A DNA stretch of 64,000 nucleotides, from NCBI GenBank assembly GCA_903925075.1, contig CAIYDQ010000276.1, forward strand, positions 1-64,000, read 5' to 3'. Positions 1 to 64,000 of the stretch are shown in pieces. Origin of the DNA: an uncultured Geobacter sp. Its GTDB lineage: Bacteria > Desulfobacterota > Desulfuromonadia > Geobacterales > Geobacteraceae. Each line of letters begins with the position of its first letter. Positions within the stretch are counted from its first letter, which is position 1. The position numbers and the translations under genes are program-made. The notes under the pieces are model-generated. The model did not search any database. It was given only the letters and a program-made list of their open reading frames with translations, and was not told the origin of the DNA.

Positions 1-2
1 AT

Positions 3-329
3 CCGAACCGCTGGTCCAAAAATACCAGGAATTGGGACCCCATCGAGACGGTTTATCTAAACCCTGAATCAAAGGTGGAAACGAAACTTCTTGATGCTGC
101 ATAATTTTCAGCAGAGGCGACAACTACCTTGACACCCGCCGCAAGCGCCAATGGCGTATACGATGAAGAGAAACATGCCTGGTTGGTGACACTTACCGCC
201 CCAAGCGAACCGTCCAACTCTTATCGCGTAGTAATCTCACTCTACTGCGCCCGTGAAACAGGTGCGTGCGCTGAAACTTATGGACAGGCAGCACAGACCC
301 AAAAAGCGCTACCACTGCAAGTTCATTGA
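3..329 (+). pseudogene. Interrupted reading frame of unknown function
   Basis: One reading frame runs from the left edge to 329, broken only by a TAA at 102-104. The upstream part ends ...VETKLLDAA and the same frame continues FSAEATTTLTPAASANG and on to ...KALPLQVH. The second part has protein-like composition and two cysteines (SLYCARETGACAE). A TTG at 129 could start it as a separate small gene, but the ribosome site there is weak. I do not recognise the family. Either it is a gene broken by a nonsense mutation, or it is the end of one gene followed by a small one. The left edge cuts the frame, so full length is unknown. Confidence 0.35.
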
Positions 330-463
330 CGTAATTGGGAAGATCAAACGACCTGACCATATAAAAACTCAAGCTGGAGCGACCACCCTTGAACCATACG
401 TATCTTGGGATGGTCACGCTTGTGAAATTTTGCTTTATTGGAATGCAATAAGGAGCGGCACGG

Positions 464-922
464 ATGAAAAAGACCGGGATTGCGCTGACCATTCTCTTCC
501 TGCTGGGGACCTTGCTAATAACGCGGTCCGGCGCTCTGGCGGCAACAGACGGCACACATCAGTTGTCACAAGTGGCCTACGTCTGGGACGGAACCGACGC
601 CAGCCCAACCAATACACCGACTGCCGATTACGATTACACCTACGGCGACGAGTCGAGCGTTACCTACACCCTCCCCTGGCCAATCAGCTTTTACGGCAAA
701 TCCTACGACCGAATAACCGTCGATACCAACGGCAACGTGTGGTTTGTTGCAACCGGTTCCGCCAACTCCTTTGACCTCGCCAATACCGGTCGCGGCCCCG
801 TCATCGCCGTTTGGAACAACGACCTATCCTCTTCCTACTACGGCGGCGTTTTCATTCAGCACAAGACCAACCCTGAGCGCGTGGTGATCGAGGGGAACAA
901 GGGGACGCCCTTTTTATTATAA
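464..922 (+). pseudogene. Exported beta-rich protein, 3' end replaced by a palindromic element
   Basis: The reading frame starts at ATG 464 after an AAGGAG-like site and begins with a signal peptide (residues 1-26, charged start MKKTG then a Leu/Ile-rich core ending ALAA). The mature part is rich in Tyr, Asp, Ser and Thr, with a stretch GNVWFVATGSANSFDLANTG like the beta-sandwich domains of secreted adhesin-type proteins. The frame ends after about 152 residues, and its last ten residues (GNKGTPFLL region) come from the palindrome at 901-961. Proteins with this start are normally much longer, so I read it as truncated by the element. No downstream remainder is visible. Confidence 0.55.
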
Positions 923-961
923 GATTCCCCCGGAGAATCGAATAATGTAATGGGCGTCCCC
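901..961. repeat. 61-bp imperfect palindrome, MITE- or REP-like
   Basis: Left arm 901-927 and right arm 935-961 are inverted copies around a 7-nt loop (928-934). The outer ten bases match perfectly (GGGGACGCCC with GGGCGTCCCC) and the inner part has a few mismatches. The element sits at the junction between a truncated exported-protein gene and a response-regulator fragment, and it supplies the stop codon of the former. It carries no gene. Its size and symmetry fit a small non-autonomous mobile or REP-type element; which family it belongs to cannot be told from one copy. Confidence 0.6.
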
Positions 962-972
962 CCTGGCGGTGA

Positions 973-1116
973 TTTCAGCGAGGTAGCTTGGTCCGACCCC
1001 AGGAAAACGAGAAGCGCTGTCTTGCCGCGGGTATGAACGGCTTCGTCGCCAAGCCGATCGATTTCAAAAAGACCTTGCAACTGATCGAGGCAACCATCAG
1101 GAACGCTGAACCATGA
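973..1116 (+). pseudogene. C-terminal fragment of a response-regulator receiver domain
   Basis: The frame from 973 to the TGA at 1114-1116 reads FQRGSLVRPQENEKRCLAAG, then MNGFVAKPID, then FKKTLQLIEATIRNAEP. The pattern of an alanine-glycine pair, M-N-G-F, a conserved Lys-Pro and a closing amphipathic helix is the last third of a CheY-like receiver domain (beta5 and alpha5, including the Lys of the K-P motif). There is no start codon and the phospho-acceptor Asp half is missing. This is a relic of a sensor or regulator gene lost by deletion at the palindromic element just upstream. Confidence 0.7.
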
Positions 1117-1148
1117 GGCGCCGTAAACAGCGGACGGCAACCCGGCGG

Positions 1149-1697
1149 TCAGGGAATAGCATCGAAATCCACCACGACATAGAAGACCTGCCCGCCCTGG
1201 TAATCGTTGCGAGTGAAACTGGCAAACACTGACATGTCCTTTGCTTGCTTTACCGGCGCCATCTGCGTCTTGCCGTAAAGGGCTACATCCTTGGCGCCAG
1301 CCACGGCTATGCTTTCGGCACTTGGTTGTTTTCTCGCCAGGTCAACCTTCAGCGCCGAGGTGGCGATTTCCCCAAAGTTTTCCCTCAAGCTCTGGTAGGC
1401 TCCACGCCAGGCTGCCGTGGCATCTTCGATATTTTGCCCTTCGTACAGATAGACCCCGATGCGCCGAAGCTTCTTCTCCTTGAAGAAGAACTGCACGTTC
1501 TTCTTTTTCCCATAGAAAAGCCCGTTGTAGGTTTCCAGGTCCCCGTTCTTGAACTCCGAATACGGGCCGAACTCCTTGAAACTCTTCACTTGCGACGGGG
1601 ACATTCCGAACTGCCAGGGCGAAAGCCCGGCCCCCGGGGCGAAAGAGGGGAACAAAAGTACCGACCCAACCAGCACGCACAGCAAAATCTGTTTCAT
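1149..1697 (-). CDS. Small secreted protein of unknown function
   Basis: A protein of 182 residues. I place the start at 1697 rather than the longer frame's 1760, because a good AGGAGGA site lies just upstream of the 1697 ATG and the product then begins with a clear signal peptide (MKQILLCVLVGSVLLFPSFA, cleavage near residue 24). The mature protein starts LSPWQFGMSPSQVKSF, is rich in Lys and aromatic residues and has no cysteines. The pattern W-Q-F-G-M-S-P near the N terminus resembles small periplasmic proteins that begin with a signal-less copy of this motif, but I do not recognise the family. It is monocistronic. Confidence 0.7.
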   Translation of the reverse strand: MKQILLCVLVGSVLLFPSFAPGAGLSPWQFGMSPSQVKSFKEFGPYSEFKNGDLETYNGLFYGKKKNVQFFFKEKKLRRIGVYLYEGQNIEDATAAWRGAYQSLRENFGEIATSALKVDLARKQPSAESIAVAGAKDVALYGKTQMAPVKQAKDMSVFASFTRNDYQGGQVFYVVVDFDAIP

Positions 1698-2092
1698 ACA
1701 GAATCCTCCTTGACGATTTTCATGCTTGATATCAGCGATCACAGAGATTTGACCGATCAAAAAACTAACCGATAACGAACTGTTGTCAAGGCAGTTCCGG
1801 TGATATCAGAGAGCGCCTTATCCGGTTACGGGACCACCTTCGCGAGCTATCAGTGGCATTTTGTGCCGATGGCTTGATAATCGGCGTTCACCGCCTGACA
1901 GAGATTCGGCGCGGTCACCTGAGGTAGTACTTTGATCCGGCGGTAAGTGTAGGAGCGCCGTTGGCTGATCCTTTGAGGTTTTTTTTGAAAACGGTCATAT
2001 GTTACCATTGTTGCTGGAATTCAAAAAACCGCGGCGGGAGAAGCCGCTGATCCTTAGTTGTAAACAAAACCGACATAGGGGAGAAGCTTATC
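1698..2092. other. Intergenic region, no gene seen
   Basis: The 395 bases between two divergent genes hold the ribosome sites of both neighbours and a T-rich stretch near 1978-1990. No protein-like frame, tRNA or strong hairpin was found. Confidence 0.5.
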
Positions 2093-2683
2093 GTGAGTGA
2101 GACCAATGGTCTTCAGGAAAGGCTCGACGTATCGGAGGCCAAGAACCGGCTCAACAACCTGGTAGCCATAACGGTAGCTATCATTGCGGTTTTTATGGCC
2201 ATTACCAAAGTGAAAGACGACAATATCGTCCAGAACATGCTTCAAGCCAAGTCGGACTGGGTGGACACGTGGAACGAATATCAGTCAAAAAAGCTCAAGC
2301 ACCATATGGCCGAGTTGGGGGTGAACCAGGTACTGGCACTGCAGGTGCTGGCGCAGGATAAGGGAAACTCGGTGCTGTCATCCCAGAAGAAAGGGTACCA
2401 GGACGCCATTGCACGGTACCTGACAGAGGAAGATGCCTTGATGAAAAAGGCCAAGGGGCTTGAAAAGCAGTACGACGATCTCAACTACCGGGACGATCAG
2501 TTCGACCTGTCTGACGCCACCCTCTCCATTTCCTTGGCCATGCTGGCAATCACGGCTCTTACCGGTAAACGCAAACTTCTTGTCCTGGCGTGGCTCTTTG
2601 CCGGCTTCGGGGTGCTCATGGGGCTGGCTGGGCTCATGGGGTTGCCCCTGCATCCGACCGCCCTGATTAAGCTCCTGTCGTAA
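2093..2683 (+). CDS. DUF4337-type membrane protein
   Basis: A 196-residue protein starting with GTG at 2093 behind GGGGAGAAG. It has a first membrane helix at about residues 22-40 (LVAITVAIIAVFMAITKV), a long charged, helical middle (residues 45-130, probably coiled coil facing one side of the membrane), and two closely spaced C-terminal helices (about 140-155 and 163-190). This layout and the sequence KDDNIVQNMLQAKSDWVDTW fit the DUF4337 family, whose role is unknown. It stands alone between a divergent secreted protein and a convergent chemotaxis receptor, so the context gives no hint of function. Confidence 0.75.
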   Translation: MSETNGLQERLDVSEAKNRLNNLVAITVAIIAVFMAITKVKDDNIVQNMLQAKSDWVDTWNEYQSKKLKHHMAELGVNQVLALQVLAQDKGNSVLSSQKKGYQDAIARYLTEEDALMKKAKGLEKQYDDLNYRDDQFDLSDATLSISLAMLAITALTGKRKLLVLAWLFAGFGVLMGLAGLMGLPLHPTALIKLLS

Positions 2684-2956
2684 TCCGAAACCGCGTCTGG
2701 AATTGAGGGCGGAATGAAAGGAAGGCGACGGTGGGACAGGCCCACCGGAAGGGGGCACCAATTAAGATGCGCATACCCCGAGGGGGGCGTGCCTTGACAT
2801 GTGACAAATCCAAATAATTGGGGGCTTGCACAGTTTACCGCCAAAGTAGACGCGGCTTTGGCGCTTGTTGTCAAGACACGACCCCACGGGGGTGCCCTCT
2901 GGAAAGCTGTTCAGAAACAACGATCCGGCCTTGGATGTCAGCCGGAACAGCAGCGG

Positions 2957-4579
2957 TTACGCGGCGACTCTGAATTGTCCCACGATCTGCCGCAGTTCCA
3001 GCGCCAGCTGGGTGAGCTGCGATGCGGAGGTTGCCGTGTCGCTGGCGGCGACGGCGGAGTGCTGGATGACGTTTGTTATCCCCTGCATGTTGCTGCTGAT
3101 TTCGCCGGTGGTCGTGGTCTGCTCTTCGGCCGCGGTGGCAATCTGGTTGGCCTGCTCGGTCACCGCATTGATCTGTTCGAGGATCGCCTGGAGAGCTTGT
3201 CCCGATTTCGCCGCCTCACTGGTCCCTTTTTCCACCTCCCTCACGCCTTCCTCCATGGCGGTAACGGCCCCCTTGGTTTCCAACTGGATCGTTTTAATCA
3301 TGCCGCCTATCTCACGGGTCGCCCTCGCGGTCCTCTCGGCTAACGCGCGGACCTCGTCGGCAACCACTGCGAATCCTCTTCCCTGTTCGCCGGCGCGGGC
3401 CGCCTCGATCGCCGCGTTCAGGGCGAGCAGATTGGTCTGGTCGGCGATGTCTTCTATGGTGCCGATGATCTCGCCGATCTGCTCGGAACGACCTCCCAAG
3501 CCGTCGACCGATTTCGCGGCCGATTTGACCCTGTCGGCAATGTTGCGCATTACCGCTACCGAATTCTCCACGACCCTGAAGCCGTCCTCGGCAACCTTAT
3601 TGGCCTGGCCTGCGCTCTGCGCCGTCTTATGGCAGTTTTGCGCGATTTCCTCGGCCGTGGCGGCCATTTCCTCGCCGGCCGTGGCGACGGAACTCGCTTG
3701 GGACACGATATCCTCGGCCCCTTGCGCCATCAGGGCCGAGGTCTCGTGTAGCTTGGCCGCTGCCGAAGAAATCCCCTGGGAGGCCGTGTTCAGCGTGTTC
3801 ACCGTTCCCTTGAGGCTCCCGGTCATGAGCTTCATCGCGTTCATCAGTTGCGCGGTCTCGTCCGCACCCTCGACCTCGATTTTATCGGTGAGATCCCCTG
3901 AAGCGATCCGTTGCGCAATGGTGACGCATTTGCGGATCGGGCCGGTTATCATGCGAGTTGACGCGGTTGCGACGGCAATGCTGAAGAGCATGGCGAGGAT
4001 GCTGAAGACGATCAATGTCAGCCGCGCCTGTCGGCTGCTGTTGTAAGCCTCCGCGGTGCGAGTAGCCGACGACTTGCTAAAGTATTCCTTTACTTCATTG
4101 CAAAGAGCATAGATCTCTGCGCGTTTGGGGTTTACCTCCCGTTGCCACAGCTCTATGTAGCCCTGCCTGTCGTCACTCATCGCCAATTGAATCAACTTGA
4201 CGCTCGCGGCTTTTCCGCTTAGAAGCAGGGCCTCAAGACGTTCAGCCAGGAGTTTCCCTTCCGGTGACGTGGCATTCTTTACCAGAGCCGTCATGTTCTC
4301 CTTATAGTTTTTCCTGTACACGTCTATATTGGCTAGAACCTGCTTCTTTTCGTCCACACTTGTAAGAAGTGTGAGACTTTTTTGGGCATCTCCGATCAGG
4401 GAAATGTTGTACATGATGTTCGAGACGTTGTCCGCCAGCTTGTGGGAATTTGCGACTGCGTTCGAATGTCCTTCGCTGGTTCCAAGGGACCGCAAGCCAA
4501 GTCCGTTTGAGAGGATGAGCAGCAACAATACGAATCCGAATCCCATGAACAGTTTGTGGCCAATTTGCAAATTTTTCAT
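2957..4579 (-). CDS. Methyl-accepting chemotaxis protein
   Basis: A 540-residue receptor. Residues 8-28 are the first membrane helix, 29-186 form a periplasmic helical sensor region of about 160 residues (four-helix-bundle type), 187-208 the second helix, 209-261 a HAMP linker, and 270-540 the cytoplasmic signalling coiled coil. The hairpin tip is intact around residues 375-425 ([20 protein letters not shown] followed by [12 protein letters not shown]), which binds CheA and CheW. There is no C-terminal pentapeptide for CheR/CheB docking. It stands alone with no che genes nearby, so the ligand cannot be inferred. The start at 4579 has an AGGAGA site upstream. Confidence 0.95.
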
Positions 4580-5163
4580 ACATTTCTCCTGTCAATTGTC
4601 GTGTCCCGGTTCACTTGCATAAGCCGGGCTCACGCCGGTGTGGGTTGAAGCGGTGAAAACTCGACTGTGGTTAGGTCCTCTCATGGACCGGGTAATGTGA
4701 GCCAATTTTTGCCGGGCCATTGAATGTTCCTTACAGGGACATCAGTAACGATGGTCGACGTCTCTGTGAACGATATTACATGAATGATGCCAACTACGAT
4801 AAACACACGATAACGGTATGTTAGGGGTTTGGACGGGAAGCACAGATGTCCTCATTAGGGACACGGTGTGGCCGGTGGGGACAACCATGGCTGACGGCAG
4901 GAGCGGTAACCCGGGGAGAAGTTGGCAGAGAGTTAAGGCCGATTCGTTTGATCGGGAGCAAAAGCAGATGCCCATTGACGGATGGGGGAGTTGGGAGTTG
5001 GGCGCATGCGGAGCAGGTTCCCCACTCCGCTGGCCGAGGAGCGTGCGCTTCACTTAGTTGTCAATCGTTGCAAATAGTTGTCGGTATATCCATTCCGCGA
5101 GATCGCTTAGATCGCTTGTGCTGACGCAACCATGTACCTAACGACGCGACTCTTGTGGCTGTG
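4580..5163. other. Intergenic region with one repeat copy
   Basis: About 580 bases between two minus-strand genes. I see no convincing protein-like frame. It contains the promoter region of the chemotaxis receptor at its left end and one copy of a 31-bp repeat at 5000-5030. Confidence 0.4.
5000..5030 (+). repeat. 31-bp direct repeat, copy 1
   Basis: The sequence GGGCGCATGCGGAGC...CCACTCCGC recurs at 7663-7693 with two mismatches. The copies lie on either side of the haem/phosphatase gene. Just before each copy there is also a similar short GGGAGT repeat. Confidence 0.6.
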
Positions 5164-5197
5164 CAAAAAAATGGCCGGTTCCGTTGGAGCCGGCCAT
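5164..5197 (-). terminator. Intrinsic terminator of the haem/phosphatase gene
   Basis: On the minus strand an 8-bp stem (ATGGCCGG with CCGGCCAT, 5171-5178 and 5190-5197) is followed by seven T residues. It lies about 60 bases after the stop codon at 5254. Confidence 0.85.
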
Positions 5198-5253
5198 TCG
5201 TTGTGCTTAGCTGTTTCTCCCTTTGCGGGGAGGGGCGAGAGCAAAGGCGGCGG

Positions 5254-7530
5254 TCATTTGGCGACGTGGCCGTAGCACGCCTTCAACCCGGCGTAATCGT
5301 AAAAGTGGCTGCCGGGGGTATGTCTGGCCGCATCGCAGGCGGTTTTGAAATCGGTGTCCTTCTCGTTGTACAGCATCTTGACGAGCAGGGAGCCGCTGCC
5401 GTTACCGTACACGTCCCACTGCACGTTCGCCGCAAGCGGCGAGACTATCGACCCCCGCCAGGGGTTGTTGTCGTAGGTGTAGTTGCCTGCGTTGGGGGTG
5501 GCTACCGAGCTGTCCGGCAGGCCGAGAATGGCGGCCAGGGGCATGATTTCCTCGCCGTGGGTGAAGCGCAACGAAGCCCCGTGGGCGAGATTCCCTTTGG
5601 CGATGGCGTCGATTTCGTTGAAGAGGTCGTTTACCAGCACCTGCGCCATCTTGAAAGTGCCGGGGCTGTCTTCCGCTATGCCCGGACCCTTCTGATAGTA
5701 ACTCTGCACGTCGTCAAGATATGCCAGGTAACTCGCCTGCGCATCGGGTATGTACTGGGTGAAGTCGAGGTTGTTGAGTTCAACCGTCATGGCCGGCGCG
5801 ATGGTGTAAAACGAATACAGGGCGGACGCGGCATCGGTGAGGCTTTGCACGGTGGTGCTCCCGTCTCCCGACAGGGTGCTTGTGTACTTGCCGTCGCCGC
5901 TCACAAAGGTGAGGGTGCCGGAGTTGGCGAAGGTGTAGGTGCCGTTGTCGATCTTGTCCACGAAATCGGCGCTGAAGAGCCTCACCAGCACCGCGCGAGC
6001 GTTGGCCTTGGCGTCGGAGCTGGTCAAAATGGCGTTCACTTTAGCGAGTAGATTGGCGTTTTTCAGATAGGCCTGGTAGCTCAAACTGTCCTGATAGGTC
6101 TGGTAGTAGGGATCGGTGCTGTCGGTCACCAGATCGGTCTTGGCGGCGAGCTTATGGAAATAGAGCAGGAAGCGGTTGATTCCCGCCGCCTGCGCCGCAG
6201 GTTTATTGGCGGGGTAGGCGGTAAGCGCCGGCGCCTTGACGACCAGCGGTTTCAACGAGGAATAGTTCGACATCAGGGCCTGGGTGAAAAAGCCGGCGCT
6301 GTCCATGGCGCGGTTGACCCCGGAGCTGACGTACACGATCTTGCGCGGCGTAGCGGTCGTCTTGCTGGCAGCCACTTGAGCGAAGTAGCCGGGAAGGCGC
6401 TGGTACAGCCTTGCTGCGATTTTCTGCTGTTCTCCGATTCCTATCGCCGAGAGGTTGCCGTAGCCGGCTGCGGTGATGCCGGACACGCCGGAGCCGAGCA
6501 GGGCGTTGGCGCTCATCATCTTCCAGACGTCGGCCGACAACTTGACTCCCAAGGGGGTCAGCGCGCCGTCGGCGGCGGCCTTTTGCAGCATGTTGTAAAC
6601 GGTGGCGTCGAAGCTGGACATGCCGCGCGAGCCGTGGCGCACCACGGCTTCGGTGTATATCGGGTTGAAGCCGAGCGGAGCCTTTTCGCAGGAAGCGACG
6701 CCTTGTTGCGGCAGATACGGGGTGGCGGTGGTGGCGTTCTTGGCGGGGCGATCGCTGCTGACAAACGGGCCGAAGGGGTCATGCGAATTGTGGCAGGCGG
6801 AGCAAACGAGCTGGTTGGCGCCGTTTAAATACGCGGCGGAGCTGTGGCTGCCGGTAACGGTCGGGGCATGGCACTCGGCGCATCTTCCCGTGGCGGGATT
6901 CGCGTCGTCGTGAGCGGGTCCGTGGCATCCGGCGCACCCGGTGCCGGCAATGCCGGCGTACTTGACGTTGCCGGTCCAGCTTGAATTCGTGTAATGGCCG
7001 GACTGCTTGAACTCGGCGACCAGATTCTGGCCGGTTGAATCGAGAGTCGTCTCGTGGCACTGGATGCATCCCTGGTCCTGAGCCTTTTCGACGGGAGGGG
7101 ACATGGCGATGGGGGAGGCAAGCGTGGTGGTCGCGCCGGCGTTGACGACCACGCCGATGGCGAAACCTTCATAGGCCACCGTGCCGCCGTTCAGGGCCTT
7201 GACGGCAAGGGTCACGGTGCCCGGATAGATGCCGCCTATCGTTCCTTGGTTGGTGGTGGCGTCGATTGAACCTCTGACGACCGGGATGGCTGCGCCGTTG
7301 TCGTCGGTGCCGGTAACGGTCACCTGGACGCTGGTAATTCCGCCGGGGGCCGAACTCGCCAGCTTGGCGGTCTTCCCTTCTCCCCAGACCATTTTGGCTG
7401 CGATGGAACCTGGCGTTGCACCGCCGGTTTTGGCTACGTTGCTAAGCGTGCTTGCTCCGCACCCCGTCACTGCGAACGCCAGCAGCGCATACAACAGACG
7501 GCGCAGCTTGCTCATGCCCGTGTTTCTCAT
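5254..7530 (-). CDS. Tetrahaem c-type lipoprotein fused to a histidine acid phosphatase domain
   Basis: A 758-residue lipoprotein. The lipobox is AVTGC with Cys24. Residues 30-145 are a beta-sandwich carboxypeptidase-regulatory-like region. Residues 150-250 carry four CxxCH haem sites (Cys155, 199, 217 and 243). Residues 290-758 match the histidine acid phosphatase clan: the nucleophile motif VVRHGSRG (298-303), an SSGVNRAMDSA segment with the third conserved Arg (about 407), and a distal THGEE (658-661) in place of the classical HD or HAE acid. This last pattern is closest to multiple inositol polyphosphate phosphatases. The RHGxRxP proline is missing. The start at 7530 has GGAGG five bases upstream. 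It is a single-gene unit with its own terminator. Substrate is unknown; phosphate release from phytate-like compounds is a guess. Confidence 0.85.
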   Translation of the reverse strand: MRNTGMSKLRRLLYALLAFAVTGCGASTLSNVAKTGGATPGSIAAKMVWGEGKTAKLASSAPGGITSVQVTVTGTDDNGAAIPVVRGSIDATTNQGTIGGIYPGTVTLAVKALNGGTVAYEGFAIGVVVNAGATTTLASPIAMSPPVEKAQDQGCIQCHETTLDSTGQNLVAEFKQSGHYTNSSWTGNVKYAGIAGTGCAGCHGPAHDDANPATGRCAECHAPTVTGSHSSAAYLNGANQLVCSACHNSHDPFGPFVSSDRPAKNATTATPYLPQQGVASCEKAPLGFNPIYTEAVVRHGSRGMSSFDATVYNMLQKAAADGALTPLGVKLSADVWKMMSANALLGSGVSGITAAGYGNLSAIGIGEQQKIAARLYQRLPGYFAQVAASKTTATPRKIVYVSSGVNRAMDSAGFFTQALMSNYSSLKPLVVKAPALTAYPANKPAAQAAGINRFLLYFHKLAAKTDLVTDSTDPYYQTYQDSLSYQAYLKNANLLAKVNAILTSSDAKANARAVLVRLFSADFVDKIDNGTYTFANSGTLTFVSGDGKYTSTLSGDGSTTVQSLTDAASALYSFYTIAPAMTVELNNLDFTQYIPDAQASYLAYLDDVQSYYQKGPGIAEDSPGTFKMAQVLVNDLFNEIDAIAKGNLAHGASLRFTHGEEIMPLAAILGLPDSSVATPNAGNYTYDNNPWRGSIVSPLAANVQWDVYGNGSGSLLVKMLYNEKDTDFKTACDAARHTPGSHFYDYAGLKACYGHVAK

Positions 7531-7662
7531 ATCCCCTCCATTAAATTTGAGTTGAAATGATATTTTAATAGCACGAACCGACGATGAGGGTTGTTAAGGT
7601 TCTGTGAATTTGAAAAGAGGCCGGGGGGAGCGGGGATGGAAGCAGAGGTGGGAGTGGGAGTG

Positions 7663-7699
7663 GGGCGCATGCGGAGCGGGTTCTCCACTCCGCATGCGC
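7663..7699. repeat. Direct repeat copy 2 extended into a perfect hairpin
   Basis: Positions 7663-7693 repeat 5000-5030. Here the repeat extends into a perfect 12-bp inverted repeat (GCGCATGCGGAG 7665-7676 with CTCCGCATGCGC 7688-7699) with an 11-base loop. It lies about 60 bases downstream of the MFS gene's stop and could end its transcript, although no T-run follows on either strand. Confidence 0.55.
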
Positions 7700-7757
7700 G
7701 ACTAATTGGCGTCCGGCGGCAAGGCTGCAGCCCGGACTAGCCGTTTAGACTGAACGC

Positions 7758-9119
7758 TTACTCCAAGCTTGCCGCACAGGCGGCGGGCGCTGCGATTTCG
7801 ACGGTGTCTTTCGCCAGGGCAAGACGCACCAAAAACGCTCCCACCACCTGCATGGCGGCCACGAAGAGGAGGCCGACGGTCCAGTCGTGGGTGAGATCCT
7901 TCAAGAATCCCACGATGACCGGACTGGTGACCGACGCCAGGATGCCGACGGTGCTGATGGCGGCAATGCCGACGGGACGCGCTGCCGCCGACAGGATGTT
8001 GGGGGGGAGGGTCCAGAAGATGGCCATGGCCACAAACGCCCCGACCGTGTAGCAGATCAGCCCGACCATCTGCACTTCCGGAACCCTGACAAAGGCAACG
8101 ATTATCCATCCCACCGCCGCGAGCAGCATCGGCGCGATCAGGTGCCAGGTCCTCTCCATCTTCCGGTCGGACCTGGCGCCCCAGATCGGCATGGCAATGG
8201 TGGTGATGATCGCGGGGAAGGCGATGAACAGCCCCGCATGGGTAAAGCTGTGACTTTTCAGCACGCTCTTGACGATTTGCGGCGTCCAGGTTGCCGTGGT
8301 GTTCAACCCCACCACCACGCAGAAATAGGCGGCGGAGAGCATGACGATCTTGCCGTCCAGCACTTCGCGCCACCCCTGCGCCTTGGCTTTGACCTTGGCG
8401 CCGGCTGCGGCCGCCTCCCGCGCCAGACTGCGCTGAATGAGGTCCTTCTGCGACCCGGTCAGCCATTTCGCCTGACCCGGGTTGTCGGGGAGGTAGAAGA
8501 GGATGACGATGCCGAGCAGGATCGCCGGAATCCCTTCGATGATGAACATCCACTGCCAGCCGACCAGGCCGAACATGTGATTGGTCTTGTCCAGAATTAG
8601 GCCGGACAACGGCGACCCTATGGCGATGGTGACCGGCTGGGCGGCGAGGCAGATGGCGGTGGCGCGCGCGCGATAGTTAGCAGGAAACCAATAGGTGAGG
8701 TACAGCACCAGGCCGGGGGCGAAGCCGGCCTCGGCAATGCCGACCAGCAGGCGCAGGAACATGAGGCTTTGCGCCGAGGTGGCGAGCATGGTCGCGGTCG
8801 AGGCGATGCCCCAGGTGATCATGATCCTGGCCAGCCATTTGCGCCCGCCGAATTTGGCCAGCATCATGTTGCTCGGCACCTCGAAGACCGCATAACCGAG
8901 GTAAAAAACCGTGTTGGCCAAGCCGAACATGGTCGCGCTCAGCTTCAGATCCTTGTTCATGGACAGTGCGGCAAAGCCGATGTTGATGCGGTCCAGATAG
9001 GAAACTACGTACATGAGGAACAGGATCGGAACCAGGTACCGGAAGGCTTTCCGCAAGACCCGGGATTCCTCCTCCCGGTTCGAATCGACATCCACGGCTG
9101 CATCGGCTTTGCTTTCCAT
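7758..9119 (-). CDS. MFS transporter, anion:cation symporter type
   Basis: A 453-residue, twelve-helix transporter. I chose 9119 as start because GGGAGGAAACG lies directly upstream and the remaining frame to 9185 looks non-coding. The N terminus has the signature of the sugar-acid/aromatic-acid symporter family (FLMYVVSYLDRINIGFA) and the loop motif KFGGRKWLAR between helices 2 and 3. The loop before helix 7 lies at about residues 210-235. It follows an amidohydrolase gene by about 100 bases on the same strand, so it probably imports that enzyme's substrate or a precursor, likely a small organic anion. The exact substrate cannot be read from sequence. Confidence 0.85.
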   Translation of the reverse strand: MESKADAAVDVDSNREEESRVLRKAFRYLVPILFLMYVVSYLDRINIGFAALSMNKDLKLSATMFGLANTVFYLGYAVFEVPSNMMLAKFGGRKWLARIMITWGIASTATMLATSAQSLMFLRLLVGIAEAGFAPGLVLYLTYWFPANYRARATAICLAAQPVTIAIGSPLSGLILDKTNHMFGLVGWQWMFIIEGIPAILLGIVILFYLPDNPGQAKWLTGSQKDLIQRSLAREAAAAGAKVKAKAQGWREVLDGKIVMLSAAYFCVVVGLNTTATWTPQIVKSVLKSHSFTHAGLFIAFPAIITTIAMPIWGARSDRKMERTWHLIAPMLLAAVGWIIVAFVRVPEVQMVGLICYTVGAFVAMAIFWTLPPNILSAAARPVGIAAISTVGILASVTSPVIVGFLKDLTHDWTVGLLFVAAMQVVGAFLVRLALAKDTVEIAAPAACAASLE

Positions 9120-9222
9120 CGTTTCCTCCCTTTTGGCACTGCGCGCCCGCAATGGGCCGGCTCCTGGGGCGGGGACGGGCGGCATGCTCGTCCCCGCCCC
9201 GAAAAGCGCGGGTTGCTAATGG

Positions 9223-10227
9223 CTAAAGATTGAAAATGCGCTCGGCGTTTTTGCTGCGTACCAGGTGCCGAGTCTGTTCGGGCAACGCATCCACGCGCGA
9301 CAGGCACCCCGCCATGTCGCCGATGTTGTGCGGATAGTCGGAGCCGTAGAGGACGTTGTCCGGGCCGAACACGTTGATGCACATCTCCAGGGCGTCCTGT
9401 CGGTAGACGACGGCGTCGGCGTAAACCCGGCGCAGGTAGCTGCTGGGGCGCTCCTTGGAGCCGCAGGTGGGCTCGACTTTGGCGTTGCAGGTGGGGATGT
9501 TGTCGAAGCAGCGGTCGAGCCTCCCCACCAGGTAGGGGAGGGCGCCGCCGCCGTGGCTGGCAATCAGTTTGAGCTTGGTGTAGCGGTCCATGAAGCCGTC
9601 GTAGATGCAGCGGCTGATCGCCAGGGTGGTGTCGAAGGTGAAGCCGACCGGCGGCACCAGGTTGTGCTGCGCCATGTCCATTTCGCTCACTCCCTGCGGC
9701 GCCGTGGGATGCACCAGCACGGGGAGCGCCCGATCGTCGATCGCCTGCCAGACGTCGGCGAAGCGGGGGTCGGTGAGTGAGCAGCCGGCAATATTGGCCA
9801 ACACCATCACCCCGACCGCCCCCTGTTTCACCGCGCGCTCCAGTTCGGCGACCGCCTGTTCCGGATACTGCCAGGGGAGCGAGGCGAAGTGGCGGATGCG
9901 GTCGGGAAAGGCGCGTTGCGCGCCCGCCATGTCGTCGTTCATGAGGCGCGCCGCCTGGAGGCTGGTTTCGCAGTCCCCCCAATAGACGTTGGGGCAGGTC
10001 AGCGACACGATGGCGAGGTCCACTTTGGATTTGGTCATGTTCTTCACGCGCAACTCGTAGTCGAACATCTCCTTGTTGGGGGTCATGAAGGGCGCGCCGT
10101 CCATGTGGATCACATCTTTCAACGCCCCGACGTCTTTCGTCGCGTAGCGCGGCCCGCCATGCTCCTTCAAAAGTTCAAACCATCGTTCTCCCATCATGTG
10201 GGTATGGACATCGATCACCAAGCTCAT
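9223..10227 (-). CDS. ACMSD-family amidohydrolase/decarboxylase
   Basis: A 334-residue metal-dependent hydrolase-fold protein. The start at 10227 has AGGAGGAAT upstream. The metal site is visible as VHTH (His8, His10), a later conserved His in IASHGGGALPY, and a terminal Asp in YGSDYPHN. This set is typical of the ACMSD group, whose members mostly decarboxylate aromatic or unsaturated acids without redox cofactors. It is followed by the MFS gene and faces the LysR regulator, so the three form a probable uptake-and-degradation unit. The reaction (decarboxylation or hydrolysis) and the substrate are open. Confidence 0.85.
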   Translation of the reverse strand: MSLVIDVHTHMMGERWFELLKEHGGPRYATKDVGALKDVIHMDGAPFMTPNKEMFDYELRVKNMTKSKVDLAIVSLTCPNVYWGDCETSLQAARLMNDDMAGAQRAFPDRIRHFASLPWQYPEQAVAELERAVKQGAVGVMVLANIAGCSLTDPRFADVWQAIDDRALPVLVHPTAPQGVSEMDMAQHNLVPPVGFTFDTTLAISRCIYDGFMDRYTKLKLIASHGGGALPYLVGRLDRCFDNIPTCNAKVEPTCGSKERPSSYLRRVYADAVVYRQDALEMCINVFGPDNVLYGSDYPHNIGDMAGCLSRVDALPEQTRHLVRSKNAERIFNL

Positions 10228-10287
10228 CGTTATTCCTCCTTGTGATTTTTCAATCTTTTCACTTGCCACTGTAGGACGGCGGTAATA

Positions 10288-10298
10288 TAACACTGTTA
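10288..10298. promoter_or_regulatory. Candidate LysR operator
   Basis: TAACACTGTTA is a short inverted repeat with one central base in the 129-bp gap between the divergent amidohydrolase and LysR genes, where a LysR regulator normally binds. This is inferred from position and symmetry only. Confidence 0.3.
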
Positions 10299-10356
10299 GT
10301 TGATATTGGGAACGGGGATAAAGTTGGAAAGACTATCCCAAGGGTTGGATAATCGG

Positions 10357-11244
10357 ATGCATTTTCTGAAAAATATCGAGCTTTTCGTGCTGGCTGCCCA
10401 AAAAAAGAGCTTCACCGCGGCGGCCAAGGCGCTGAGGATGCCGACCTCCACGGCGTCGCACCACATAGCCCAACTGGAAAAGGAACTGGGGCAGCAGCTG
10501 TTCGCCAGGACCACCAGGTCGGTCGAGTTGACCCCGCCGGGACTGCTGCTGTACCAGCATTTCAACAACATCCTGAGCGAAGGACGGGTGGCGCTGGAGT
10601 CGATCAAGAACATGAGCGAAACCGCCTCCGGTCCGCTGCACGTCCGGATGACCTCGAGCTTCGCCATCAGGATGCTCGGGCCGCGACTGGGGAAGTTTCA
10701 CCGGATGTACCCGCATATCGACCTCCAGTTGGAGGTCATTTCTCAGGAAACGCGCGAATTTTCGGGCGAGTGCGACCTGGCCGTCGTGGTGGGGTCGCTG
10801 CCGGACTCGCCGCTTTTCTGCCGCAAGATAGCGCTCATCGCGCGCCACCTGTACGCCTCTCCCGACTACCTGTCCCAGGCCGGCGCCATCGGCACCCCGG
10901 ATCAGCTCTCTCAGCACAACTGCATCGCCATGAAGTACCTGGAGCCGGAGAGCGTCTGGCATCTTGAAAACGGGGGTATCTGCCACGACGTCCCGGTCAG
11001 GGGAACCTTCAGCACCAACAGCGTGGCCATGATCCTGCACGTGGTCTTCCAGGGGGTGGGGGTCGGTCCGATCGGGGACTTCATGGCTCGCGAGGGGGTG
11101 GAACAGGGGCTGCTGGTGCGGGTGCTCCCGGACTGGAGCCTCCCCGAGATCCCGATCTACGCCCTCACCAACTCGAAGGTGCTGCCGGCGCGCAGCAAGG
11201 TGTTCATCGACTTCCTGATTTCGGAACTGGCCGCGCTGATGTGA
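10357..11244 (+). CDS. LysR-family transcriptional regulator
   Basis: A 295-residue regulator. The N-terminal winged helix is clear (residues 1-62: MHFLKNIELFVLAAQKKSFT, then AAAKALRMPTSTASHHIAQL, ending ELTPPG), followed by the periplasmic-binding-protein-like effector domain from about residue 90. It has the pattern of the CrgA/YhaJ type of LysR proteins. The frame is open back to a TTG at 10300, but LysR proteins begin close to the first helix, so I use the ATG at 10357. It is divergent from the amidohydrolase-MFS unit and most likely controls it, responding to a related carboxylic acid. Confidence 0.88.
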   Translation: MHFLKNIELFVLAAQKKSFTAAAKALRMPTSTASHHIAQLEKELGQQLFARTTRSVELTPPGLLLYQHFNNILSEGRVALESIKNMSETASGPLHVRMTSSFAIRMLGPRLGKFHRMYPHIDLQLEVISQETREFSGECDLAVVVGSLPDSPLFCRKIALIARHLYASPDYLSQAGAIGTPDQLSQHNCIAMKYLEPESVWHLENGGICHDVPVRGTFSTNSVAMILHVVFQGVGVGPIGDFMAREGVEQGLLVRVLPDWSLPEIPIYALTNSKVLPARSKVFIDFLISELAALM

Positions 11245-11247
11245 GGG

Positions 11248-11281
11248 AAAAAAAGCCCCTGCTGCGATTAACAGCAGGGGC
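11248..11281 (-). terminator. Intrinsic terminator of the second amidohydrolase gene
   Basis: On the minus strand a 10-bp stem (GCCCCTGCTG with CAGCAGGGGC, 11255-11264 and 11272-11281) is followed by seven T residues. It also lies just after the LysR stop on the other strand, where it lacks a T-run. Confidence 0.8.
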
Positions 11282-11313
11282 GACAGCCTCCGGGGCGCTT
11301 CTTACCCCGTCCG

Positions 11314-12309
11314 CTAAAGGTGCAGCAACCTGCGCGCATTGCCTTCGAATATCTTCTGCTTGGTCGCCTCGCTTAACGCCATCTGCTCGATCCCATCGAT
11401 GGCTCCACGGATGGAAGCCCCGCCGTTTTCCACGTCATAGGGCATATCGCTGCCGAAAAGAACGTGATCCTCGCCGAAGAAGCCGAGGCCGCACTCCATC
11501 GAGTAGTTGCTGTTGCCGATCAGCGCGGTGTCGGCATAGAACATCTTCAGGTATTCCAGCGGATGCTTGGTCAACCCCGGGAAATGGTCGGCGCCCAGCC
11601 GCTCCAGGCCGTTGTTCCAGTGGGCAAAGGCGCGATCGGAGAAATACGGCGCCATCCCTCCCATGTGGTGGGTGATGAACTTGATGGTGGGGAACTTCTC
11701 GAAGATGCCGGAGAATGCCAGCCGCACCATGGCTGCGGTGGTTTCATAGGGCCAGCCGTAAATGGAGAACAGCTGGTGGTAGGAGGCGTTTTCCGTGGCG
11801 TAGTCGGGTTGGGAGGAGTTGCGCGCGGGGTGCAGCCAGATGGGGAGGTCGTGATCCACCATCAGCTGATAAAGCGGCATCATCTTCTCCGCACTGATGG
11901 GCTCGTCGTTGACGCGGGTGTAGATCTGGATCCCCTTGAAGCCCAGTTGGGTGATGGCCCGCTCCGCTTCCTTGACCGCGGCGTCCATGTCGTTGAGCGG
12001 GAGATTGGCGAGGGCGGCGATGTAGTGCTGCGGGTCTTTCGCCACCAGTTCGGCCATCTCGTCGTTGCACACCTGCGCCAACTCCAGCGCTTCCCGCGGG
12101 TCGACGACCTCCTCCAAGGGGGGCATGGTGGTGCAGATCACCTGGGCCAGGTCGGGATAGGGCTCGAACTTCGCCAGCCTGGCCTTTTCGTCGGTGAGGA
12201 CGGTGCGCTTGACCTGGAACGCCTTCTCGGTCGCGAACCGGTCGGCGTGCTTGTAGAGCCTTGCTTGGTACTTGGGGAGCAACACATGGGTAAATATGTC
12301 GATTTTCAC
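11314..12309 (-). CDS. Second ACMSD-family amidohydrolase
   Basis: A 331-residue protein starting with GTG at 12309 behind GGAGG. It has the same fold as the 9223-10227 product: an N-terminal metal motif (DIFTHVLLP), a substrate-side WLHPARN, the metal His pair in FITHHMGGM and the catalytic Asp region LFGSDMPYD. The usual first ligand of the N-terminal HxH is Phe here (F-T-H), as in some decarboxylase subgroups. It is transcribed away from a sigma-54 activator and has a matching sigma-54 promoter. Together with the neighbouring transporter and enzyme this suggests a second step, or an alternative substrate, of the same pathway. Confidence 0.85.
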   Translation of the reverse strand: MKIDIFTHVLLPKYQARLYKHADRFATEKAFQVKRTVLTDEKARLAKFEPYPDLAQVICTTMPPLEEVVDPREALELAQVCNDEMAELVAKDPQHYIAALANLPLNDMDAAVKEAERAITQLGFKGIQIYTRVNDEPISAEKMMPLYQLMVDHDLPIWLHPARNSSQPDYATENASYHQLFSIYGWPYETTAAMVRLAFSGIFEKFPTIKFITHHMGGMAPYFSDRAFAHWNNGLERLGADHFPGLTKHPLEYLKMFYADTALIGNSNYSMECGLGFFGEDHVLFGSDMPYDVENGGASIRGAIDGIEQMALSEATKQKIFEGNARRLLHL

Positions 12310-12380
12310 CTGCAGCCTCCTTGTTGTGAGGGGAACGCCCCCGTGTTGGAAAACCCGTTTCCGGGCGAGTGACGGCGTAC

Positions 12381-12397
12381 TTGCTGCAATCGTGCCA
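12381..12397 (-). promoter_or_regulatory. Sigma-54 promoter of the second amidohydrolase gene
   Basis: Read on the minus strand the site is TGGCACGATTGCAGCAA: the -24 GG and -12 GC pairs are exactly ten bases apart and the -24 half (TGGCACG) is perfect. The -12 half deviates slightly (CAGCA rather than TTGCA). It lies 72 bases upstream of the GTG at 12309, and the divergent gene encodes a sigma-54 activator. Confidence 0.7.
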
Positions 12398-12457
12398 GTT
12401 TTGACCTGCCGTGAAATCCGATAGTTGCGCGATAAGGGATGGAGCGACCGGTAAATG

Positions 12458-12475
12458 CCACGATCTATGCCGTGG
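12458..12475. promoter_or_regulatory. Candidate enhancer (upstream activating) site
   Basis: An inverted repeat CCACG-8-CGTGG lies 61-78 bases upstream of the -24 element, the right place for binding by the adjacent activator. A looser half-site (CCGTGG) follows at about 12497-12504. Confidence 0.45.
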
Positions 12476-12546
12476 AATGTTGTGGTTTTCCGCGCGACCG
12501 TGGTATATTGTGGCGCCGGCGGCGAGAAAAAAGAAAGGGGCGGGTA

Positions 12547-14112
12547 ATGCTGAATCGGGACGAGTTCATCAGAGAAGTGACCATCAGGATTTGCAGCAGC
12601 CTGCAGATCAAGGTCTCGCTGCAGAGCACCTTTGAGTACCTGAAGCGGGAGGTGCCGCTGGATGCCCTGTGCCTGAGCATCATCGACACCGAGCTTGGCG
12701 CCGTCAGGAACATCGCCACGGCGGTGAGCGAAGCGGAGCAGTTGGAGGAGATCGTGCCGCTCCCCGAGGAGTTGCTGGCGCGGGTGCTGAAACGGCGCAA
12801 GGAGCGGCCCCTGACCGAGCCGTTCATCGTGAGCGAGCGGCACGCGGACGACTTGATCCGCAGCTTTGCCCCTATCTTCAAGGTGGCCGGAAACTCGCGG
12901 CTGGTGGTGCCGTTGGCCATCGAGGGGGAGCGGGTGGGGAATCTCGCCCTGTGGACCCGCGGCGAAGGGAAATACGGCGCCGGGCACCTGGAACTGCTGC
13001 GGGAGGTGGCGAAACCATTCGCCATCGCCCTGGCCAACGCCTTGGCCCACGAAGAGGTGCTCCGTTACCGGGACGTCCTGCTCGACGACAACAGCTTCCT
13101 CAACCGCGAACTCCACGCGCAATCGGCGGATCAGATCATCGGCGCCGGCACCGGTTTGCGCAACGTGACCGACATGGTGCGCCAGATCGCGCCGCTCAGG
13201 AACACCGTGCTCCTGTTGGGAGAGACCGGGACCGGGAAGGAAGTGATCGCCAACCTGATCCACTTCTCCTCCAACCGCAAGGACGGCCCCTTCATCAAGG
13301 TGAACTGCGGCGCCATTCCGGAGCAGTTGATCGACAGCGAACTCTTCGGGCACAAGCGCGGCGCCTTTACCGGGGCGATTGCCGAGAGCCGCGGGCGCTT
13401 CGAGCGCGCTGACGGCGGGACCATTTTTCTCGACGAGATCGGGGAACTTCCCTTGCCCGCCCAGGTCCGCCTGCTCAGGGTGTTGCAGAGCCACGAAGTA
13501 GAGCGGGTCGGGGGAGGGCGCCCGGTGAAGATCGACATCCGGGTAATAGCGGCGACCCACCGCAACCTGGAGCGGATGGTGGCCGAGGGACGTTTCCGGG
13601 AAGACCTCTGGTTCCGGCTGAACGGTTTTCCGATCATCATCCCGCCGGTTAGGCAAAGGAAGGGAGACATCGCCCCGCTGATCCGCCACTTCATGACCCA
13701 GAAGAGCAGGGAACTCGGCGTGCCGTTGCCGGCCGGCGTCGCGCCCGGGGCGCTGAAGCGTCTCATGGAATACCACTGGCCGGGGAACGTGCGGGAGCTG
13801 GAGAACCTGGTGGAGCGGGAATTGATCCGGCAACAGGGCCAGCCGCTCACCTTCGACAGCGTCCTTCCCGTCAGGGATTGCGCGCCGGCCGCGCAACAGG
13901 GGACAGGCTCCCCCCCCTTAACCCTGGATGAGGCGATGGCCGCGCATATCGGCGCAGTGCTGAGGCTCAGCGGCGGCAAGATCTACGGGCCGGGAGGCGC
14001 GGCCGAATTCCTGCGGGTCAACCCGGACACCCTGAGGTGGCGCATGAACAAGCTCGGCATCAAGCCTCAAAAGAGGGGCGCGGCGGGGACGGCCGAGTCG
14101 TTGGCGAGTTGA
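12547..14112 (+). CDS. Sigma-54-dependent activator with N-terminal GAF domain
   Basis: A 521-residue enhancer-binding protein of the FhlA/NorR layout. Residues 1-170 are a GAF-like sensor, and 197-430 are the AAA+ domain with Walker A GETGTGKE (225-232), the sigma-54 contact loop GAFTGA (272-277) and Walker B around 290-299. Residues 470-510 hold a Fis-type helix-turn-helix (AAEFLRVNPDTLRWRMNKLG). The start at 12547 has a GGGGCGGG site upstream; the frame extends further 5' without a better start. There is no receiver domain, so a small molecule bound by GAF probably controls it. It faces a sigma-54 promoter 150 bases away and most likely activates it. Confidence 0.92.
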   Translation: MLNRDEFIREVTIRICSSLQIKVSLQSTFEYLKREVPLDALCLSIIDTELGAVRNIATAVSEAEQLEEIVPLPEELLARVLKRRKERPLTEPFIVSERHADDLIRSFAPIFKVAGNSRLVVPLAIEGERVGNLALWTRGEGKYGAGHLELLREVAKPFAIALANALAHEEVLRYRDVLLDDNSFLNRELHAQSADQIIGAGTGLRNVTDMVRQIAPLRNTVLLLGETGTGKEVIANLIHFSSNRKDGPFIKVNCGAIPEQLIDSELFGHKRGAFTGAIAESRGRFERADGGTIFLDEIGELPLPAQVRLLRVLQSHEVERVGGGRPVKIDIRVIAATHRNLERMVAEGRFREDLWFRLNGFPIIIPPVRQRKGDIAPLIRHFMTQKSRELGVPLPAGVAPGALKRLMEYHWPGNVRELENLVERELIRQQGQPLTFDSVLPVRDCAPAAQQGTGSPPLTLDEAMAAHIGAVLRLSGGKIYGPGGAAEFLRVNPDTLRWRMNKLGIKPQKRGAAGTAESLAS

Positions 14113-14128
14113 GGGTGGACGGAAACTT

Positions 14129-14398
14129 TCAATAGTGGTACCGGGCTTGAAGGAAATCGATGCGATCGTCGCGGATGAGATATACAAGGCGGTGCTCTTG
14201 AGTAAGGCGGCGAGACCAAACACCAGGGGATAGGTATTTGAGAGGTTCAGGCCTGCCAATGCCTGTAAACGGATCGCGCATGATCGCCTCAATAAGATCG
14301 AATGCGCGCATGGCGATCTTTCTATCGATTTGCACCCAGTAGCGGAGATCCTCGCGAAACTCCGGCTGGAAAATGGCGTCTCTGGGTTTATTTTTCAA
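14129..14398 (-). CDS. yoeB: YoeB-type ribosome-dependent mRNA interferase toxin
   Basis: An 89-residue toxin of the RelE/YoeB superfamily that cleaves mRNA in the ribosome. The family core is complete: FREDLRYWVQ near the N terminus, an invariant Pro-Leu-Lys-Tyr (EPLKYLSPG), the catalytic block WSRRLTQEHRLVY with Arg and His residues, and the ending ARYHY. No ATG lies at the expected place. The TTG at 14398 overlaps the antitoxin stop by several bases and gives a normal length, so I propose translational coupling from that TTG. The gene directly follows its antitoxin, as is usual for yefM-yoeB pairs. Confidence 0.9.
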   Translation of the reverse strand: MKNKPRDAIFQPEFREDLRYWVQIDRKIAMRAFDLIEAIMRDPFTGIGRPEPLKYLSPGVWSRRLTQEHRLVYLIRDDRIDFLQARYHY

Positions 14399-14666
14399 AG
14401 CCCACAACTTTCTGCAAATCTTCCAAGGTTGAAGGCTGTCCCTCGTGTTGTAATGCCCGTTCCAGAGAAGCAAGTAGCCGCTGCGCGTTCTTTGGAGATC
14501 GCATGAGATGAGCAGTCTCAACGAGACTCTCGAGCTCATCGGCGGCAATCATGGCAACGCTTTCACCCTTACGGCGGCCGATGATGACGATTTCACGGTT
14601 TTGGGTGACTTCGTCGCACAACCCGGCAAAGTTGGCGCGTGCATTTGTATAAGAAGTTTTCAACAT
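14388..14666 (-). CDS. yefM: YefM-type antitoxin
   Basis: A 92-residue antitoxin of the Phd/YefM family. It opens with MLKTSYTNARANFAGLCDEV, the DNA-binding N-terminal fold, then an EIVIIGRRKGESVAMIAADE strand pair, and ends in a charged toxin-binding tail. It would neutralise the YoeB toxin encoded next and repress the operon. Two ATG codons lie in tandem at 14669 and 14666; GGAGGTGG is seven bases from the second, so I use 14666. The pair is a plasmid/chromosome stabilising or stress module and the only clear toxin-antitoxin locus in the window. Confidence 0.9.
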   Translation of the reverse strand: MLKTSYTNARANFAGLCDEVTQNREIVIIGRRKGESVAMIAADELESLVETAHLMRSPKNAQRLLASLERALQHEGQPSTLEDLQKVVGFEK

Positions 14667-14839
14667 CATCCACCTCCGATCTGAGCGGTACAGGAAAACC
14701 GTACAGTACAATAGGCGTTTACGCAAGAAAAACCTGGATGCGACCAAACCGCGCAGTACACCCCCCGGGCAATAAGGACGCGGCTGGGCAGCGGCCGGCC
14801 CGTTGACGATCAAATATCATTTGTCGGCCGGGGCAATCC
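14667..14839. promoter_or_regulatory. Promoter region of the toxin-antitoxin operon
   Basis: On the minus strand this 173-base gap holds the ribosome site GGAGGTGG and, upstream, the sequence ACTGTACGGTTTTCCTGTACC. The two TGTAC-containing segments (about 14690-14710) are candidate sites for autorepression by YefM. No other gene is visible. Confidence 0.35.
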
Positions 14840-17626
14840 TCAAATCTTCACCGTCTTGTAGAGGAAATTCTTGAACCTGAAGAACCTTTTGCGCTCTTCT
14901 TCGTCCTGCTGCGGATCGCCGGTCACCGCCTTCAGGTGCTTGGCTATCTCGGGCATGCTCTTTCCCGCCGCCGCCCGGCTCTTCTCGATCACCAGGCGCA
15001 CCACGTCCCGCGAGATCCGGTTCTGCGAGTACGGCTCGTAGACCGCTTCCCAGAAATCGCGCCCGGCAGCGATCTCGCTCATGATGCCGCCGGCCACTTC
15101 CTCGGAAAGCCTCTCGGCGGCGGGCGAGGCCTGCTCGCGCATGCCGTCCCTGATGGCGCGGCGGATGTCCTCGCCGGTGACGATCTTCCCCCCTCTGAAG
15201 AAGAGCGCCCGCAAAAGGATGCTCCTCAGCTCGCGGATGTTCCCCTTGTAGTTGTGGCCGACCAGCGCCTCCTTGGCGTCGTTGGAAAGACTGGGCGCGT
15301 CGTCGCGCGCCTCCTCCTCGCGGCTGCGGTAGGTGCGGTAGAGCTTGCCCAGGAAGTGGGTGGAGAGGTCGGGAATGTCCTCGCGCCGCTCGTTCAAGGA
15401 GGGGACCATCACGGAGAGCTCGGTCAGGCGGTGGTACAGGTCTTCGCGAAAGTTGCCGAGGCTGATCTCTTTTTGCAGGTCCTTGTTGGTGGCGGCGACC
15501 AGCAGCACCCGGCTGATCAGCTCGCGGTTCTCGCCCAGCCGCACGAAGCCGCCGTTGTCCAGGAAACGGAGCAACTGCACCTGGGTCTTGGGGTCCGCGT
15601 CGCCGATCTCGTCCAGGAACACGACTCCGCCCTTGGCCTCCTCGATGATCCCCTTGCGGTCGCTGTAGGCGCCGGTGAAGGCCCCCTTGGTGTGGCCGAA
15701 GAGCTCGGAATAGGTGAGTTCGCCGCTGTAGGCCGCGATGTTGGTCTTTTTCACCGGGAGCTCGCCCCCCGGACTGATCTCCTGCCGGTACAGCTCGTTC
15801 AGCTTGTTGTACAGGTTGTTGAAAAAGAACTCCTTGCCGGCGCCGGTCGGCCCCTGCACCAGGATGGAGGGGAGCCCGATGGTCGCCTCCTGCAGCACGT
15901 TCGTGCTCCAAAGCGCGATCCTGTTGGAGAGCGGCCGGGCGACGGTGTTGATGAAGGCCACGATCTCCTGGGCCTTGCGGCTGTTGCCGATGATGTTCCC
16001 CAGCCGATAGGAGGAGACCTTGGGGTCCTTGTAGGCGACGTCGCTTTGCAGCCTGGTCACTTCGTACTGCAGCCGCTCGATGCGTTGAATGTCGGAGATG
16101 TGGCGCGAGGTGAGCCGGTCGATGATCTGCAGGATGCGCTTGTGCTCCTCGGTGAAGTACCCCTCCTGCAGGGAGTTGAGGCAGATGACGGCGATCACCG
16201 TGTCGTCGCTGATCACCGGCACCGCCATCTCGCTGCGGATCAGCTCGCTCATCAGGCGGTGAAAGCCGTCGTGCTGGCTTACGTCCGAGACCTTGCCGAT
16301 GATCTTGGGCTTCTTGGTCCAGGCGACCAGGCCGGTGAGGCTGCGCTCCTCGGGGGGGAGCTCGGCGCCGCCGATCTTGAAGGGAGGGATCTTTTTCTTG
16401 ATCCATTCCTTGTGCTTGGCGCCGACGATGGCCCCCTCCTCGTCCTCGACGATCAGCCATTTTTCCGCGTCGCGCTCCTCGACGATGGCGATGCTGCCGG
16501 TGTCGGCGCCGATCAACTCCGTCGCCTTGGAGAGGACCTTGGTGAGAAAGGGGTGCAGCCCCTCGTTTCTTTCCTGGAGCAGGTCCGAGATTTCCGACAG
16601 CACCTTGATCTCCAGATGCTCGCCCCCCACCTCGTTGATCACCCGCTCCACCATCTCGGCGTGGGTCTGCAAGAGCCCCATCTCGAACTCGGTGAAGCTG
16701 GTGAGTTGCCGGGTGAAATAATTCATCAGGCAGATGATGCGGCGCGACTCCGGTTCGAAACGGGGCACCAGGTACAGGGAGCGCAGCGCCATCTCCTCGG
16801 TGAGCGCCCGGCGCTGGATGCTCTGGTCGCAGAGGTCCTTGACGAAGAACGGCTTCAGCAGCCGGTCGTCGGTAATCACCCCCGACTCGTTGACGAACCG
16901 GGAGACGAGCGAGCTCCCCTGCTTGAGATCGATGTTGCCGATGCTCTCGTAGAGCGCTTTCAGCTCCGGGTCCTGGGAGTGGCAGGCCAGCACCTCCATG
17001 CCTCCCTGGACCGGCACCAGCACCGACGCCAGCGTCAGGCCGTCGATCAGGCGCACGGCGGAGCGGACCATGAAGCCCGCGGCCTCGCGTTTTTTGTAGA
17101 GTTCGACCCTGCGGGCGAGCAAAAGCTGTTGGTGGTATTTGCGGGCCTGGTCGACCATTTCCCCGGCGCGGGTCAGAAAAGGGGCGAGCCGGTCGATCCG
17201 CTCTCGGGAAAGGGATGGGGAGTCGAGGCAGACGACGCCGATGGATTTGCCCAGGCTGGTGATCGGCAAAAGCGCGGTGCCGTCGATGCGGAAGCGGCGG
17301 GAGAATTCGCGGTCGAGCGGCAGCCCGGTGGCGGCCGGGTGCTGGACCCGGGCGATCTGCTGGGTGACGAAGGAAATCGAGACCGCGGCCTCCGCGGAGA
17401 TGATCGGGAAGGTTTCCTCCCTAAGCTCCTCGGCGAAGTCGCCGCAGGCGTAGGCGCAGGAGAGCGCGCCGCGCGTCAGGTCTTCCAGATAGATCCGGAC
17501 CCGATCCTGGGAAGAGACCAGCCGGGCCCCGTCGCCGAGCAGATGGAGCATCTCGTCCAGGTTTTCCTTGCCGAAGGAGGCGATCTTGTCGCCGATTCGC
17601 ACCAGTTGCTCTTCTATCGCAGTCAT
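14840..17626 (-). CDS. Large sigma-54 activator with tandem GAF-type sensors
   Basis: A 928-residue protein. Residues 20-165, 180-330 and 345-510 are three GAF-like sensor regions. The AAA+ domain follows a short helix (515-535) and has Walker A GPTGAGKE (592-599), the sigma-54 loop GAFTGA (648-653) and Walker B VVFLDEIGD (668-676). The C terminus (830-928) is not a plain Fis domain: it ends in a basic FFRFKNFLYKTVKI and contains a helix-turn-helix-like KSMPEIAKHLKAVTG. The spacer between Walker A and GAFTGA is a few residues longer than usual and Tyr/Leu-rich. I use the ATG at 17626 behind AGGGGACG. The next gene upstream (unknown 613-residue protein) is about 120 bases away on the same strand. 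Confidence 0.88.
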   Translation of the reverse strand: MTAIEEQLVRIGDKIASFGKENLDEMLHLLGDGARLVSSQDRVRIYLEDLTRGALSCAYACGDFAEELREETFPIISAEAAVSISFVTQQIARVQHPAATGLPLDREFSRRFRIDGTALLPITSLGKSIGVVCLDSPSLSRERIDRLAPFLTRAGEMVDQARKYHQQLLLARRVELYKKREAAGFMVRSAVRLIDGLTLASVLVPVQGGMEVLACHSQDPELKALYESIGNIDLKQGSSLVSRFVNESGVITDDRLLKPFFVKDLCDQSIQRRALTEEMALRSLYLVPRFEPESRRIICLMNYFTRQLTSFTEFEMGLLQTHAEMVERVINEVGGEHLEIKVLSEISDLLQERNEGLHPFLTKVLSKATELIGADTGSIAIVEERDAEKWLIVEDEEGAIVGAKHKEWIKKKIPPFKIGGAELPPEERSLTGLVAWTKKPKIIGKVSDVSQHDGFHRLMSELIRSEMAVPVISDDTVIAVICLNSLQEGYFTEEHKRILQIIDRLTSRHISDIQRIERLQYEVTRLQSDVAYKDPKVSSYRLGNIIGNSRKAQEIVAFINTVARPLSNRIALWSTNVLQEATIGLPSILVQGPTGAGKEFFFNNLYNKLNELYRQEISPGGELPVKKTNIAAYSGELTYSELFGHTKGAFTGAYSDRKGIIEEAKGGVVFLDEIGDADPKTQVQLLRFLDNGGFVRLGENRELISRVLLVAATNKDLQKEISLGNFREDLYHRLTELSVMVPSLNERREDIPDLSTHFLGKLYRTYRSREEEARDDAPSLSNDAKEALVGHNYKGNIRELRSILLRALFFRGGKIVTGEDIRRAIRDGMREQASPAAERLSEEVAGGIMSEIAAGRDFWEAVYEPYSQNRISRDVVRLVIEKSRAAAGKSMPEIAKHLKAVTGDPQQDEEERKRFFRFKNFLYKTVKI

Positions 17627-17743
17627 TCTCGTCCCCTGAGTACAAAATTTACACACGAGGTACTCTAGAGAAAAAGGCGTCGGGTGTCAAGGGTCGCTTG
17701 GAGGTAAAGCCTATGAAGGCGGCCGCTTGACGCGGGCTGCGCT

Positions 17744-19585
17744 TCAGTTGAGTCCCTTCCTGATCTGGTACAGCTCTTCCAGGTCCAGCCCGTTCAGTTC
17801 GAAGAACTCTCTCTCCAACTCCTCCACGTAGAAGCGGTCCAGGCCGGAATTCTCCAGGAAGTCCTCGCGCAGCGAGCCGCTCTTCTCGGCGACGATGCGC
17901 GGCAGCAGGTTGTGGATGTAGACCGCTTCCGTCTTGATGGTGAGGATGGCCCCCTGGAAAAGGTGGGCGGGGATCTCCCCCTCGATGATCTTCTTGTGCC
18001 GCAACTCGTCGGTCAGCTCCTCCCTCAGCGCCTCCTGGTCCGCCTTGGTCGAGTACTTGGAGTAAAAGTTGCGAATCCTGTCCTTCATGTGGGCAAGCAG
18101 GACCAGGTGCAAGCGCTCGTCGGCGTCGATCCGCAGCAACTGCTCCAGGAGCGCCGCGATGGTATGCCGGTTCTCCTCGATCAAGCCCAGTCCCGCAGCC
18201 AGACAGCCGATCTTTTTCCTGCCGTAGCTCCCCAGATACTTGTCCTCGAAAACGCCCGCCAGGAAGAGCCGGGCGAAAAGTCCGGGCGCCAGTTGGTCGA
18301 AGGCGCGCTTGTTGCCCAGAAGGCTCCTGATCATCTCCTCGGATATCTTGACGTTCTCCATGAAGGCCAACTGGTTCACGGTCGAAGAGGTGGCGTCGTA
18401 GCGGTCGAAGTAGGTGACGATGTAGGAATAGCCTTCCAGGATGGAGATGTCGGCTCCGTCGCGGATCTTCTCGTCGCAGACCTTGCTCGCCTCCAAAAGC
18501 ATCTCCTCGAAGGCGTGGTCGCGGTTCTCGGCGGCCTGCTTCTTGGCGAACAGCAGCTTCAGCATGTCCTCGGCGTCGATGACGCTCTCGATATGGCGCT
18601 CGGTGAGGAACATCCCTTCCAGGATCTGCCTGGTCTCCGAGATGTAGCCGCTCTCCTCCAGATCGACCAGTTTCTTGTCCTTCTTCAGCATCTCGTCCAG
18701 CGTGTAGAAGAGCGCGCCGGGGATCTTGTTACGCACCGACAGGGTCTTCAGCCTGGTCAGCCGGGCGTTTTCCAGTTTGTCGATCTCCCCCTTGCGGTTG
18801 CAGGCGATCAGGATGTTTTTGTACTCGTCCACGATGCGCCGGTTGTCGGCGTGCTTGTACATCACGTCGATTCGGATCCGCTCCTGCTGGTAGCGATCGA
18901 TGCCGTGGCGCTCGGCGATGGCGGCCAGCATGCAGAAGTCGCCGTCGCTGATTTTCTTGTTCTGGAAGTAAAGGGCGCGGAAGGTGTCGCGGTATTGCCG
19001 GTGCCGGACGTTGATCAGCTTGAAGAGCAGCAGGTGGGCATGGGGGTCGCCGGCGAGGGTGAGCATTTCTTCGATGATGCGGTTGTCGTCTTCCGCGCCC
19101 ACGGCGGCGGAGCGCTTGAGGGTCTTGCCGAGGAGCTTGACCACCCGTTGCTGCTGCTCGCGAAGCGGCGCGCCGGACTCCGCGCCGGCCAGCGCGAAGA
19201 AGTAGTTGCAGACGGCGTTGCCGTCGAAGAAGATTTTCTCGTAGCTCTGATAGCCGTCGGTGCGGTCGCTGAAGGTAAGGGCACCGCTGAACTGGTCGTA
19301 GTGGCTGCCGTAGACGATCAGGCGGTTGGCCACCTCCTGCTTGGCCAGGTCGGAGGTCGGCTGGTCCACTCCGAACATGTATTCGCAGAAGGAGCCGCCG
19401 TTGCCGCGGTGGCCGATGCCGCCCGGGCCGACGACGAATTCGTTGCCGGGGGAGAAAAAGCGCAGCGACCCGTCGGCGGGGTCGGTGTTGTAGAAGTAGC
19501 GGCTGTAGGCGTCGGCCCCCGCCGCGATGGCGTAGAACTCGATGGCGTCGTTGGCTTGGCCGTGCAGTCGAACGTCGTTGAACAT
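17744..19585 (-). CDS. Uncharacterised 613-residue protein
   Basis: I do not recognise the family with confidence. The N-terminal 120 residues look like a beta-rich or ligand-binding head (FYAIAAGADAYSRYFYNTDP, then GGIGHRGNGGSFCEYMFGVD). From residue 190 to the end it is almost wholly helical and charged, with heptad-like stretches (for example around 330-420). There is no signal peptide or membrane helix, so it is probably cytosolic. The start at 19585 is the only one near the N-terminal block. It lies directly upstream of the large sigma-54 activator, in the same direction, suggesting it may be that regulator's partner or sensor. It could be a scaffold, but function is unknown. Confidence 0.75.
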   Translation of the reverse strand: MFNDVRLHGQANDAIEFYAIAAGADAYSRYFYNTDPADGSLRFFSPGNEFVVGPGGIGHRGNGGSFCEYMFGVDQPTSDLAKQEVANRLIVYGSHYDQFSGALTFSDRTDGYQSYEKIFFDGNAVCNYFFALAGAESGAPLREQQQRVVKLLGKTLKRSAAVGAEDDNRIIEEMLTLAGDPHAHLLLFKLINVRHRQYRDTFRALYFQNKKISDGDFCMLAAIAERHGIDRYQQERIRIDVMYKHADNRRIVDEYKNILIACNRKGEIDKLENARLTRLKTLSVRNKIPGALFYTLDEMLKKDKKLVDLEESGYISETRQILEGMFLTERHIESVIDAEDMLKLLFAKKQAAENRDHAFEEMLLEASKVCDEKIRDGADISILEGYSYIVTYFDRYDATSSTVNQLAFMENVKISEEMIRSLLGNKRAFDQLAPGLFARLFLAGVFEDKYLGSYGRKKIGCLAAGLGLIEENRHTIAALLEQLLRIDADERLHLVLLAHMKDRIRNFYSKYSTKADQEALREELTDELRHKKIIEGEIPAHLFQGAILTIKTEAVYIHNLLPRIVAEKSGSLREDFLENSGLDRFYVEELEREFFELNGLDLEELYQIRKGLN

Positions 19586-19650
19586 CGCCTTAATCCGTTT
19601 CCCCGGCGCCGTCCGGGTGTTCCGATATGCCGACGGTAATGGGTTTCATC

Positions 19651-20406
19651 TCAAAGCTCGGCCGTCAAGCCGTCGTAGGCGAATTCCACTCCCCGGGGGA
19701 GCCTCGCCTCGTCGCTTTGCCGCACCTCGTGGGTCAGGTGGGTCAGCCAGCAGCGGCGCGGCGCCAGGGCCGCCACCACCTGCAGCGCCCCCTCGATGTT
19801 GAAGTGGTTCGGGTGCGGAGAATAGCGCAGGGCGTCGATGATCAGCAGGTCGAGCCCCTGGAGCAGAGACAGGGACGCTTCCGGTATGCTGCTGCAGTCG
19901 GTCAGGTAGGCGGCGTTGTCGAACCGATAGCCGGTCGCCGGGTGGGCGCCGTGCATCATCGGTGTCGGGACGATCCGGCAGCCGAAAAGTTCGAAGGGGG
20001 CGACGACGGGGAACGGCTCCAAGAGCGGTGAGTACCCCTCGGAGTGAACTCCCTCGAAGATGTAGCCGAAACTGGCGGTGATCTTGTCGATGGTTTCCGG
20101 GCTGCCGTAGCAGGGGATGACCCGGCGGTGGATGAAGTGGAAGCCGCGCAGGTCGTCGATGCCGTGGATGTGGTCGGCGTGGGTGTGGGTGAGCAGCACC
20201 GCGTCGACGTGCGGGATCGCCTCCCGCAGCGCCTGCCGTCGCAGATCGGTGGAGGTGTCGACCAGTATGCGCTGCTCGCCCAACTCGACGAGCAGGGAGG
20301 CGCGGGTTCGTTTGTCGCGCGGATCGGTGGAGCCGCAAACCTGGCAGCGGCAGCCGACCATGGGAACCCCAGTCGACGTGCCGGAGCCGAGGATGGTTAT
20401 TTTCAT
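19651..20406 (-). CDS. PhnP-like metallo-beta-lactamase-fold phosphodiesterase
   Basis: A 251-residue MBL-fold hydrolase. The first metal motif HTHADH is at residues 74-79 (LLTHTHADHIHGIDDLRG), followed by further His ligands near 147 and 180-200. Three cysteines (19, 21, 24) close to the N terminus (GCRCQVCGS) form the extra zinc site typical of PhnP and of the RNase-Z/LipB-like PhnP relatives. PhnP hydrolyses cyclic phosphoribosyl phosphates; no other phn gene is nearby, so the substrate here could be another cyclic phosphodiester. It is monocistronic, with the 613-residue gene 65 bases downstream on the same strand. Confidence 0.85.
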   Translation of the reverse strand: MKITILGSGTSTGVPMVGCRCQVCGSTDPRDKRTRASLLVELGEQRILVDTSTDLRRQALREAIPHVDAVLLTHTHADHIHGIDDLRGFHFIHRRVIPCYGSPETIDKITASFGYIFEGVHSEGYSPLLEPFPVVAPFELFGCRIVPTPMMHGAHPATGYRFDNAAYLTDCSSIPEASLSLLQGLDLLIIDALRYSPHPNHFNIEGALQVVAALAPRRCWLTHLTHEVRQSDEARLPRGVEFAYDGLTAEL

Positions 20407-20537
20407 AAATGGCCTCGGAACCTGTTAGCGTAGCATGATTGGGCCGGGCGAGGCAAGGCTTTATCCCTTGCCTCGCGCCGGGTTTGCGGCTAATATCAAG
20501 GCTGTCCAAGATTCGAATATGCTTGCAAGAGGTTCCC

Positions 20538-21551
20538 ATGCGCGTCGGCATTCTGGCACCCAACTATTATCCGGCCGAGACCGGCAACGCCGTAACGGTG
20601 AGAAGGATCGAGCGGCAGTTGAAGGCGCTTGGCTGCGAACTGCAGGTGTTTCCGGTGGATCATATCCCCGGGGAGGCGCTCCTGGAGGGGCTGAAGAGGT
20701 TCGCCCCGCAGTTGCTGCACGCCTTCCACGGCTATCACGGCGGCAGGATGGCGCACGCCTTGTCGCAGTCGCTAAAGATCCCGTACCTGGTGACCCTGAC
20801 CGGCACCGACGTCTACCAGGCGCTCTGCGACCAGCGCAGCCCGGAGGTCCACGTCGCTTTGCGCGGCGCGGCGCGTCTGGTCGCTTTCCACTCCTGCGTC
20901 AAGCGGCGCCTGGCGGAGCACCTCCCGTCCCTGGAAGAGCGCACCGCGATCATCCCCCAAGGGGTGGAAGTTCAAGCCGATTCGGCCGCCGGCGAGGGAG
21001 ACGGGACCTTCACCTTCCTGCTCCCGGCGGGGATCCGCCCGGTGAAAAACGTGCTCTTTCCGCTCCCGCCCCTGGCGGCGCTGCACGCCGTCTACCCGCA
21101 GCTGCGCCTGCTGCTGGTCGGTCCCGTGCTCGATCCGGTGTACGCGACGGAGGTGATGGACGCCCTGGCGGGTCACCCCTTCGCCCGCTATCTGGGAGGG
21201 GTGGGGCACGACGCCATGGGGGGCTTGTACCGCGCGGCCGACGTGGTGCTGAACAGCTCCCTGGTCGAGGGGGGCATGGCCAACACCGTGCTGGAGGCGC
21301 TGGCCTTCGGCAAGGCGCTGCTGGTCACCGACATCGAGGGGAACCGCTCCCTCGTCAAGGAGTGCGTGACCGGGCTCCTTTACCGCGACGCCGAGGAATT
21401 CCGGAGCAAAGCCGAGCAGCTTTTGACCGACCCCCAACTGCGTGCGAGGCTGGGCCGAAACGGCAGGGCGCTGGTGCGGGAGAAGTATCCCCCGGAAAAA
21501 GAAGGGCTAGCCTACCTGGATTTGTACCGGTCGATGCTGCAAGTGCCGTAG
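20538..21551 (+). CDS. Family-4 type glycosyltransferase
   Basis: A 337-residue GT-B glycosyltransferase. The start at 20538 has AAGAGGT upstream and gives the typical opening MRVGILAPNYYPAETGN. The N-terminal domain binds the acceptor. The C-terminal Rossmann domain has the sugar-nucleotide signature LNSSLVEGGMANTVLEALAF with the paired Glu residues of the EX7E motif. It is a retaining type. No sugar-nucleotide or capsule genes are adjacent, so the acceptor may be a surface lipid or a small metabolite. It is divergent from the PhnP-like gene, with a 130-base shared promoter region. Confidence 0.85.
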   Translation: MRVGILAPNYYPAETGNAVTVRRIERQLKALGCELQVFPVDHIPGEALLEGLKRFAPQLLHAFHGYHGGRMAHALSQSLKIPYLVTLTGTDVYQALCDQRSPEVHVALRGAARLVAFHSCVKRRLAEHLPSLEERTAIIPQGVEVQADSAAGEGDGTFTFLLPAGIRPVKNVLFPLPPLAALHAVYPQLRLLLVGPVLDPVYATEVMDALAGHPFARYLGGVGHDAMGGLYRAADVVLNSSLVEGGMANTVLEALAFGKALLVTDIEGNRSLVKECVTGLLYRDAEEFRSKAEQLLTDPQLRARLGRNGRALVREKYPPEKEGLAYLDLYRSMLQVP

Positions 21552-21633
21552 GGGCTGAGCTTCGGTAGCCCAAAGCCCCTCCCCCTCCCGGTCCCCCCTG
21601 GCCCCTCCCGCCAGCGCCCTTTCGCCATCCGTA

Positions 21634-21656
21634 GGGGCGAACCTCGTGTTCGCCCT
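21634..21656. repeat. Short hairpin repeat between genes
   Basis: The stem is GGGCGAAC (21635-21642) with GTTCGCCC (21648-21655) and a 5-base loop, inside a pyrimidine-rich, gene-free stretch (21552-21844). The motif resembles the TAGGGGCGAACCTCGTG type intergenic repeats seen in many environmental proteobacteria. That it is dispersed here is an inference from one copy. Confidence 0.4.
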
Positions 21657-21844
21657 GCTTTCCTTGCCCCCTCAGCTGCCCCCCTCTGCGACTTTTCAGA
21701 CCCCTATAGATTGGCGCTTGCCAACAAGTCGGCATTGCGTAGAATTTCCTATCGGAAACTCGCGGCCGGTCTTTCGGCGCGGGAAGGGGCAGCATGGGCC
21801 GCTGGTGGCCCGACAACCTGGGTAGGAAAAAGGGAGGAAAGACC

Positions 21845-22312
21845 ATGGGAAAGGTGAAACTGTTGCTGTTTGTGGCGCTGGCCGCTTTCTTGACGGCCTC
21901 AACCGGATTCGCCGCGGAAACCAAATTCAAGGCGAACCTGAGTCCCAAGGAAGAGCTGAAAAAACCGACGAGCAAGGCTTCGGGCAAGGCGGAGTTCAAG
22001 CTTAGCAAGGACGGCAAGGAGCTGACCTACAAGCTGCACGTGAAAAACATCGTCAACGCCAACGCCGCCCACATCCATATCGGCGACAAAGGCGCGGACG
22101 GCCCGCCGGTGGTCGGCCTTTTCAGCGGCGCGAAGCCAGGGAAGTTCAGCGGCATGCTCTCCGAGGGGACCATCACGGATAAGGACCTGATGGGCGACTA
22201 CAAGGGCAAGCCCTTCGACGACCTGGTGAAGCTCCTCAGGTCCGGCGGCGCCTACGTGAACGTCCATACCGACGCCAACCCCGACGGCGAGATCCGCGGC
22301 CAGATCAAGTAA
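21845..22312 (+). CDS. Exported CHRD-domain protein
   Basis: A 155-residue secreted protein. I use the ATG at 21845, behind an AGGAAAGACC site, which gives a classical signal peptide (MGKVKLLLFVALAAFL, cleavage near FAAE). The mature part is one CHRD domain (about residues 24-155): AEFKLSKDGKELTYKLHV early, AAHIHIGDKGADGPPVV in the middle and the closing VNVHTDANPDGEIRGQI. This domain occurs in chordin and in many bacterial exported proteins. The His-x-His and the late H-T-D-x-N-P-x-G-E motif are its hallmarks. It stands alone between convergent genes, so no partner can be named. Confidence 0.9.
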   Translation: MGKVKLLLFVALAAFLTASTGFAAETKFKANLSPKEELKKPTSKASGKAEFKLSKDGKELTYKLHVKNIVNANAAHIHIGDKGADGPPVVGLFSGAKPGKFSGMLSEGTITDKDLMGDYKGKPFDDLVKLLRSGGAYVNVHTDANPDGEIRGQIK

Positions 22313-22336
22313 GTCGGCACCCTCCGCCAAACCACC

Positions 22337-22380
22337 ATGCCCGCCGGGTTCGGCCCCAAGCCTCTCCCCCCGGCGGGCAT
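22337..22380. terminator. Hairpin between convergent genes
   Basis: ATGCCCGCCGGG (22337-22348) and CCCGGCGGGCAT (22369-22380) form a 12-bp stem around a 20-base loop between the CHRD and rmuC genes. No T-run follows on either side, so termination is likely but unproven. Confidence 0.4.
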
Positions 22381-22387
22381 TGCTTCG

Positions 22388-23713
22388 CTAGCTCGCGTCG
22401 TTCTCCCAGAGCAGTTCCGCCGGCCCCGTTTCCGTCTCGCCCTCGATGCCGACTTCCAGCAGCGCCTCGGCCGCCGGGGTCGGCAACTGCTCGATCCCCT
22501 GCATTTTTTTCTGAATGCGTCGGGCGCGCACGGCGGCGACGTCGATGCTTGAGGAGGCCTCGTCCAGCTTTTTCCTGGTTTTTTCCAGCAGGACGCCGAA
22601 GACGGCAAACTCGCTCTTGATGGCGCCCAAAAGGCGCCAGACGTCGCTGCTGCGCTTCTCGATGCTGAGCGTTCGGAACCCGAGGCTCAGCGAAGAGAGA
22701 AGCGCGGCGATGGTGGCGGGCCCGGCGACGATCACCTTGTGGTCGCGCAGTATGGCGTCGAACAACCCCGGGCGGCTCAGCACCGTGGCGTAGCTCCCCT
22801 CGTTGGCCAGAAACATGACGGCGAAGTCGGTGGTGTCCGGCGGCGACAGGTACTTGTCGCAGATCAGCTTGGCCATGCCGACCACCGTCTTGTCGAGCTG
22901 CCTGGCCGCCTCCAGCACCTGCGCCTGGTTCCCCCGCTCCTGCGCCTCGACCAGGCGCAGGTAGTCCTCCTGGGGGAACTTGGCGTCGATCGGGAGCCAG
23001 AGCGGCTTGTCGTCCCTGCCGGGGAGCCGGACCGCGAATTCTACGCGGGCCTCGGAGCCGGGCTTGGTGGCGACGTTGGCGCCGTATTGCTCCGGCGTCA
23101 GGATCTGCTCTAAAAGGTTGTGCAGTTGCACCTCTCCCAGCGTGCCGCGGGTCTTGATGTTGGAGAGCACCTTTTTCAGATCCCCCACCCCCGCCGCCAG
23201 CGACTGCATCTCCCCCAGCCCCTTGTGCACCTGTTCCAGTTGCCCGCTCACCTGTTTGAAGGATTCGCCCAGCCTCTTTTCCAGGGTCTCGTGCAGTTTT
23301 TCGTCGACCGTGGCGCGCATCTGCTCGAGCTTTTTGGCGTTGTCTTCCTGGAGCCACTTGAGCCGCAGTTCCACGGTCTCGCGCAGCTTGTCCAGGCGCT
23401 GCTCGTTGCTTGCCGTCAAGCTCCCCATCTGCTGGCTGAAGCCGTCGAGCTGCCCCTTTTGCAGGGTGGCGATCTCCACCATCCTCTTTTGCACCGATTC
23501 CCCGAAGAGCCGCAAGGCGCCGGAGAGCTCCTCGCGGTTTCTGGCCAGTTCCGACTGGAACATCCGCTCCAGCCGTTCCAGCCCCCGGTCGAGCTGCTCT
23601 AAGCCGGCCGGCGGCGCGGGGGGGCGCTTCAGGCGCAGATAGCAGCAGACAGCGACCGCCAGGGTGGCCGCCGCCAGCAGCAGGGTGACGAGCTGGACCA
23701 GGTCGCCGCTCAT
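22388..23713 (-). CDS. rmuC: DNA recombination protein RmuC
   Basis: A 441-residue RmuC-family protein, a predicted nuclease-fold protein that limits inversions at short inverted repeats. Residues 5-25 are a membrane helix. Residues 40-200 are a long coiled coil (many Glu/Lys heptads). Residues 205-400 are the conserved domain (QLHNLLEQILTPEQYG, then LPGRDDKPLWLPIDAKFP with the nuclease-like D-x-K, then CDKYLSPPDTTDFAVMF). Length and order are those of the family. Its ATG overlaps the stop of the alpha/beta-hydrolase gene by four bases (ATGA), so the two are co-translated. Confidence 0.95.
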   Translation of the reverse strand: MSGDLVQLVTLLLAAATLAVAVCCYLRLKRPPAPPAGLEQLDRGLERLERMFQSELARNREELSGALRLFGESVQKRMVEIATLQKGQLDGFSQQMGSLTASNEQRLDKLRETVELRLKWLQEDNAKKLEQMRATVDEKLHETLEKRLGESFKQVSGQLEQVHKGLGEMQSLAAGVGDLKKVLSNIKTRGTLGEVQLHNLLEQILTPEQYGANVATKPGSEARVEFAVRLPGRDDKPLWLPIDAKFPQEDYLRLVEAQERGNQAQVLEAARQLDKTVVGMAKLICDKYLSPPDTTDFAVMFLANEGSYATVLSRPGLFDAILRDHKVIVAGPATIAALLSSLSLGFRTLSIEKRSSDVWRLLGAIKSEFAVFGVLLEKTRKKLDEASSSIDVAAVRARRIQKKMQGIEQLPTPAAEALLEVGIEGETETGPAELLWENDAS

Positions 23714-24513
23714 GGCTGTCCCGGCAGCTCTTTCAGGAACTGCCGCAGCGCCGCGTTGAACTCCTCGGCCTTTTCCATGTTCAGCATGTGGCCGGCCTGC
23801 TCGATGATCCGGCTTTGGCAGCAGGGAAGGCCCGCGGTCAAGAGCTCCAGCGCGCCGGGGGTGGCGGCGCGGTCCTCGGCCCCGGTGAGCACCAGCGCCG
23901 GTTGCCGGAAGCCGGGAAGCAGCGGAGTGTAATCTTTTCGATCACGCATGGCCAGGAGGCCGCCGGCCAGCCCCCCGGGGGCGGTGCCCCGCATCCAGGA
24001 GGTGACCTGGGCGATCAGCTCCGGCCGGGTGTGCATGCTGTCGGCGGCGAACAGAAGCTCGGCGAAGATCTTGATGATCGGATTGGCCCCCAGGCGCTCG
24101 GCCTCGGCGGCCATGGCGCTTCTGCGGTCGCGCCCCGCCTCGTCGTCGGCGCTGCTCCTGGTGGCGATGAAGCAGGCGGCCCGCACGCGCCGGGGGTAGC
24201 GCTCCAACAGGTCCATCAGGATGTACCCCCCCATGGACATCCCCGCCACCGTCGCCCGGTCGATCCGCAAGGCGTCCAAAAGTGCTATCAGGTCGTCTCC
24301 GAAGCGCTCCAGGCCGAATCCGGGCGTGGAGGGGTCGCTTTCGCCGAAACCGCGCAGGTCCGGAGCGATCACCCGGTAGCCCGCCTCGGCCAGCGGCTGC
24401 AACTGCGGCTGCCACATCCGGCGGTTGAGCGGAAAGCCGTGGATGAGGAGCAGGGCCGGTCCCGCGCCGCAGTCGTCAAAAGCAAGCTCGATGTCGTCGA
24501 TGGTGAGTCTCAT
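23710..24513 (-). CDS. Alpha/beta-hydrolase
   Basis: A 267-residue esterase/hydrolase-fold protein. The oxyanion region LLIHGFPLNRRMW is at residues 22-35, the nucleophile elbow GMSMGGY holds Ser at about 96, the acid is in LTGAEDRAA, and the catalytic His is in QAGHMLNMEKAEEF near residue 243. The family is broad (esterases, lactonases, haloperoxidase relatives), so the substrate is not predictable. It sits 18 bases after the cardiolipin synthase gene and overlaps rmuC by four bases, giving a cls-hydrolase-rmuC operon. Confidence 0.9.
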   Translation of the reverse strand: MRLTIDDIELAFDDCGAGPALLLIHGFPLNRRMWQPQLQPLAEAGYRVIAPDLRGFGESDPSTPGFGLERFGDDLIALLDALRIDRATVAGMSMGGYILMDLLERYPRRVRAACFIATRSSADDEAGRDRRSAMAAEAERLGANPIIKIFAELLFAADSMHTRPELIAQVTSWMRGTAPGGLAGGLLAMRDRKDYTPLLPGFRQPALVLTGAEDRAATPGALELLTAGLPCCQSRIIEQAGHMLNMEKAEEFNAALRQFLKELPGQP

Positions 24514-24531
24514 GATGTTCCTCGCAAAAGG

Positions 24532-25950
24532 CTACAGGTAGGGGGAAAATAGTTTGGCGGCGCCGTCCCTGATCTTCACCGGGAGGCTGCGCTGGTCCAG
24601 CTCGGCCAGGGTCAGCTCTCGGGATGCGGCCACGGCGCCGGCGCAGCGCTCTTCCAGCGAGCCGGCGAACTCCAGGTCGTACACCTCCAGGTCGAGTTCG
24701 AAGTTGAGCCTGAGGCTCCTCGGGTCGAGGTTGGCGCTGCCGATCAGGCTCCAACTGCGGTCCACCACCATGAACTTGGTGTGCACGAAGGGCGCCGGCT
24801 GGGCGAAGATCCGCACCCCCTGCTGCAGCAGCTCCCACAGGTAGGAGCGGCTGGCCCACTGCACGAACGGCAGGTTGTTCAACTCCGGCAGCACCAGGGT
24901 GATGGCGACCCCGCGCAGCGCGGCGGTAACCAGCGCGGCGATCAGCGGCCGGTCGGGGATAAAATAGGGGGTGACGATGGTGACCCGCTTCCTGGCGCAG
25001 GAAATCGCCCCCAGGATGATCCAGTGCAGCTTGCGGAATTCCTTGTCCGGCCCGTCGCTCACCGCGCGCACCAGGGCGCCTCCCGCCGGGAGCAGCTCCG
25101 GGAAAAAGCGCTCCTGCGTCAGGCGCTCTCCCTTGGCGAAGCGCCAGTCGTCCAGGAAGGTCCGTTGCAGATCCGCCACCACCGGTCCCGAGACCTGGAA
25201 ATGCAGGTCCTTCACCACCGGCGGCCGGCCGGAGACCAGGTGCCTGCCGCCGATGTTCATGCCGCCGGTAAAGCCGAACCTGCCGTCCACCACCAGTATC
25301 TTGCGGTGATTCCTGAGGTTGAGATAGCCGCCGGGCCTAAGCGGCAGGAAGCTCCTGAACTCGACCGCCGAGCCCTTCAAAAGTTCCCTGGCCGTCGGCC
25401 GGGAATATTTCGCTCCCAGGCTGTCGACGATCACCCGGACTTCCACGCCCCGGTCGGCGGCCCTGGCGAGTGCTGCCACGAAACGCTTCCCGGTGTCGTC
25501 TCCGTCGAAGATGTAGGTGCAAAGGTGAATGGAGGAGAGCGCGCCGTCGATGGCGGCAAGCATGGCCGGATAGGCGGCCTCGCCGTTCTCCAGCGGGATG
25601 AGCGCGTTACCCGGATGCAGCCGGGCGCTCACCACGCGGTCTGAGAGGCGACGCAGCTCCTTGAGGAAGCGAAGCTCGGCGGGGAGCTGCGCGGGGGGCC
25701 GGGCAAGGTCGGGGGGCGGCCACCCGGCGGTCTCCCCGGCCTCCCTTTGCCAGCGCCTGGCCCGACGGTAGATCCGGTTCACCCCCATGCCCCAGTAAAG
25801 CAGCGGTCCGAGCAGCGGCACGGTGATGCAGGCCAGGATCCAGCCGAGCGCTGAGCGCGGGTCCCTCTTGTTGACCAGCGCGTGCCCTGCCGACATGAGG
25901 GCGAGCAGCGTCAGGGAAACGAAGAGCAAGCCGCAAAAAAACTGATTCAA
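24532..25950 (-). CDS. cls: Cardiolipin synthase (two-domain phospholipase D type)
   Basis: A 472-residue membrane enzyme that condenses two phosphatidylglycerols to cardiolipin. The first two membrane helices lie at about residues 5-25 and 38-58 (ALGWILACITVPLLGPLLYW). Two HKD active-site motifs are present: NHRKILVVDGRFGFTGG and VHTKFMVVDRSWSLIGS. I start at the TTG 25950, which has GGAGG just upstream; the frame to 26019 has no better start. This gives the usual length of about 470-480 residues. Confidence 0.92.
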   Translation of the reverse strand: MNQFFCGLLFVSLTLLALMSAGHALVNKRDPRSALGWILACITVPLLGPLLYWGMGVNRIYRRARRWQREAGETAGWPPPDLARPPAQLPAELRFLKELRRLSDRVVSARLHPGNALIPLENGEAAYPAMLAAIDGALSSIHLCTYIFDGDDTGKRFVAALARAADRGVEVRVIVDSLGAKYSRPTARELLKGSAVEFRSFLPLRPGGYLNLRNHRKILVVDGRFGFTGGMNIGGRHLVSGRPPVVKDLHFQVSGPVVADLQRTFLDDWRFAKGERLTQERFFPELLPAGGALVRAVSDGPDKEFRKLHWIILGAISCARKRVTIVTPYFIPDRPLIAALVTAALRGVAITLVLPELNNLPFVQWASRSYLWELLQQGVRIFAQPAPFVHTKFMVVDRSWSLIGSANLDPRSLRLNFELDLEVYDLEFAGSLEERCAGAVAASRELTLAELDQRSLPVKIRDGAAKLFSPYL

Positions 25951-26080
25951 TGTGCCTCCGGAGGAAAGCCCGCTTGCGGCCAACTGGCAAAGCAAAGGCG
26001 TCTGTCCCGCACAATACAATAATTCATGCCGGTTGCGCTAGGTTTTTGAGGCCGCTCGGCGCTCTCTTCAGGGTCACGCG

Positions 26081-26109
26081 GAAAAGGGGCGGCAAAACGC
26101 GCCGCCCCT
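26081..26109 (-). terminator. Intrinsic terminator after the thioredoxin-like gene
   Basis: On the minus strand a 9-bp stem (AGGGGCGGC with GCCGCCCCT, 26085-26093 and 26101-26109) is followed by four T residues, about 40 bases after the stop at 26149. Confidence 0.7.
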
Positions 26110-26148
26110 CGGGGTGGGGGACCAGCTTTCTGACGGCGGCGTGCGGGG

Positions 26149-26709
26149 CTAGAGCAGGTTGTAGGGCTCGGCCTTCTTGGTCCACTCGCTTTCCGGGTAC
26201 TCGGCCAGCAGCTGCAGATAGGCTTCCTTGAGCGCCGCGGCCGCGTGGCTCGATTTGTAGCGCGCCACGCCGCGCAGATAAACGGCCTCGGGAGCGGCGA
26301 AGCTGCGGGGAAAGGCGTGCAGCAGGGTGTTGAGCTGGATGCCGGCCTCGTTGAACTGGTCGCTGTCGAAGCCGACCTTGCCGATCCCCAGCAAAAGCGA
26401 GGCGACCATCTCCTCGGGCGGCAGGTAGCCGAGCGTGCGCTGGTGCTCCTTGCCGTAGTAGTCAAGGACCACCAGGGTCGGCGTCCAGACCACGCGGAAA
26501 TCGGCGGCCAGCGTCTTGGCCCCCACCGGGGCGCGCAGCGGCACCATCCGGTCCGAGATGAAATTGGACACCTCCGGCTCTTGAAAGGTGATTGAGTCCA
26601 TCTGCTTGCAAGCGATGCAGTCGGGGCTGAAGAACTCGAGCAGCACTGATTTCTGTTCGGCCTTGGCCCGCGCGAGCGCCTTTCCCATCTCCGATTCCCA
26701 GGCTATCAT
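26149..26709 (-). CDS. Thioredoxin-fold protein with helical C-terminal repeat region
   Basis: A 186-residue cytosolic protein with a thioredoxin-like domain in residues 1-105 and a redox-type motif CIAC (Cys31, Cys34) in the place of CGPC, preceded by LLEFFSPD. A cis-proline region (VVWTPTLVVLD) lies near residue 78. Residues 115-186 form three or four helices resembling TPR repeats (NEAGIQLNTLLHAFPRSFA, then YLRGVARYKSSHAAAALKEA). There is no signal peptide. Such proteins are often annotated as thioredoxin-family or DUF255-like; the partner is unknown. It has its own terminator and is divergent from rsmB. Confidence 0.82.
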   Translation of the reverse strand: MIAWESEMGKALARAKAEQKSVLLEFFSPDCIACKQMDSITFQEPEVSNFISDRMVPLRAPVGAKTLAADFRVVWTPTLVVLDYYGKEHQRTLGYLPPEEMVASLLLGIGKVGFDSDQFNEAGIQLNTLLHAFPRSFAAPEAVYLRGVARYKSSHAAAALKEAYLQLLAEYPESEWTKKAEPYNLL

Positions 26710-26785
26710 GGCAAAACCTCCAAAGCTATTGAAACGGCACGCTAAAGGTTAGCCGCGCTTTTAGCCGTGTCAAGGTCCTAACAGC

Positions 26786-26813
26786 TTGCAGTTTTGGGCA
26801 AAATGCTTATAAT
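26786..26813 (+). promoter_or_regulatory. Sigma-70 promoter of the rsmB-rpe-NUDIX operon
   Basis: TTGCAG at 26786-26791 and a perfect TATAAT at 26808-26813 are 16 bases apart, 45 bases upstream of the rsmB start. Confidence 0.75.
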
Positions 26814-26858
26814 GCAAGCCAGCTTTTCCCCGATACCCAACGCCAAAGAGGAAGCACC

Positions 26859-28220
26859 TTGTCCACCAAGAACCCGCGTCGCGCCGCCTTCGATATACTG
26901 CTTCGGATCGAAAAAGAAAAATCCTTCGCAGACATCCTGATCGATCACGAACTCTCCAAGGAGATCATTAAGGGGGCCGACCGCGGTTTGCTGACGGAGC
27001 TGGTTTACGGCGTACTCCGCAGGCAGGGGACCTTGGACCACATCATCGGCCAGTTCTCCAGCCAGCGGCCGGAAAAGCTGGAGCTTTTCGTGCGCCTGCT
27101 GCTGCGGTTGGGGGTCTATCAGTCGTTCTTCCTGGACCGGGTGCCGGTCTCGGCCGCGGTCAACGAGACGGTGAATCTCGCCAAGGAACTGGCGCCGCGG
27201 GCGGCGGGCTTCATCAACGCCATCCTGAGGAGCGCCGACCGCGGCCGCGACGCCATCAGCTATCCCGATCGCGCCCAGCACCCGGTCGACTATCTGGCCG
27301 TGCGCTATTCGCACCCCGCCTGGCTCGCCGCCCAGTGGTGCGAGCAATTGGGATTGGAGGACGCGGAGGCGCTGGCCGCCGCCATGGCGGAGCCGCCCCC
27401 CTTCACGGTCAGGGTCAACACGCTGCGCAGCTCGCGGCAGGAGCTTTTGGAGCGGCTGGCCGCCGAGGGGGTCAGTTGCAGCCCGACCGTCTGGTCGCCC
27501 GACGGCATCCGCTTGAACCAGTCGGGCGCCATCACCAGGCTCCCCTCCTTCAGGGACGGACTTTTCACCGTGCAGGACGAGTCCTCGCAGCTCGCGCCGC
27601 TCTTTTTGGGGGCGAAAAAAGGCGAGCGGGTGCTGGACGCCTGCGCCGCGCCGGGGGGGAAGAGCACCCAGATCGCCCAACTGATGGGAGACAGCGGCGA
27701 GATCTTCGCCTGCGACGTGAACCACAAGAAGCTGCGCATGATCAAGGAAACCTGCGAGCGGCTGGGCATCGGCTCGGTGCGGACCTTCACCATGGACGCC
27801 ACCTCCTCTTCCAACGCCATCAAGGACACCAGCTTCCACCGCATCCTGGTGGACGCCCCCTGCTCCGGGCTGGGAGTGATCCGGCGCAACCCCGAGGGGA
27901 AATGGTGGAAATCGCCGGTGGACCTGGCACTGCTGGCGGCGACCCAATTGCGAATATTGGAGAACCTCTGCGACTACCTGGAGCCAAACGGCACGCTGCT
28001 CTACGCCACCTGCTCCACCAGCCGTCAGGAAAACGAGGAGGTGATCGACGCCTTCTTGCGGCGCCACCCCGAGTTCGCCGTCGATGACCTGCGGCCGCTG
28101 TTCCCCTCCTTCGAACCACTTTTCAGCGAGCGCGGCTTTTTCAGAAGCTGGCCGCACCGAGACGGCATGGACGGCTTCTTTGCCGCCCGCCTGAAAAAGC
28201 AACCCCGGGAGAACCCATGA
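26859..28220 (+). CDS. rsmB: 16S rRNA (cytosine-5)-methyltransferase RsmB
   Basis: A 453-residue enzyme that methylates C967 of 16S rRNA. Residues 1-140 form the NusB-like RNA-binding domain. The SAM-binding motif I is [11 protein letters not shown] (260-270). The two cysteines needed for catalysis and release are Cys335 (in VDAPCSG) and Cys385 (in YATCSTS). The start is TTG at 26859, with GAGGAAGC upstream. It heads an operon with rpe, overlapping its start by four bases. This combination with rpe is common in related genomes. Confidence 0.97.
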
Positions 28221-28882
28221 AAAAGATCGCACCCTCCATCCTCTCCGCGGATTTCGCCCGGCTGGGCGAAGAGGTCGCAGCCATCGAGGCCGCAGGCGCC
28301 GACTACGTGCACATCGACGTGATGGACGGCCGCTTCGTGCCCAACATCACCATCGGGCCGCTGATCGTGGCGGCGGTGCGCCGCGTCACCAAGCTGCCGC
28401 TCGACGTGCACCTGATGATCGCCGAGCCGGACCGCTACGTCCCCGCCTTTGCCGAGGCCGGGGCCGACATCATCGTGGTGCACGCCGAGGCGACCGACCA
28501 CCTGCACCGCAGCGTGCAGTTGATCAAGTCGCTGGGCAAAAGGGCTGGGGTCTCGCTCAACCCGGCGACCCCGCTGAACGTGCTCGATTACGTGCTGGAG
28601 GATCTCGACCTGGTGCTCTTGATGACGGTCAACCCCGGTTTCGGCGGCCAGTCCTTCATCGAGGCCTGCCTGCCGAAGATCCAGGCGCTGCGCGGCATCA
28701 TGGACAAGCGGGGCGTGGAGGCGGAACTCGAGGTCGACGGCGGCGTGAAAACCGACAACATCGCCCGCATCTCGCGCGCGGGCGCCGACGTCTTCGTGGC
28801 CGGCTCCGCCGTGTTCCAAAGCCCCGACTACCTGTCCACCATCGGCGAACTGAAGAAAAGGGCCAAGGAACCGATGCTCTGA
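28217..28882 (+). CDS. rpe: Ribulose-phosphate 3-epimerase
   Basis: A 221-residue TIM-barrel enzyme of the pentose phosphate pathway that interconverts ribulose 5-phosphate and xylulose 5-phosphate. Family marks are the opening [16 protein letters not shown], the metal and catalytic HIDVMDG (His32, Asp34), VHLMI with the second His, [10 protein letters not shown] binding the phosphate, and EVDGGV with the second catalytic Asp. Full length and all motifs are intact. Its ATG overlaps the rsmB stop (ATGA), so translation is coupled. Confidence 0.97.
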
Positions 28883-28927
28883 TCGGCAGCCGGTCGAAGG
28901 CCCCGGAACCGAAACGGAAAAGACGCT

Positions 28928-29548
28928 ATGACGCTTAAGGAAAACATCAAGGCCGCGCTGGCCGCGCGCACCCGGGTGCCGATGGCAGGGGGGCCGGTGC
29001 CGGCGGCGGTGTTGCTGCCGCTATTCATGAAAAACGGCGAATACCACCTGCTGTTCACCAAAAGGACCTCGCATCTCACCCACCACAGCGGCGAGATCTC
29101 CTTCCCCGGCGGGGTCGGCGATCCGGGCGACGGCGACAGCACCGCCACCGCCCTGCGCGAGGCGTGGGAGGAGGTCGGCATCGCTCCCGGCGACGTGGAG
29201 GTGTTGGGAGAGCTGGACGACTGCCACTCCAAGTTCAACTACCTGGTGACCCCGGTGGTGGGGGTGTTTCCCGCCGATTATCGGTTGACCGTGAACGCCG
29301 CGGAGATCGAGCGGATCATCGAGGTGCCGCTGTCGCATTTCGGCAAACCCGGGGTGTTTCGGGTGGAAGAGTGGCAGTGGCAGGGGGGGAAGCGCGCCAT
29401 GTATTTTTATATCCACGGCGAGGACGAGATCTGGGGGCTGACGGCGAGGATCCTGAAGCAGTTCCTGGACATTCTCGGCGGGGCAGTGGATGCGGGAGAG
29501 GATGAGCTCAGCAAGCCCGCCGATTTCAGCTACCCGCCGAGCGACTGA
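28928..29548 (+). CDS. NUDIX hydrolase, CoA pyrophosphatase type
   Basis: A 206-residue NUDIX enzyme. The NUDIX box is GGVGDPGDGDS followed by ALREAWEEVGI; the relaxed first half and the preceding HHSGEISFPGG motif (about residues 53-63) are the mark of the CoA-diphosphatase subgroup (NudL/YeaB), which trims coenzyme A and its derivatives. A C-terminal GLTARILKQFLDIL helix is also typical. It follows rpe by 45 bases on the same strand and is the last gene before a strong terminator. Metabolic clean-up is the likely role. Confidence 0.92.
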   Translation: MTLKENIKAALAARTRVPMAGGPVPAAVLLPLFMKNGEYHLLFTKRTSHLTHHSGEISFPGGVGDPGDGDSTATALREAWEEVGIAPGDVEVLGELDDCHSKFNYLVTPVVGVFPADYRLTVNAAEIERIIEVPLSHFGKPGVFRVEEWQWQGGKRAMYFYIHGEDEIWGLTARILKQFLDILGGAVDAGEDELSKPADFSYPPSD

Positions 29549-29611
29549 CTCATGAGATAATTCCTCGATAAAGTTCCCAAATCCGGGCTCATGAGGCCTG
29601 TGATCAGCAAC

Positions 29612-29651
29612 TTAAGGCCAAATTCGGCATGCCGAATTTGGCCTTTTTTTA
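29612..29651 (+). terminator. Strong intrinsic terminator of the rsmB-rpe-NUDIX operon
   Basis: A perfect 28-base palindrome (29616-29643, GGCCAAATTCGGCATG in its first half) is followed by seven T residues. Confidence 0.95.
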
Positions 29652-29696
29652 ATGGGAAAGAGGGGGAGGGTCTATTCCTTTGCTGGAAGGCAGCCC

Positions 29697-29764
29697 GTAG
29701 GATGCGGTGAACGTCGTGAACCGCATTATCCCCAAACCGATGCGGTTCGTGCCCACCGCATCCT
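29697..29764. repeat. REP-like cruciform repeat
   Basis: GTAGGATGCGGTGAAC at the left and GTTCGTGCCCACCGCATCCT at the right pair by 11 perfect bases, with a nested inner palindrome (GAACCGCAT with ATGCGGTTC). A half copy is at 33098-33127 and a diverged full copy at 39416-39508. The element lies between the stop of the endonuclease III homologue and the preceding terminator. Confidence 0.75.
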
Positions 29765-29769
29765 GAAAC

Positions 29770-30429
29770 TTATTCCCCGCAGCCGAGGCCGGCCAGCGGG
29801 CAACCGGCGCAAATCGGGGTCTTCCGGCAGTGGCGCTTGCACTGCTCGACGATCAGCGCGTGATACTCGTTGAACAGGGGAGTGTCGGCGGGAAGCGCAT
29901 CCATGAACAGGGAGCGCACCTGCTCGTAATGGTCGGTCTCCCTGATCAGGCCCAGCCGCGAGAACAGCCGCCCGGTATAGGCGTCCACCACGAAGGAGGG
30001 CTTCCCCCCCGCGTAGAGCAGGATGCAATCGCAGGTCTCCGGGCCGATGCCGCGCACCCCGAGCAGTTCCTCGCGAAGCTCCCGCCAATCGCCGTCGAAC
30101 ATCGCCTCCAGGCTGCCGTGGCGCCGCAGCAGCCAGCCGAGAAACTCCTTCAGCCTGGCGCTCTTCACGTTGAAAAACCCGGAAGGACGAATCAGCTCCG
30201 CCAGCCGCTCGCGGTCGATCTCCCAGAGCGCCTCCACCGAGAGGAGTCCCGCGCGCTTCAGGTTGGCGATGGCCTGCTCCACGTTGACCCAATTGGTGTT
30301 CTGGGTGAGGATGGCGCCGACGCAGACCTCCAACGGGGTGTCGGCGGGCCACCAGTGGCGCGCGCCGTGACGCTTCAGGAGGAGCTCGAAGAGCTCCATG
30401 AGGCGCTCGCGGTCAACGGCTTTGGGCAA
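29770..30429 (-). CDS. Endonuclease III-like HhH-GPD glycosylase lacking the catalytic lysine
   Basis: A 219-residue member of the helix-hairpin-helix glycosylase superfamily. The hairpin is LLGVRGIGPETCDCILLYAG (about residues 122-141), the catalytic Asp is in VVDAYTGR, and four cysteines near the C terminus (HCRKTPICAGC ... GLGC) form the 4Fe-4S cluster. The Lys that gives Nth its lyase activity (normally GRKTA) is replaced by Glu (GPETC), so it is probably a monofunctional base glycosylase, as in MagIII-like 3-methyladenine enzymes, not a bifunctional endonuclease III. It is the third gene of a nadA operon, 16 bases after the gamma-carbonic-anhydrase-like gene. Confidence 0.88.
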   Translation of the reverse strand: MPKAVDRERLMELFELLLKRHGARHWWPADTPLEVCVGAILTQNTNWVNVEQAIANLKRAGLLSVEALWEIDRERLAELIRPSGFFNVKSARLKEFLGWLLRRHGSLEAMFDGDWRELREELLGVRGIGPETCDCILLYAGGKPSFVVDAYTGRLFSRLGLIRETDHYEQVRSLFMDALPADTPLFNEYHALIVEQCKRHCRKTPICAGCPLAGLGCGE

Positions 30430-30445
30430 CGTCGTGTACGCTTGG

Positions 30446-31012
30446 CTAGGGGCCGATCCCGGCGCCCAGAGAGGCGGCCGAGGCCTCCTCGGCGAGGTAG
30501 TCGCGCGAATACCGGACGTAGTTCCCGGAGGAGCGGCCGAGCCAGGCCACCTCGTCGGGGGTCAGATCGCGTTTGTATTTGGCGGGAGCACCCACCCAGA
30601 GGGTGCCGGGGGCGACCACGGTCCCCTCGGTCACCAGCGCGCGGGCGCCCACCAGCGCGCCCTTGCCGATCAGCGCATGGTCCATGATCATCGCCTGCAT
30701 GCCGACGAAGGCGCCGTCTTCGATGGTGCAGCCGTGCAGGGTGACGCCGTGGCCGACGGTGACGTCGTCGCCGATGATCAGCGGCGCGCCCGGATCGTCC
30801 GCGTCCTTCTTGTGCGTTACGTGCAGCACCGAGAGGTCCTGAATGTTGCTGCGGTCGCCGATGCGGATGAAATTCACGTCCCCGCGGACCACGCAGTTGT
30901 ACCAGATGCTTGCTTCCTTGCCGATGGCGACGTCCCCGATCACCATGGCGCCCTCGGCGATGAAGGCCGATGCCGCTATCCGGGGAGAAATGCCTTTGAA
31001 CGAACGGATCAT
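30446..31012 (-). CDS. Gamma-carbonic anhydrase family hexapeptide protein
   Basis: A 188-residue left-handed beta-helix protein with the isoleucine-patch repeats of hexapeptide transferases (for example IAASAFIAEGAMVIGDVAIG). The gamma-carbonic anhydrase signs are present: an early Asn-Arg-type loop (NCVVRGDVNFIRIGDRSNIQ) and zinc-site His residues (VLHVTHK, VGHGVTLHGC). The family (PaaY, CaiE, YrdA) includes true carbonic anhydrases and thioesterases. I start at 31012 because AGGAGC lies eight bases upstream. nadA lies immediately upstream; the reason for this linkage is unknown. Confidence 0.88.
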   Translation of the reverse strand: MIRSFKGISPRIAASAFIAEGAMVIGDVAIGKEASIWYNCVVRGDVNFIRIGDRSNIQDLSVLHVTHKKDADDPGAPLIIGDDVTVGHGVTLHGCTIEDGAFVGMQAMIMDHALIGKGALVGARALVTEGTVVAPGTLWVGAPAKYKRDLTPDEVAWLGRSSGNYVRYSRDYLAEEASAASLGAGIGP

Positions 31013-31044
31013 GCGTTTTGCTCCTGACTTCCTGACTGGTTGAT

Positions 31045-31959
31045 TCAATCTCTGGGGATGGCCAGCATCCGGTCGAGGGCGCGTTTGGCCGGTTTGCGGA
31101 TCTCCTCGGGCACCTTGACCACCGGCTGCATGCTTTGCAGCGACTCCAGCACGTCCTCAAGCGAGGTGAGCTTCATGTTGGGGCAGACCAGGGCCGGAGA
31201 GGCGAGGATGAACTCCTTGTCCGGGTTGTCCCTTTTCAACCGCCAGAGGATGCCGGCCTCGGTGCCGATGATGAAGCGCTTGGCGCTGCTCGCCTGGCAG
31301 TATTGGTACATGCCGGTGGTGGAGCAGACGTGGTCGGCCAGCGCCACCACGGCCGGGTTGCATTCCGGGTGGCAGACGAAAGGGGCGTCGGGGTAGGTTT
31401 GCTGCAACTCCCGCACCACCTCCGGCCGCAGCCGCTCGTGGGTGGGGCAGTACCCCTCCCAGAGATGGAAGCGTTTGTTGGTGAAACCTGCCACGTAGCG
31501 TCCGAGGTTTCGGTCCGGGGCGAAGATCAGCTCGTCCTCGTCCAGCGACTGCACCACCTTCACCGCGTTGGCCGAGGTGCAGCAGATGTCGCTGACCGCT
31601 TTCACCGCGGCCGAGGAGTTGACGTAGGTCACCACCGGCACGCCGGGGAGCGAGGACTTCAACTGGGCCAAGGCCTCGGCGCTCACCATGTCGGCCATCG
31701 GGCAGCCGGCGTCCAGCCGGGGGAGGAGCACCGTCTTTTCCGGCGCCAGTATGGAGGCCGACTCGGCCATGAAGTGCACGCCGCAAAAGACGATTACCTC
31801 CGCGTCCGTCTTGGCGGCCTCTATGGAGAGCGCCAGCGAGTCTCCCGTAATGTCCGCTATTGCCTGCACTTCGTCGCGCATGTAATTATGGGCGAGAAGC
31901 ACGGCCTTGCGCTCTTTGAGCAGAGCCTTGATCTCAGATGCTACCGACTGCTGTGTCAT
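31045..31959 (-). CDS. nadA: Quinolinate synthase A
   Basis: A 304-residue iron-sulfur enzyme that joins iminoaspartate and dihydroxyacetone phosphate to quinolinate, in de novo NAD synthesis. Family motifs are [20 protein letters not shown] near the N terminus, [10 protein letters not shown] with the first cluster Cys, GCPMADM, the region [20 protein letters not shown] with the second, and GTEAGI with CPNMKLT bearing the third. Length fits the shorter, common form. It heads the operon nadA, carbonic-anhydrase-like gene, glycosylase. nadB and nadC are not in the window. Confidence 0.97.
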
Positions 31960-32081
31960 ATCACGTCACCGCCGAATGATCATTTTCTGGAGCCAAATGC
32001 CGAGTAAACAGCCCGATAGTAGACAAAGTTAAGGGTCATGTCAAACCCTTTAAGGCCGCCGATCCGCGCCGATAAGCAAGC

Positions 32082-32110
32082 TTGACACCCGACGCCAAAA
32101 CCTCTATTAT
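32082..32110 (+). promoter_or_regulatory. Sigma-70 promoter of the Tat gene
   Basis: A perfect TTGACA (32082-32087) and TATTAT (32105-32110) are 17 bases apart, 64 bases upstream of the start at 32174. Confidence 0.85.
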
Positions 32111-32173
32111 TTTTCCGAAAGATTTTTATGGGCAGCCGCGGGTTTCTCGGCAGAGATAAGTGAGGTAAATGGT

Positions 32174-32503
32174 ATGTTTGGAATAGGGATGCCCGAACTG
32201 GTCATCATCATGGTCATCGCGCTGATAGTGATAGGCCCCCAGAAACTCCCCGAGTTGGCCAGGTCGCTTGGCAAGGGTCTCGCCGAATTTAAAAAGGCAA
32301 CGGACGATTTCAAGCAGAACATGGACGCCGAAACCAGGAACGAGGAAGAAAAGGAGCGTCTGGCAAGGCTTGCCGAAGTGAAGGCGCAGGCCGAGGCGAA
32401 GCCCGTGCAGCCGTCCGAGGAGTTGAAGGACGTGGCGGCCAGCGTGGCTAAAGCCGCCGAGGAGCCTAAGGCGCAGGCCGAGGCGGTTAAGAAGACGGTC
32501 TGA
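32174..32503 (+). CDS. Sec-independent translocase subunit TatA/TatB
   Basis: A 109-residue inner-membrane protein. The N-terminal helix (residues 4-21, [20 protein letters not shown]) is followed by the conserved hinge [20 protein letters not shown] and an amphipathic helix, then a long, Lys/Glu/Ala-rich cytosolic tail (60-109). The proline at the hinge and the length point to TatB or a long TatA; the second Tat protein at 62834 is the short kind. It is a single-gene unit with its own promoter and terminator; no tatC is in the window. Confidence 0.92.
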
Positions 32504-32533
32504 AAAGCGGTGGATTTCAGGTCGAGCGGCAGG

Positions 32534-32560
32534 AAAAGGCGGGTTGCTCCCGCCTTTTTT
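32534..32560 (+). terminator. Intrinsic terminator of the Tat gene
   Basis: AAAAGGCGGG and CCCGCCTTTT form a 10-bp stem around TTGCT, followed by T residues, about 30 bases after the stop at 32503. Confidence 0.9.
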
Positions 32561-32664
32561 GCGTCCGCAATCCGGCGGAGCGGCGGGGCGAGGCAATTGT
32601 TTTGCACGGGAGAAAATTCTGGTATAGTCTAGCATCTCACGCCGGTCAAGTTACGGGTAAGGCC

Positions 32665-33084
32665 ATGTTCAATTGGTTTCGAAAAAAGCGCGAAGAGGTG
32701 CTGGAGTTTCCGGACAACGCGGCCGCCTTCGCCCACGCCTGCTCGGTTGGCTACCCCCCGCTGATCGGCGCCCTGATTCCCGCGCTGGTGGCGGAAGAAG
32801 GCGGTGGCGGAGCAGAGGGAGAACGCACCTTTTTGATCAGCGTGGCCACTGCGGGTGGCGCCGTCGAGTTTTGGAGCTGCACGCTGAAAGAGGCTCAGTT
32901 CCATCCCAAGGCGGGAGACCTGGTCGGTTTCCGCATCGTCACCATCGCCTCGGACCTCCCCGTAGACGCCAGTTTGATCGGTTACATCGCCTGCCGGCTG
33001 GACCGGGTACTCTCCCCGCGCAAGGGGTGGGTGATCTCCCAGAACTACACCCCCAAGGACATCAAGCAGCCCATCCGCTGGTAG
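32665..33084 (+). CDS. Small cytosolic protein of unknown function
   Basis: A 139-residue protein starting at ATG 32665; the frame is open further upstream but the start with GGGTAAGGCC just before it gives a clean N terminus (MFNWFRKKREEVLEFPDNAA). It has no signal peptide or membrane helix and is basic at the start. It contains alternating strands (FLISVATAGGAVEFWSCTLK, then LVGFRIVTIASDLPV) and one conserved-looking Cys in CRLDRVLSP. I do not recognise it. It is alone in its transcript, with a half REP-like repeat just after its stop. Confidence 0.65.
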   Translation: MFNWFRKKREEVLEFPDNAAAFAHACSVGYPPLIGALIPALVAEEGGGGAEGERTFLISVATAGGAVEFWSCTLKEAQFHPKAGDLVGFRIVTIASDLPVDASLIGYIACRLDRVLSPRKGWVISQNYTPKDIKQPIRW

Positions 33085-33097
33085 CGGCATTGCCAGG

Positions 33098-33127
33098 CGA
33101 TGCGGTTCGTACCTCACGGCATCCTAC
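33098..33127. repeat. Half copy of the REP-like repeat
   Basis: GATGCGGTTCGTACCTCACGGCATCCTAC matches the right half of the 29697-29764 element. It overlaps the last codons of the small gene at 33114-33320. Confidence 0.6.
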
Positions 33128-33320
33128 CCGCTTCCCGGTCCGCCAACCTCAGCTCCGCCGGGAGCGGTTCCGAGTCCCAGGTAACCTCGGGATAGAGAGC
33201 CTTGTCCAGGCGCAAATAGGTGCCGTCGACGCCGGATTCTGCCCACCAGCACTCGGAGCCCTTGATGGGGAGCTTGTCGAACAGGTACAAATCGTTGTTT
33301 TTGTCTCTGGCTAAGAACAT
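33114..33320 (-). CDS. Small protein of unknown function
   Basis: A 68-residue protein. The ATG at 33320 has AAGGAG at good spacing on the minus strand. The sequence MFLARDKNNDLYLFDKLPIK, then CWWAESGVDGTYLRL, has the aromatic-rich look of a small conserved protein domain (about 60 residues) common in Geobacter relatives, probably cytosolic. Its last residues (ADREAGRMP) fall in the REP-like repeat, so the original C terminus may have been replaced. No neighbour gives a clue to its role. Confidence 0.6.
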   Translation of the reverse strand: MFLARDKNNDLYLFDKLPIKGSECWWAESGVDGTYLRLDKALYPEVTWDSEPLPAELRLADREAGRMP

Positions 33321-33446
33321 GATGCAACTCCTTGAGGGCAGTGCCGCCTGCTGAGCGCGGTCAGTGCTTGGAAAAAAGAAGCCTCGCCTGCGGTCAAAGG
33401 CCAGCGCCCGCGCCTGGCGCGGTTCGCCGACTTGGCCGACCGCCGG

Positions 33447-34340
33447 CTACTTCGCGTGCAGTTTCCCCTTGGCGAGTTTGGCTTCTTCGGATTTTGGGAA
33501 CAGCTCAACCAGCTTCTTGTAGATGTAGAGCGCGCTCTTGCCGTCGCCCATCTCCTTGAAGGCCATCCCCTGCTTCAGCATGGCGGCGGGAACCTTGTCA
33601 CTGTCCGGGAAATTCTTGATCACTTCCTGGAACTCCAGTACCGCCTGCTCGAAATTCTTTTCGCTGTAGTAGGTCTCGCCCAGCCAGTAGTGGGCGTTGG
33701 CGGAGAGTTTGTGCTTCGGGAAGGAGATCAGGAATTTGCCGAACACCTCCCTGGCCTTGGCGACGTCCCCGGCCTTCACGGCGTCGATCCCCTGCTGATA
33801 GATGTACTCCGGCGTCTCCTGCTGTTGCTGCAACAGCAGTTGTTGCTGAGCCGCCATTTTTTTCTGCTCGGCGACGCCCTTCTCCAGCGCGCCGAGCCGC
33901 TCGTCCAAGGCGGCCAGGCGCTTGTTCAGGTCTTCCCTCAAAAGCGCCAGATCGTCCGCCGGCTTTTGCGCCATGATTCGGACGTCGTCGATCTTGCCGG
34001 TTAATAGCTGCATGTCCACCTTGGCGTTGTCCAGGGTCGCCTGCAGGTCCGCGCCCCCCTTGCGGATGGCGAACATGTCTTTTTGATAGCCGGCGATTTC
34101 CTTCTGGTAGCCGGTCATCTCCTTTTGCAGCGCCTCAAGGCTTTGCCGGTAGCCGGCCAGGGATTTCTCCACCCCGTCCTTCACCTCGCCGCGCACCTCG
34201 CCCAGCGACTTATCCACCGTGAACAGACGACTCTTGATCTCATCGGTGTCGCGGCGCACCGACTCCAAATCGCTGCGTGAGGCGCAGCCCAAAAAGGTGA
34301 GCATTGCCAGTGAGGTGAGTACTACCCTCGTTCGCTGCAT
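33447..34340 (-). CDS. cpoB: Cell division coordinator CpoB (tol-pal system protein YbgF)
   Basis: A 297-residue periplasmic protein; here it has a lipobox (MLTFLGC, Cys19), so it is probably lipid-anchored, whereas the E. coli protein is soluble. Residues 20-165 form a long coiled coil with an unusual Gln-rich segment (KMAAQQQLLLQQQQETPEY), and residues 170-297 hold the TPR repeats (YQQGIDAVKAGDVAKAREVF, then HYWLGETYYSEKNFEQAVLE). CpoB links outer-membrane constriction to peptidoglycan synthesis through TolA and PBP1B. It is the last gene of the tol-pal group and is separated from pal by a hairpin. Confidence 0.92.
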   Translation of the reverse strand: MQRTRVVLTSLAMLTFLGCASRSDLESVRRDTDEIKSRLFTVDKSLGEVRGEVKDGVEKSLAGYRQSLEALQKEMTGYQKEIAGYQKDMFAIRKGGADLQATLDNAKVDMQLLTGKIDDVRIMAQKPADDLALLREDLNKRLAALDERLGALEKGVAEQKKMAAQQQLLLQQQQETPEYIYQQGIDAVKAGDVAKAREVFGKFLISFPKHKLSANAHYWLGETYYSEKNFEQAVLEFQEVIKNFPDSDKVPAAMLKQGMAFKEMGDGKSALYIYKKLVELFPKSEEAKLAKGKLHAK

Positions 34341-34373
34341 GACCGTTCTCCTCTAATGTTTGCTTGCCGCATG

Positions 34374-34401
34374 AAAAAAGGAGCCCGAAGGCTCCTTTTT
34401 T
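34374..34401. terminator. Hairpin between pal and cpoB
   Basis: AAAAAAGGAGCC-CGAA-GGCTCCTTTTTT is a symmetric stem with a T-run on both strands. On the minus strand it lies between pal and cpoB and should end most pal transcripts, so cpoB may be expressed at a lower level. Confidence 0.85.
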
Positions 34402-34417
34402 GCGACCGGCTTTGCTG

Positions 34418-35035
34418 CTACTTCACAATGACGAACTCGTCTCTTCTGTTCTTTGCCCACGCCGCTTCGTCGTGCCCTTCGACCGCCGGCTTCTCCACGC
34501 CGTAGCTGATGGTGGACAGGCGATCCGGCTGCACGCCGAGGTTCACCAGATAATCCTTGGCGGCTTTGGCCCGGCGCTCACCCAGCGCCATGTTGTACTC
34601 GTCGGAGCCGCGCTCGTCGCAATTCCCCTCAATCCTTACCTTGGCCGAAGGCTGGCCGGCGAGGAGCTGGGCGTTCTTGGCGAGCAGGCTACGCGACTCT
34701 TCGGAAAGGGAAGCGGAGTCGAAGTTGAAATAGATCTTCTGCAGCTCGCCCTGCAACTGGGCGCCCTGCGTCCCCTTGTTCTCCGGTTTGACGTTGGCTT
34801 CCCCGGCTCGCGTCTCCACCATCGGCTCGGATTTCGCCGGCGCCATCGGCTCGGACTTCGACTCCTCCATGGGCTGCATGGGCTGCGGCGGTGCCGCTTC
34901 CGGCGGGGTCGTCGGGACGGTTTGAGCTGTAGAGACGGGCTCTTCGCTCTTTACCAGGTCCTTCTTGGCGCAACCGCTCGACACAAGCGCTCCGAGACTC
35001 AGAACAACAATGCACCCGATTATCTTCTTACGCAT
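34418..35035 (-). CDS. pal: Peptidoglycan-associated lipoprotein Pal
   Basis: A 205-residue outer-membrane lipoprotein. The lipobox is VSSGC (Cys22). A proline- and glutamate-rich linker (30-95) follows, longer than in E. coli, and residues 95-205 are the OmpA-like domain that binds diaminopimelate in the cell wall (YFNFDSASLSEESRSLL, then VRIEGNCDERGSDEYNMALG, then RRAKAAKDYL). Pal anchors the outer membrane to peptidoglycan and works with TolB. It follows tolB with a 156-base gap and ends at a hairpin. Confidence 0.96.
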   Translation of the reverse strand: MRKKIIGCIVVLSLGALVSSGCAKKDLVKSEEPVSTAQTVPTTPPEAAPPQPMQPMEESKSEPMAPAKSEPMVETRAGEANVKPENKGTQGAQLQGELQKIYFNFDSASLSEESRSLLAKNAQLLAGQPSAKVRIEGNCDERGSDEYNMALGERRAKAAKDYLVNLGVQPDRLSTISYGVEKPAVEGHDEAAWAKNRRDEFVIVK

Positions 35036-35191
35036 TCCCCCACTCCTTTTCGACTAGAATAAGGGCACCGGTCGGCTGGCAGGTGCCTCAATGAACCGCC
35101 CCACATTATACTCGTTTTTATTCGTTAATCAACGATTCATCCACGTCAACGCTTAAGTTAATGCACGCGCCGGGAGGCCGCCGCCGGTCGA

Positions 35192-36421
35192 TCACCAGGC
35201 CGCGGACCAGGTCGGATGCGAGTCGCGCGTCTTGCCTCGGGAGATCAGCGTCTGAGCGCTGCCGTCGGCGCGCATCAGGTAGATCGCCTCCGTGCCGCCC
35301 CGCGTGGAGCTGAAGATGATGAAGCGCCCGTCCGGCGACCAGCGCGGATGCTGGTTGTTCCCCTGGGAGGTGAGCTGGCTGTCCTGGGAGCCGTCCACGC
35401 CGATGGTGTGGATCTGGAAGCCCCCCTCCTCCTGCCGCGCGTAGGCGATGCGCTCTCCCTTGGGTGACCAGCGCGGCGTCACGTTGTAGGCGCCGCTCGT
35501 GGTGAGACGCCTGACGTGGCTGCCGTCCGCGTCCATCACGAAAAGCTGCGGCTTGCCCAAGCGGTCGGAAACGAAGACCAGCTTGCTGCCGTCGGGCGAC
35601 CAGGCCGGTGAGACGTCGATGCCGGGATCCCGGGTAAGGCGGCTAAGCTCCTTTCCCTCCCGGGAAATCAGGTAGATCTCCGAGTCGCCGTCCTTGCTCA
35701 TTACCTCGGCGATCCGGTTGCCGTCCGGGGAAAAGGCCCCCATGGCGTTTAGTCCCTGCCGCGACGAGATGCGCGCCTCCAGACCGGTGAACAACTCCCG
35801 CCGGTACAGGTCGGGATTTCCCTTCTTGTAGGAGGTGTAGATGATCTCCTTGCCCGAGGGGGCGAAGTCCGGGTTGAGGTTGATCGAGCCGTTGTTGGTG
35901 ACCCTCTGCGGGTTGCGGCCGTCGGAGTCCATGACGAAGATCTCCTTGTTGCCGGAAATCCTGGTCACGTAGGCGATCTTGCCGGTGAAGGGTCCCTTGA
36001 GTCCGGTGAGCGCGCGCAGCACCTCGTCGGCGAAGGCGTGCCCCATGCGGCGCAGCTCCTTCGGGGTGCCGGTGTAACGCTTGGCGGTCAGTTCGCGGTT
36101 CAGGGCCTGATCGATCAGCCGGCATTCCACCACCAGCGCGTTGCCGTTCAAGGCGTAGGAACTCTTCAGCACCAGATCGGCCCCGGCGGGGCCCGCAGCC
36201 GGTCCCGAGACGCTGAAGATGCTCGGCAGTCCCAGGTCGAAGCTCAAAAGCTCGGTCAGTTCGCGCCCCACCTCCGGCAGGGCCGGGCCGGAAAGCGCCG
36301 TGGCGGGTGCCAGGTAGAGCTGCGTCTTGCGGACAATGGGGGCGGTGATGTCGATGTAGCCATCGGACGCCCAGCTTAACTGCGCCATGATCAACAGCAC
36401 GGCGCACAGGATAATTCTCAT
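35192..36421 (-). CDS. tolB: Tol-Pal system beta-propeller protein TolB
   Basis: A 409-residue periplasmic protein with a signal peptide (residues 1-18). The N-terminal domain (25-140) that binds TolA is followed by a six-bladed beta-propeller with the repeated WSPDG signature (for example APSGKEIIYTSYKKGNPDLY, FSPDGNRIAEVMS and AWSPDGSKLVFVSDRLGKPQ). It bridges Pal and TolA during cell envelope constriction. Its start overlaps the tolA stop by four bases. Confidence 0.97.
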   Translation of the reverse strand: MRIILCAVLLIMAQLSWASDGYIDITAPIVRKTQLYLAPATALSGPALPEVGRELTELLSFDLGLPSIFSVSGPAAGPAGADLVLKSSYALNGNALVVECRLIDQALNRELTAKRYTGTPKELRRMGHAFADEVLRALTGLKGPFTGKIAYVTRISGNKEIFVMDSDGRNPQRVTNNGSINLNPDFAPSGKEIIYTSYKKGNPDLYRRELFTGLEARISSRQGLNAMGAFSPDGNRIAEVMSKDGDSEIYLISREGKELSRLTRDPGIDVSPAWSPDGSKLVFVSDRLGKPQLFVMDADGSHVRRLTTSGAYNVTPRWSPKGERIAYARQEEGGFQIHTIGVDGSQDSQLTSQGNNQHPRWSPDGRFIIFSSTRGGTEAIYLMRADGSAQTLISRGKTRDSHPTWSAAW

Positions 36422-37229
36422 CGTACATTAACCCCTTCCGGCCTGAAGCGGAATCTGCGCCGGAACTGTACCCCGCCCGGCGGGGGGCGCAACGAGCCTC
36501 CGGCAAGGGTGACCGCCCGGGCCACCGCGGCGTCGAAGAGCGGATCTCCGGAAGGCTTCTCCACACGATAGTCGGTGATCCTGCCGTCGGTTCCGACGGT
36601 GATGACGGCGACTACCATCGGCGACTTGATCGGCGACTCGGTCACCTCTTTGGCGAAGGCGTCTTTTAGCCGGGAGTACAGATAGGACTCGTAGTCGGGT
36701 CCGGCTTCCGTTCCCGTTGCGCCAGGTTTTCCGGGTCTCCCCGGTCTCCCGGCGGCCGTTTTCGCCTTGCTCTTCAGCTTGTCCAACACCTCGGACTGCC
36801 GCTTGTCCTCGGCCAGCCGCTCGATCTTCTCCATCCGCTCGCTGAACTGGCGAGCCTCCTCGGCAGCCTGCGCCGCGCTCTTGCCGGTGTCCGTCGCCTG
36901 CGGCGTCGCCTTCGCCTGCGCCTTTGCCTGCGCTTTCGCCTTGGCCTGCGCCTTGGCCGGCGGCTTGGCTGCCGGCAGGGTCATCGCCGCGGGGAGGGGG
37001 GGCGGAGGAGGCGGCGTCGCCGGTTCGCCGGCGTGTTGCGGCGTGCCCACGCCCGCCTGCGGCGCCGCGACGGGAATGGTCACCATGTCCACGTAGGTGA
37101 CCTGCTCCTCTTCCTGATGAAAACCGGGAAGCAGCTGGAACAGCTCTATCAAAAAGAATATGGCCAGATGGCAGCAAAGGGAGAGTATGAACATCCCCGC
37201 CGGCCCCGGTTGTCGGCTACCCCTTGGTA

Positions 37230-37233
<4 letters not shown>
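36418..37233 (-). CDS. tolA: TolA-like energy transducer
   Basis: A 271-residue inner-membrane protein: one N-terminal helix (about residues 14-34, MFILSLCCHLAIFFLIELFQ), a periplasmic rod that is Ala/Lys/Gln-rich (AKAKAQAKAQAKA) and a C-terminal domain (about 180-271) of the TonB/TolA type (ESPIKSPMVVAVITVGTDGR, then DYRVEKPSGDPLFDAAVARA). It is the link between the TolQR motor and the outer membrane. The rod is shorter than in enteric bacteria. It is translationally coupled to tolR and tolB by four-base overlaps. Confidence 0.93.
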
Positions 37234-37649
<416 letters not shown>

Positions 37650-37652
37650 CGC

Positions 37653-38327
<675 letters not shown>

Positions 38328-38363
38328 GGAAGCTACCTCCGTTAAAATAGTGGTTAAACTCGA

Positions 38364-38392
38364 AAAATATGCCTTAGTAAAGACGAAGTCAA
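38364..38392 (-). promoter_or_regulatory. Sigma-70 promoter of the tol-pal operon
   Basis: On the minus strand TTGACT and TATTTT are 17 bases apart, 37 bases upstream of tolQ. Confidence 0.7.
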
Positions 38393-38417
38393 CAGGAAAC
38401 AGCGTTCACCCGCCTGC

Positions 38418-39197
38418 TTAATAGCACTCCGGCCTGCGGTCCTTGAAGCAGGTGATGCTTTCTCGCCAGCGCTCCATCTCCGCCGGGTCCAGCAGGGCGC
38501 TGGGCTCGCACGGCTGATACCCCCCCTCGGCGAGGATTTCCCCTTTGGGCCCGATCAGCATGCTCATCCCGAAGAAGTCGAGTTTGCCGACCACCCCGCA
38601 GCAGTTGGCGGCGATCACGAACAGTTGGTTCTCCATGGCGCGCGCCCGCAAAAGGACGCGCCAGTGCTCGTCGCGCGGCTTGGGCCATTCCCCGGGCACC
38701 ACGATGATGTCGGCCCCCTCCAGGGCGAGCCTGCGCGCCAGTTCCGGGAAACGCAGGTCGTAGCAGATCATGACGCCGATTCTGCCCGCGCTGGTGTCCG
38801 CCACCAGAAAGGAGTCGCCGCTGTCCAGGGCGCGGTCCTCGCCCATCAGGGAGAAGAGGTGCATTTTGCGGTAGCTGCCGGCAAGGGTGCCGCGGTCCAG
38901 CAGGTAGGCGGTGTTGAAGACCTTGTCGCCGTGGGCCTCGGGGAGGCTGCCGACCACCACCAGGGAGAGTTCGCGGGAGAGCTCGCTCAACTCGGCCACG
39001 ATCTCCGGCGTGCGCAGCGCCAGGGCGTTCAGCTTGCGGTATTCGAAGCCGCAGCTCCACATCTCCGGGAGCACGGCCAGTTCCACCCCTTGTCCGGCCA
39101 GGCGGCGCAGGGTCTCCTTGACATGAGCGAGGTTCGCCTCGACGTCGCCAAAGGCGATGGTGAACTGCACGGCTGCCGCCTTAACGGGTTTTTGCAT
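38418..39197 (-). CDS. Nitrilase-family amidohydrolase (omega-amidase like)
   Basis: A 259-residue carbon-nitrogen hydrolase. The catalytic triad is Glu45 (LAVLPEMWSCGF), Lys111 (GSYRKMHLF) and Cys145 (GVMICYDLRFPEL). The surrounding sequence is that of the omega-amidase/Nit1-Nit2 branch, which hydrolyses alpha-ketoglutaramate or deaminated glutathione; which one cannot be told. It lies upstream of the tol operon on the same strand but separated by its promoter. Confidence 0.9.
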   Translation of the reverse strand: MQKPVKAAAVQFTIAFGDVEANLAHVKETLRRLAGQGVELAVLPEMWSCGFEYRKLNALALRTPEIVAELSELSRELSLVVVGSLPEAHGDKVFNTAYLLDRGTLAGSYRKMHLFSLMGEDRALDSGDSFLVADTSAGRIGVMICYDLRFPELARRLALEGADIIVVPGEWPKPRDEHWRVLLRARAMENQLFVIAANCCGVVGKLDFFGMSMLIGPKGEILAEGGYQPCEPSALLDPAEMERWRESITCFKDRRPECY

Positions 39198-39622
39198 CGA
39201 CCACCTCCGAGAAGAAAACTTTGGGCCCGCCGATGGCCGGCAGGAGGCTCCATAACGCCAGCTGCAGGTCCGAGTCCGCGGACATGGCAGTGTAATCCGA
39301 GCCGGGACGGATTACAAGAGGCTTGCTGCGGGCGGGGGGGCGGCTCAGGGATTTGTCCGGCGGGCGCGCCGCCCGACACAACCCCTTTGCAAACGGTGGC
39401 CGGGGGGCTTCTCGGTAGGTTGCGTGGAACGGGTGTATCGTGAAACGCAACGCGCAGCAGGTGGCTACAGACGAATGTCGCGTTTCGTACCTCAACGCGA
39501 CCTACCTGTCTTTTGCGTGACAAGGTGAAGCCGGATCTGGTAGAACAGCAGATAGGCCGAGGAAGCTGCGATTCGGCCGATTTGCCCCGGTCTTGCCGAT
39601 GATTTTAGGAGCCGTCCCGCCG
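39198..39622. other. Intergenic region with repeat
   Basis: This region holds the shared upstream sequences of the amidase and hemW and a diverged REP-like element at 39416-39508. Reading frames here are accidental. Confidence 0.5.
39416..39508. repeat. Diverged REP-like cruciform repeat
   Basis: GTAGGTTGCGTGGAAC at the left and CCTCAACGCGACCTAC at the right, with inner GAAACGC and GCGTTTC, have the same plan as 29697-29764 with several base changes. Confidence 0.65.
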
Positions 39623-40768
39623 ATGCGCACCGCAATCTATATACATTTCCCGTTTTGCCTGAAAAAGTGCCTCTACTGCGACTTCGACTCTTCCGCGCGG
39701 CGGGAGCTCGCGCCGCCGGAGTACGTGGCGCTGCTCTTGAAAGAAATGGAACTCAGGCAGGCGCAGCTTGCCGAGCCGGCCGGCTCCGCCACCCTCTATT
39801 TCGGCGGCGGCACCCCCTCCTTGATGGCTCCGGAACTGGTCGGACGCCTGATCGACGCGGCGGCGGCCCGCTTCGGGCTGGCAAGCGGGGCCGAGGTGAC
39901 CCTGGAGGCGAACCCGGGGACCCTCAGCCCCGAAAAGCTGGCGGGCTACCGAACCGCCGGTGTGAACCGGATCTCGCTCGGCATCCAGTCCTTCGAGGAC
40001 CGGCTGCTGTCGCGTTTGGGGCGCGTGCACACGGCCGGCGAAGCGATAGCCGCCTTCGAGGCCGCGCGCCGCGCCGGCTTCGACAACATCAGCATCGATC
40101 TGATGCACTCGCTGCCGGAGCAATCCCTGCGACAATGGCGCGAGGCCCTCGCCAGGGCCATTGCGCTTGGCGCCGAACATGTCTCCGCCTATGCCCTGAG
40201 CGTGGAAGAGGGGACCCCCTTCGCCGCGCTGTTGGCCGCAGGCAAGCTGCCGCTGCCGGAAGAGGAGGAGGCGGCGCGCATGTTCGAAGCCACGGTACAG
40301 CTTTTGAGCGAGGCCGGTTACCGGCAGTACGAGATCTCCAACTTCGCCCGGCCCGGGCGCCACTCCCGGCACAACGGCGTCTATTGGCGCCGGCAGAGCT
40401 ACCTGGGCTTCGGCGCCGGCGCCCACTCCTTCCTCAATCTCGACGGGCTGGGGCGCAGATGGAAAAACGACGTGGATCCGACCCGCTACGCGCAGGCCAT
40501 CCGGCGTGGCGTCCTCCCCGAAGAGGAGCCGGAGCAGCTCACCCTGGAGCAGGCGGTGTCGGAGAGCTTCTTCCTCGGTCTGCGGCTGCTCGACGGCCTC
40601 GACCTGGCGCGCCTGGAGTCGCGTTTCGGCGGGCAGGCGCTGGCGCCGCACGTGGCCGAGGCGGCGCGCCTGGAGGCGAGCGGGGCGCTGATCCGGGAGG
40701 GAAGCAGCATTCGCCTCGCCCCCGGGATGGTGATCGTCGCCAACAGCGTCTTTTCCCGCTTTCTCTGA
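39623..40768 (+). CDS. hemW: Radical SAM haem chaperone HemW
   Basis: A 381-residue radical SAM protein. The cluster motif is CLKKCLYCDF (Cys x3 Cys x2 Cys), with the HemW hallmark Cys-Asp-Phe after it. GGGTPS and an Arg-x-SLGIQSF region are also typical, and the C-terminal HemN domain is present. It was once called oxygen-independent coproporphyrinogen oxidase-like; HemW proteins deliver haem to respiratory enzymes. The frame is open from 39593, but the second Met (39623) fits the family N terminus. It is followed by the hrcA operon's promoter. Confidence 0.92.
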   Translation: MRTAIYIHFPFCLKKCLYCDFDSSARRELAPPEYVALLLKEMELRQAQLAEPAGSATLYFGGGTPSLMAPELVGRLIDAAAARFGLASGAEVTLEANPGTLSPEKLAGYRTAGVNRISLGIQSFEDRLLSRLGRVHTAGEAIAAFEAARRAGFDNISIDLMHSLPEQSLRQWREALARAIALGAEHVSAYALSVEEGTPFAALLAAGKLPLPEEEEAARMFEATVQLLSEAGYRQYEISNFARPGRHSRHNGVYWRRQSYLGFGAGAHSFLNLDGLGRRWKNDVDPTRYAQAIRRGVLPEEEPEQLTLEQAVSESFFLGLRLLDGLDLARLESRFGGQALAPHVAEAARLEASGALIREGSSIRLAPGMVIVANSVFSRFL

Positions 40769-40795
40769 CCGGCCCGAAACTCTCGCAGGAACCCC

Positions 40796-40824
40796 TTGAC
40801 AAAGCTTAGGGCCGTTGCTAACTT
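40796..40824 (+). promoter_or_regulatory. Sigma-70 promoter of the hrcA-grpE-dnaK-dnaJ operon
   Basis: TTGACA (40796-40801) and TAACTT (40819-40824) are 17 bases apart; transcription would start at about 40831, directly at the CIRCE element. Confidence 0.8.
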
Positions 40825-40831
40825 AAGCGCG

Positions 40832-40858
40832 TTAGCACTCGGGTTTTTTGAGTGCTAA
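40832..40858. promoter_or_regulatory. CIRCE operator for HrcA
   Basis: TTAGCACTC-N9-GAGTGCTAA is a perfect match to the CIRCE consensus. It lies 22 bases before hrcA, so HrcA represses its own operon under normal growth and heat stress relieves it. Confidence 0.97.
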
Positions 40859-40880
40859 TCTGCATTTGTAAGGGGTAAAT

Positions 40881-41912
40881 ATGGCGGAGCAGCTTTCAGA
40901 CAGGGGCAAGCGCATCCTCGAGGCGGTCATCGAGGACTATATCGCCACTGCCGAGCCGGTCGGAAGCCGGACCGTCACCCGCAGCCACGCGCTGGCCCTT
41001 TCCCCCGCCACGGTGAGAAACGTCATGTCGGAGCTGGAGGAGATGGGCTTTCTGATCTCCCCCCACACCTCCAGCGGCCGGATACCGACGGACAAGGCGT
41101 ACCGCCTCTATGTGAACTCCATCCTCGAGGTGAAGCACATCGCCCGGGACAACCGGGAGGAGATCCAGCGGCGCTGCCGGCTGGCGGGCAAGGATCTGGC
41201 CCAGGTGCTGCAGGAAACCAGCCGTCTGCTCTCTTCCACTTCAAGCTACATGGGGGTGGTGATGGCGCCGCGCCCGGCGGCCAACGTCTTTCGACAGATC
41301 GAGTTCGTCAAACTCGCCGGCCGCAGGATCCTGGCCATCATGGTCTCGCAAAACGGCACCGTCCAAAACCGGCTGATCCAGACCGAGGAGGAGATCCCCC
41401 CTGAGGATCTGGTCAGGATGGCGAACTACCTGAACGAACTGCTTGAGGGGCTCACCATCGCGCAGGTGAGGGAGCGGCTGCTTGAGGAGATGCAAAGCGA
41501 GAAGGTGCGCTACGACTCGATGATGTCCCGGGCGCTCTGCCTTTCCGAGCAGACCATCAGCACGGAAGGGCCGGAGCTGTTTCTGGAGGGGCAGGCGAAC
41601 ATCCTGGATCAACCGGAGTTCGCCGACGCGGCCAAGATGCGGGACGTGTTCCGCGCCTTCGAGAAAAAGAGCACCCTGCTCGACCTCTTGGACCGCTCCA
41701 TGCACGCCGACGGGGTGCAGATCTTCATCGGCTCCGAGTCCCACCTGTTGAACATGGAGGGGATGAGCCTGATTACCTCTACCTACATGACCGGCAAAGA
41801 CACGGTCGGCGTGCTCGGCGTCATCGGCCCTACCCGGATGGGATACGGCAGGGTGATTCCGATCGTCGACTACACCGCCAAACTGATCAGCCGTCTGCTC
41901 GAAGCGGACTAG
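40881..41912 (+). CDS. hrcA: Heat-shock repressor HrcA
   Basis: A 343-residue repressor. An N-terminal winged helix (residues 5-75: LSDRGKRILEAVIEDYIATA, then PVGSRTVTRSHALALSPATV, ending ISPHTSSGRIPTDKAYRLYV) is followed by the regulatory domain. It binds CIRCE, and its folding depends on GroEL. It is the first gene of a class I heat-shock operon and ends with a TAG, 24 bases before grpE. Confidence 0.98.
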   Translation: MAEQLSDRGKRILEAVIEDYIATAEPVGSRTVTRSHALALSPATVRNVMSELEEMGFLISPHTSSGRIPTDKAYRLYVNSILEVKHIARDNREEIQRRCRLAGKDLAQVLQETSRLLSSTSSYMGVVMAPRPAANVFRQIEFVKLAGRRILAIMVSQNGTVQNRLIQTEEEIPPEDLVRMANYLNELLEGLTIAQVRERLLEEMQSEKVRYDSMMSRALCLSEQTISTEGPELFLEGQANILDQPEFADAAKMRDVFRAFEKKSTLLDLLDRSMHADGVQIFIGSESHLLNMEGMSLITSTYMTGKDTVGVLGVIGPTRMGYGRVIPIVDYTAKLISRLLEAD

Positions 41913-41936
41913 CGGCGCACAAAGGAGAGACTACTG

Positions 41937-42533
41937 GTGATGAACAAGAAAAAGCACGGCTCGCAGCAGGAGCACCCGCAGCAGGAGCACAAAAAGGAAG
42001 AGCCGGCGCACGAGGATTTCGTGGAGATCGCCCCTCCCGTCGCCGATGCGGAACGGGTCAAGGAACTGGAGGAGGCGCTGGCGGCCAAGGGGCTGGAGGC
42101 CGCCAACAACTGGGACAAGTTCCTGCGCGAGCGGGCCGACCTGGAGAATTACCGCAAGCGGGTGCAAAAGGAGAAGGAGGAGATCCTCAGGTACGGCAAC
42201 GAGTCGTTCGTGCTGGAGATACTTCCCGCGATGGACAACCTGGAGCGCGCGGTCGCCCACGCCGATGGCCAAGCTGATTCCGCGGTGATCGAGGGGGTGA
42301 AGATCACCCTGTCGATGTTCCTCTCCACGCTGAAGAAGTTCGGCGTCACCCCGCTGGAGATCTCGGCCGGCGCGCCTTTCGATCCCGCTTTCCATCAGGC
42401 GATGGGCCAGGTGCCGAGCGCGGAGCAGGCCCCCAACACGGTGGTCGCCGAGTTGCAGAAGGGGTATCTCTTGAACGAGCGCCTGCTGCGGCCGGCCATG
42501 GTCACCGTCGCCATCGCGCCCAAGGCGGAATAG
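41937..42533 (+). CDS. grpE: Nucleotide exchange factor GrpE
   Basis: A 198-residue co-chaperone that speeds ADP release from DnaK. The long N-terminal helix (residues 30-95) is followed by the beta domain with the conserved signature [20 protein letters not shown] and [24 protein letters not shown] at 41937 and an ATG at 41940 both follow AAGGAGA; either is possible. It lies between hrcA and dnaK. Confidence 0.97.
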
Positions 42534-42642
42534 CCCCCGAGGCGGCCGGCGAGCGGCCTCGCAGCTTTTTTTGAACCTACCCCTTGCTTTTTGCGGGACG
42601 GATGACTAGCTTGCAGTGACAGATCATACAGGAGGGATAAAA

Positions 42643-44571
<1,929 letters not shown>

Positions 44572-44642
44572 GGAAAAACTGTTGCAAAGCACGACGCTTT
44601 TAATGGAAAATGGCGCAGTAAAAAAATAACCATGCGCAACGG

Positions 44643-44667
44643 GCAGCGTCTCAGCTAGAGACGCTGC
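44643..44667 (+). promoter_or_regulatory. Hairpin between dnaK and dnaJ
   Basis: GCAGCGTCTC and GAGACGCTGC form a perfect 10-bp stem around AGCTA, followed by TCTTTG. It is a weak terminator or RNA processing site that would lower dnaJ expression compared with dnaK. Confidence 0.6.
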
Positions 44668-44691
44668 TCTTTGTGTTACCAAGGACCTATT

Positions 44692-45807
44692 TTGGCAAAC
44701 GGCGACAAGCAGGATTATTACGAACTTCTGGAAGTGAACAAAAACGCCTCGGAATCCGAGATCAAGAAGGCCTACCGGCGCCAGGCCGTGAAATACCACC
44801 CGGACAAGAACGCCGGGGACAAGGCCAGCGAGGACAAGTTCAAGGAGGTCTCCGAGGCCTACGAGATCCTCTCCGACCCGGAAAAGCGGGCGCGCTACGA
44901 CCAGTTCGGCCACGCCGGGGTGAGCGGCGGAGGCTACTCCTCCGGCGGCTTCGGCAACGGCTCGCCCTTCGGCGACATCTTCGGCGACATCTTCGGCGAG
45001 GTGTTCGGCGGCAGGCAAAAGGCCGCGCGCGGCAGGCGCGGCGACGATCTGCAGTACAACATGGAGGTGACCTTCGAGGAGGCCGCCTTCGGCATCGAGA
45101 AAAAGATCGACATCCCCTACGCCAAGCGCTGCGACGCCTGCGGCGGCTCCGGGGCCAAGACCGGCACCACCCCCAAGACCTGCCCGACCTGCCAGGGCGC
45201 GGGCCAGATGCGCTTCCAGCAGGGCTTCTTCAGCGTCAGCAAGACCTGCTCCCAGTGCAACGGCGAGGGGCGCGTGGTCGAGCATCCCTGTCCGGCCTGC
45301 CGGGGCGCGGGCACCGTGCGCGACAAGAAGACCATCTCGGTGAAGGTCCCGGCCGGGGTGGAGACCGGCATCAGGCTGAAGCTGGCCGGCGAGGGGGGGC
45401 AGGGCGCCAAGGGGGGACCCAACGGCGATCTCTACGTGGCCTTGAGCGTGCGCGAGCACTCCTTCTTCCGGCGCGAGGACAACGACGTCGTCTGCGAGAT
45501 CCCCATCAGCTTCACCCAGGCGGCACTCGGCTGCGAGATCGAGGTGCCGACCCTGGACGGCAAGGTGAGCATGAAGATACCGGAAGGGACCCAGTCGGGC
45601 GCGGTATTCAGGATGCGCGGCAAAGGCGTGCCTGCCTTGCAGGGGTACGGCCGCGGCGACCACCTGGTGGTGGCGAAGGTGGAGACCCCCACCAACCTGA
45701 ACCGCCAGCAGCGCGAGTTGCTGGAGGAACTGGCCAAGATCAGCGGCGAGGACGTGAACCCGATGCGCAAAAACTTCTTCTCCAAGGTGATGGACATCCT
45801 CTCTTGA
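44692..45807 (+). CDS. dnaJ: Chaperone DnaJ (Hsp40)
   Basis: A 371-residue co-chaperone. The J domain (residues 7-75) has the DnaK-activating HPD ([10 protein letters not shown]). A Gly/Phe-rich linker ([20 protein letters not shown]) follows, then four CxxCxGxG zinc repeats ([32 protein letters not shown]), then the substrate domain. The start is TTG at 44692 with AAGGA upstream; no ATG is available at the proper place. Confidence 0.97.
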
Positions 45808-46337
45808 AAAAGGCTCTGGCCGCGGGAGTGCTCTGGACGCTGGTCGCGTTGCCGCTCTGCGTCCCGCCGGCCGGAGCGCAAGGGCTCCCCGCGCGGGCGC
45901 AGCTTCTGGAAAACGGCGCCTACGGCGGCGCCCTGATCACCCGCATTCGCGAAGCGAAAAGGCGCATCATCTGCGCCTTTTATCTTTTCAAGAGCGGAGA
46001 AAACAGGGGCAACCTGCCGGCGGCCGTGGCGGGCGAGCTGATCGAGGCGAGGCGGCGCGGGGTGGAGGTGACGGTGATACTGGACATGGGCAAATCCCAG
46101 CGCTTGGAAAACCGGGTCGCGGCCGGAATGCTGGCGCGAAACGGCGTCAAGGTCGTCTTCGCCAGCCGGCGGCGGACCACCCACGTCAAGGCGGTGGTGG
46201 TTGACGACCGCTGGGTGATGATCGGCAGCCACAACCTCACCCAGTCCGCTCTCGCCCACAACAACGAACTCTCCGTCCTGCTCGACTCGCCCGAAGTCGC
46301 GGCCCAGACGAGGCGCTATCTGGAGGGTATTTTTTGA
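45804..46337 (+). CDS. Exported single-HKD phospholipase D-like nuclease
   Basis: A 177-residue protein. A signal peptide ([20 protein letters not shown], cleavage near residue 29) precedes one phospholipase D domain with the catalytic motif [20 protein letters not shown] (HxK, D, then G-S-x-N). Single-HKD proteins of this size act as dimers and often are nucleases (Nuc/BfiI-like). The start TTG at 45804 overlaps the dnaJ TGA stop by three bases, so it is translationally coupled to dnaJ and belongs to the heat-shock operon. Why an exported nuclease or lipase is in this operon is not clear. Confidence 0.82.
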
Positions 46338-46408
46338 TGCTTTTCCCTGCACGGGCCCGGGTCACATTCCGGTCTACCCGCGCGCATCTCCAACGAGGAG
46401 AAACAACC

Positions 46409-48463
46409 TTGCTCGCTCACAGCAACGCTTTTTTTCAGAAAACTCTCCGGCTCCTTTCCTTCGGTTTTTTGCTGACCCTGCTGCTCGTCACCGCCGCCCA
46501 AGCGGTGGAGAAGTTCGCGACCTATCCCCCTCTCCCCACCGGTTACAGCTCCATCAAGGTCTTCGACAACCAGGGGCAGTTCGTGGGGCGCATACTGCCC
46601 GGCCAAAGATATTGGGTCACCATCGACCGCATCCCGCTCTTCCTGAAGAAGGCGCTGGTCGCCATCGAGGACTCCCGCTTCTACGAGCACTCCGGCATAG
46701 ACGTGCGCGGCATCGCCCGGGCCCTGGTGAAGGACGTGGTCAAGGGACGGCTGGCCGAAGGGGGCTAGACCATCACCCAGCAGTTGATCAAGAACAAGCT
46801 GCTCTCCGGGGAGAAGACCCTGGATCGCAAGGTCAAGGAAGGGCTCTTGGCCATGGAGTACGAGCGCAAGTACAGCAAGGACCAGATCCTGGAGATGTAT
46901 TTCAACCAGATCAATTTCGGCAACGGCGCCTGGGGGATCGCCCAGGCCGCCCGGCTTTATTTCGACAAGAGTCCGGAGGAGCTGACCGACGCCGAATGCT
47001 CGCTTTTGGCCGGGGTGCCCAAGGCCCCCGGGCGCTACAACCCGCTGGGGGAGCCGGCCAAGGTGAACCTGCGCCGGAGCCTGGTCTTGAAGCGCATGCT
47101 GGACCTGAAGATGATCAGCGAGCAGCAGAGGCGGGAATTGGTGGCGCACCCGGCGGCGGTGATCAAGTCCGGGCAGGCGCAGTCCTACGTCGACCATATC
47201 CGCGCCAAGCTGATCGAGCGCTACGGAGCAAGGATCGTGGAGCAAGGGGGGTTGGACGTGATCGGCGCGTTGGATCTGAACCTGCAAAAGGCCGCGGAAA
47301 AGGCGCTGGTCGAGGGGGTCAAGAAGGTCAATCCGAAACTGCAGGGCGCCCTGCTCTGCCTGGATCTCGCCACCGGCGACGTCCTGGCGGCCGTGGGAGG
47401 GATCGACGGCGCCGCCGGCGGCTACAACCGGGCCTTTGCCGCCAAGCGCCAGCCCGGCTCGGCCATGAAGCCGCTCATTTACGCCGCCGCACTGCAAAGC
47501 GGCTTCACCGCCGGCAGCCTCATGAACGACACGCCGGTGGCCTACAACGCCGGCAACAACCAGACCTGGACCCCGCTGAACTACGAGCGCAAGCTTTACG
47601 GCGAGCTCTCCTTGAGGCAGGCGTTGGCCCACTCCAACAACGTGATCGCCGTCAAGGTGCTGGACGCCGTAGGCGTGCCGAAGTTCGTCGATTTCGCCGG
47701 CAAGCTGGGGCTCACCCTGCGCGGGCACAACGACCTTTCCCTGGCCTTGGGGACCGAAGAGGTCACCCTGACCGAGCTGGTTTCCGCCTACACCCCGCTG
47801 GCCAACGCCGGCATGCGCTCCGAGGCCCGGACCATCGTGCGTATCTACGACCGCAGCCGCCGCGCCTGGACGGAGATCCCGCCGGCGGTGGCGCCGGTCC
47901 TCGATCCCGCCACCGCCTTCGTCACCACCCAGATGCTCAAGGACGTTATGACCTACGGCACCGCCAAGAGCCTGAAGAAATTCAGCCAGGAGCGGCCGTC
48001 CGCGGGCAAGACCGGCACCACCGACGATTATCGGGACGCCTGGTTCGTAGGCTACACGCCGCAGATCATCACCGGCGTCTGGGTGGGGTACGACAAGCCG
48101 AAGCCCGGCGGCAGAGGGTTCACCGGCGGGGCGGTCTCCGCGCCCATCTGGGGACGGTTCATGCGCACCGCGCTGGCCGCCAAGCCGGCCGTCGATTTCC
48201 CGAAACCCGACACCGTCGTATCCGCCGTCATCGACCCCACGACCGGCCAGTTGGCGACGCCGACCTGTCCGGCCACCCGGGAGGAATTCTATATAGCCGG
48301 CACCGAGCCGACCCGTTACTGCTCCAAGCACGGTGGCGACCTGTTGGCGCCGGTAGTCCCGGCGGCTCCGCCGGCAATTGCGCCGGTTCCGGCGCCGGCT
48401 GCCGGCGGGCAGCAGGGAGAAGAACCGCCCCTCGGAGACCTGACGCCCGCGCCGGAGCAGTGA
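46409..48463 (+). pseudogene. Class A penicillin-binding protein gene interrupted by TAG
   Basis: One frame encodes a complete bifunctional murein synthase of about 685 codons except for a TAG at 46766-46768. Parts in order: membrane anchor (FGFLLTLLLVTAAQAV), the GT51 glycosyltransferase with the catalytic-Glu motif AIEDSRFYEHSGIDVRGIAR, then E-G-G-stop-TITQQLIKNKLL, where every homologue has Ser (GGSTITQQ). The transpeptidase follows with SxxK in GSAMKPLIYAA, SNN in ALAHSNNVIAVKV and KTGTT. A TTG start at 46409 has AGGAGAAA upstream. The downstream half could be expressed only from an internal start (ATC-rich region or 46784), and would lack the catalytic Glu. Read either as a recent nonsense mutation (TCG to TAG) or a sequencing error. 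Confidence 0.85.
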
Positions 48464-48536
48464 TGGGAGGCTCTTGCATTGTTGTTGATTTACGATGTCG
48501 GTTGGAATAAAGTTGTGATTTCGGGGGGTGAAATTA

Positions 48537-50045
48537 ATGGTAAAACTGGTCACTATCGCTCATCAAAATGGCATAACTGCTACACAGGCCATACCGCGGG
48601 AAGAGCAAAAGAAGCTCGGCCAGTTCATGACGCCTCCGAACGTTGCGCGGTTCATGGCACAGCGTTCTTTACCTCCGGAAAACGTTCGCATAGTCCGGAT
48701 TCTTGATCCGGCCGCCGGAGCCGGCGTATTAGCCGCCGCCGCCGTGGAGGGCCTACTTGAACGCGACAAACTCCCGGATCAGATAATCCTGACCCTTTAT
48801 GAACTGGATGAACGATTAATACCGGCCCTCCGCAAGTTGGCAGACTGCATGCGCCAGGCAGCTAAGGCGCGTGGAGTGGAGTTCTCAGTTTCCATCCGTC
48901 AAGGCGATTTTCTTCTTTCTCCTGTTGCGATAGCTCAACAGCCGATTGCGGACATCGTCATCTCAAATCCTCCATATTTCAAGCTGGCAGCGAAAGACCC
49001 ACGGGCCGTTGCCCATCAGTATGCGGTCCATGGCCAGCCTAACATCTACGGCCTGTTCATGGCCGCTTGCGCAGGCCTTCTCGTTCCGGGTGGACGCTGG
49101 TGTTTCATTACTCCCAGGAGTTGGACCAATGGGGCTTATTTTGCGGCCATGCGGCGGCATCTTTTTCGTTGTCTTCATATTGATGCAATGCATGTCTTTG
49201 AGAGTCGCCGCGACCATTTTATAGAAGATGAGATACTTCAGGAGGCGATGATAACGTGGTCAACCGCACAAGCTTGGCCACATACCGAAGTTGTCGTCAG
49301 TACAAGCAAGGGGGCACGGGATCTGGGCGAGGCGCGGCTACTGAGGTTGCCGCTTAACCAGGTTCTCGGGCAAGATGCTGAACAGATGATAGTCTTGCCC
49401 ACCAACCTGGCGACAGAGATGGATGCGTGGACAGCCACTCTTGCTACTTATGGGATGAAGGTAAGCACTGGCCCGGTGGTAGCGTTTCGCGCAGAAGAAA
49501 ATATCGCGGAAAAGGCTTCGTCCTCTTCCGTTCCCTTACTCTGGATACAGCATGTCCAACCTATGCAGATCAACTGGCCTATCAATAAGAAGCGCGAACA
49601 TATAGAGGCCAATGCCAACACGGCATGGATGCTTGTTCCAAATGACAACATGGTAGTAATGCGCCGGTTCAGCCCGAAAGAGGACGAGCGGAGAGTGATC
49701 GCCGCACCCTACCTCGCCCATTCTCTGCCTGGATCTGTGCTTGGCCTTGAGAACCACACAAATTATCTTTACCGACCCGGAGGAAAATTGTCAGCGGCCG
49801 AAGCGCGGGGGCTGGCGGCATTTCTCAACAGCCATCTCGTGGATCAATACTTTCGCACCGTTGTCGGCAATACTCAGGTCAATGCGACTGATTTGAGGAA
49901 ACTGCCGCTGCCGCCACTCGAAACGATTAAAGCCATCGGCAGGAGCGTTCGCGTAGGAATGACGCTTGAAAAAATTGATTCCGCCATTCAGAGGATCTTA
50001 TTGGCAGAGCCGCCGCATCGGCTTATTGCAACCGGAGGGATGTAA
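48537..50045 (+). CDS. N6-adenine DNA methyltransferase (Eco57I/PstI type)
   Basis: A 502-residue type II-like gamma-class methyltransferase. Motif X (KKLGQFMTPPNVARFMA) is at residues 25-41, motif I (LDPAAGAGVLAAA) at 56-68, and the catalytic motif IV (SNPPY) at 143-147. A long C-terminal region (about 250-500) is the target-recognition domain. I start at 48537, seven bases after a GGGGGG site. Codon usage is more mixed than in the flanking core genes, suggesting transfer. A restriction gene is not present; the next frame is only a remnant. Confidence 0.9.
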   Translation: MVKLVTIAHQNGITATQAIPREEQKKLGQFMTPPNVARFMAQRSLPPENVRIVRILDPAAGAGVLAAAAVEGLLERDKLPDQIILTLYELDERLIPALRKLADCMRQAAKARGVEFSVSIRQGDFLLSPVAIAQQPIADIVISNPPYFKLAAKDPRAVAHQYAVHGQPNIYGLFMAACAGLLVPGGRWCFITPRSWTNGAYFAAMRRHLFRCLHIDAMHVFESRRDHFIEDEILQEAMITWSTAQAWPHTEVVVSTSKGARDLGEARLLRLPLNQVLGQDAEQMIVLPTNLATEMDAWTATLATYGMKVSTGPVVAFRAEENIAEKASSSSVPLLWIQHVQPMQINWPINKKREHIEANANTAWMLVPNDNMVVMRRFSPKEDERRVIAAPYLAHSLPGSVLGLENHTNYLYRPGGKLSAAEARGLAAFLNSHLVDQYFRTVVGNTQVNATDLRKLPLPPLETIKAIGRSVRVGMTLEKIDSAIQRILLAEPPHRLIATGGM

Positions 50046-50176
50046 TGTCGTAGAAACAAGCAGGCTGCTGTAGTTCCAGTTATGTTTTTCACGCCTATGC
50101 AGACAGAGAAAATTTCAGCAAACTACCCGTCGACGCCTTGGTCTGGTTCGTACAGAATCGGGTTGATCGGGTTTAG
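50045..50176 (+). pseudogene. Gene remnant following the methyltransferase
   Basis: An ATG at 50045 overlaps the methyltransferase stop (TAATG, as in coupled operons). The frame is M-S-TAG, then continues open for about 40 codons with protein-like sequence (SYVFHAYADRENFSKLPVDA, then LVWFVQNRVDRV) to a TAG at 50174. This looks like a few pieces of a deleted or decayed second gene of the methyltransferase operon, plausibly the original cognate restriction enzyme. I do not recognise the family from so short a piece. Confidence 0.45.
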
Positions 50177-50255
50177 TGTGATTTGGAGTTCGAATTAAGA
50201 TCACAGGGGTGTGTCACTATATTTTAAAAGGTCGAAATATATAGAGGTAACTGCA

Positions 50256-51356
50256 ATGACATTAAAGTTGAAAGCAGAAATTGAATTAGCTAGCAGAAGT
50301 GTAATAACTGATTCATACCCGGTCTCAATAGGGGAAATTGCCAGTATATATCATGACAATGAGCTTGATATTCATCCTGAATTTCAAAGAATGTTTCGAT
50401 GGGATGATAATCAAAAATCTAGGTTGATTGAGTCTATCTTTTTAGGCATACCTATTCCTCCAATTTTTGTTTTTCAATCAGAAAATAACGTTTGGGAAGT
50501 AGTAGATGGTTTGCAAAGAATATCTACGATTTTCCAATTCATGGGATTACTAAAGGATGTAGATGGCAAACTTCTCCCACCATTAATACTAAGAGCAACA
50601 CATTTCCTGCCATCTGCTGCTGGTATTCAGTGGAAGAGTGACGACGAAACGTCGCTCAATGAAAGTCTACAGGTGCTTTTTAAAAGAAAAAAGCTCCACT
50701 TTAATATTTTGGCGCCGGGAAGCGATCCTAGCACAAAGTACGATCTGTTTGATCGTTTGAACTCAGGTGGTTCTCAACTGACAAGCCAAGAGATGCGGAA
50801 CTGTTTGATAATAATGACCAATAAAAGATTATTCGAAGCAATTAAAGAATTGAGCCAATATCATTCATTTACAACATGTTTACCAATGTCAGAAAACGAT
50901 ATTGAAATTCAGACAGACAAAGAATATGTCGTAAAGTTTTTGGTGGCAAGGAATATAGATATAGGCTTGATTGATACCGGGGCCAATATGAATTTTTTAC
51001 TGACAGACGAAATAGAAAGGATTGCTTTGACATGCCAAGAAGATTGGGATGAGGAAAAAGTCATTTTCAAAAGAGTGTTCGATCTTTTAGCAGACTCTAT
51101 AGGCGAGAACTCGTTTAAACGATGGAATGGTGCCCGGTTCACCGGCCCAGTGCTGTATGGTGCATATGAATGTATAGTCCTCGGTTTAAGTAGGAATATT
51201 GATTACTGGGAGGCTCATAAAGCCGACTTGAGCGACAAGATAAAAACTATTTATCAAAACGCTGCTTTTACTGCAGCGACGGCCAGAGGGGTTCGTGCTA
51301 CTGACCGCTTTAAACGAGTCACCGCTTTAGGCCTCGAGCTGTTCACAAATGGCTAG
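50256..51356 (+). CDS. DUF262-domain protein (GmrS/ParB-like fold)
   Basis: A 366-residue protein. The DUF262 core is clear: FQRMFRWDDNQKSRLIESIF (43-62), GIPIPPIFVF, the NTP-binding DGLQRISTI (83-91; normally DGQQR) and LFDRLNSGGSQLTSQEMRN (164-182). DUF262 is the GmrS-like half of type IV restriction enzymes that attack modified DNA. Here the usual C-terminal HNH (DUF1524) nuclease is missing; the C-terminal half is helical. The start at 50256 has AGAGG upstream. The gene is strikingly AT-rich compared with all flanking genes, a sign of transfer, and it overlaps the HEPN gene by eight bases. Confidence 0.88.
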   Translation: MTLKLKAEIELASRSVITDSYPVSIGEIASIYHDNELDIHPEFQRMFRWDDNQKSRLIESIFLGIPIPPIFVFQSENNVWEVVDGLQRISTIFQFMGLLKDVDGKLLPPLILRATHFLPSAAGIQWKSDDETSLNESLQVLFKRKKLHFNILAPGSDPSTKYDLFDRLNSGGSQLTSQEMRNCLIIMTNKRLFEAIKELSQYHSFTTCLPMSENDIEIQTDKEYVVKFLVARNIDIGLIDTGANMNFLLTDEIERIALTCQEDWDEEKVIFKRVFDLLADSIGENSFKRWNGARFTGPVLYGAYECIVLGLSRNIDYWEAHKADLSDKIKTIYQNAAFTAATARGVRATDRFKRVTALGLELFTNG

Positions 51357-51996
51357 AATTGATACGATTGACAAACTTGCTTCTAAAATTGATAGAGATC
51401 TTGCTTGGAGAAAAAAGGAGCTTATTGCTCTGAACTCACATGCGGAAACTCATCGTGACAACAAGCATATTTTAAGGGCAGTCTTCCCTTTGATATGCGC
51501 ACACTACGAAGGGTTCTTGAAAAAATCAGCCGAGATTTACCTTCAGCATGTATCTGATCTGAGAATTCCTTTGATTGAGTTAAAACACGCATTCGCTCCT
51601 TTTATATTAAAGTCCGAATTTATGAGATGTGATGGGTCAAAACGCGCTTCAGTGCGAGCACAGGTAATTGCAAATTATGCTGAAGTATTAAATATTCCGA
51701 TGATAATCTCAGATCCTAAGTCGTTTATCGACACAGAGTCGAACCCTAAGCCTGACGTATTGACCGAAATACTCGAAAGCTTAGCTGTAGATCCATCATC
51801 TTTTCAAACTAAATTTACGTTCATTAATGACAGCCTTCTTAAAAGTAGAAATGCGATTGTACATGGTGAATTTTGTGACGTTTCATTTAATGAATTTCAA
51901 GATGTTATGAATACTACCTTGGAAATAATGGAAGAAATTAAAGACCTTTTGCTTGATTCTTCGATTAATGCTGTTTACAGGAAAACGGTAGTTTGA
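51349..51996 (+). CDS. HEPN-domain protein of the MAE_28990/MAE_18760 type
   Basis: A 215-residue helical protein. The N-terminal helix bundle contains ICAHYEGFLKKSAEIYL, typical of this HEPN subgroup. Near the C terminus is the RNase motif RNAIVH (Arg167-x4-His172) followed by GEF, the active-site pattern of HEPN ribonucleases. Such proteins are effector RNases or their regulators in defence and toxin systems. Its start lies inside the last codons of the DUF262 gene, so both products are made together. AT-rich like its partner. It ends 66 bases from the tRNA-Glu 3' end. Confidence 0.85.
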   Translation: MARIDTIDKLASKIDRDLAWRKKELIALNSHAETHRDNKHILRAVFPLICAHYEGFLKKSAEIYLQHVSDLRIPLIELKHAFAPFILKSEFMRCDGSKRASVRAQVIANYAEVLNIPMIISDPKSFIDTESNPKPDVLTEILESLAVDPSSFQTKFTFINDSLLKSRNAIVHGEFCDVSFNEFQDVMNTTLEIMEEIKDLLLDSSINAVYRKTVV

Positions 51997-52017
51997 ACCT
52001 TAGAATTTGATGGAACA

Positions 52018-52048
52018 GAAAAAGGCCGCTTTCCTCTGAAAGCGGCCT
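52018..52048 (-). terminator. Terminator of the tRNA operon
   Basis: GGCCGCTTT and AAAGCGGCC form a 9-bp stem; on the minus strand it is followed by five T residues. It also lies just after the HEPN gene on the plus strand. Confidence 0.8.
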
Positions 52049-52061
52049 TCGTTCGTTTAAT

Positions 52062-52136
52062 TGGTGATCCCAAGGGGACTTGAACCCCTGTTACCGACGT
52101 GAAAGGCCGGTGTCCTAACCACTAGACGATGGGACC
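52062..52136 (-). tRNA. tRNA-Glu (anticodon TTC)
   Basis: The minus strand forms a complete cloverleaf: a 7-bp acceptor stem, D arm GTCTAGTGGTTAGGAC, anticodon loop CCTTTCACG, T arm with GTTCAAGTC, and an encoded 3' CCA. It is the last tRNA of a three-gene operon and the one next to the acquired island. Confidence 0.97.
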
Positions 52137-52149
52137 GGTGTTGCAGAAA

Positions 52150-52225
52150 TGGTGGGCCGCGCCGGGATCGAACCGGCGACCAGAAGATTAAGAGTCTACT
52201 GCTCTACCAACTGAGCTAGCGGCCC
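52150..52225 (-). tRNA. tRNA-Lys (anticodon CTT)
   Basis: Minus strand cloverleaf: acceptor GGGCCGC, D arm AGCTCAGTTGGTAGAGC, anticodon loop ACTCTTAAT, T arm CGGTTCGATCCCG, CCA encoded. Confidence 0.96.
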
Positions 52226-52249
52226 GATGCAGAGACAAGCGTTTAAAAA

Positions 52250-52325
52250 TGGTGAGCCGCGTTGGGATCGAACCAACGACCACCTGATTAAAAGTCAGGT
52301 GCTCTACCAACTGAGCTAGCGGCTC
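52250..52325 (-). tRNA. tRNA-Lys (anticodon TTT)
   Basis: Minus strand cloverleaf: acceptor GAGCCGC, D arm AGCTCAGTTGGTAGAGC, anticodon loop ACTTTTAAT, T arm TGGTTCGATCCCA, CCA encoded. First gene of the tRNA operon. Confidence 0.97.
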
Positions 52326-52352
52326 ATGCTGCCCCGTAAAGGAATCTTGCGT

Positions 52353-52380
52353 TTATAACAAAGAAAATTGTGGAGGTCAA
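52353..52380 (-). promoter_or_regulatory. Sigma-70 promoter of the tRNA operon
   Basis: On the minus strand TTGACC and TTATAA are 16 bases apart, about 30 bases before the first tRNA. Confidence 0.75.
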
Positions 52381-52450
52381 TGTTTTTTCTCTGGCCGCAA
52401 ACTCAGCGGCCAGTCGCAGGCGACGGAAGTTCTACTTCCGGTTTGGCAGG

Positions 52451-53140
52451 TTATTGTAGGTAATAGTGACGAATCGGCCTTAAATCCTGGTCCAGCTCGT
52501 AGACCAAGGGGTGGCCGGTCGGGATCTCCAGGTCGACGATGTCGTCGTCGGAGATCCCGTCCAGATATTTGATCAGGGCGCGCAGGCTGTTGCCGTGCGC
52601 GACGACCACGGGGCGCTGGCCGCTGCGCAGCACCGGCACCAATTGCTCCCGCCACACGGGCAGGACGCGCTCGACGGTGTCCTCCAGGCATTCGGTCAAG
52701 GGGAGCAACTGCCGGTGAAGCAAGGTGTAGCGCGGATCGAGGCGCGGATTCCTGGCATCGTCCGCTTGCAGCGCGGGCGGGCGCACCCGGTAGCTGCGCC
52801 GCCACAGCTTCACCTGCTCTTCGCCGTATTTCTCCACGGTTTCCGCCTTGTTCAGCCCCTGCAACGCGCCGTAGTGCCGCTCGTTCAGGTGCCACTCCTT
52901 TCTTTCCGGGAGCCAGAGCAGATCCATCTCGTCCAGCACTATCCAGAGCGTGCGTATGGCGCGCTTCAAAACGGAGGTGAAGGCGACGTCAAAGACAAAG
53001 CCATGCCGCTTCAGCAGTATCCCGGCCGCCCGGCTCTCCTCCCTCCCTTTCTCGGAGAGATCCACGTCGGTCCAACCGGTGAAGAGGTTTTCCTTGTTCC
53101 AGACGCTTTCACCATGCCGCAGCAGCACCAATTGATACAT
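52451..53140 (-). CDS. gpmA: 2,3-bisphosphoglycerate-dependent phosphoglycerate mutase
   Basis: A 229-residue glycolytic enzyme. [18 protein letters not shown] holds the phospho-acceptor His (His9), followed by the Arg-Glu pair in [12 protein letters not shown] and the second His in [12 protein letters not shown]. The [12 protein letters not shown] segment is the active-site loop of the dPGM type. Start at 53140 with GGAGGTGG upstream. Monocistronic. Some positions in the middle differ from the E. coli enzyme, but all catalytic residues are intact. Confidence 0.95.
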
Positions 53141-53205
53141 CCGGCCACCTCCATACTCATCCCTCATCCCTCATCGGCTGAATCGGCTCATCCCTCATCG
53201 ACGCT

Positions 53206-53763
53206 CTAAAAATTCCAACTGAGATCGGCCGTATGCAGGTCCACCCCGGTATTGCCGCCGCCGCTGCCGCCGATCGCCAACCCGCCGTTGGACAGATGCT
53301 GGAAGCGATAGCCGATCCCCAATCCGTTGTCAAACCGATAGAGCAAGCCCACATGACCCACGAACAGCAGATTGCCGTTCAGATCGACGTTGCCGAATCG
53401 GTACATGCTCAACCCGGCCACGTCTGCGCCGAGCTTGAAGGCCAGCCCCTTGCCTCCCTTGTCGATGACGAATGCCGGTCCCACTGCGCCGATGACGCCG
53501 GTCTTCCCGGCGGCATGCAGGGCGCCGAGCGAGCCGTCCATCTGCAAGGCCACGCCCCACCCGGAATCGGCGCGCAAGGACCACGGCAGCCCATAGGTCG
53601 CGTACGCCTCGTACCGGTGGAAGTACTCGTTTCTGGAAGTAGCGGACACGCCGGCTCTGACGCCGACCGACTTCCACCCTTCATCCGGCGAACCGCACCA
53701 CGCGGCGGTCGCGCTCCCTATCACTGCGCCCAATAACAATAGTCCCGATATGATCTGTCTCAT
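53206..53763 (-). CDS. PagL-like lipid A 3-O-deacylase
   Basis: A 185-residue outer-membrane beta-barrel with a signal peptide (residues 1-20). The C-terminal half has the PagL signature GIGYRFQHLSNGGLA, with catalytic His and Ser, and the protein ends in Phe as barrel proteins do. The third member of the PagL triad, a Glu, is not obvious; TGVDLH occupies the place. It may remove a fatty acid from lipid A or be a non-catalytic relative. It follows the M23 peptidase gene by about 55 bases, same strand, and is annotated alone. Confidence 0.8.
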   Translation of the reverse strand: MRQIISGLLLLGAVIGSATAAWCGSPDEGWKSVGVRAGVSATSRNEYFHRYEAYATYGLPWSLRADSGWGVALQMDGSLGALHAAGKTGVIGAVGPAFVIDKGGKGLAFKLGADVAGLSMYRFGNVDLNGNLLFVGHVGLLYRFDNGLGIGYRFQHLSNGGLAIGGSGGGNTGVDLHTADLSWNF

Positions 53764-53818
53764 AATCCCTCCTATTACTGTTTGCTCCGGCCCGAGGGCC
53801 GTCCGGCGACGCGACGGA

Positions 53819-55147
53819 TCAACGCGCGGGAGTCGCCTGCTGTTTGGCTTCCTCTAGTTTGTCGGTGACGTTGTTCTTGATCCAAGAGCCATCCCACCAT
53901 TCGATCGGATTGACCTGCTCGCCCGACACCACCACGCCGAAATGGAGATGGTCGCCGCCGGCCAGGCCGGTGTCGCCAGTGGCGCCGATGATCTGCCCTT
54001 TTTGCACTTCATCCCCGACTTTCACGTCGATCCGGCTCAGGTGCCCGTAGAGGGACTGCAGTCCCAACCCGTGATCGATGACGATGCACTGGCCGTAGAT
54101 GCCGAGATCGTCGGCGTAGACGACCTTGCCATGGTTGGCCGCGGGCACCTTGGCATGGGGGAGCGAGGCGAGGTCGATGCCGAGGTGGGTCTGTTGGTCG
54201 ACCAGTTTGCCGTGGTAGAAGTAACTGCGGAACTGGGCGAAGGCGCCGCGCGGCGCGGAGTTCGGCATGCGCAGGAAATCGCCCTGCCAAAGGGGGGTCG
54301 GCGAGCTCTTTTGAGCGCACTCCGCCAGGATCTTGAGGTCGTGGTCCCGCAACTCGCGATTGGCCTTGAGAAAAACCTCCAGCGGGGTGGCCGCCTGCGG
54401 GAACAGGTGTTTAAACTCGCCGGAAATCTTGTCGAGAAAGGGGTCCTTCAACTCTATGCGGTCGCTGCGAAAGGACTTGGGCAGCAGATGATAATAGATG
54501 CCGGTTAAGCGTTCGTTGCCGGCGCGGTCGACGGCCAGCACCTTGGGCACGAAGCGCTCGGCCGGCAGGTTGTAGGGCATCGGGAAGAGGCAGGCGTACA
54601 CATCGCCGCTTTGCCGGTAGCCCGGAAAGAAGCGATCGCCGAAGACGACGCCTTGCTTTTGAACCTCCCGATTGATGGTGTAGACAACGAGCCCCGCTCC
54701 CCCGCGGGAGACGTTGTGCGCGATGCTCAGCACCGTGACGGCCGGCGGCTTGTTCTGGTAGTCGAAATCCAGAGACAATGCCGTGCTGTTGCCGCGGCCG
54801 AGATTGAAGCTGGAGCGGTCGCCAACTTCGACATTCAGTTTGAAGGGGCCGTCCTTCAGGCCCGGCTGTTGGGCGATGGTGAATGTTTCACGTACTTCCC
54901 GGGTGCCGGCGGGGTATTCCCTGGCGAGAATCGCCGTTTTTTTGTTCCCTTGCACGGCTTCCACCGTTAGATTTTTAAGCCCTGAGCCCGGATCCCGCAA
55001 GGTCATCACCAGGGTCATCCTTGCCGAAACCGGCCCCGATTGCGGCGTGACCGAGACAACCGGAGGGGTGGTGTCCCACACGAAAAAAACGCCGAGTCCA
55101 ACGACTGCGACGATCACGACAATGGCGACGATTGCGGAGATTTTCAT
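53819..55147 (-). CDS. M23-family metallopeptidase, membrane-anchored
   Basis: A 442-residue periplasmic peptidase held by an N-terminal helix (residues 5-25). An Ig-like or beta-sandwich region (30-270) precedes the M23 domain (about 310-425), which has HLGIDLAS with the first zinc ligands and GGDHLHFGVV with the catalytic His pair. It would cut peptidoglycan cross-links or a related wall bond. Its long N-terminal extension is unusual; it may fit a substrate or partner outside the membrane. With pagL it forms a short envelope-remodelling unit. Confidence 0.9.
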   Translation of the reverse strand: MKISAIVAIVVIVAVVGLGVFFVWDTTPPVVSVTPQSGPVSARMTLVMTLRDPGSGLKNLTVEAVQGNKKTAILAREYPAGTREVRETFTIAQQPGLKDGPFKLNVEVGDRSSFNLGRGNSTALSLDFDYQNKPPAVTVLSIAHNVSRGGAGLVVYTINREVQKQGVVFGDRFFPGYRQSGDVYACLFPMPYNLPAERFVPKVLAVDRAGNERLTGIYYHLLPKSFRSDRIELKDPFLDKISGEFKHLFPQAATPLEVFLKANRELRDHDLKILAECAQKSSPTPLWQGDFLRMPNSAPRGAFAQFRSYFYHGKLVDQQTHLGIDLASLPHAKVPAANHGKVVYADDLGIYGQCIVIDHGLGLQSLYGHLSRIDVKVGDEVQKGQIIGATGDTGLAGGDHLHFGVVVSGEQVNPIEWWDGSWIKNNVTDKLEEAKQQATPAR

Positions 55148-55543
55148 GGCAGTTGCTCCACTTTAAGGTTTCGGGTTTGCTGCGCAATTTGAGCTCTGGG
55201 TTTGCTGCCTAAAGTGGCGTGTATTTCTGAGGAGTTGACACGTTTTGTGGCAGAAGACCGACCGCCGCGCCCGTGGGGGCGGCTGAAGCACTTTCGGATT
55301 CTAACATTCGAATCCGCAAAGTCCAGCGCAGCCGGGGGCGGAGTTGCTGAATAGAGACTGGATACGCGCGGATCGGCGGTGAGACGGTTTGATTGCGCCG
55401 GCCGACCGGCAAAGATCGCTTCAGGCGCTGGCAGAGATAAAGAGAGGTCGCGGGTGGGACGGCTGGCAACTTCGGGAGTATACGCTGAAATATTTTTTTG
55501 CGACAGACTATAAATTGCCCGCCGCAGGTGCTATATTGTCCAC
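55148..55543. other. Intergenic region, no gene seen
   Basis: This stretch carries the upstream region of the M23 gene and a T-rich run before the promoter-like site at 55529. The reading frame at 55209-55469 has no ribosome site and no protein-like pattern. Confidence 0.4.
55529..55537 (+). promoter_or_regulatory. Extended -10 promoter of a possible small RNA
   Basis: TGCTATATT is an extended -10 element (TGn plus TATATT); no clear -35. Transcription would begin at about 55544. Confidence 0.4.
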
Positions 55544-55735
55544 CAGCTAGCTAGCGCAGCAAATTTCGGGAAAAGGAGGTAGTCAATATCAGAGATACTC
55601 CACCGAAGAGGAACCTAAATTCATGACGGTAGCAAACGATCCGGTGACGTCAAAGTTCCGGAATGACCCTTGAAAAGGGTACCCTGCGAAGAAAAAAAAT
55701 GAGGCCCGCCATATCGGCGGGCCTTTCATTTTCGG
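55544..55735 (+). ncRNA. Possible structured small RNA
   Basis: No protein-like frame is present, but the sequence folds into several stems. An outer helix joins CGCAG (55555-55559) with CTGCG (55684-55688). Inside are GGAG...CTCC (around 55575-55602), TCCGG...CCGGA (around 55640-55662) and ACCCTT-GAA-AAGGGT (around 55665-55681). It ends at the hairpin at 55696-55732. I could not match it to a known riboswitch; I tested it by eye against the c-di-GMP GEMM core and it does not fit. No plus-strand gene follows, so it would be a stand-alone RNA. Confidence 0.35.
55696..55732. terminator. Bidirectional intrinsic terminator
   Basis: AAAATGAGGCCCGCC-ATATC-GGCGGGCCTTTCATTTT; the minus strand has eight T residues after the stem, which ends the hemerythrin-MshEN gene; the plus strand has a weaker T-run. 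Confidence 0.85.
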
Positions 55736-55771
55736 GAGCCTTTGCCGGCAACATTTTGCCTTGACGTTCTT

Positions 55772-56581
55772 TTATACTGCTGACTCTCTTGGCAACATCC
55801 CTTTTTGAACAGCCTGGGCATACATCACCTCCTGCTGTTCGATGACGCCCATCTCCACCAGAATCTGGCCGACCAGTTTGCCGTCGCTCGTTTTTTGGCT
55901 GAGCAAAGCCCGTTCCATCGTCTCATAGCTGATCAGACCCGATTCGACCAGGATATGGCCTATCTTCTCGGTATAAAGTGACTTGCCCTCTTGCGCCATC
56001 AGGGCATTCTTGAGCTCGTGCCTGCTGACGACGCCCATTTCCACCAGGATGAGGCCGAGTTTCCTGCCCGTTTCCTGCTATTTAACCAGGGCCCGCTCTA
56101 CGGTCACGGCCGATACTATCTGCGAGTTGACCAGAATCTCGCCCAACTTCTTGGAAATCAACTGGCCCTTGGCCTTTTCCGAGGCCGCCAGCAGGTAGTC
56201 GTTGAACGCCCTGTCCATGTGTTTGCTGTGCGAGATGATCCAGCGGATCATGGTTGCCTTGACGGCCAGGGCTATTTCCTGAGCATCCCTTCCCGATCGC
56301 AGTCCTGCCTTGAACGCCTCCAGCTCCTCGACAAATCGCCGGTGCGCGGTAACATGCTCCGCCCGTTCCGGGAATTTCGACCTTTCCTGCATGTCTTCTT
56401 CGTATTTGAAATGTTCTTGGGCATAGTGATCCAGGTAGTGGAAGAATTCTTCAACCTGTTTGTGTCCATGCTCCAGTTCGATTGCCGCCGAGAAAAGCTC
56501 GAACTTTGCGAACAGTTCCTGCTGTTGGACGTCTAGTTCGCGTATTCCCGTCTCAAGTTCCCTGTTCCATTGCAATGGCAT
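55772..56581 (-). pseudogene. Hemerythrin-like/MshEN-like fusion gene interrupted by TAG
   Basis: One minus-strand frame encodes a protein of about 268 residues except for a TAG at 56080-56078 (codon 168). Residues 1-140 are a bacteriohemerythrin domain with four of five His ligands (EHFKYEED, EHVTAHRRF, ISHSKHMD) and the acid ligands. The first His, normally in DxQHxxLF, is Gln here (DVQQQELF), so the diiron site may be altered. Residues 142-268 hold four repeats of the form GxILVExGxIS...AL, as in the MshEN/GspE-N domains that bind cyclic di-GMP. The TAG replaces CAG or a similar codon between repeats 1 and 2. If read through, it would be an oxygen- or metal-sensing second-messenger protein; now it is probably a pseudogene or carries a sequencing error. 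Confidence 0.75.
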
Positions 56582-56841
56582 AACGGTTACTCCCCCGGCG
56601 GCACTGCATACAGTTAGATATGTCCAATATCTTTGCAGCAGTAAACGCTATTGCGACTTGATTAAAAAATTTAAATACATGCCAACTCGGTCAGTTTGCG
56701 GCACAAAGTCAATCGCTTGTCTGATTCGGCATTCGAATTATACATGAAAACGAGTTTTTACCAAAAGAGGTAATATAGCCGCCGATTGCAAGCGACTGTC
56801 GGCTTTCCGCTTGACGCTTTCCGCGTCGTCGTGTTATATGG
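56582..56841. other. Intergenic region, no gene seen
   Basis: The upstream regions of two divergent genes lie here. It is AT-richer than average, with a run TTAAAAAATTTAAATACA near 56660-56677. No protein-like frame. Confidence 0.4.
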
Positions 56842-56853
56842 GTGTATATACAC
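56842..56853. promoter_or_regulatory. Candidate MarR operator
   Basis: GTGTATATACAC is a perfect 12-base palindrome, 23 bases before the MarR start and within reach of its promoter. Confidence 0.55.
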
Positions 56854-56875
56854 GCTAAGGGGAGCAGGAACAAAG

Positions 56876-57355
56876 ATGACAACCAAACCGCCGATTGATA
56901 GCCCGGCAAAAAACCCGCCAAGCGTCTGCATCTGCGTCAACGTGCGCCGGGCATCCCGCGCCATTACCAGGATTTACGACAAGGCCCTGGAGCCGAGCAA
57001 TCTGAAGGTGACGCAGTTTTCCGTGCTGGTGACCGTAATGCACGCAGGTCCGATCAACACCACCAATCTCTCCCGCCTCCTGAACCTCGACCGAACCACT
57101 CTGGTCAGGAACCTCAAGTGCGCGGAGCAGTCGGGATACACGGAAACCATCGCCGCCTCTAACCCCCGCGAAAGGCTGATCGCCATCTCCGCATCCGGCC
57201 GCAAGGCCGTCGAAGCGGCCATGCCCCACTGGCGCGCCGTACAGAGGCAGCTTCGCGACCATCTCGGCCGTGAACATCTTGAGCAGTTCGCGGTGCTGGC
57301 CGCCTCTCTGGAAAAGCTCTCCGGCGAGTTCGGCGTAGATGCCAACACCGACTGA
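56876..57355 (+). CDS. MarR-family transcriptional regulator
   Basis: A 159-residue regulator. The winged helix at residues 45-110 has the MarR pattern (KVTQFSVLVTVMHAGPINTT, then LSRLLNLDRTTLVRNLKCAE and the wing region ASNPRERLIAISASG), followed by the dimer helix. It has a Cys pair near its N terminus (CICVN). The start at 56876 has GGAGCAGG upstream. It probably controls itself and the MFS gene about 100 bases downstream through the palindrome at 56842, responding to a small organic acid or oxidant. Confidence 0.88.
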   Translation: MTTKPPIDSPAKNPPSVCICVNVRRASRAITRIYDKALEPSNLKVTQFSVLVTVMHAGPINTTNLSRLLNLDRTTLVRNLKCAEQSGYTETIAASNPRERLIAISASGRKAVEAAMPHWRAVQRQLRDHLGREHLEQFAVLAASLEKLSGEFGVDANTD

Positions 57356-57456
57356 GGCAGCGGCCCCGCCTGCGCTTGCGCGGCAGGGCCGCCTTGACGA
57401 TACCTGCACCCAAAGGTGCGCAACCGAAACAGCACGGCTTACCTCAAGGGGGAGAT

Positions 57457-58803
57457 ATGTCTCAGGCACCAGGGCCAACTACAAACGGCGCGGACGCTGC
57501 GCCGACTCTGGAAGCTGCCGGCGGTCAGCCGCGCCGGAGCTTTCACTACGCCTGGGTCGTGCTGGCGGTCACCTTCCTGACGCTGCTGACCACTGCGGGG
57601 ATCAGGTCCACCCCCGGGATACTGATCGTGCCGCTGGAGCACGAATTCGGCTGGTCGCGGGCCACCATTTCCCTGGCGGTATCGATGAACCTCCTGCTGT
57701 ACGGCCTGATGGGTCCTTTTGCCGCGGCCTTCTTCGACAGGATCGGCATCCGGCGCACCATGTCCATCGCCCTTTGCCTCTTGGCCATGGGAGTGAGCGC
57801 CACGGTGTTCATGACCAAGCCCTGGCACATGATCGTGGTCTGGGGGGTCGTGGTCGGCTGCGGGGCGGGGATGACGGCCTACAGCCTGAGTGCGACGGTG
57901 GTCAACCGCTGGTTCCATAAATCGCAAGGAACGGTAATGGGCGTTTTGACCGCCAGTACGGCCACCGGCCAACTGCTGTTCCTGCCGCTTTTGGCCACGC
58001 TGTCGCATCACCACGGCTGGCGGTCGGCGGCGCTGTGCATAGCCGGCGCAGCGGTGGTCGTTTTGCCGCTGGTGCTGATTTTCATGCGCAACCGACCGCA
58101 GGACCTGGCCCTGCTCCCTTATGGCCAGACGCCGGGCGAGAGCGACTGCGCGGCGCCGAGCGGGGCCGGTCTGAACCCCTTCCGGGCCGCCATCATGGGG
58201 TTGCAGCGCGGCCTGCATTCCAGGGATTTCTGGCTACTGGCCGGCAGCTTCTTCATCTGCGGGGCCAGCACCAACGGTCTGATCGGCACTCACCTGATCC
58301 CCGCCTGCGTCGATCACGGCATCCCTGAGGTGCGCGCCGCCGGTCTTTTAGCGATGATGGGCATCCTCGACCTCTTCGGCACCACCTTCTCCGGTTGGCT
58401 GTCCGACCGTTATAACTGCCGTTATCTGCTGTGTTGCTATTATGGCCTGCGAGGCCTGGCGCTCCTCGGTCTGCCGTACGCCCTTTCCGGGCCGCAGTGG
58501 GGGCTCTCGGCCTTCGCCCTGTTCTACGGCCTGGACTGGATCGCCACCGTTCCCCCCACGGTGCGTCTGACCGCCGAAGCCTTTGGCCGCAACAACGTCG
58601 GCGTCATGTTCGGCTGGATCTTCGCGAGCCATCAGGTGGGCGCGGCCTTGGCCGCCACTTTCGCAGGGACGGTGCGCACCTACCTCGGCGATTACCTGAT
58701 CGCCTTCATCCTCTCCGGAATAATCTGCCTGCTTGCCGCCGGGCTGGTGCTGCGCATCAACAGGCAGGAAGTCCCGGTCGCGGCAGCCGAAGCGGCGAGT
58801 TGA
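57457..58803 (+). CDS. MFS transporter (monocarboxylate/oxalate-formate type)
   Basis: A 448-residue, twelve-helix transporter starting at ATG 57457 with GGGGGAG upstream. After a hydrophilic N terminus (about 35 residues) come SFHYAWVVLAVTFLTLLTTA and RSTPGILIVPLEHEFGWSRA, marks of the MCT/OFA branch, and the loop FFDRIGIRRTMS between helices 2 and 3. Substrates in this branch are usually small carboxylates. It follows a MarR regulator in the same direction; repression by MarR and relief by the substrate is the simplest reading. Confidence 0.88.
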   Translation: MSQAPGPTTNGADAAPTLEAAGGQPRRSFHYAWVVLAVTFLTLLTTAGIRSTPGILIVPLEHEFGWSRATISLAVSMNLLLYGLMGPFAAAFFDRIGIRRTMSIALCLLAMGVSATVFMTKPWHMIVVWGVVVGCGAGMTAYSLSATVVNRWFHKSQGTVMGVLTASTATGQLLFLPLLATLSHHHGWRSAALCIAGAAVVVLPLVLIFMRNRPQDLALLPYGQTPGESDCAAPSGAGLNPFRAAIMGLQRGLHSRDFWLLAGSFFICGASTNGLIGTHLIPACVDHGIPEVRAAGLLAMMGILDLFGTTFSGWLSDRYNCRYLLCCYYGLRGLALLGLPYALSGPQWGLSAFALFYGLDWIATVPPTVRLTAEAFGRNNVGVMFGWIFASHQVGAALAATFAGTVRTYLGDYLIAFILSGIICLLAAGLVLRINRQEVPVAAAEAAS

Positions 58804-58963
58804 CCGGCTGGCTGACCGGCAACGGGTTACGAGCCGCCCTCGTTCGAGTCTGCGCAGAAAAAACGCTCAAGTTGCGCCGACGCCTAACCGAAGAGAAGGT
58901 TTGACCGCGGTAATAGAGACTATTTAACCTAAGGTACGAAGTGAAAAGAAAGGGGAAGTAATT

Positions 58964-59371
58964 ATGGCACTGATGGAGTGGACTCCGGCATACAGCGTAA
59001 AGGTGAAAAAGTTCGACGAGCAGCACAAAAAGCTGGTGGAGATGATCAATCAACTGCACGACGCCATGAGGGCGGGACAAGGCAACGCCATGCTGGGCGT
59101 GGTCTTGCAGCAGCTGATTTCCTACACCGCGACCCATTTCGCCGAAGAGGAAAAGATGATGCAGACGCACGGCTTTCCGGGTCTGGCCGCCCATAAGCTG
59201 GAGCACCAAAAACTGGTAACCCACGTGCTCGATCTGCAGAAGCAGTTTCAGGCGGGAAGCGCCATGCTGACCCTGACCGTGATGAACTTTCTGAAGGACT
59301 GGTTGGTCAGCCACATCAAAGGCGTCGATCAGAAATACGGCGAATTCCTCAACACCAAAGGCGTTTCCTGA
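58964..59371 (+). CDS. Bacteriohemerythrin
   Basis: A 135-residue diiron oxygen-binding protein. All ligands are visible: DEQHKKLVEM (first His), THFAEEEKMM (second His and Glu), LAAHKLEHQKLV (two His) and SHIKGVDQKY (last His and Asp). It has no extra domain. It is likely cytoplasmic, carrying or sensing oxygen in an otherwise anaerobic cell. The ribosome site is AGGGGAAG. The neighbouring defective hemerythrin gene (55772-56581) is not a direct duplicate; the two share only the domain. Confidence 0.93.
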   Translation: MALMEWTPAYSVKVKKFDEQHKKLVEMINQLHDAMRAGQGNAMLGVVLQQLISYTATHFAEEEKMMQTHGFPGLAAHKLEHQKLVTHVLDLQKQFQAGSAMLTLTVMNFLKDWLVSHIKGVDQKYGEFLNTKGVS

Positions 59372-59569
59372 TTTCTTCCCCTGCCGGCCCCTCCCTTGCG
59401 CAATGCCACAGCTTTAAGGAAAGTCTCTTCCCCCTTGATGGGTCCTGGAGCTAACTTAAGGCACCTTTGCACCAAAGCTCCCCCTCCCGCAAGGGGAGGG
59501 GGAGTAAATGCCAAAGCAGAGCTTAACTAACCACCCGCAAGAACCCGCAAGAGGGAGAGGGGGAGGGGA
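59372..59569. repeat. Purine/pyrimidine-biased intergenic stretch with hairpin
   Basis: CTCCCCCTCCC-GCAA-GGGGAGGGGGAG (59476-59502) is a near-perfect hairpin, followed by an A/G-rich run (59545-59570). No T-run follows, and no gene is present. Confidence 0.4.
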
Positions 59570-59575
59570 GGGCGA

Positions 59576-60010
59576 TTAAGCGCTGAGCGCTATCTGGTCC
59601 CCGGGTTCAATGGAACCGCCCCGCAGCACCTTGACGAAAATCCCTTCCTTCGGCATCACGCAGTCGCCGGCCTGCTCGTAGATGGCGCAGCGGGTATGGC
59701 ACTCCTTGCCTATCTGCGTCACTTCCAAAAGGGTTTCACCGATGGTCAACCGGGTGCCGATGGGAAGCGCGGGAAGATCGATTCCTTGCGTGGTGATGTT
59801 CTCGGCGAAGTCCCCGGCGGAAACGGAGAGTCCCATCCGCTGCATCTTCTCGATGCTCTCCTGAGCGAGCAGGCTCACCTGCCGATGCCAGTCCCCGGCA
59901 TGGGCGTCCCCGATGATGCCGTGATTCTCCCGCAACACCACCTGATCCACGGGCGTTTTGCGCTCTCCTTTGTTGGCGCTTGTGCAAACCGCGATGACTA
60001 CTGCCGACAT
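59576..60010 (-). CDS. MOSC-domain protein
   Basis: A 144-residue protein with the MOSC fold (HGIIGDAHAGDWHRQVSLLA, then GDFAENITTQGIDLPALPIG). The conserved Cys (IGKECHTRCAIY region) that binds the molybdenum cofactor is present. It may accept sulfur or move cofactor. I use the ATG at 60010, six bases after AAGGAG, rather than 60016. It is the last gene of the molybdenum-cofactor operon. Confidence 0.88.
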   Translation of the reverse strand: MSAVVIAVCTSANKGERKTPVDQVVLRENHGIIGDAHAGDWHRQVSLLAQESIEKMQRMGLSVSAGDFAENITTQGIDLPALPIGTRLTIGETLLEVTQIGKECHTRCAIYEQAGDCVMPKEGIFVKVLRGGSIEPGDQIALSA

Positions 60011-60086
60011 ATGCATCTCCTTTTGCCGTCTCCCTTGCCAACAAGCGGGAGAAACGGCGGCTTTTTCTTGTTTCGGTGTTTCGTCT

Positions 60087-61301
60087 TCAGTCGATCTCTT
60101 CCATTTCGAAGCCCCGGTCAAGCAGCATGACTTCAACCGCGTCCCCCGGCACCAGCGAGGCATGTGGGGCCAGGCGGATCAGGCCGTTGCCCTGGATCAG
60201 CGAGGAAAGCCGGCCGGAGCTTTGGTTGCCGGTGGTCGATACGTGATAGCTGTCGCCATGCCGGGATACGATGCCGCGCATCAGATGCGGGCGCGCCCCC
60301 TCGTTGGCGACCGGTTCCTGCATGAGCGCCTTCACGGTGGGCCGAAACAGCCGCCGATGCCCCATGGCCTTGAGTATGGACGGCCGCACGAACAGCTCGA
60401 AGGAAACCATGGCGGCAACCGGATTGCCCGGCAGGGCGAAGACGGGTTTCCCTTCCAGCACGGCAAAGGCGAGCGGTTTGCCCGGCTTCATGTCGACCTT
60501 CCAAAAGGTGACGCTCCCCCCCAGTTTCTCGATGGCGAGCTTGACGTAGTCGCGGTCGCCGACCGAGACCCCTCCGGTGATCACCAGAAAATCCGCGTTC
60601 ATGCCGGCCTTGATTTTCTCGCAGGTCCCCTCCAGCGTGTCCTGGGCGATCCCCAAAAGCACCGGGTCTCCGCCGGCCTCCAGCACCTGCGCGGCCAGAG
60701 TGTAGCTGTTGGAGTTGATGATCTTGCCGGGCGCGGGGGTCGAGCCGGGTTCCAGCAGCTCGTCGCCGGTGGAGAGGATGGCGATCCTCGCCTTTCTGTG
60801 CACGGCCACCGAGGTGGTGCCCATGGCCGAGAGCATCCCCGTTTCCTGGGGGCGCAAAAGCGAGCCGGCGGCGATAACCACCTTGCCGCACTGGATATCC
60901 TCGCCGCGCTGGCGGATATGCGCTCCCGACGCGACCTCGGGGCCGATTTCGAGCCAGTCGCCGTCCAGCTTCACGTCCTCGATGGGGACCACCGTGTCGC
61001 AGCCCGGAGGGAGCGGCGCTCCGGTCATGATCTTGATCGCCTCGCCCGGCGGCACCGGCGCCGAGCGCGCCTCGCCCGCCGGGAGAAAACCGGTGACCCG
61101 CAGCCTTTTACCGCCTTGCGCGGACTGGCTGCAAAAGGCGTAGCCGTCCATGGCCGAATTGTCGGCCGGCGGGATGTCCCAGGGGGCGATGTGGTCTTCG
61201 GGAGTGACCCGGTTAAGCCCCTGGAACACGGAAACCTTTTCCGTTTCCAGCGGCGCTATGTATGCCAGGATGGTGCGCTGCGCTGCCTCGATGCTGATCA
61301 T
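60087..61301 (-). CDS. moeA: Molybdopterin molybdenumtransferase MoeA
   Basis: A 404-residue enzyme that inserts molybdenum into adenylated molybdopterin. Motifs: DIPPADNSAMDGYAF at the N terminus, GEAIKIMTGAPLPPGCDTVV, GDELLEPGSTPAPGKIINSN, GGVSVGDRDYVK and ALPGNPVAAMVSFELF. The full four-domain length is present. Its ATG overlaps the stop of the ModE-like gene by four bases. Confidence 0.97.
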   Translation of the reverse strand: MISIEAAQRTILAYIAPLETEKVSVFQGLNRVTPEDHIAPWDIPPADNSAMDGYAFCSQSAQGGKRLRVTGFLPAGEARSAPVPPGEAIKIMTGAPLPPGCDTVVPIEDVKLDGDWLEIGPEVASGAHIRQRGEDIQCGKVVIAAGSLLRPQETGMLSAMGTTSVAVHRKARIAILSTGDELLEPGSTPAPGKIINSNSYTLAAQVLEAGGDPVLLGIAQDTLEGTCEKIKAGMNADFLVITGGVSVGDRDYVKLAIEKLGGSVTFWKVDMKPGKPLAFAVLEGKPVFALPGNPVAAMVSFELFVRPSILKAMGHRRLFRPTVKALMQEPVANEGARPHLMRGIVSRHGDSYHVSTTGNQSSGRLSSLIQGNGLIRLAPHASLVPGDAVEVMLLDRGFEMEEID

Positions 61302-61678
61302 AGGCGGGATTCCTCCGGGATTGAAGCTTCAAAGCCGAGTTCGGAGAACTTGCGGTTCACCCCGTCGTTGAACCCGGCTTGCAGCAGATCGAATTTTTCC
61401 AAAAGGGCGACGGCACGCGGAGTAAGCGTCGACAATCCCCCGCCCGCCCCGCCTTTCACGCGATTGACCAGGGGAAAGCCCAGCCGTTTTTCCATGGCGT
61501 CGAGGTAGGTCCAGGCCTTGCGATACGGTATCCCCATCTGCTTGGCCGCGGCGTTGATGGAGCCGGTCTGCCGGATCAGGCGCAGCAGCAGCTCGCGCCC
61601 GTGGCCGAACACCGGCTCGCCGTCGACCTCCAGCCAGATCTTGGAGCGGACCTGCAAGGGAGAGTCGGCGGCGCTCAT
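61298..61678 (-). CDS. ModE-type winged-helix regulator without molybdate domain
   Basis: A 126-residue protein matching the N-terminal DNA-binding half of ModE: FGHGRELLLRLIRQTGSINA, then AAKQMGIPYRKAWTYLDAME, then LVNRVKGGAGGGLSTLTPRA. The C-terminal molybdate-binding (MOP) domains are missing, as in the shorter LysR-like ModE homologues of many bacteria. It probably tunes this operon or molybdate transport. It starts within the mobB stop (ATGA overlap). Confidence 0.88.
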   Translation of the reverse strand: MSAADSPLQVRSKIWLEVDGEPVFGHGRELLLRLIRQTGSINAAAKQMGIPYRKAWTYLDAMEKRLGFPLVNRVKGGAGGGLSTLTPRAVALLEKFDLLQAGFNDGVNRKFSELGFEASIPEESRL

Positions 61679-62178
61679 CTGATGAACCGCTCGACGATGA
61701 AATCGGCGACTTGGCGCGGGTTGTTCAGGTCCATGACCGGCACGTCCAAGGTCAGCGGCTCGTCGCTGGCCACCGCCACCAGGGTCGGATCGTGCTGCTC
61801 GCCCCGGCAAAGCAGGGTGGGGCTGCGCTCCCGGCGGTGCAGCTCGATCTTGGGCATGGAGCTCTTCTTGAAGCCCTCGGTGAGGATGATGTCCACGTCG
61901 TCGAAATAGCTGGCGATCAGTTCCTCGACCGGCGGCGCCTCCTCATGCCTCTTGATCAGCGCCAGCTTCTCGGGGGAGGCGATCAGCATGGTGTCGGCGC
62001 CGGCCGCGGCCAGGCGGTAGCTGTCCTTGCCGGGATGATCGATCTCGAAGCGGTGGGCGTCGTGCTTGATCACCCCTACCTTGTACCCCTGCTCCTTCAG
62101 GCAGGCGATCACCTTTTCCAGCAAGGTCGTCTTGCCGGTTCCCGACTTGGCCACGAATGACACCGTTTGTGCGGTCAC
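61675..62178 (-). CDS. mobB: Molybdopterin-guanine dinucleotide biosynthesis protein MobB
   Basis: A 167-residue GTP-binding protein. P-loop AKSGTGKTTL at residues 10-19, then IKHDAHRFEIDHPGKDSYRL and ILTEGFKKSSMPKIELHRR, typical of MobB. It helps MobA to deliver the guanine dinucleotide cofactor. It overlaps mobA by four bases upstream and the ModE-like gene by four bases downstream. Confidence 0.95.
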   Translation of the reverse strand: MTAQTVSFVAKSGTGKTTLLEKVIACLKEQGYKVGVIKHDAHRFEIDHPGKDSYRLAAAGADTMLIASPEKLALIKRHEEAPPVEELIASYFDDVDIILTEGFKKSSMPKIELHRRERSPTLLCRGEQHDPTLVAVASDEPLTLDVPVMDLNNPRQVADFIVERFIR

Positions 62179-62768
62179 AGTTCTCCTCCTGTCTCGGTGA
62201 ATTGTTCGGGGGTGTTGACGTTGAGGAAGGCGCTGCCGTCCCGGTCCAGGTGGGCCAATTCCTCGGGGAGCACGTACCTGACCTTGACCCGGGGATAGTA
62301 GGCGTAGGCGCAGCAGTCGCCGCTCTCCAGGAGTTCCTTGATCGGCTGCAGGCAGTCCTTCGAGTAGAGAGCGAACAGCGGCTCGTACCCCTGGGGGGTG
62401 CTCACCACCACCGCGTCGAAACCGCTTCTCAGAGAAACAAGATGGCGCAGGACTTCCCGGCTGGGAAAAGCGAGGTCGCAGGAGGCGACGAAGACGTACT
62501 CGGTCGGCGCGTGATAGAGCCCGGTATAGAGCCCTCCCAGCGAGCTGCCGGGATAGATGTCGGGCACAACCGGCAGGTGGTAGCCGGCGAAGCGCTCCTG
62601 TCGATCTCCGATCAGCAGGATGCGCTCGAAGTTGTCCCTGAAAACCTCCAGCACCCGCTCGAATAGTGGGATGCCGTCCAGCTTCAGGAAGGCCTTGTCC
62701 CGCCCCATGCGGCGGCTCTTGCCGCCGACCAGGATGATGCCGGTTATCTCGTCGTATAAGGTAGGCAT
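62175..62768 (-). CDS. mobA: Molybdenum cofactor guanylyltransferase MobA
   Basis: A 197-residue nucleotidyltransferase that makes the bis-guanine dinucleotide form of the cofactor used by DMSO-reductase-type enzymes. The signature is IILVGGKSRRMGRDKAFLKL (residues 11-30), with SCDLAFPSREVLRHLV and the acid pair for metal binding. It is the second gene of the operon, about 65 bases after tatA. Confidence 0.95.
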   Translation of the reverse strand: MPTLYDEITGIILVGGKSRRMGRDKAFLKLDGIPLFERVLEVFRDNFERILLIGDRQERFAGYHLPVVPDIYPGSSLGGLYTGLYHAPTEYVFVASCDLAFPSREVLRHLVSLRSGFDAVVVSTPQGYEPLFALYSKDCLQPIKELLESGDCCAYAYYPRVKVRYVLPEELAHLDRDGSAFLNVNTPEQFTETGGEL

Positions 62769-62833
62769 GTAGCCGATGCCGCTCCGCAGCCCCCCGAAGG
62801 GCGCCTTTTAGCCGTCCGTCCCAAAAAGGGAGG

Positions 62834-63016
62834 TCAGGACTGTTTCTTCTCGTCTTCCTTGGGATTGATCAGCGTGGGCTCTTCGTTCACGCCCTTCTTG
62901 AAGCTCCTGATGGCGCCGCCAAGCGATGCCCCCAGTTGCGGAAGCTTTCCTGGCCCAAAAACTACCAGCATGATGATCAGTACTAAGATGAGCTCAGGCA
63001 TGCCGAATCCGAACAT
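62834..63016 (-). CDS. tatA: Sec-independent translocase subunit TatA
   Basis: A 60-residue protein: an N-terminal membrane helix (FGMPELILVLIIMLVVFG), the hinge GPGKLPQLGASLGGAIRSFK with its conserved Phe-Gly and a short Lys/Glu tail. It is the short TatA form and probably makes the pore. It heads the cofactor operon: molybdoenzymes are classic Tat substrates, so the linkage makes sense. A possible promoter is at 63061-63090. Confidence 0.94.
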   Translation of the reverse strand: MFGFGMPELILVLIIMLVVFGPGKLPQLGASLGGAIRSFKKGVNEEPTLINPKEDEKKQS

Positions 63017-63060
63017 GGCAACCCCTCCCTTGGTGATTTAATTTAAAGCTTTGAAGTTTG

Positions 63061-63090
63061 CTTATACCAAAAACGCACAACGCTTGGCAA
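63061..63090 (-). promoter_or_regulatory. Promoter of the tatA-mobA-mobB-modE-moeA-MOSC operon
   Basis: On the minus strand TTGCCA and TATAAG are 18 bases apart, 45 bases before tatA. Confidence 0.55.
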
Positions 63091-63287
63091 GAGAATTGAT
63101 GTGCCCCAAAGGTCGGATCATTTCACTGGAAATTGCCGGCGGTTTCTGCTACCACTGGCGATGCACCAAATGCAGGCGACGACACCGACGGCCGGCCTCA
63201 GGCCGCCGGAGCGGAGCTTGACCTCGACGCTCCCCGGGCGCGTCTCCCGCCCGACTTTTCCGGACCAGTTATCAGGAGGCGATAAGG

Positions 63288-64000
63288 TTGCAAACCGACC
63301 AGGAAGTAATCGAAGTAAGCCAATTCATTCTGAAGCTAACCGCCATGGGGAGCGTGGAGAACGACTTGGACGGCCTGCTTGCCCGCCTCTTCGCCCTGTT
63401 GGAAAACATGCCCACGTTTCGGATCCGGCCAAAGGCCGTGATCAGGATGCTGAACCCCGCCGGGAAGCTGGTGACCGTCGCCCAGCACGGTTTCGCGCCG
63501 ATCTGGCTGGACCCGGCGACCGACGCCATGTTCGCGGCCGTTCCCCAAAGCGCGGGCGACTGCTCGGTCGCGGCACTCCCCACAGGCGAGCGCGTGCTCG
63601 TGCTGCCGCTTAGCGAGAACGACCGGCCGATCGGGCAGGCCGACGTCCTGATCGGTCGGGCCTGGATCCCCGATCCGCACCAGATGGAGTTCGTCGCCAG
63701 CCTGGCGCGCGCCCTCTCCGGCATGGTCACCCGCTGCATGATGAACGAGACCCTGCAACTGCGCGAACTGCAGTTGGAAGAGGCGCGCACCGAGGCCATA
63801 AGAAGGCTGGGCACCGCCTCCGAATACCGGGACAGCGAAACCGGCATCCACGTGATGCGCATGGCCAACATCGCCGTGGTGATCGCCAAGGCCATGGGGT
63901 TGCCCGAAGAGCAGCGGGAGCTGTTGTTCGTCACGGCGCCGATGCACGACGTCGGCAAGATAGGCATAGCCGACGCCATCGTGCTCAAGCCGGGAAAACT
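63288..64000 (+). CDS. HD-GYP domain protein with GAF-like sensor, cut by the window edge
   Basis: The frame starts with TTG at 63288, eight bases after AGGAGG, and runs off the right edge after about 237 residues. The first 165 residues form a GAF-like sensor (PKAVIRMLNPAGKLVTVAQH, then VLVLPLSENDRPIGQADVLI). A helix (ELQLEEARTEAIRRLGTASE) leads into the start of an HD-GYP domain (GIHVMRMANIAVVIAKAMGL, then APMHDVGKIGIADAIVLKPG) with the catalytic HD pair. HD-GYP enzymes hydrolyse cyclic di-GMP. It lacks a receiver domain at the N terminus. The rest lies outside the window. Confidence 0.85.
   Translation, partial: MQTDQEVIEVSQFILKLTAMGSVENDLDGLLARLFALLENMPTFRIRPKAVIRMLNPAGKLVTVAQHGFAPIWLDPATDAMFAAVPQSAGDCSVAALPTGERVLVLPLSENDRPIGQADVLIGRAWIPDPHQMEFVASLARALSGMVTRCMMNETLQLRELQLEEARTEAIRRLGTASEYRDSETGIHVMRMANIAVVIAKAMGLPEEQRELLFVTAPMHDVGKIGIADAIVLKPGK

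Follow-up and report, generated by a model that had tools for sequence, protein, structure and literature searches.

What does the reading frame at 5254..7530 encode, and are the two protein kinds that it seems to join, a multihaem cytochrome and a phosphatase, really parts of one gene? We analyzed this question within the window, that is, the whole stretch of 64,000 nucleotides from an uncultured Geobacter sp., and in genomes of related bacteria.

Architecture of the gene and its neighborhood

The gene is read from the minus strand, with its ATG at 7530 and its stop codon ending at 5254, and forms a single uninterrupted frame of 758 amino acids. A preliminary description of this DNA had proposed that four haem-c sites and an inositol-polyphosphate-phosphatase-like domain are fused in one lipoprotein, and the sequence at exactly these coordinates bears this out. 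The features of the gene and its flanks are:

5254..7530, minus strand: gene for a 758-aa lipoprotein in which a tetrahaem module is fused to a MINPP (multiple inositol-polyphosphate phosphatase) domain (open reading frame, Pfam and solved-structure matches)
7533..7539, minus strand: Shine-Dalgarno-like GGAGGGG directly 5' of the ATG (read from the sequence)
7459..7530, minus strand: signal peptide and lipobox, residues 1-24, ...AFAVTG-C24 with Gly at +2 (sequence; Cys24 invariant in 9/9)
7081..7458, minus strand: N-terminal region of the module, residues 25-150, probably beta-rich in fold (common to 8 same-genome paralogues)
6760..7080, minus strand: tetrahaem region, residues 151-257 (CxxCH at 155, 199, 217 and 243; conserved His at 179, 207, 229 and 250)
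7054..7068, minus strand: haem site 1, CIQCH, residue 155 (sequence)
6922..6936, minus strand: haem site 2, CAGCH, residue 199 (sequence)
6868..6882, minus strand: haem site 3, CAECH, residue 217 (sequence)
6790..6804, minus strand: haem site 4, CSACH, residue 243 (sequence)
6727..6759, minus strand: seam and linker, residues 258-268 (three sequences side by side, boundary placed by eye)
5260..6726, minus strand: MINPP-type histidine phosphatase domain, residues 269-757 (Pfam, structure matches, alignment and tree)
6625..6639, minus strand: RHGSR catalytic motif, residues 298-302, with His299 as the expected nucleophile (alignment; role as described in PMC7762957)
6310..6312, minus strand: Arg407, probable third phosphate-binding arginine (invariant column in the phosphatase alignment of the window protein and 7 other rows)
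5551..5559, minus strand: proton-donor triplet HGE, residues 658-660 (HAE in the 7 other alignment rows and in the G627 homologue)
5170..5198, minus strand: intrinsic-terminator-like hairpin past the stop codon, with a 13-bp stem and, in the minus-strand reading, seven T after it (from a scan that listed the stem on the plus strand and found 6 such sites against 3.8 expected by chance)

Pfam matched the back half of the protein to His_Phos_2 well above the cut-off (E 5e-11), and the front half to Cytochrome_C7 (26.5 bits, cut-off 24.8) and Cytochrom_c3_2 (25.4 bits, cut-off 25), both barely above it; an NCBIfam scan of the protein gave no model at or above its cut-off. The gene appears to stand alone, flanked by a chemotaxis receptor gene and, at its other end, by genes for an MFS-type transporter and an amidohydrolase (names from sequence reading). 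No CxxCH that could mark a conduit partner was found in any other gene picked within the window, and no phosphate gene was recognizable among the neighbors. There was no Pho-box-like site near the gene, the scan of the window giving one weak match at 1738 against 2.5 expected by chance, and no sigma-70-like promoter at 4600-7900. Compared with seven paralogues, the upstream leader has only a short CGGTTCG-like stretch in common. A short inverted-repeat motif like CGAACTTCGGTTCG lies shortly 5' of the start in five module genes (L009, L010, L013, L014 and L015) and is degenerate 5' of the window gene; an Rfam scan of ten loci gave no match. Elsewhere in the window, 2 amidohydrolase-like frames (9223-10293 and 11314-13896) lie near a LysR-type regulator, an MFS-type transporter and a sigma-54-type regulator, and may form a catabolic island (names again from sequence reading).

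The two parents and the seam between them

To trace the haem half, we searched the window's genome (6.55 Mb, 368 contigs), which gave 11 matches: the fusion gene and ten that end by residue 264. Among the complete module lipoproteins of this genome, those on contigs C261 (twice), C230 and C298 have 10 CxxCH motifs, those on C334, C72 and C93 have 9, and the protein on C146 has 4 followed by a small C-terminal part; a further decahaem gene is apparently split across the ends of contigs C116 and C261, where the two have an overlap of exactly 141 nt. The window module (the first ~257 residues) is 63, 65, 64 and 62% identical to the decahaem proteins (C261, two; C230; C298) and 52, 53, 42 and 41% identical to those of C334, C72, C93 and C146. 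The decahaem and nonahaem lipoprotein cytochromes of this genome, and their relatives, have the lipobox, the N-terminal region and haems 1-4 in common with the fusion protein (42-65% identity), but their C-terminal part consists of haems 5-10 or 5-9 where the fusion protein has a phosphatase. In an alignment of 9 same-genome module proteins (the window's and 8 paralogues), the lipobox Cys24 is invariant, in agreement with the lipoprotein anchor described earlier, and exactly eight His of the haem region are invariant, the four of the CxxCH motifs and those at 179, 207, 229 and 250. These are enough for bis-His ligation of four haems, which is probably how the module binds them. When 35 module proteins were aligned, the CxxCH residues and His 179, 207 and 250 were invariant in 35/35, whereas His229, which lies in a gap-prone stretch, dropped out of the invariant set. 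Invariance of all four CxxCH motifs in both alignments (9/9 and 35/35) indicates that the four haem-c sites first noticed in the window protein are not there by chance.

A tree of 18 modules placed the window's module in a clade with eight other members, all decahaem proteins (support 95/97), the branching order inside which is partly resolved. Its path length (0.24) is close to that of the decahaem paralogue C261b (0.23). Module dN/dS values of the window gene against C261a, C261b, C230 and C298 were 0.37, 0.36, 0.24 and 0.25; two of them (0.36-0.37) are above the 0.26 of a control pair that does not involve the fusion (C261b/C298). Two other architectures suggest that the four-haem module is exchanged as one unit. 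The C146 protein (377 aa) consists of the tetrahaem module and a small domain, and a protein of genome G625 carries the module at its C-terminus behind fibronectin-III-like domains; neither has an enzyme domain above the cut-off, although part of the G625 protein, among its fibronectin-III-like repeats, matches a rhamnogalacturonan-lyase beta-sheet domain below the cut-off. The C146 gene (L017:3248-4378) represents a natural four-haem version whose small C-terminal part has no Pfam match, and the G625 gene (L091:1061-4633, contig C82) encodes a lipoprotein-like protein of 1190 aa with fibronectin-III and carboxypeptidase-regulatory-like domains in the reverse of the usual order. In genome G623, a module gene (L096:4105-4839, contig C47) ends at a stop codon after an open frame of 245 aa, which leaves it with three haems, and is possibly a pseudogene or a sequencing error. 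The window's genome itself is larger than those of 18 congeners (4.5-5.4 Mb, rounded) and holds about ten module copies, while congeners have at most two strong ones.

The solved structures nearest to the C-terminal part are MINPPs (7zgf, E 2.5e-64; 6rxd, E 1.2e-57; 6rxf), and the match to 6rxd (BlMINPP) extends over the whole domain. Motifs described for this family are RHGxR, a further Arg, a HAE proton-donor triplet, LYNE, PMAAN and a U-loop followed by DAAx (PMC7762957, PMC9432691, PMC3969271). In the window protein, the nucleophile motif RHGxRxh (as defined in PMC7762957) reads RHGSRGM at 298-304, the MINPP-specific LYNE motif (PMC9432691) is found in KMLYNEKD, and the tetrapeptide after the U-loop insertion is DAAS, compared with DAAM or DAAA in characterized MINPPs. 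At the place of the PMAAN motif (PMC9432691) the protein reads PLAAN; because this position varies in other alignment rows as well (PYAAN, PYSAN, PLAAN), the motif is not strictly defining. The proton-donor triplet is HGE at 658-660, in which the glutamate is kept and the alanine is replaced by glycine. This triplet is unique among the aligned sequences and departs from the HAE that is "frequently" found in MINPPs according to PMC7762957. The same source describes an intermediate of BlMINPP in which the Ala of HAE contacts the phospho-group of the phosphohistidine via its main-chain amide. The Ala-to-Gly change may thus be mild, and the glycine is probably tolerated. Arg407 would be the counterpart of Arg-142 of BlMINPP (PMC7762957), a protein that lies outside the alignment in which Arg407 is invariant, and the 2 C-terminal cysteines, C732 and C752, presumably pair. 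RHGxR, LYNE, the DAAx after the insertion and two C-terminal cysteines are thus common to the fusion and known MINPP phytases/phosphatases (BlMINPP, 7zgf and the MINPP of the soil Acinetobacter AC1-2), from which it differs by its tetrahaem front, HGE instead of HAE and PLAAN instead of PMAAN. Altogether, RHGSR at 298-302, THGEE at 657-661, the His_Phos_2 match and the nearest structures confirm the phosphatase assignment of the preliminary description.

The closest relative of this half is a stand-alone phosphatase of genome G627, from the same order, which is 69% identical over window residues 263-757. The two are sisters in the phosphatase tree (100/100), followed by lipoprotein phosphatases of Burkholderia (54%), and their branches (0.18 for the window, 0.22 for G627) reveal no speeding up of the fused form. 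The G627 protein differs from the fusion in having no CxxCH, its own lipoprotein-like signal and the HAE triplet; several bacterial MINPP types are described as mostly predicted lipoproteins (PMC7762957). Since the G627 genome is fragmented (850 contigs) and 6% contaminated, its ownership of the phosphatase is not certain; the GC content of the phosphatase contig (0.50) is near that of two G627 module contigs (0.51 and 0.52). At L089:2176-7585 (contig C753), the G627 gene and the frames beside it, which by sequence reading are tatC and a gene for a Tat-signal metallophosphoesterase, may form a group for phosphate scavenging. Neither half of the fusion evolves faster than its relatives, which would say little if the fusion were very young.

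The seam was located by placing the window protein beside a decahaem protein of genome G016 and the G627 phosphatase:

G016 decahaem protein (haem 4, then haem 5): CATCHNPHNPLGPFVGGSCVKCH
Window protein: CSACHNSHDPFGPFVSSDRPAKNATTATPYLPQQ
G627 phosphatase: GTGNGAKYAATATPYQPKQ

The decahaem likeness ends in GPFV, before haem 5, and the likeness to the stand-alone phosphatase begins within about ten residues, in AK-AT-ATPY. Read in this way, the sequences place the seam after haem 4 and ahead of the position that haem 5 would occupy. The trees suggest the direction of the event, in which the phosphatase would have lost its own signal and lipobox and taken those of the cytochrome, and the cytochrome would have lost haems 5-10.

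Rarity of the fusion and soundness of the assembly

The fusion was found in 1/277 genomes of the class, the window's own. Within the genus, 1/19 genomes matched the phosphatase domain, again the window's, and a search of the family with the fusion protein matched 12/48 genomes, in none of which, the window's gene apart, the match went beyond query residue 269. With a phosphatase profile, the domain was detected in 2/277 genomes of the class (the window's and G627), and the phosphatase half alone was matched in 1/395 genomes across the phylum, the window's. Scans of genome contigs, one for the whole protein and one for the phosphatase half, led to no confirmed relative; as each relied on six short peptide patterns, this is weak evidence of absence. 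Viral contigs gave no match to the fusion, 2 phage records matched, and the phosphatase occurs in 14 plasmid records, of which the 8 that were read had no CxxCH in frame. His_Phos_2 itself was found in 13/395 genomes of the phylum (including the window's) and in 2/14 control genomes; among the best loci of the 12 other phylum genomes, 8 read as RHGVR-type phosphatases lacking CxxCH. Conversely, the module profile matched 126/277 class genomes, many over a few haems only, and 41 rows had an E value of 1.0e-48 or better among the matches listed (nine candidates were scored per genome, so that numbers for copy-rich genomes are at least those given, and C146 did not appear). A Pfam scan of 35 module proteins (34 of these best 41 rows and C146) detected an enzyme domain above the cut-off only in the window's, which makes the phosphatase fusion the only clear enzyme case among the 35 scanned. 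No description of such a fusion was found by title or abstract start among the best matches in the open-licence literature. Within the genomes searched, the fusion is apparently lineage-specific and built from two known kinds of protein; as no relative shares it, comparison offers no proof that selection maintains the two halves as one protein.

Such rarity, in a draft genome that is split into 368 contigs and carries the module about ten times, could also arise if the assembly had joined a cytochrome gene to a separate phosphatase gene. We compared the gene with its paralogues, taking the longest exact match to each. These matches measured 13-25 nt in the ten paralogues and none was located at the seam; those closest to it, at haem 4, have 15 nt. 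The C116/C261 overlap of exactly 141 nt is far above this 25-nt maximum and suggests that joins in this assembly take an overlap of roughly this size. The genome holds a single copy of the phosphatase, the frame is kept across the seam, and the GC content is even along the gene (0.636, 0.633, 0.621 and 0.605, with 0.611 for the window), compared with 0.51 for the G627 phosphatase. Codon usage of the phosphatase half correlates with that of 14 host genes (r = 0.90); that of the module half correlates equally with host genes and with G627 genes (r = 0.66 for both), so the test says little about the module. Taken together, the exact matches, the contig-end overlap, the composition and the phosphatase codon usage argue against an assembly artefact, which we judge highly improbable. 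The preliminary description had taken absence of the same fusion from relatives as a sign of such an artefact; no other case was found, yet with matches of at most 25 nt, none of them at the seam, this conclusion is not supported. As far as the assembly shows, the fusion is real.

Cell location and function of the fusion protein

Gly at +2 after the lipobox Cys points to the outer membrane by the lipoprotein sorting rule, and the lipobox thus suggests that the fusion protein is an outer-membrane lipoprotein. Relatives of its haem half on C72 of the same genome and in genomes G009, G016, G017 and G024 are clustered with a barrel candidate, further multihaem proteins and large lipoproteins. The barrel candidates, assigned by position, have 442-523 aa (that of G017 runs past the stretch examined), and a pentahaem lipoprotein of about 157 aa is present in the clusters of C72, G016, G017 and G024 and absent in G009. 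Of two barrel candidates scanned with Pfam, that of G009 had a sub-cut-off MtrB/PioB match and that of C72 none; NCBIfam gave no match for three (C72, G016 and G024). No barrel or multihaem neighbors were found beside the decahaem genes on C261, C230 and C298 in the stretches examined. In their order, the clusters resemble the ext conduits of Geobacter sulfurreducens, in which whole surface lipoproteins are described as often replaced by unrelated ones (PMC6148476). The outer-surface location proposed earlier is plausible on indirect grounds, as some relatives of the haem half belong to porin-cytochrome-like clusters, but the window gene stands alone.

The sequence comparisons establish the order of the domains, the ancestry of both halves and the conservation of their ligand and catalytic residues. 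From these, we propose with moderate confidence that the gene encodes an outer-membrane lipoprotein in which an electron-transfer tetrahaem module and an active MINPP-type phosphatase/phytase are functionally linked at the envelope. The front (residues 1-257) would correspond to the tetrahaem module of a decahaem electron-transfer lipoprotein, lipid-anchored and probably with bis-histidine ligation, and the back (about 263-758) an active MINPP-type phosphatase/phytase. We picture its origin as a replacement within this lineage: a decahaem gene would have exchanged its hexahaem C-terminal part for the mature portion of a lipoprotein MINPP, a type of protein that the same order still has in stand-alone form. 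Once exported and loaded with haem, the protein would act at the envelope and release phosphate from inositol phosphates and related esters through the usual phosphohistidine mechanism, with His299 as nucleophile and Glu660 as donor. Its haems would hold the phosphatase, presumably exposed at the surface and near electron-transfer partners, within the electron-transfer layer of the cell, where reduction of phytate-binding Fe(III) would expose substrate.

The main rival to a functional link, possible although we doubt it, is that the haem half provides a signal peptide, a lipid anchor and an export domain and that the haems have no role in phosphatase function. Lipoprotein-like starts are also present in the nearest stand-alone phosphatases, so an anchor is apparently what the enzyme requires, and the MINPP reaction as described (PMC7762957), a phosphohistidine hydrolysis, involves no electron transfer. 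Against this, all CxxCH motifs and the candidate distal His have been retained with no rate increase; in addition, a lipoprotein phosphatase has its own anchor and the fusion would gain nothing by anchoring alone, although this argument is not strong. An improbable alternative is a recent accidental fusion in which either the haem or the phosphatase function has been lost. Its confinement to a single genome (1/277 in the class) and the unusual HGE triplet would fit, but the 758-aa frame is intact, both halves retain their ligand or catalytic residues, the gene has its Shine-Dalgarno-like and terminator-like sites, and the middle residue of HAE acts via its main-chain amide in BlMINPP, so that Gly may be mild (PMC7762957). 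Metal-phosphate biomineralization, in which freed phosphate would precipitate toxic metals such as uranium beside the haems that reduce them, combines two processes that are both described in bacteria, phytase/phosphatase-linked uranium precipitation and cytochrome-driven uranium reduction (PMC8963506), but is very unlikely here, as the gene and its neighbors (gene starts read by eye) contain no pointer to metal resistance.

If the two halves are functionally linked, the nature of the link is constrained by the enzyme. Coupling of phosphate release to metal reduction had been suggested for this protein, but no residue or neighbor gene points to it, and because MINPP hydrolysis needs no electrons, any coupling must be either regulatory or spatial, in the latter case by freeing Fe(III)-bound substrate through reduction. 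The other early suggestion, that the haem serves as a structural or regulatory part, may hold, but the haem half is recognizable as a module taken over from decahaem cytochromes. More tentatively, and on balance improbably, the protein could work as a redox-assisted phytase, a single surface protein whose tetrahaem arm reduces the mineral Fe(III) that holds phytate or organophosphate and whose phosphatase arm hydrolyzes the substrate so exposed.

Iron oxides bind phytate and other organophosphates, which make up a large but poorly available pool of phosphorus, and the link of iron reduction to the release of phosphorus is generally regarded as indirect chemistry. If both activities are joined in one protein, this link would be enzymatic and testable, and the function of the fusion protein can be tested directly. 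With likely relatives of both parents identified, the fusion illustrates how a multihaem lipoprotein can swap its outer half for a hydrolase. Should the redox-assisted reading be true, the tetrahaem unit would serve metal reducers as an exchangeable arm that carries enzymes as well as additional haems.
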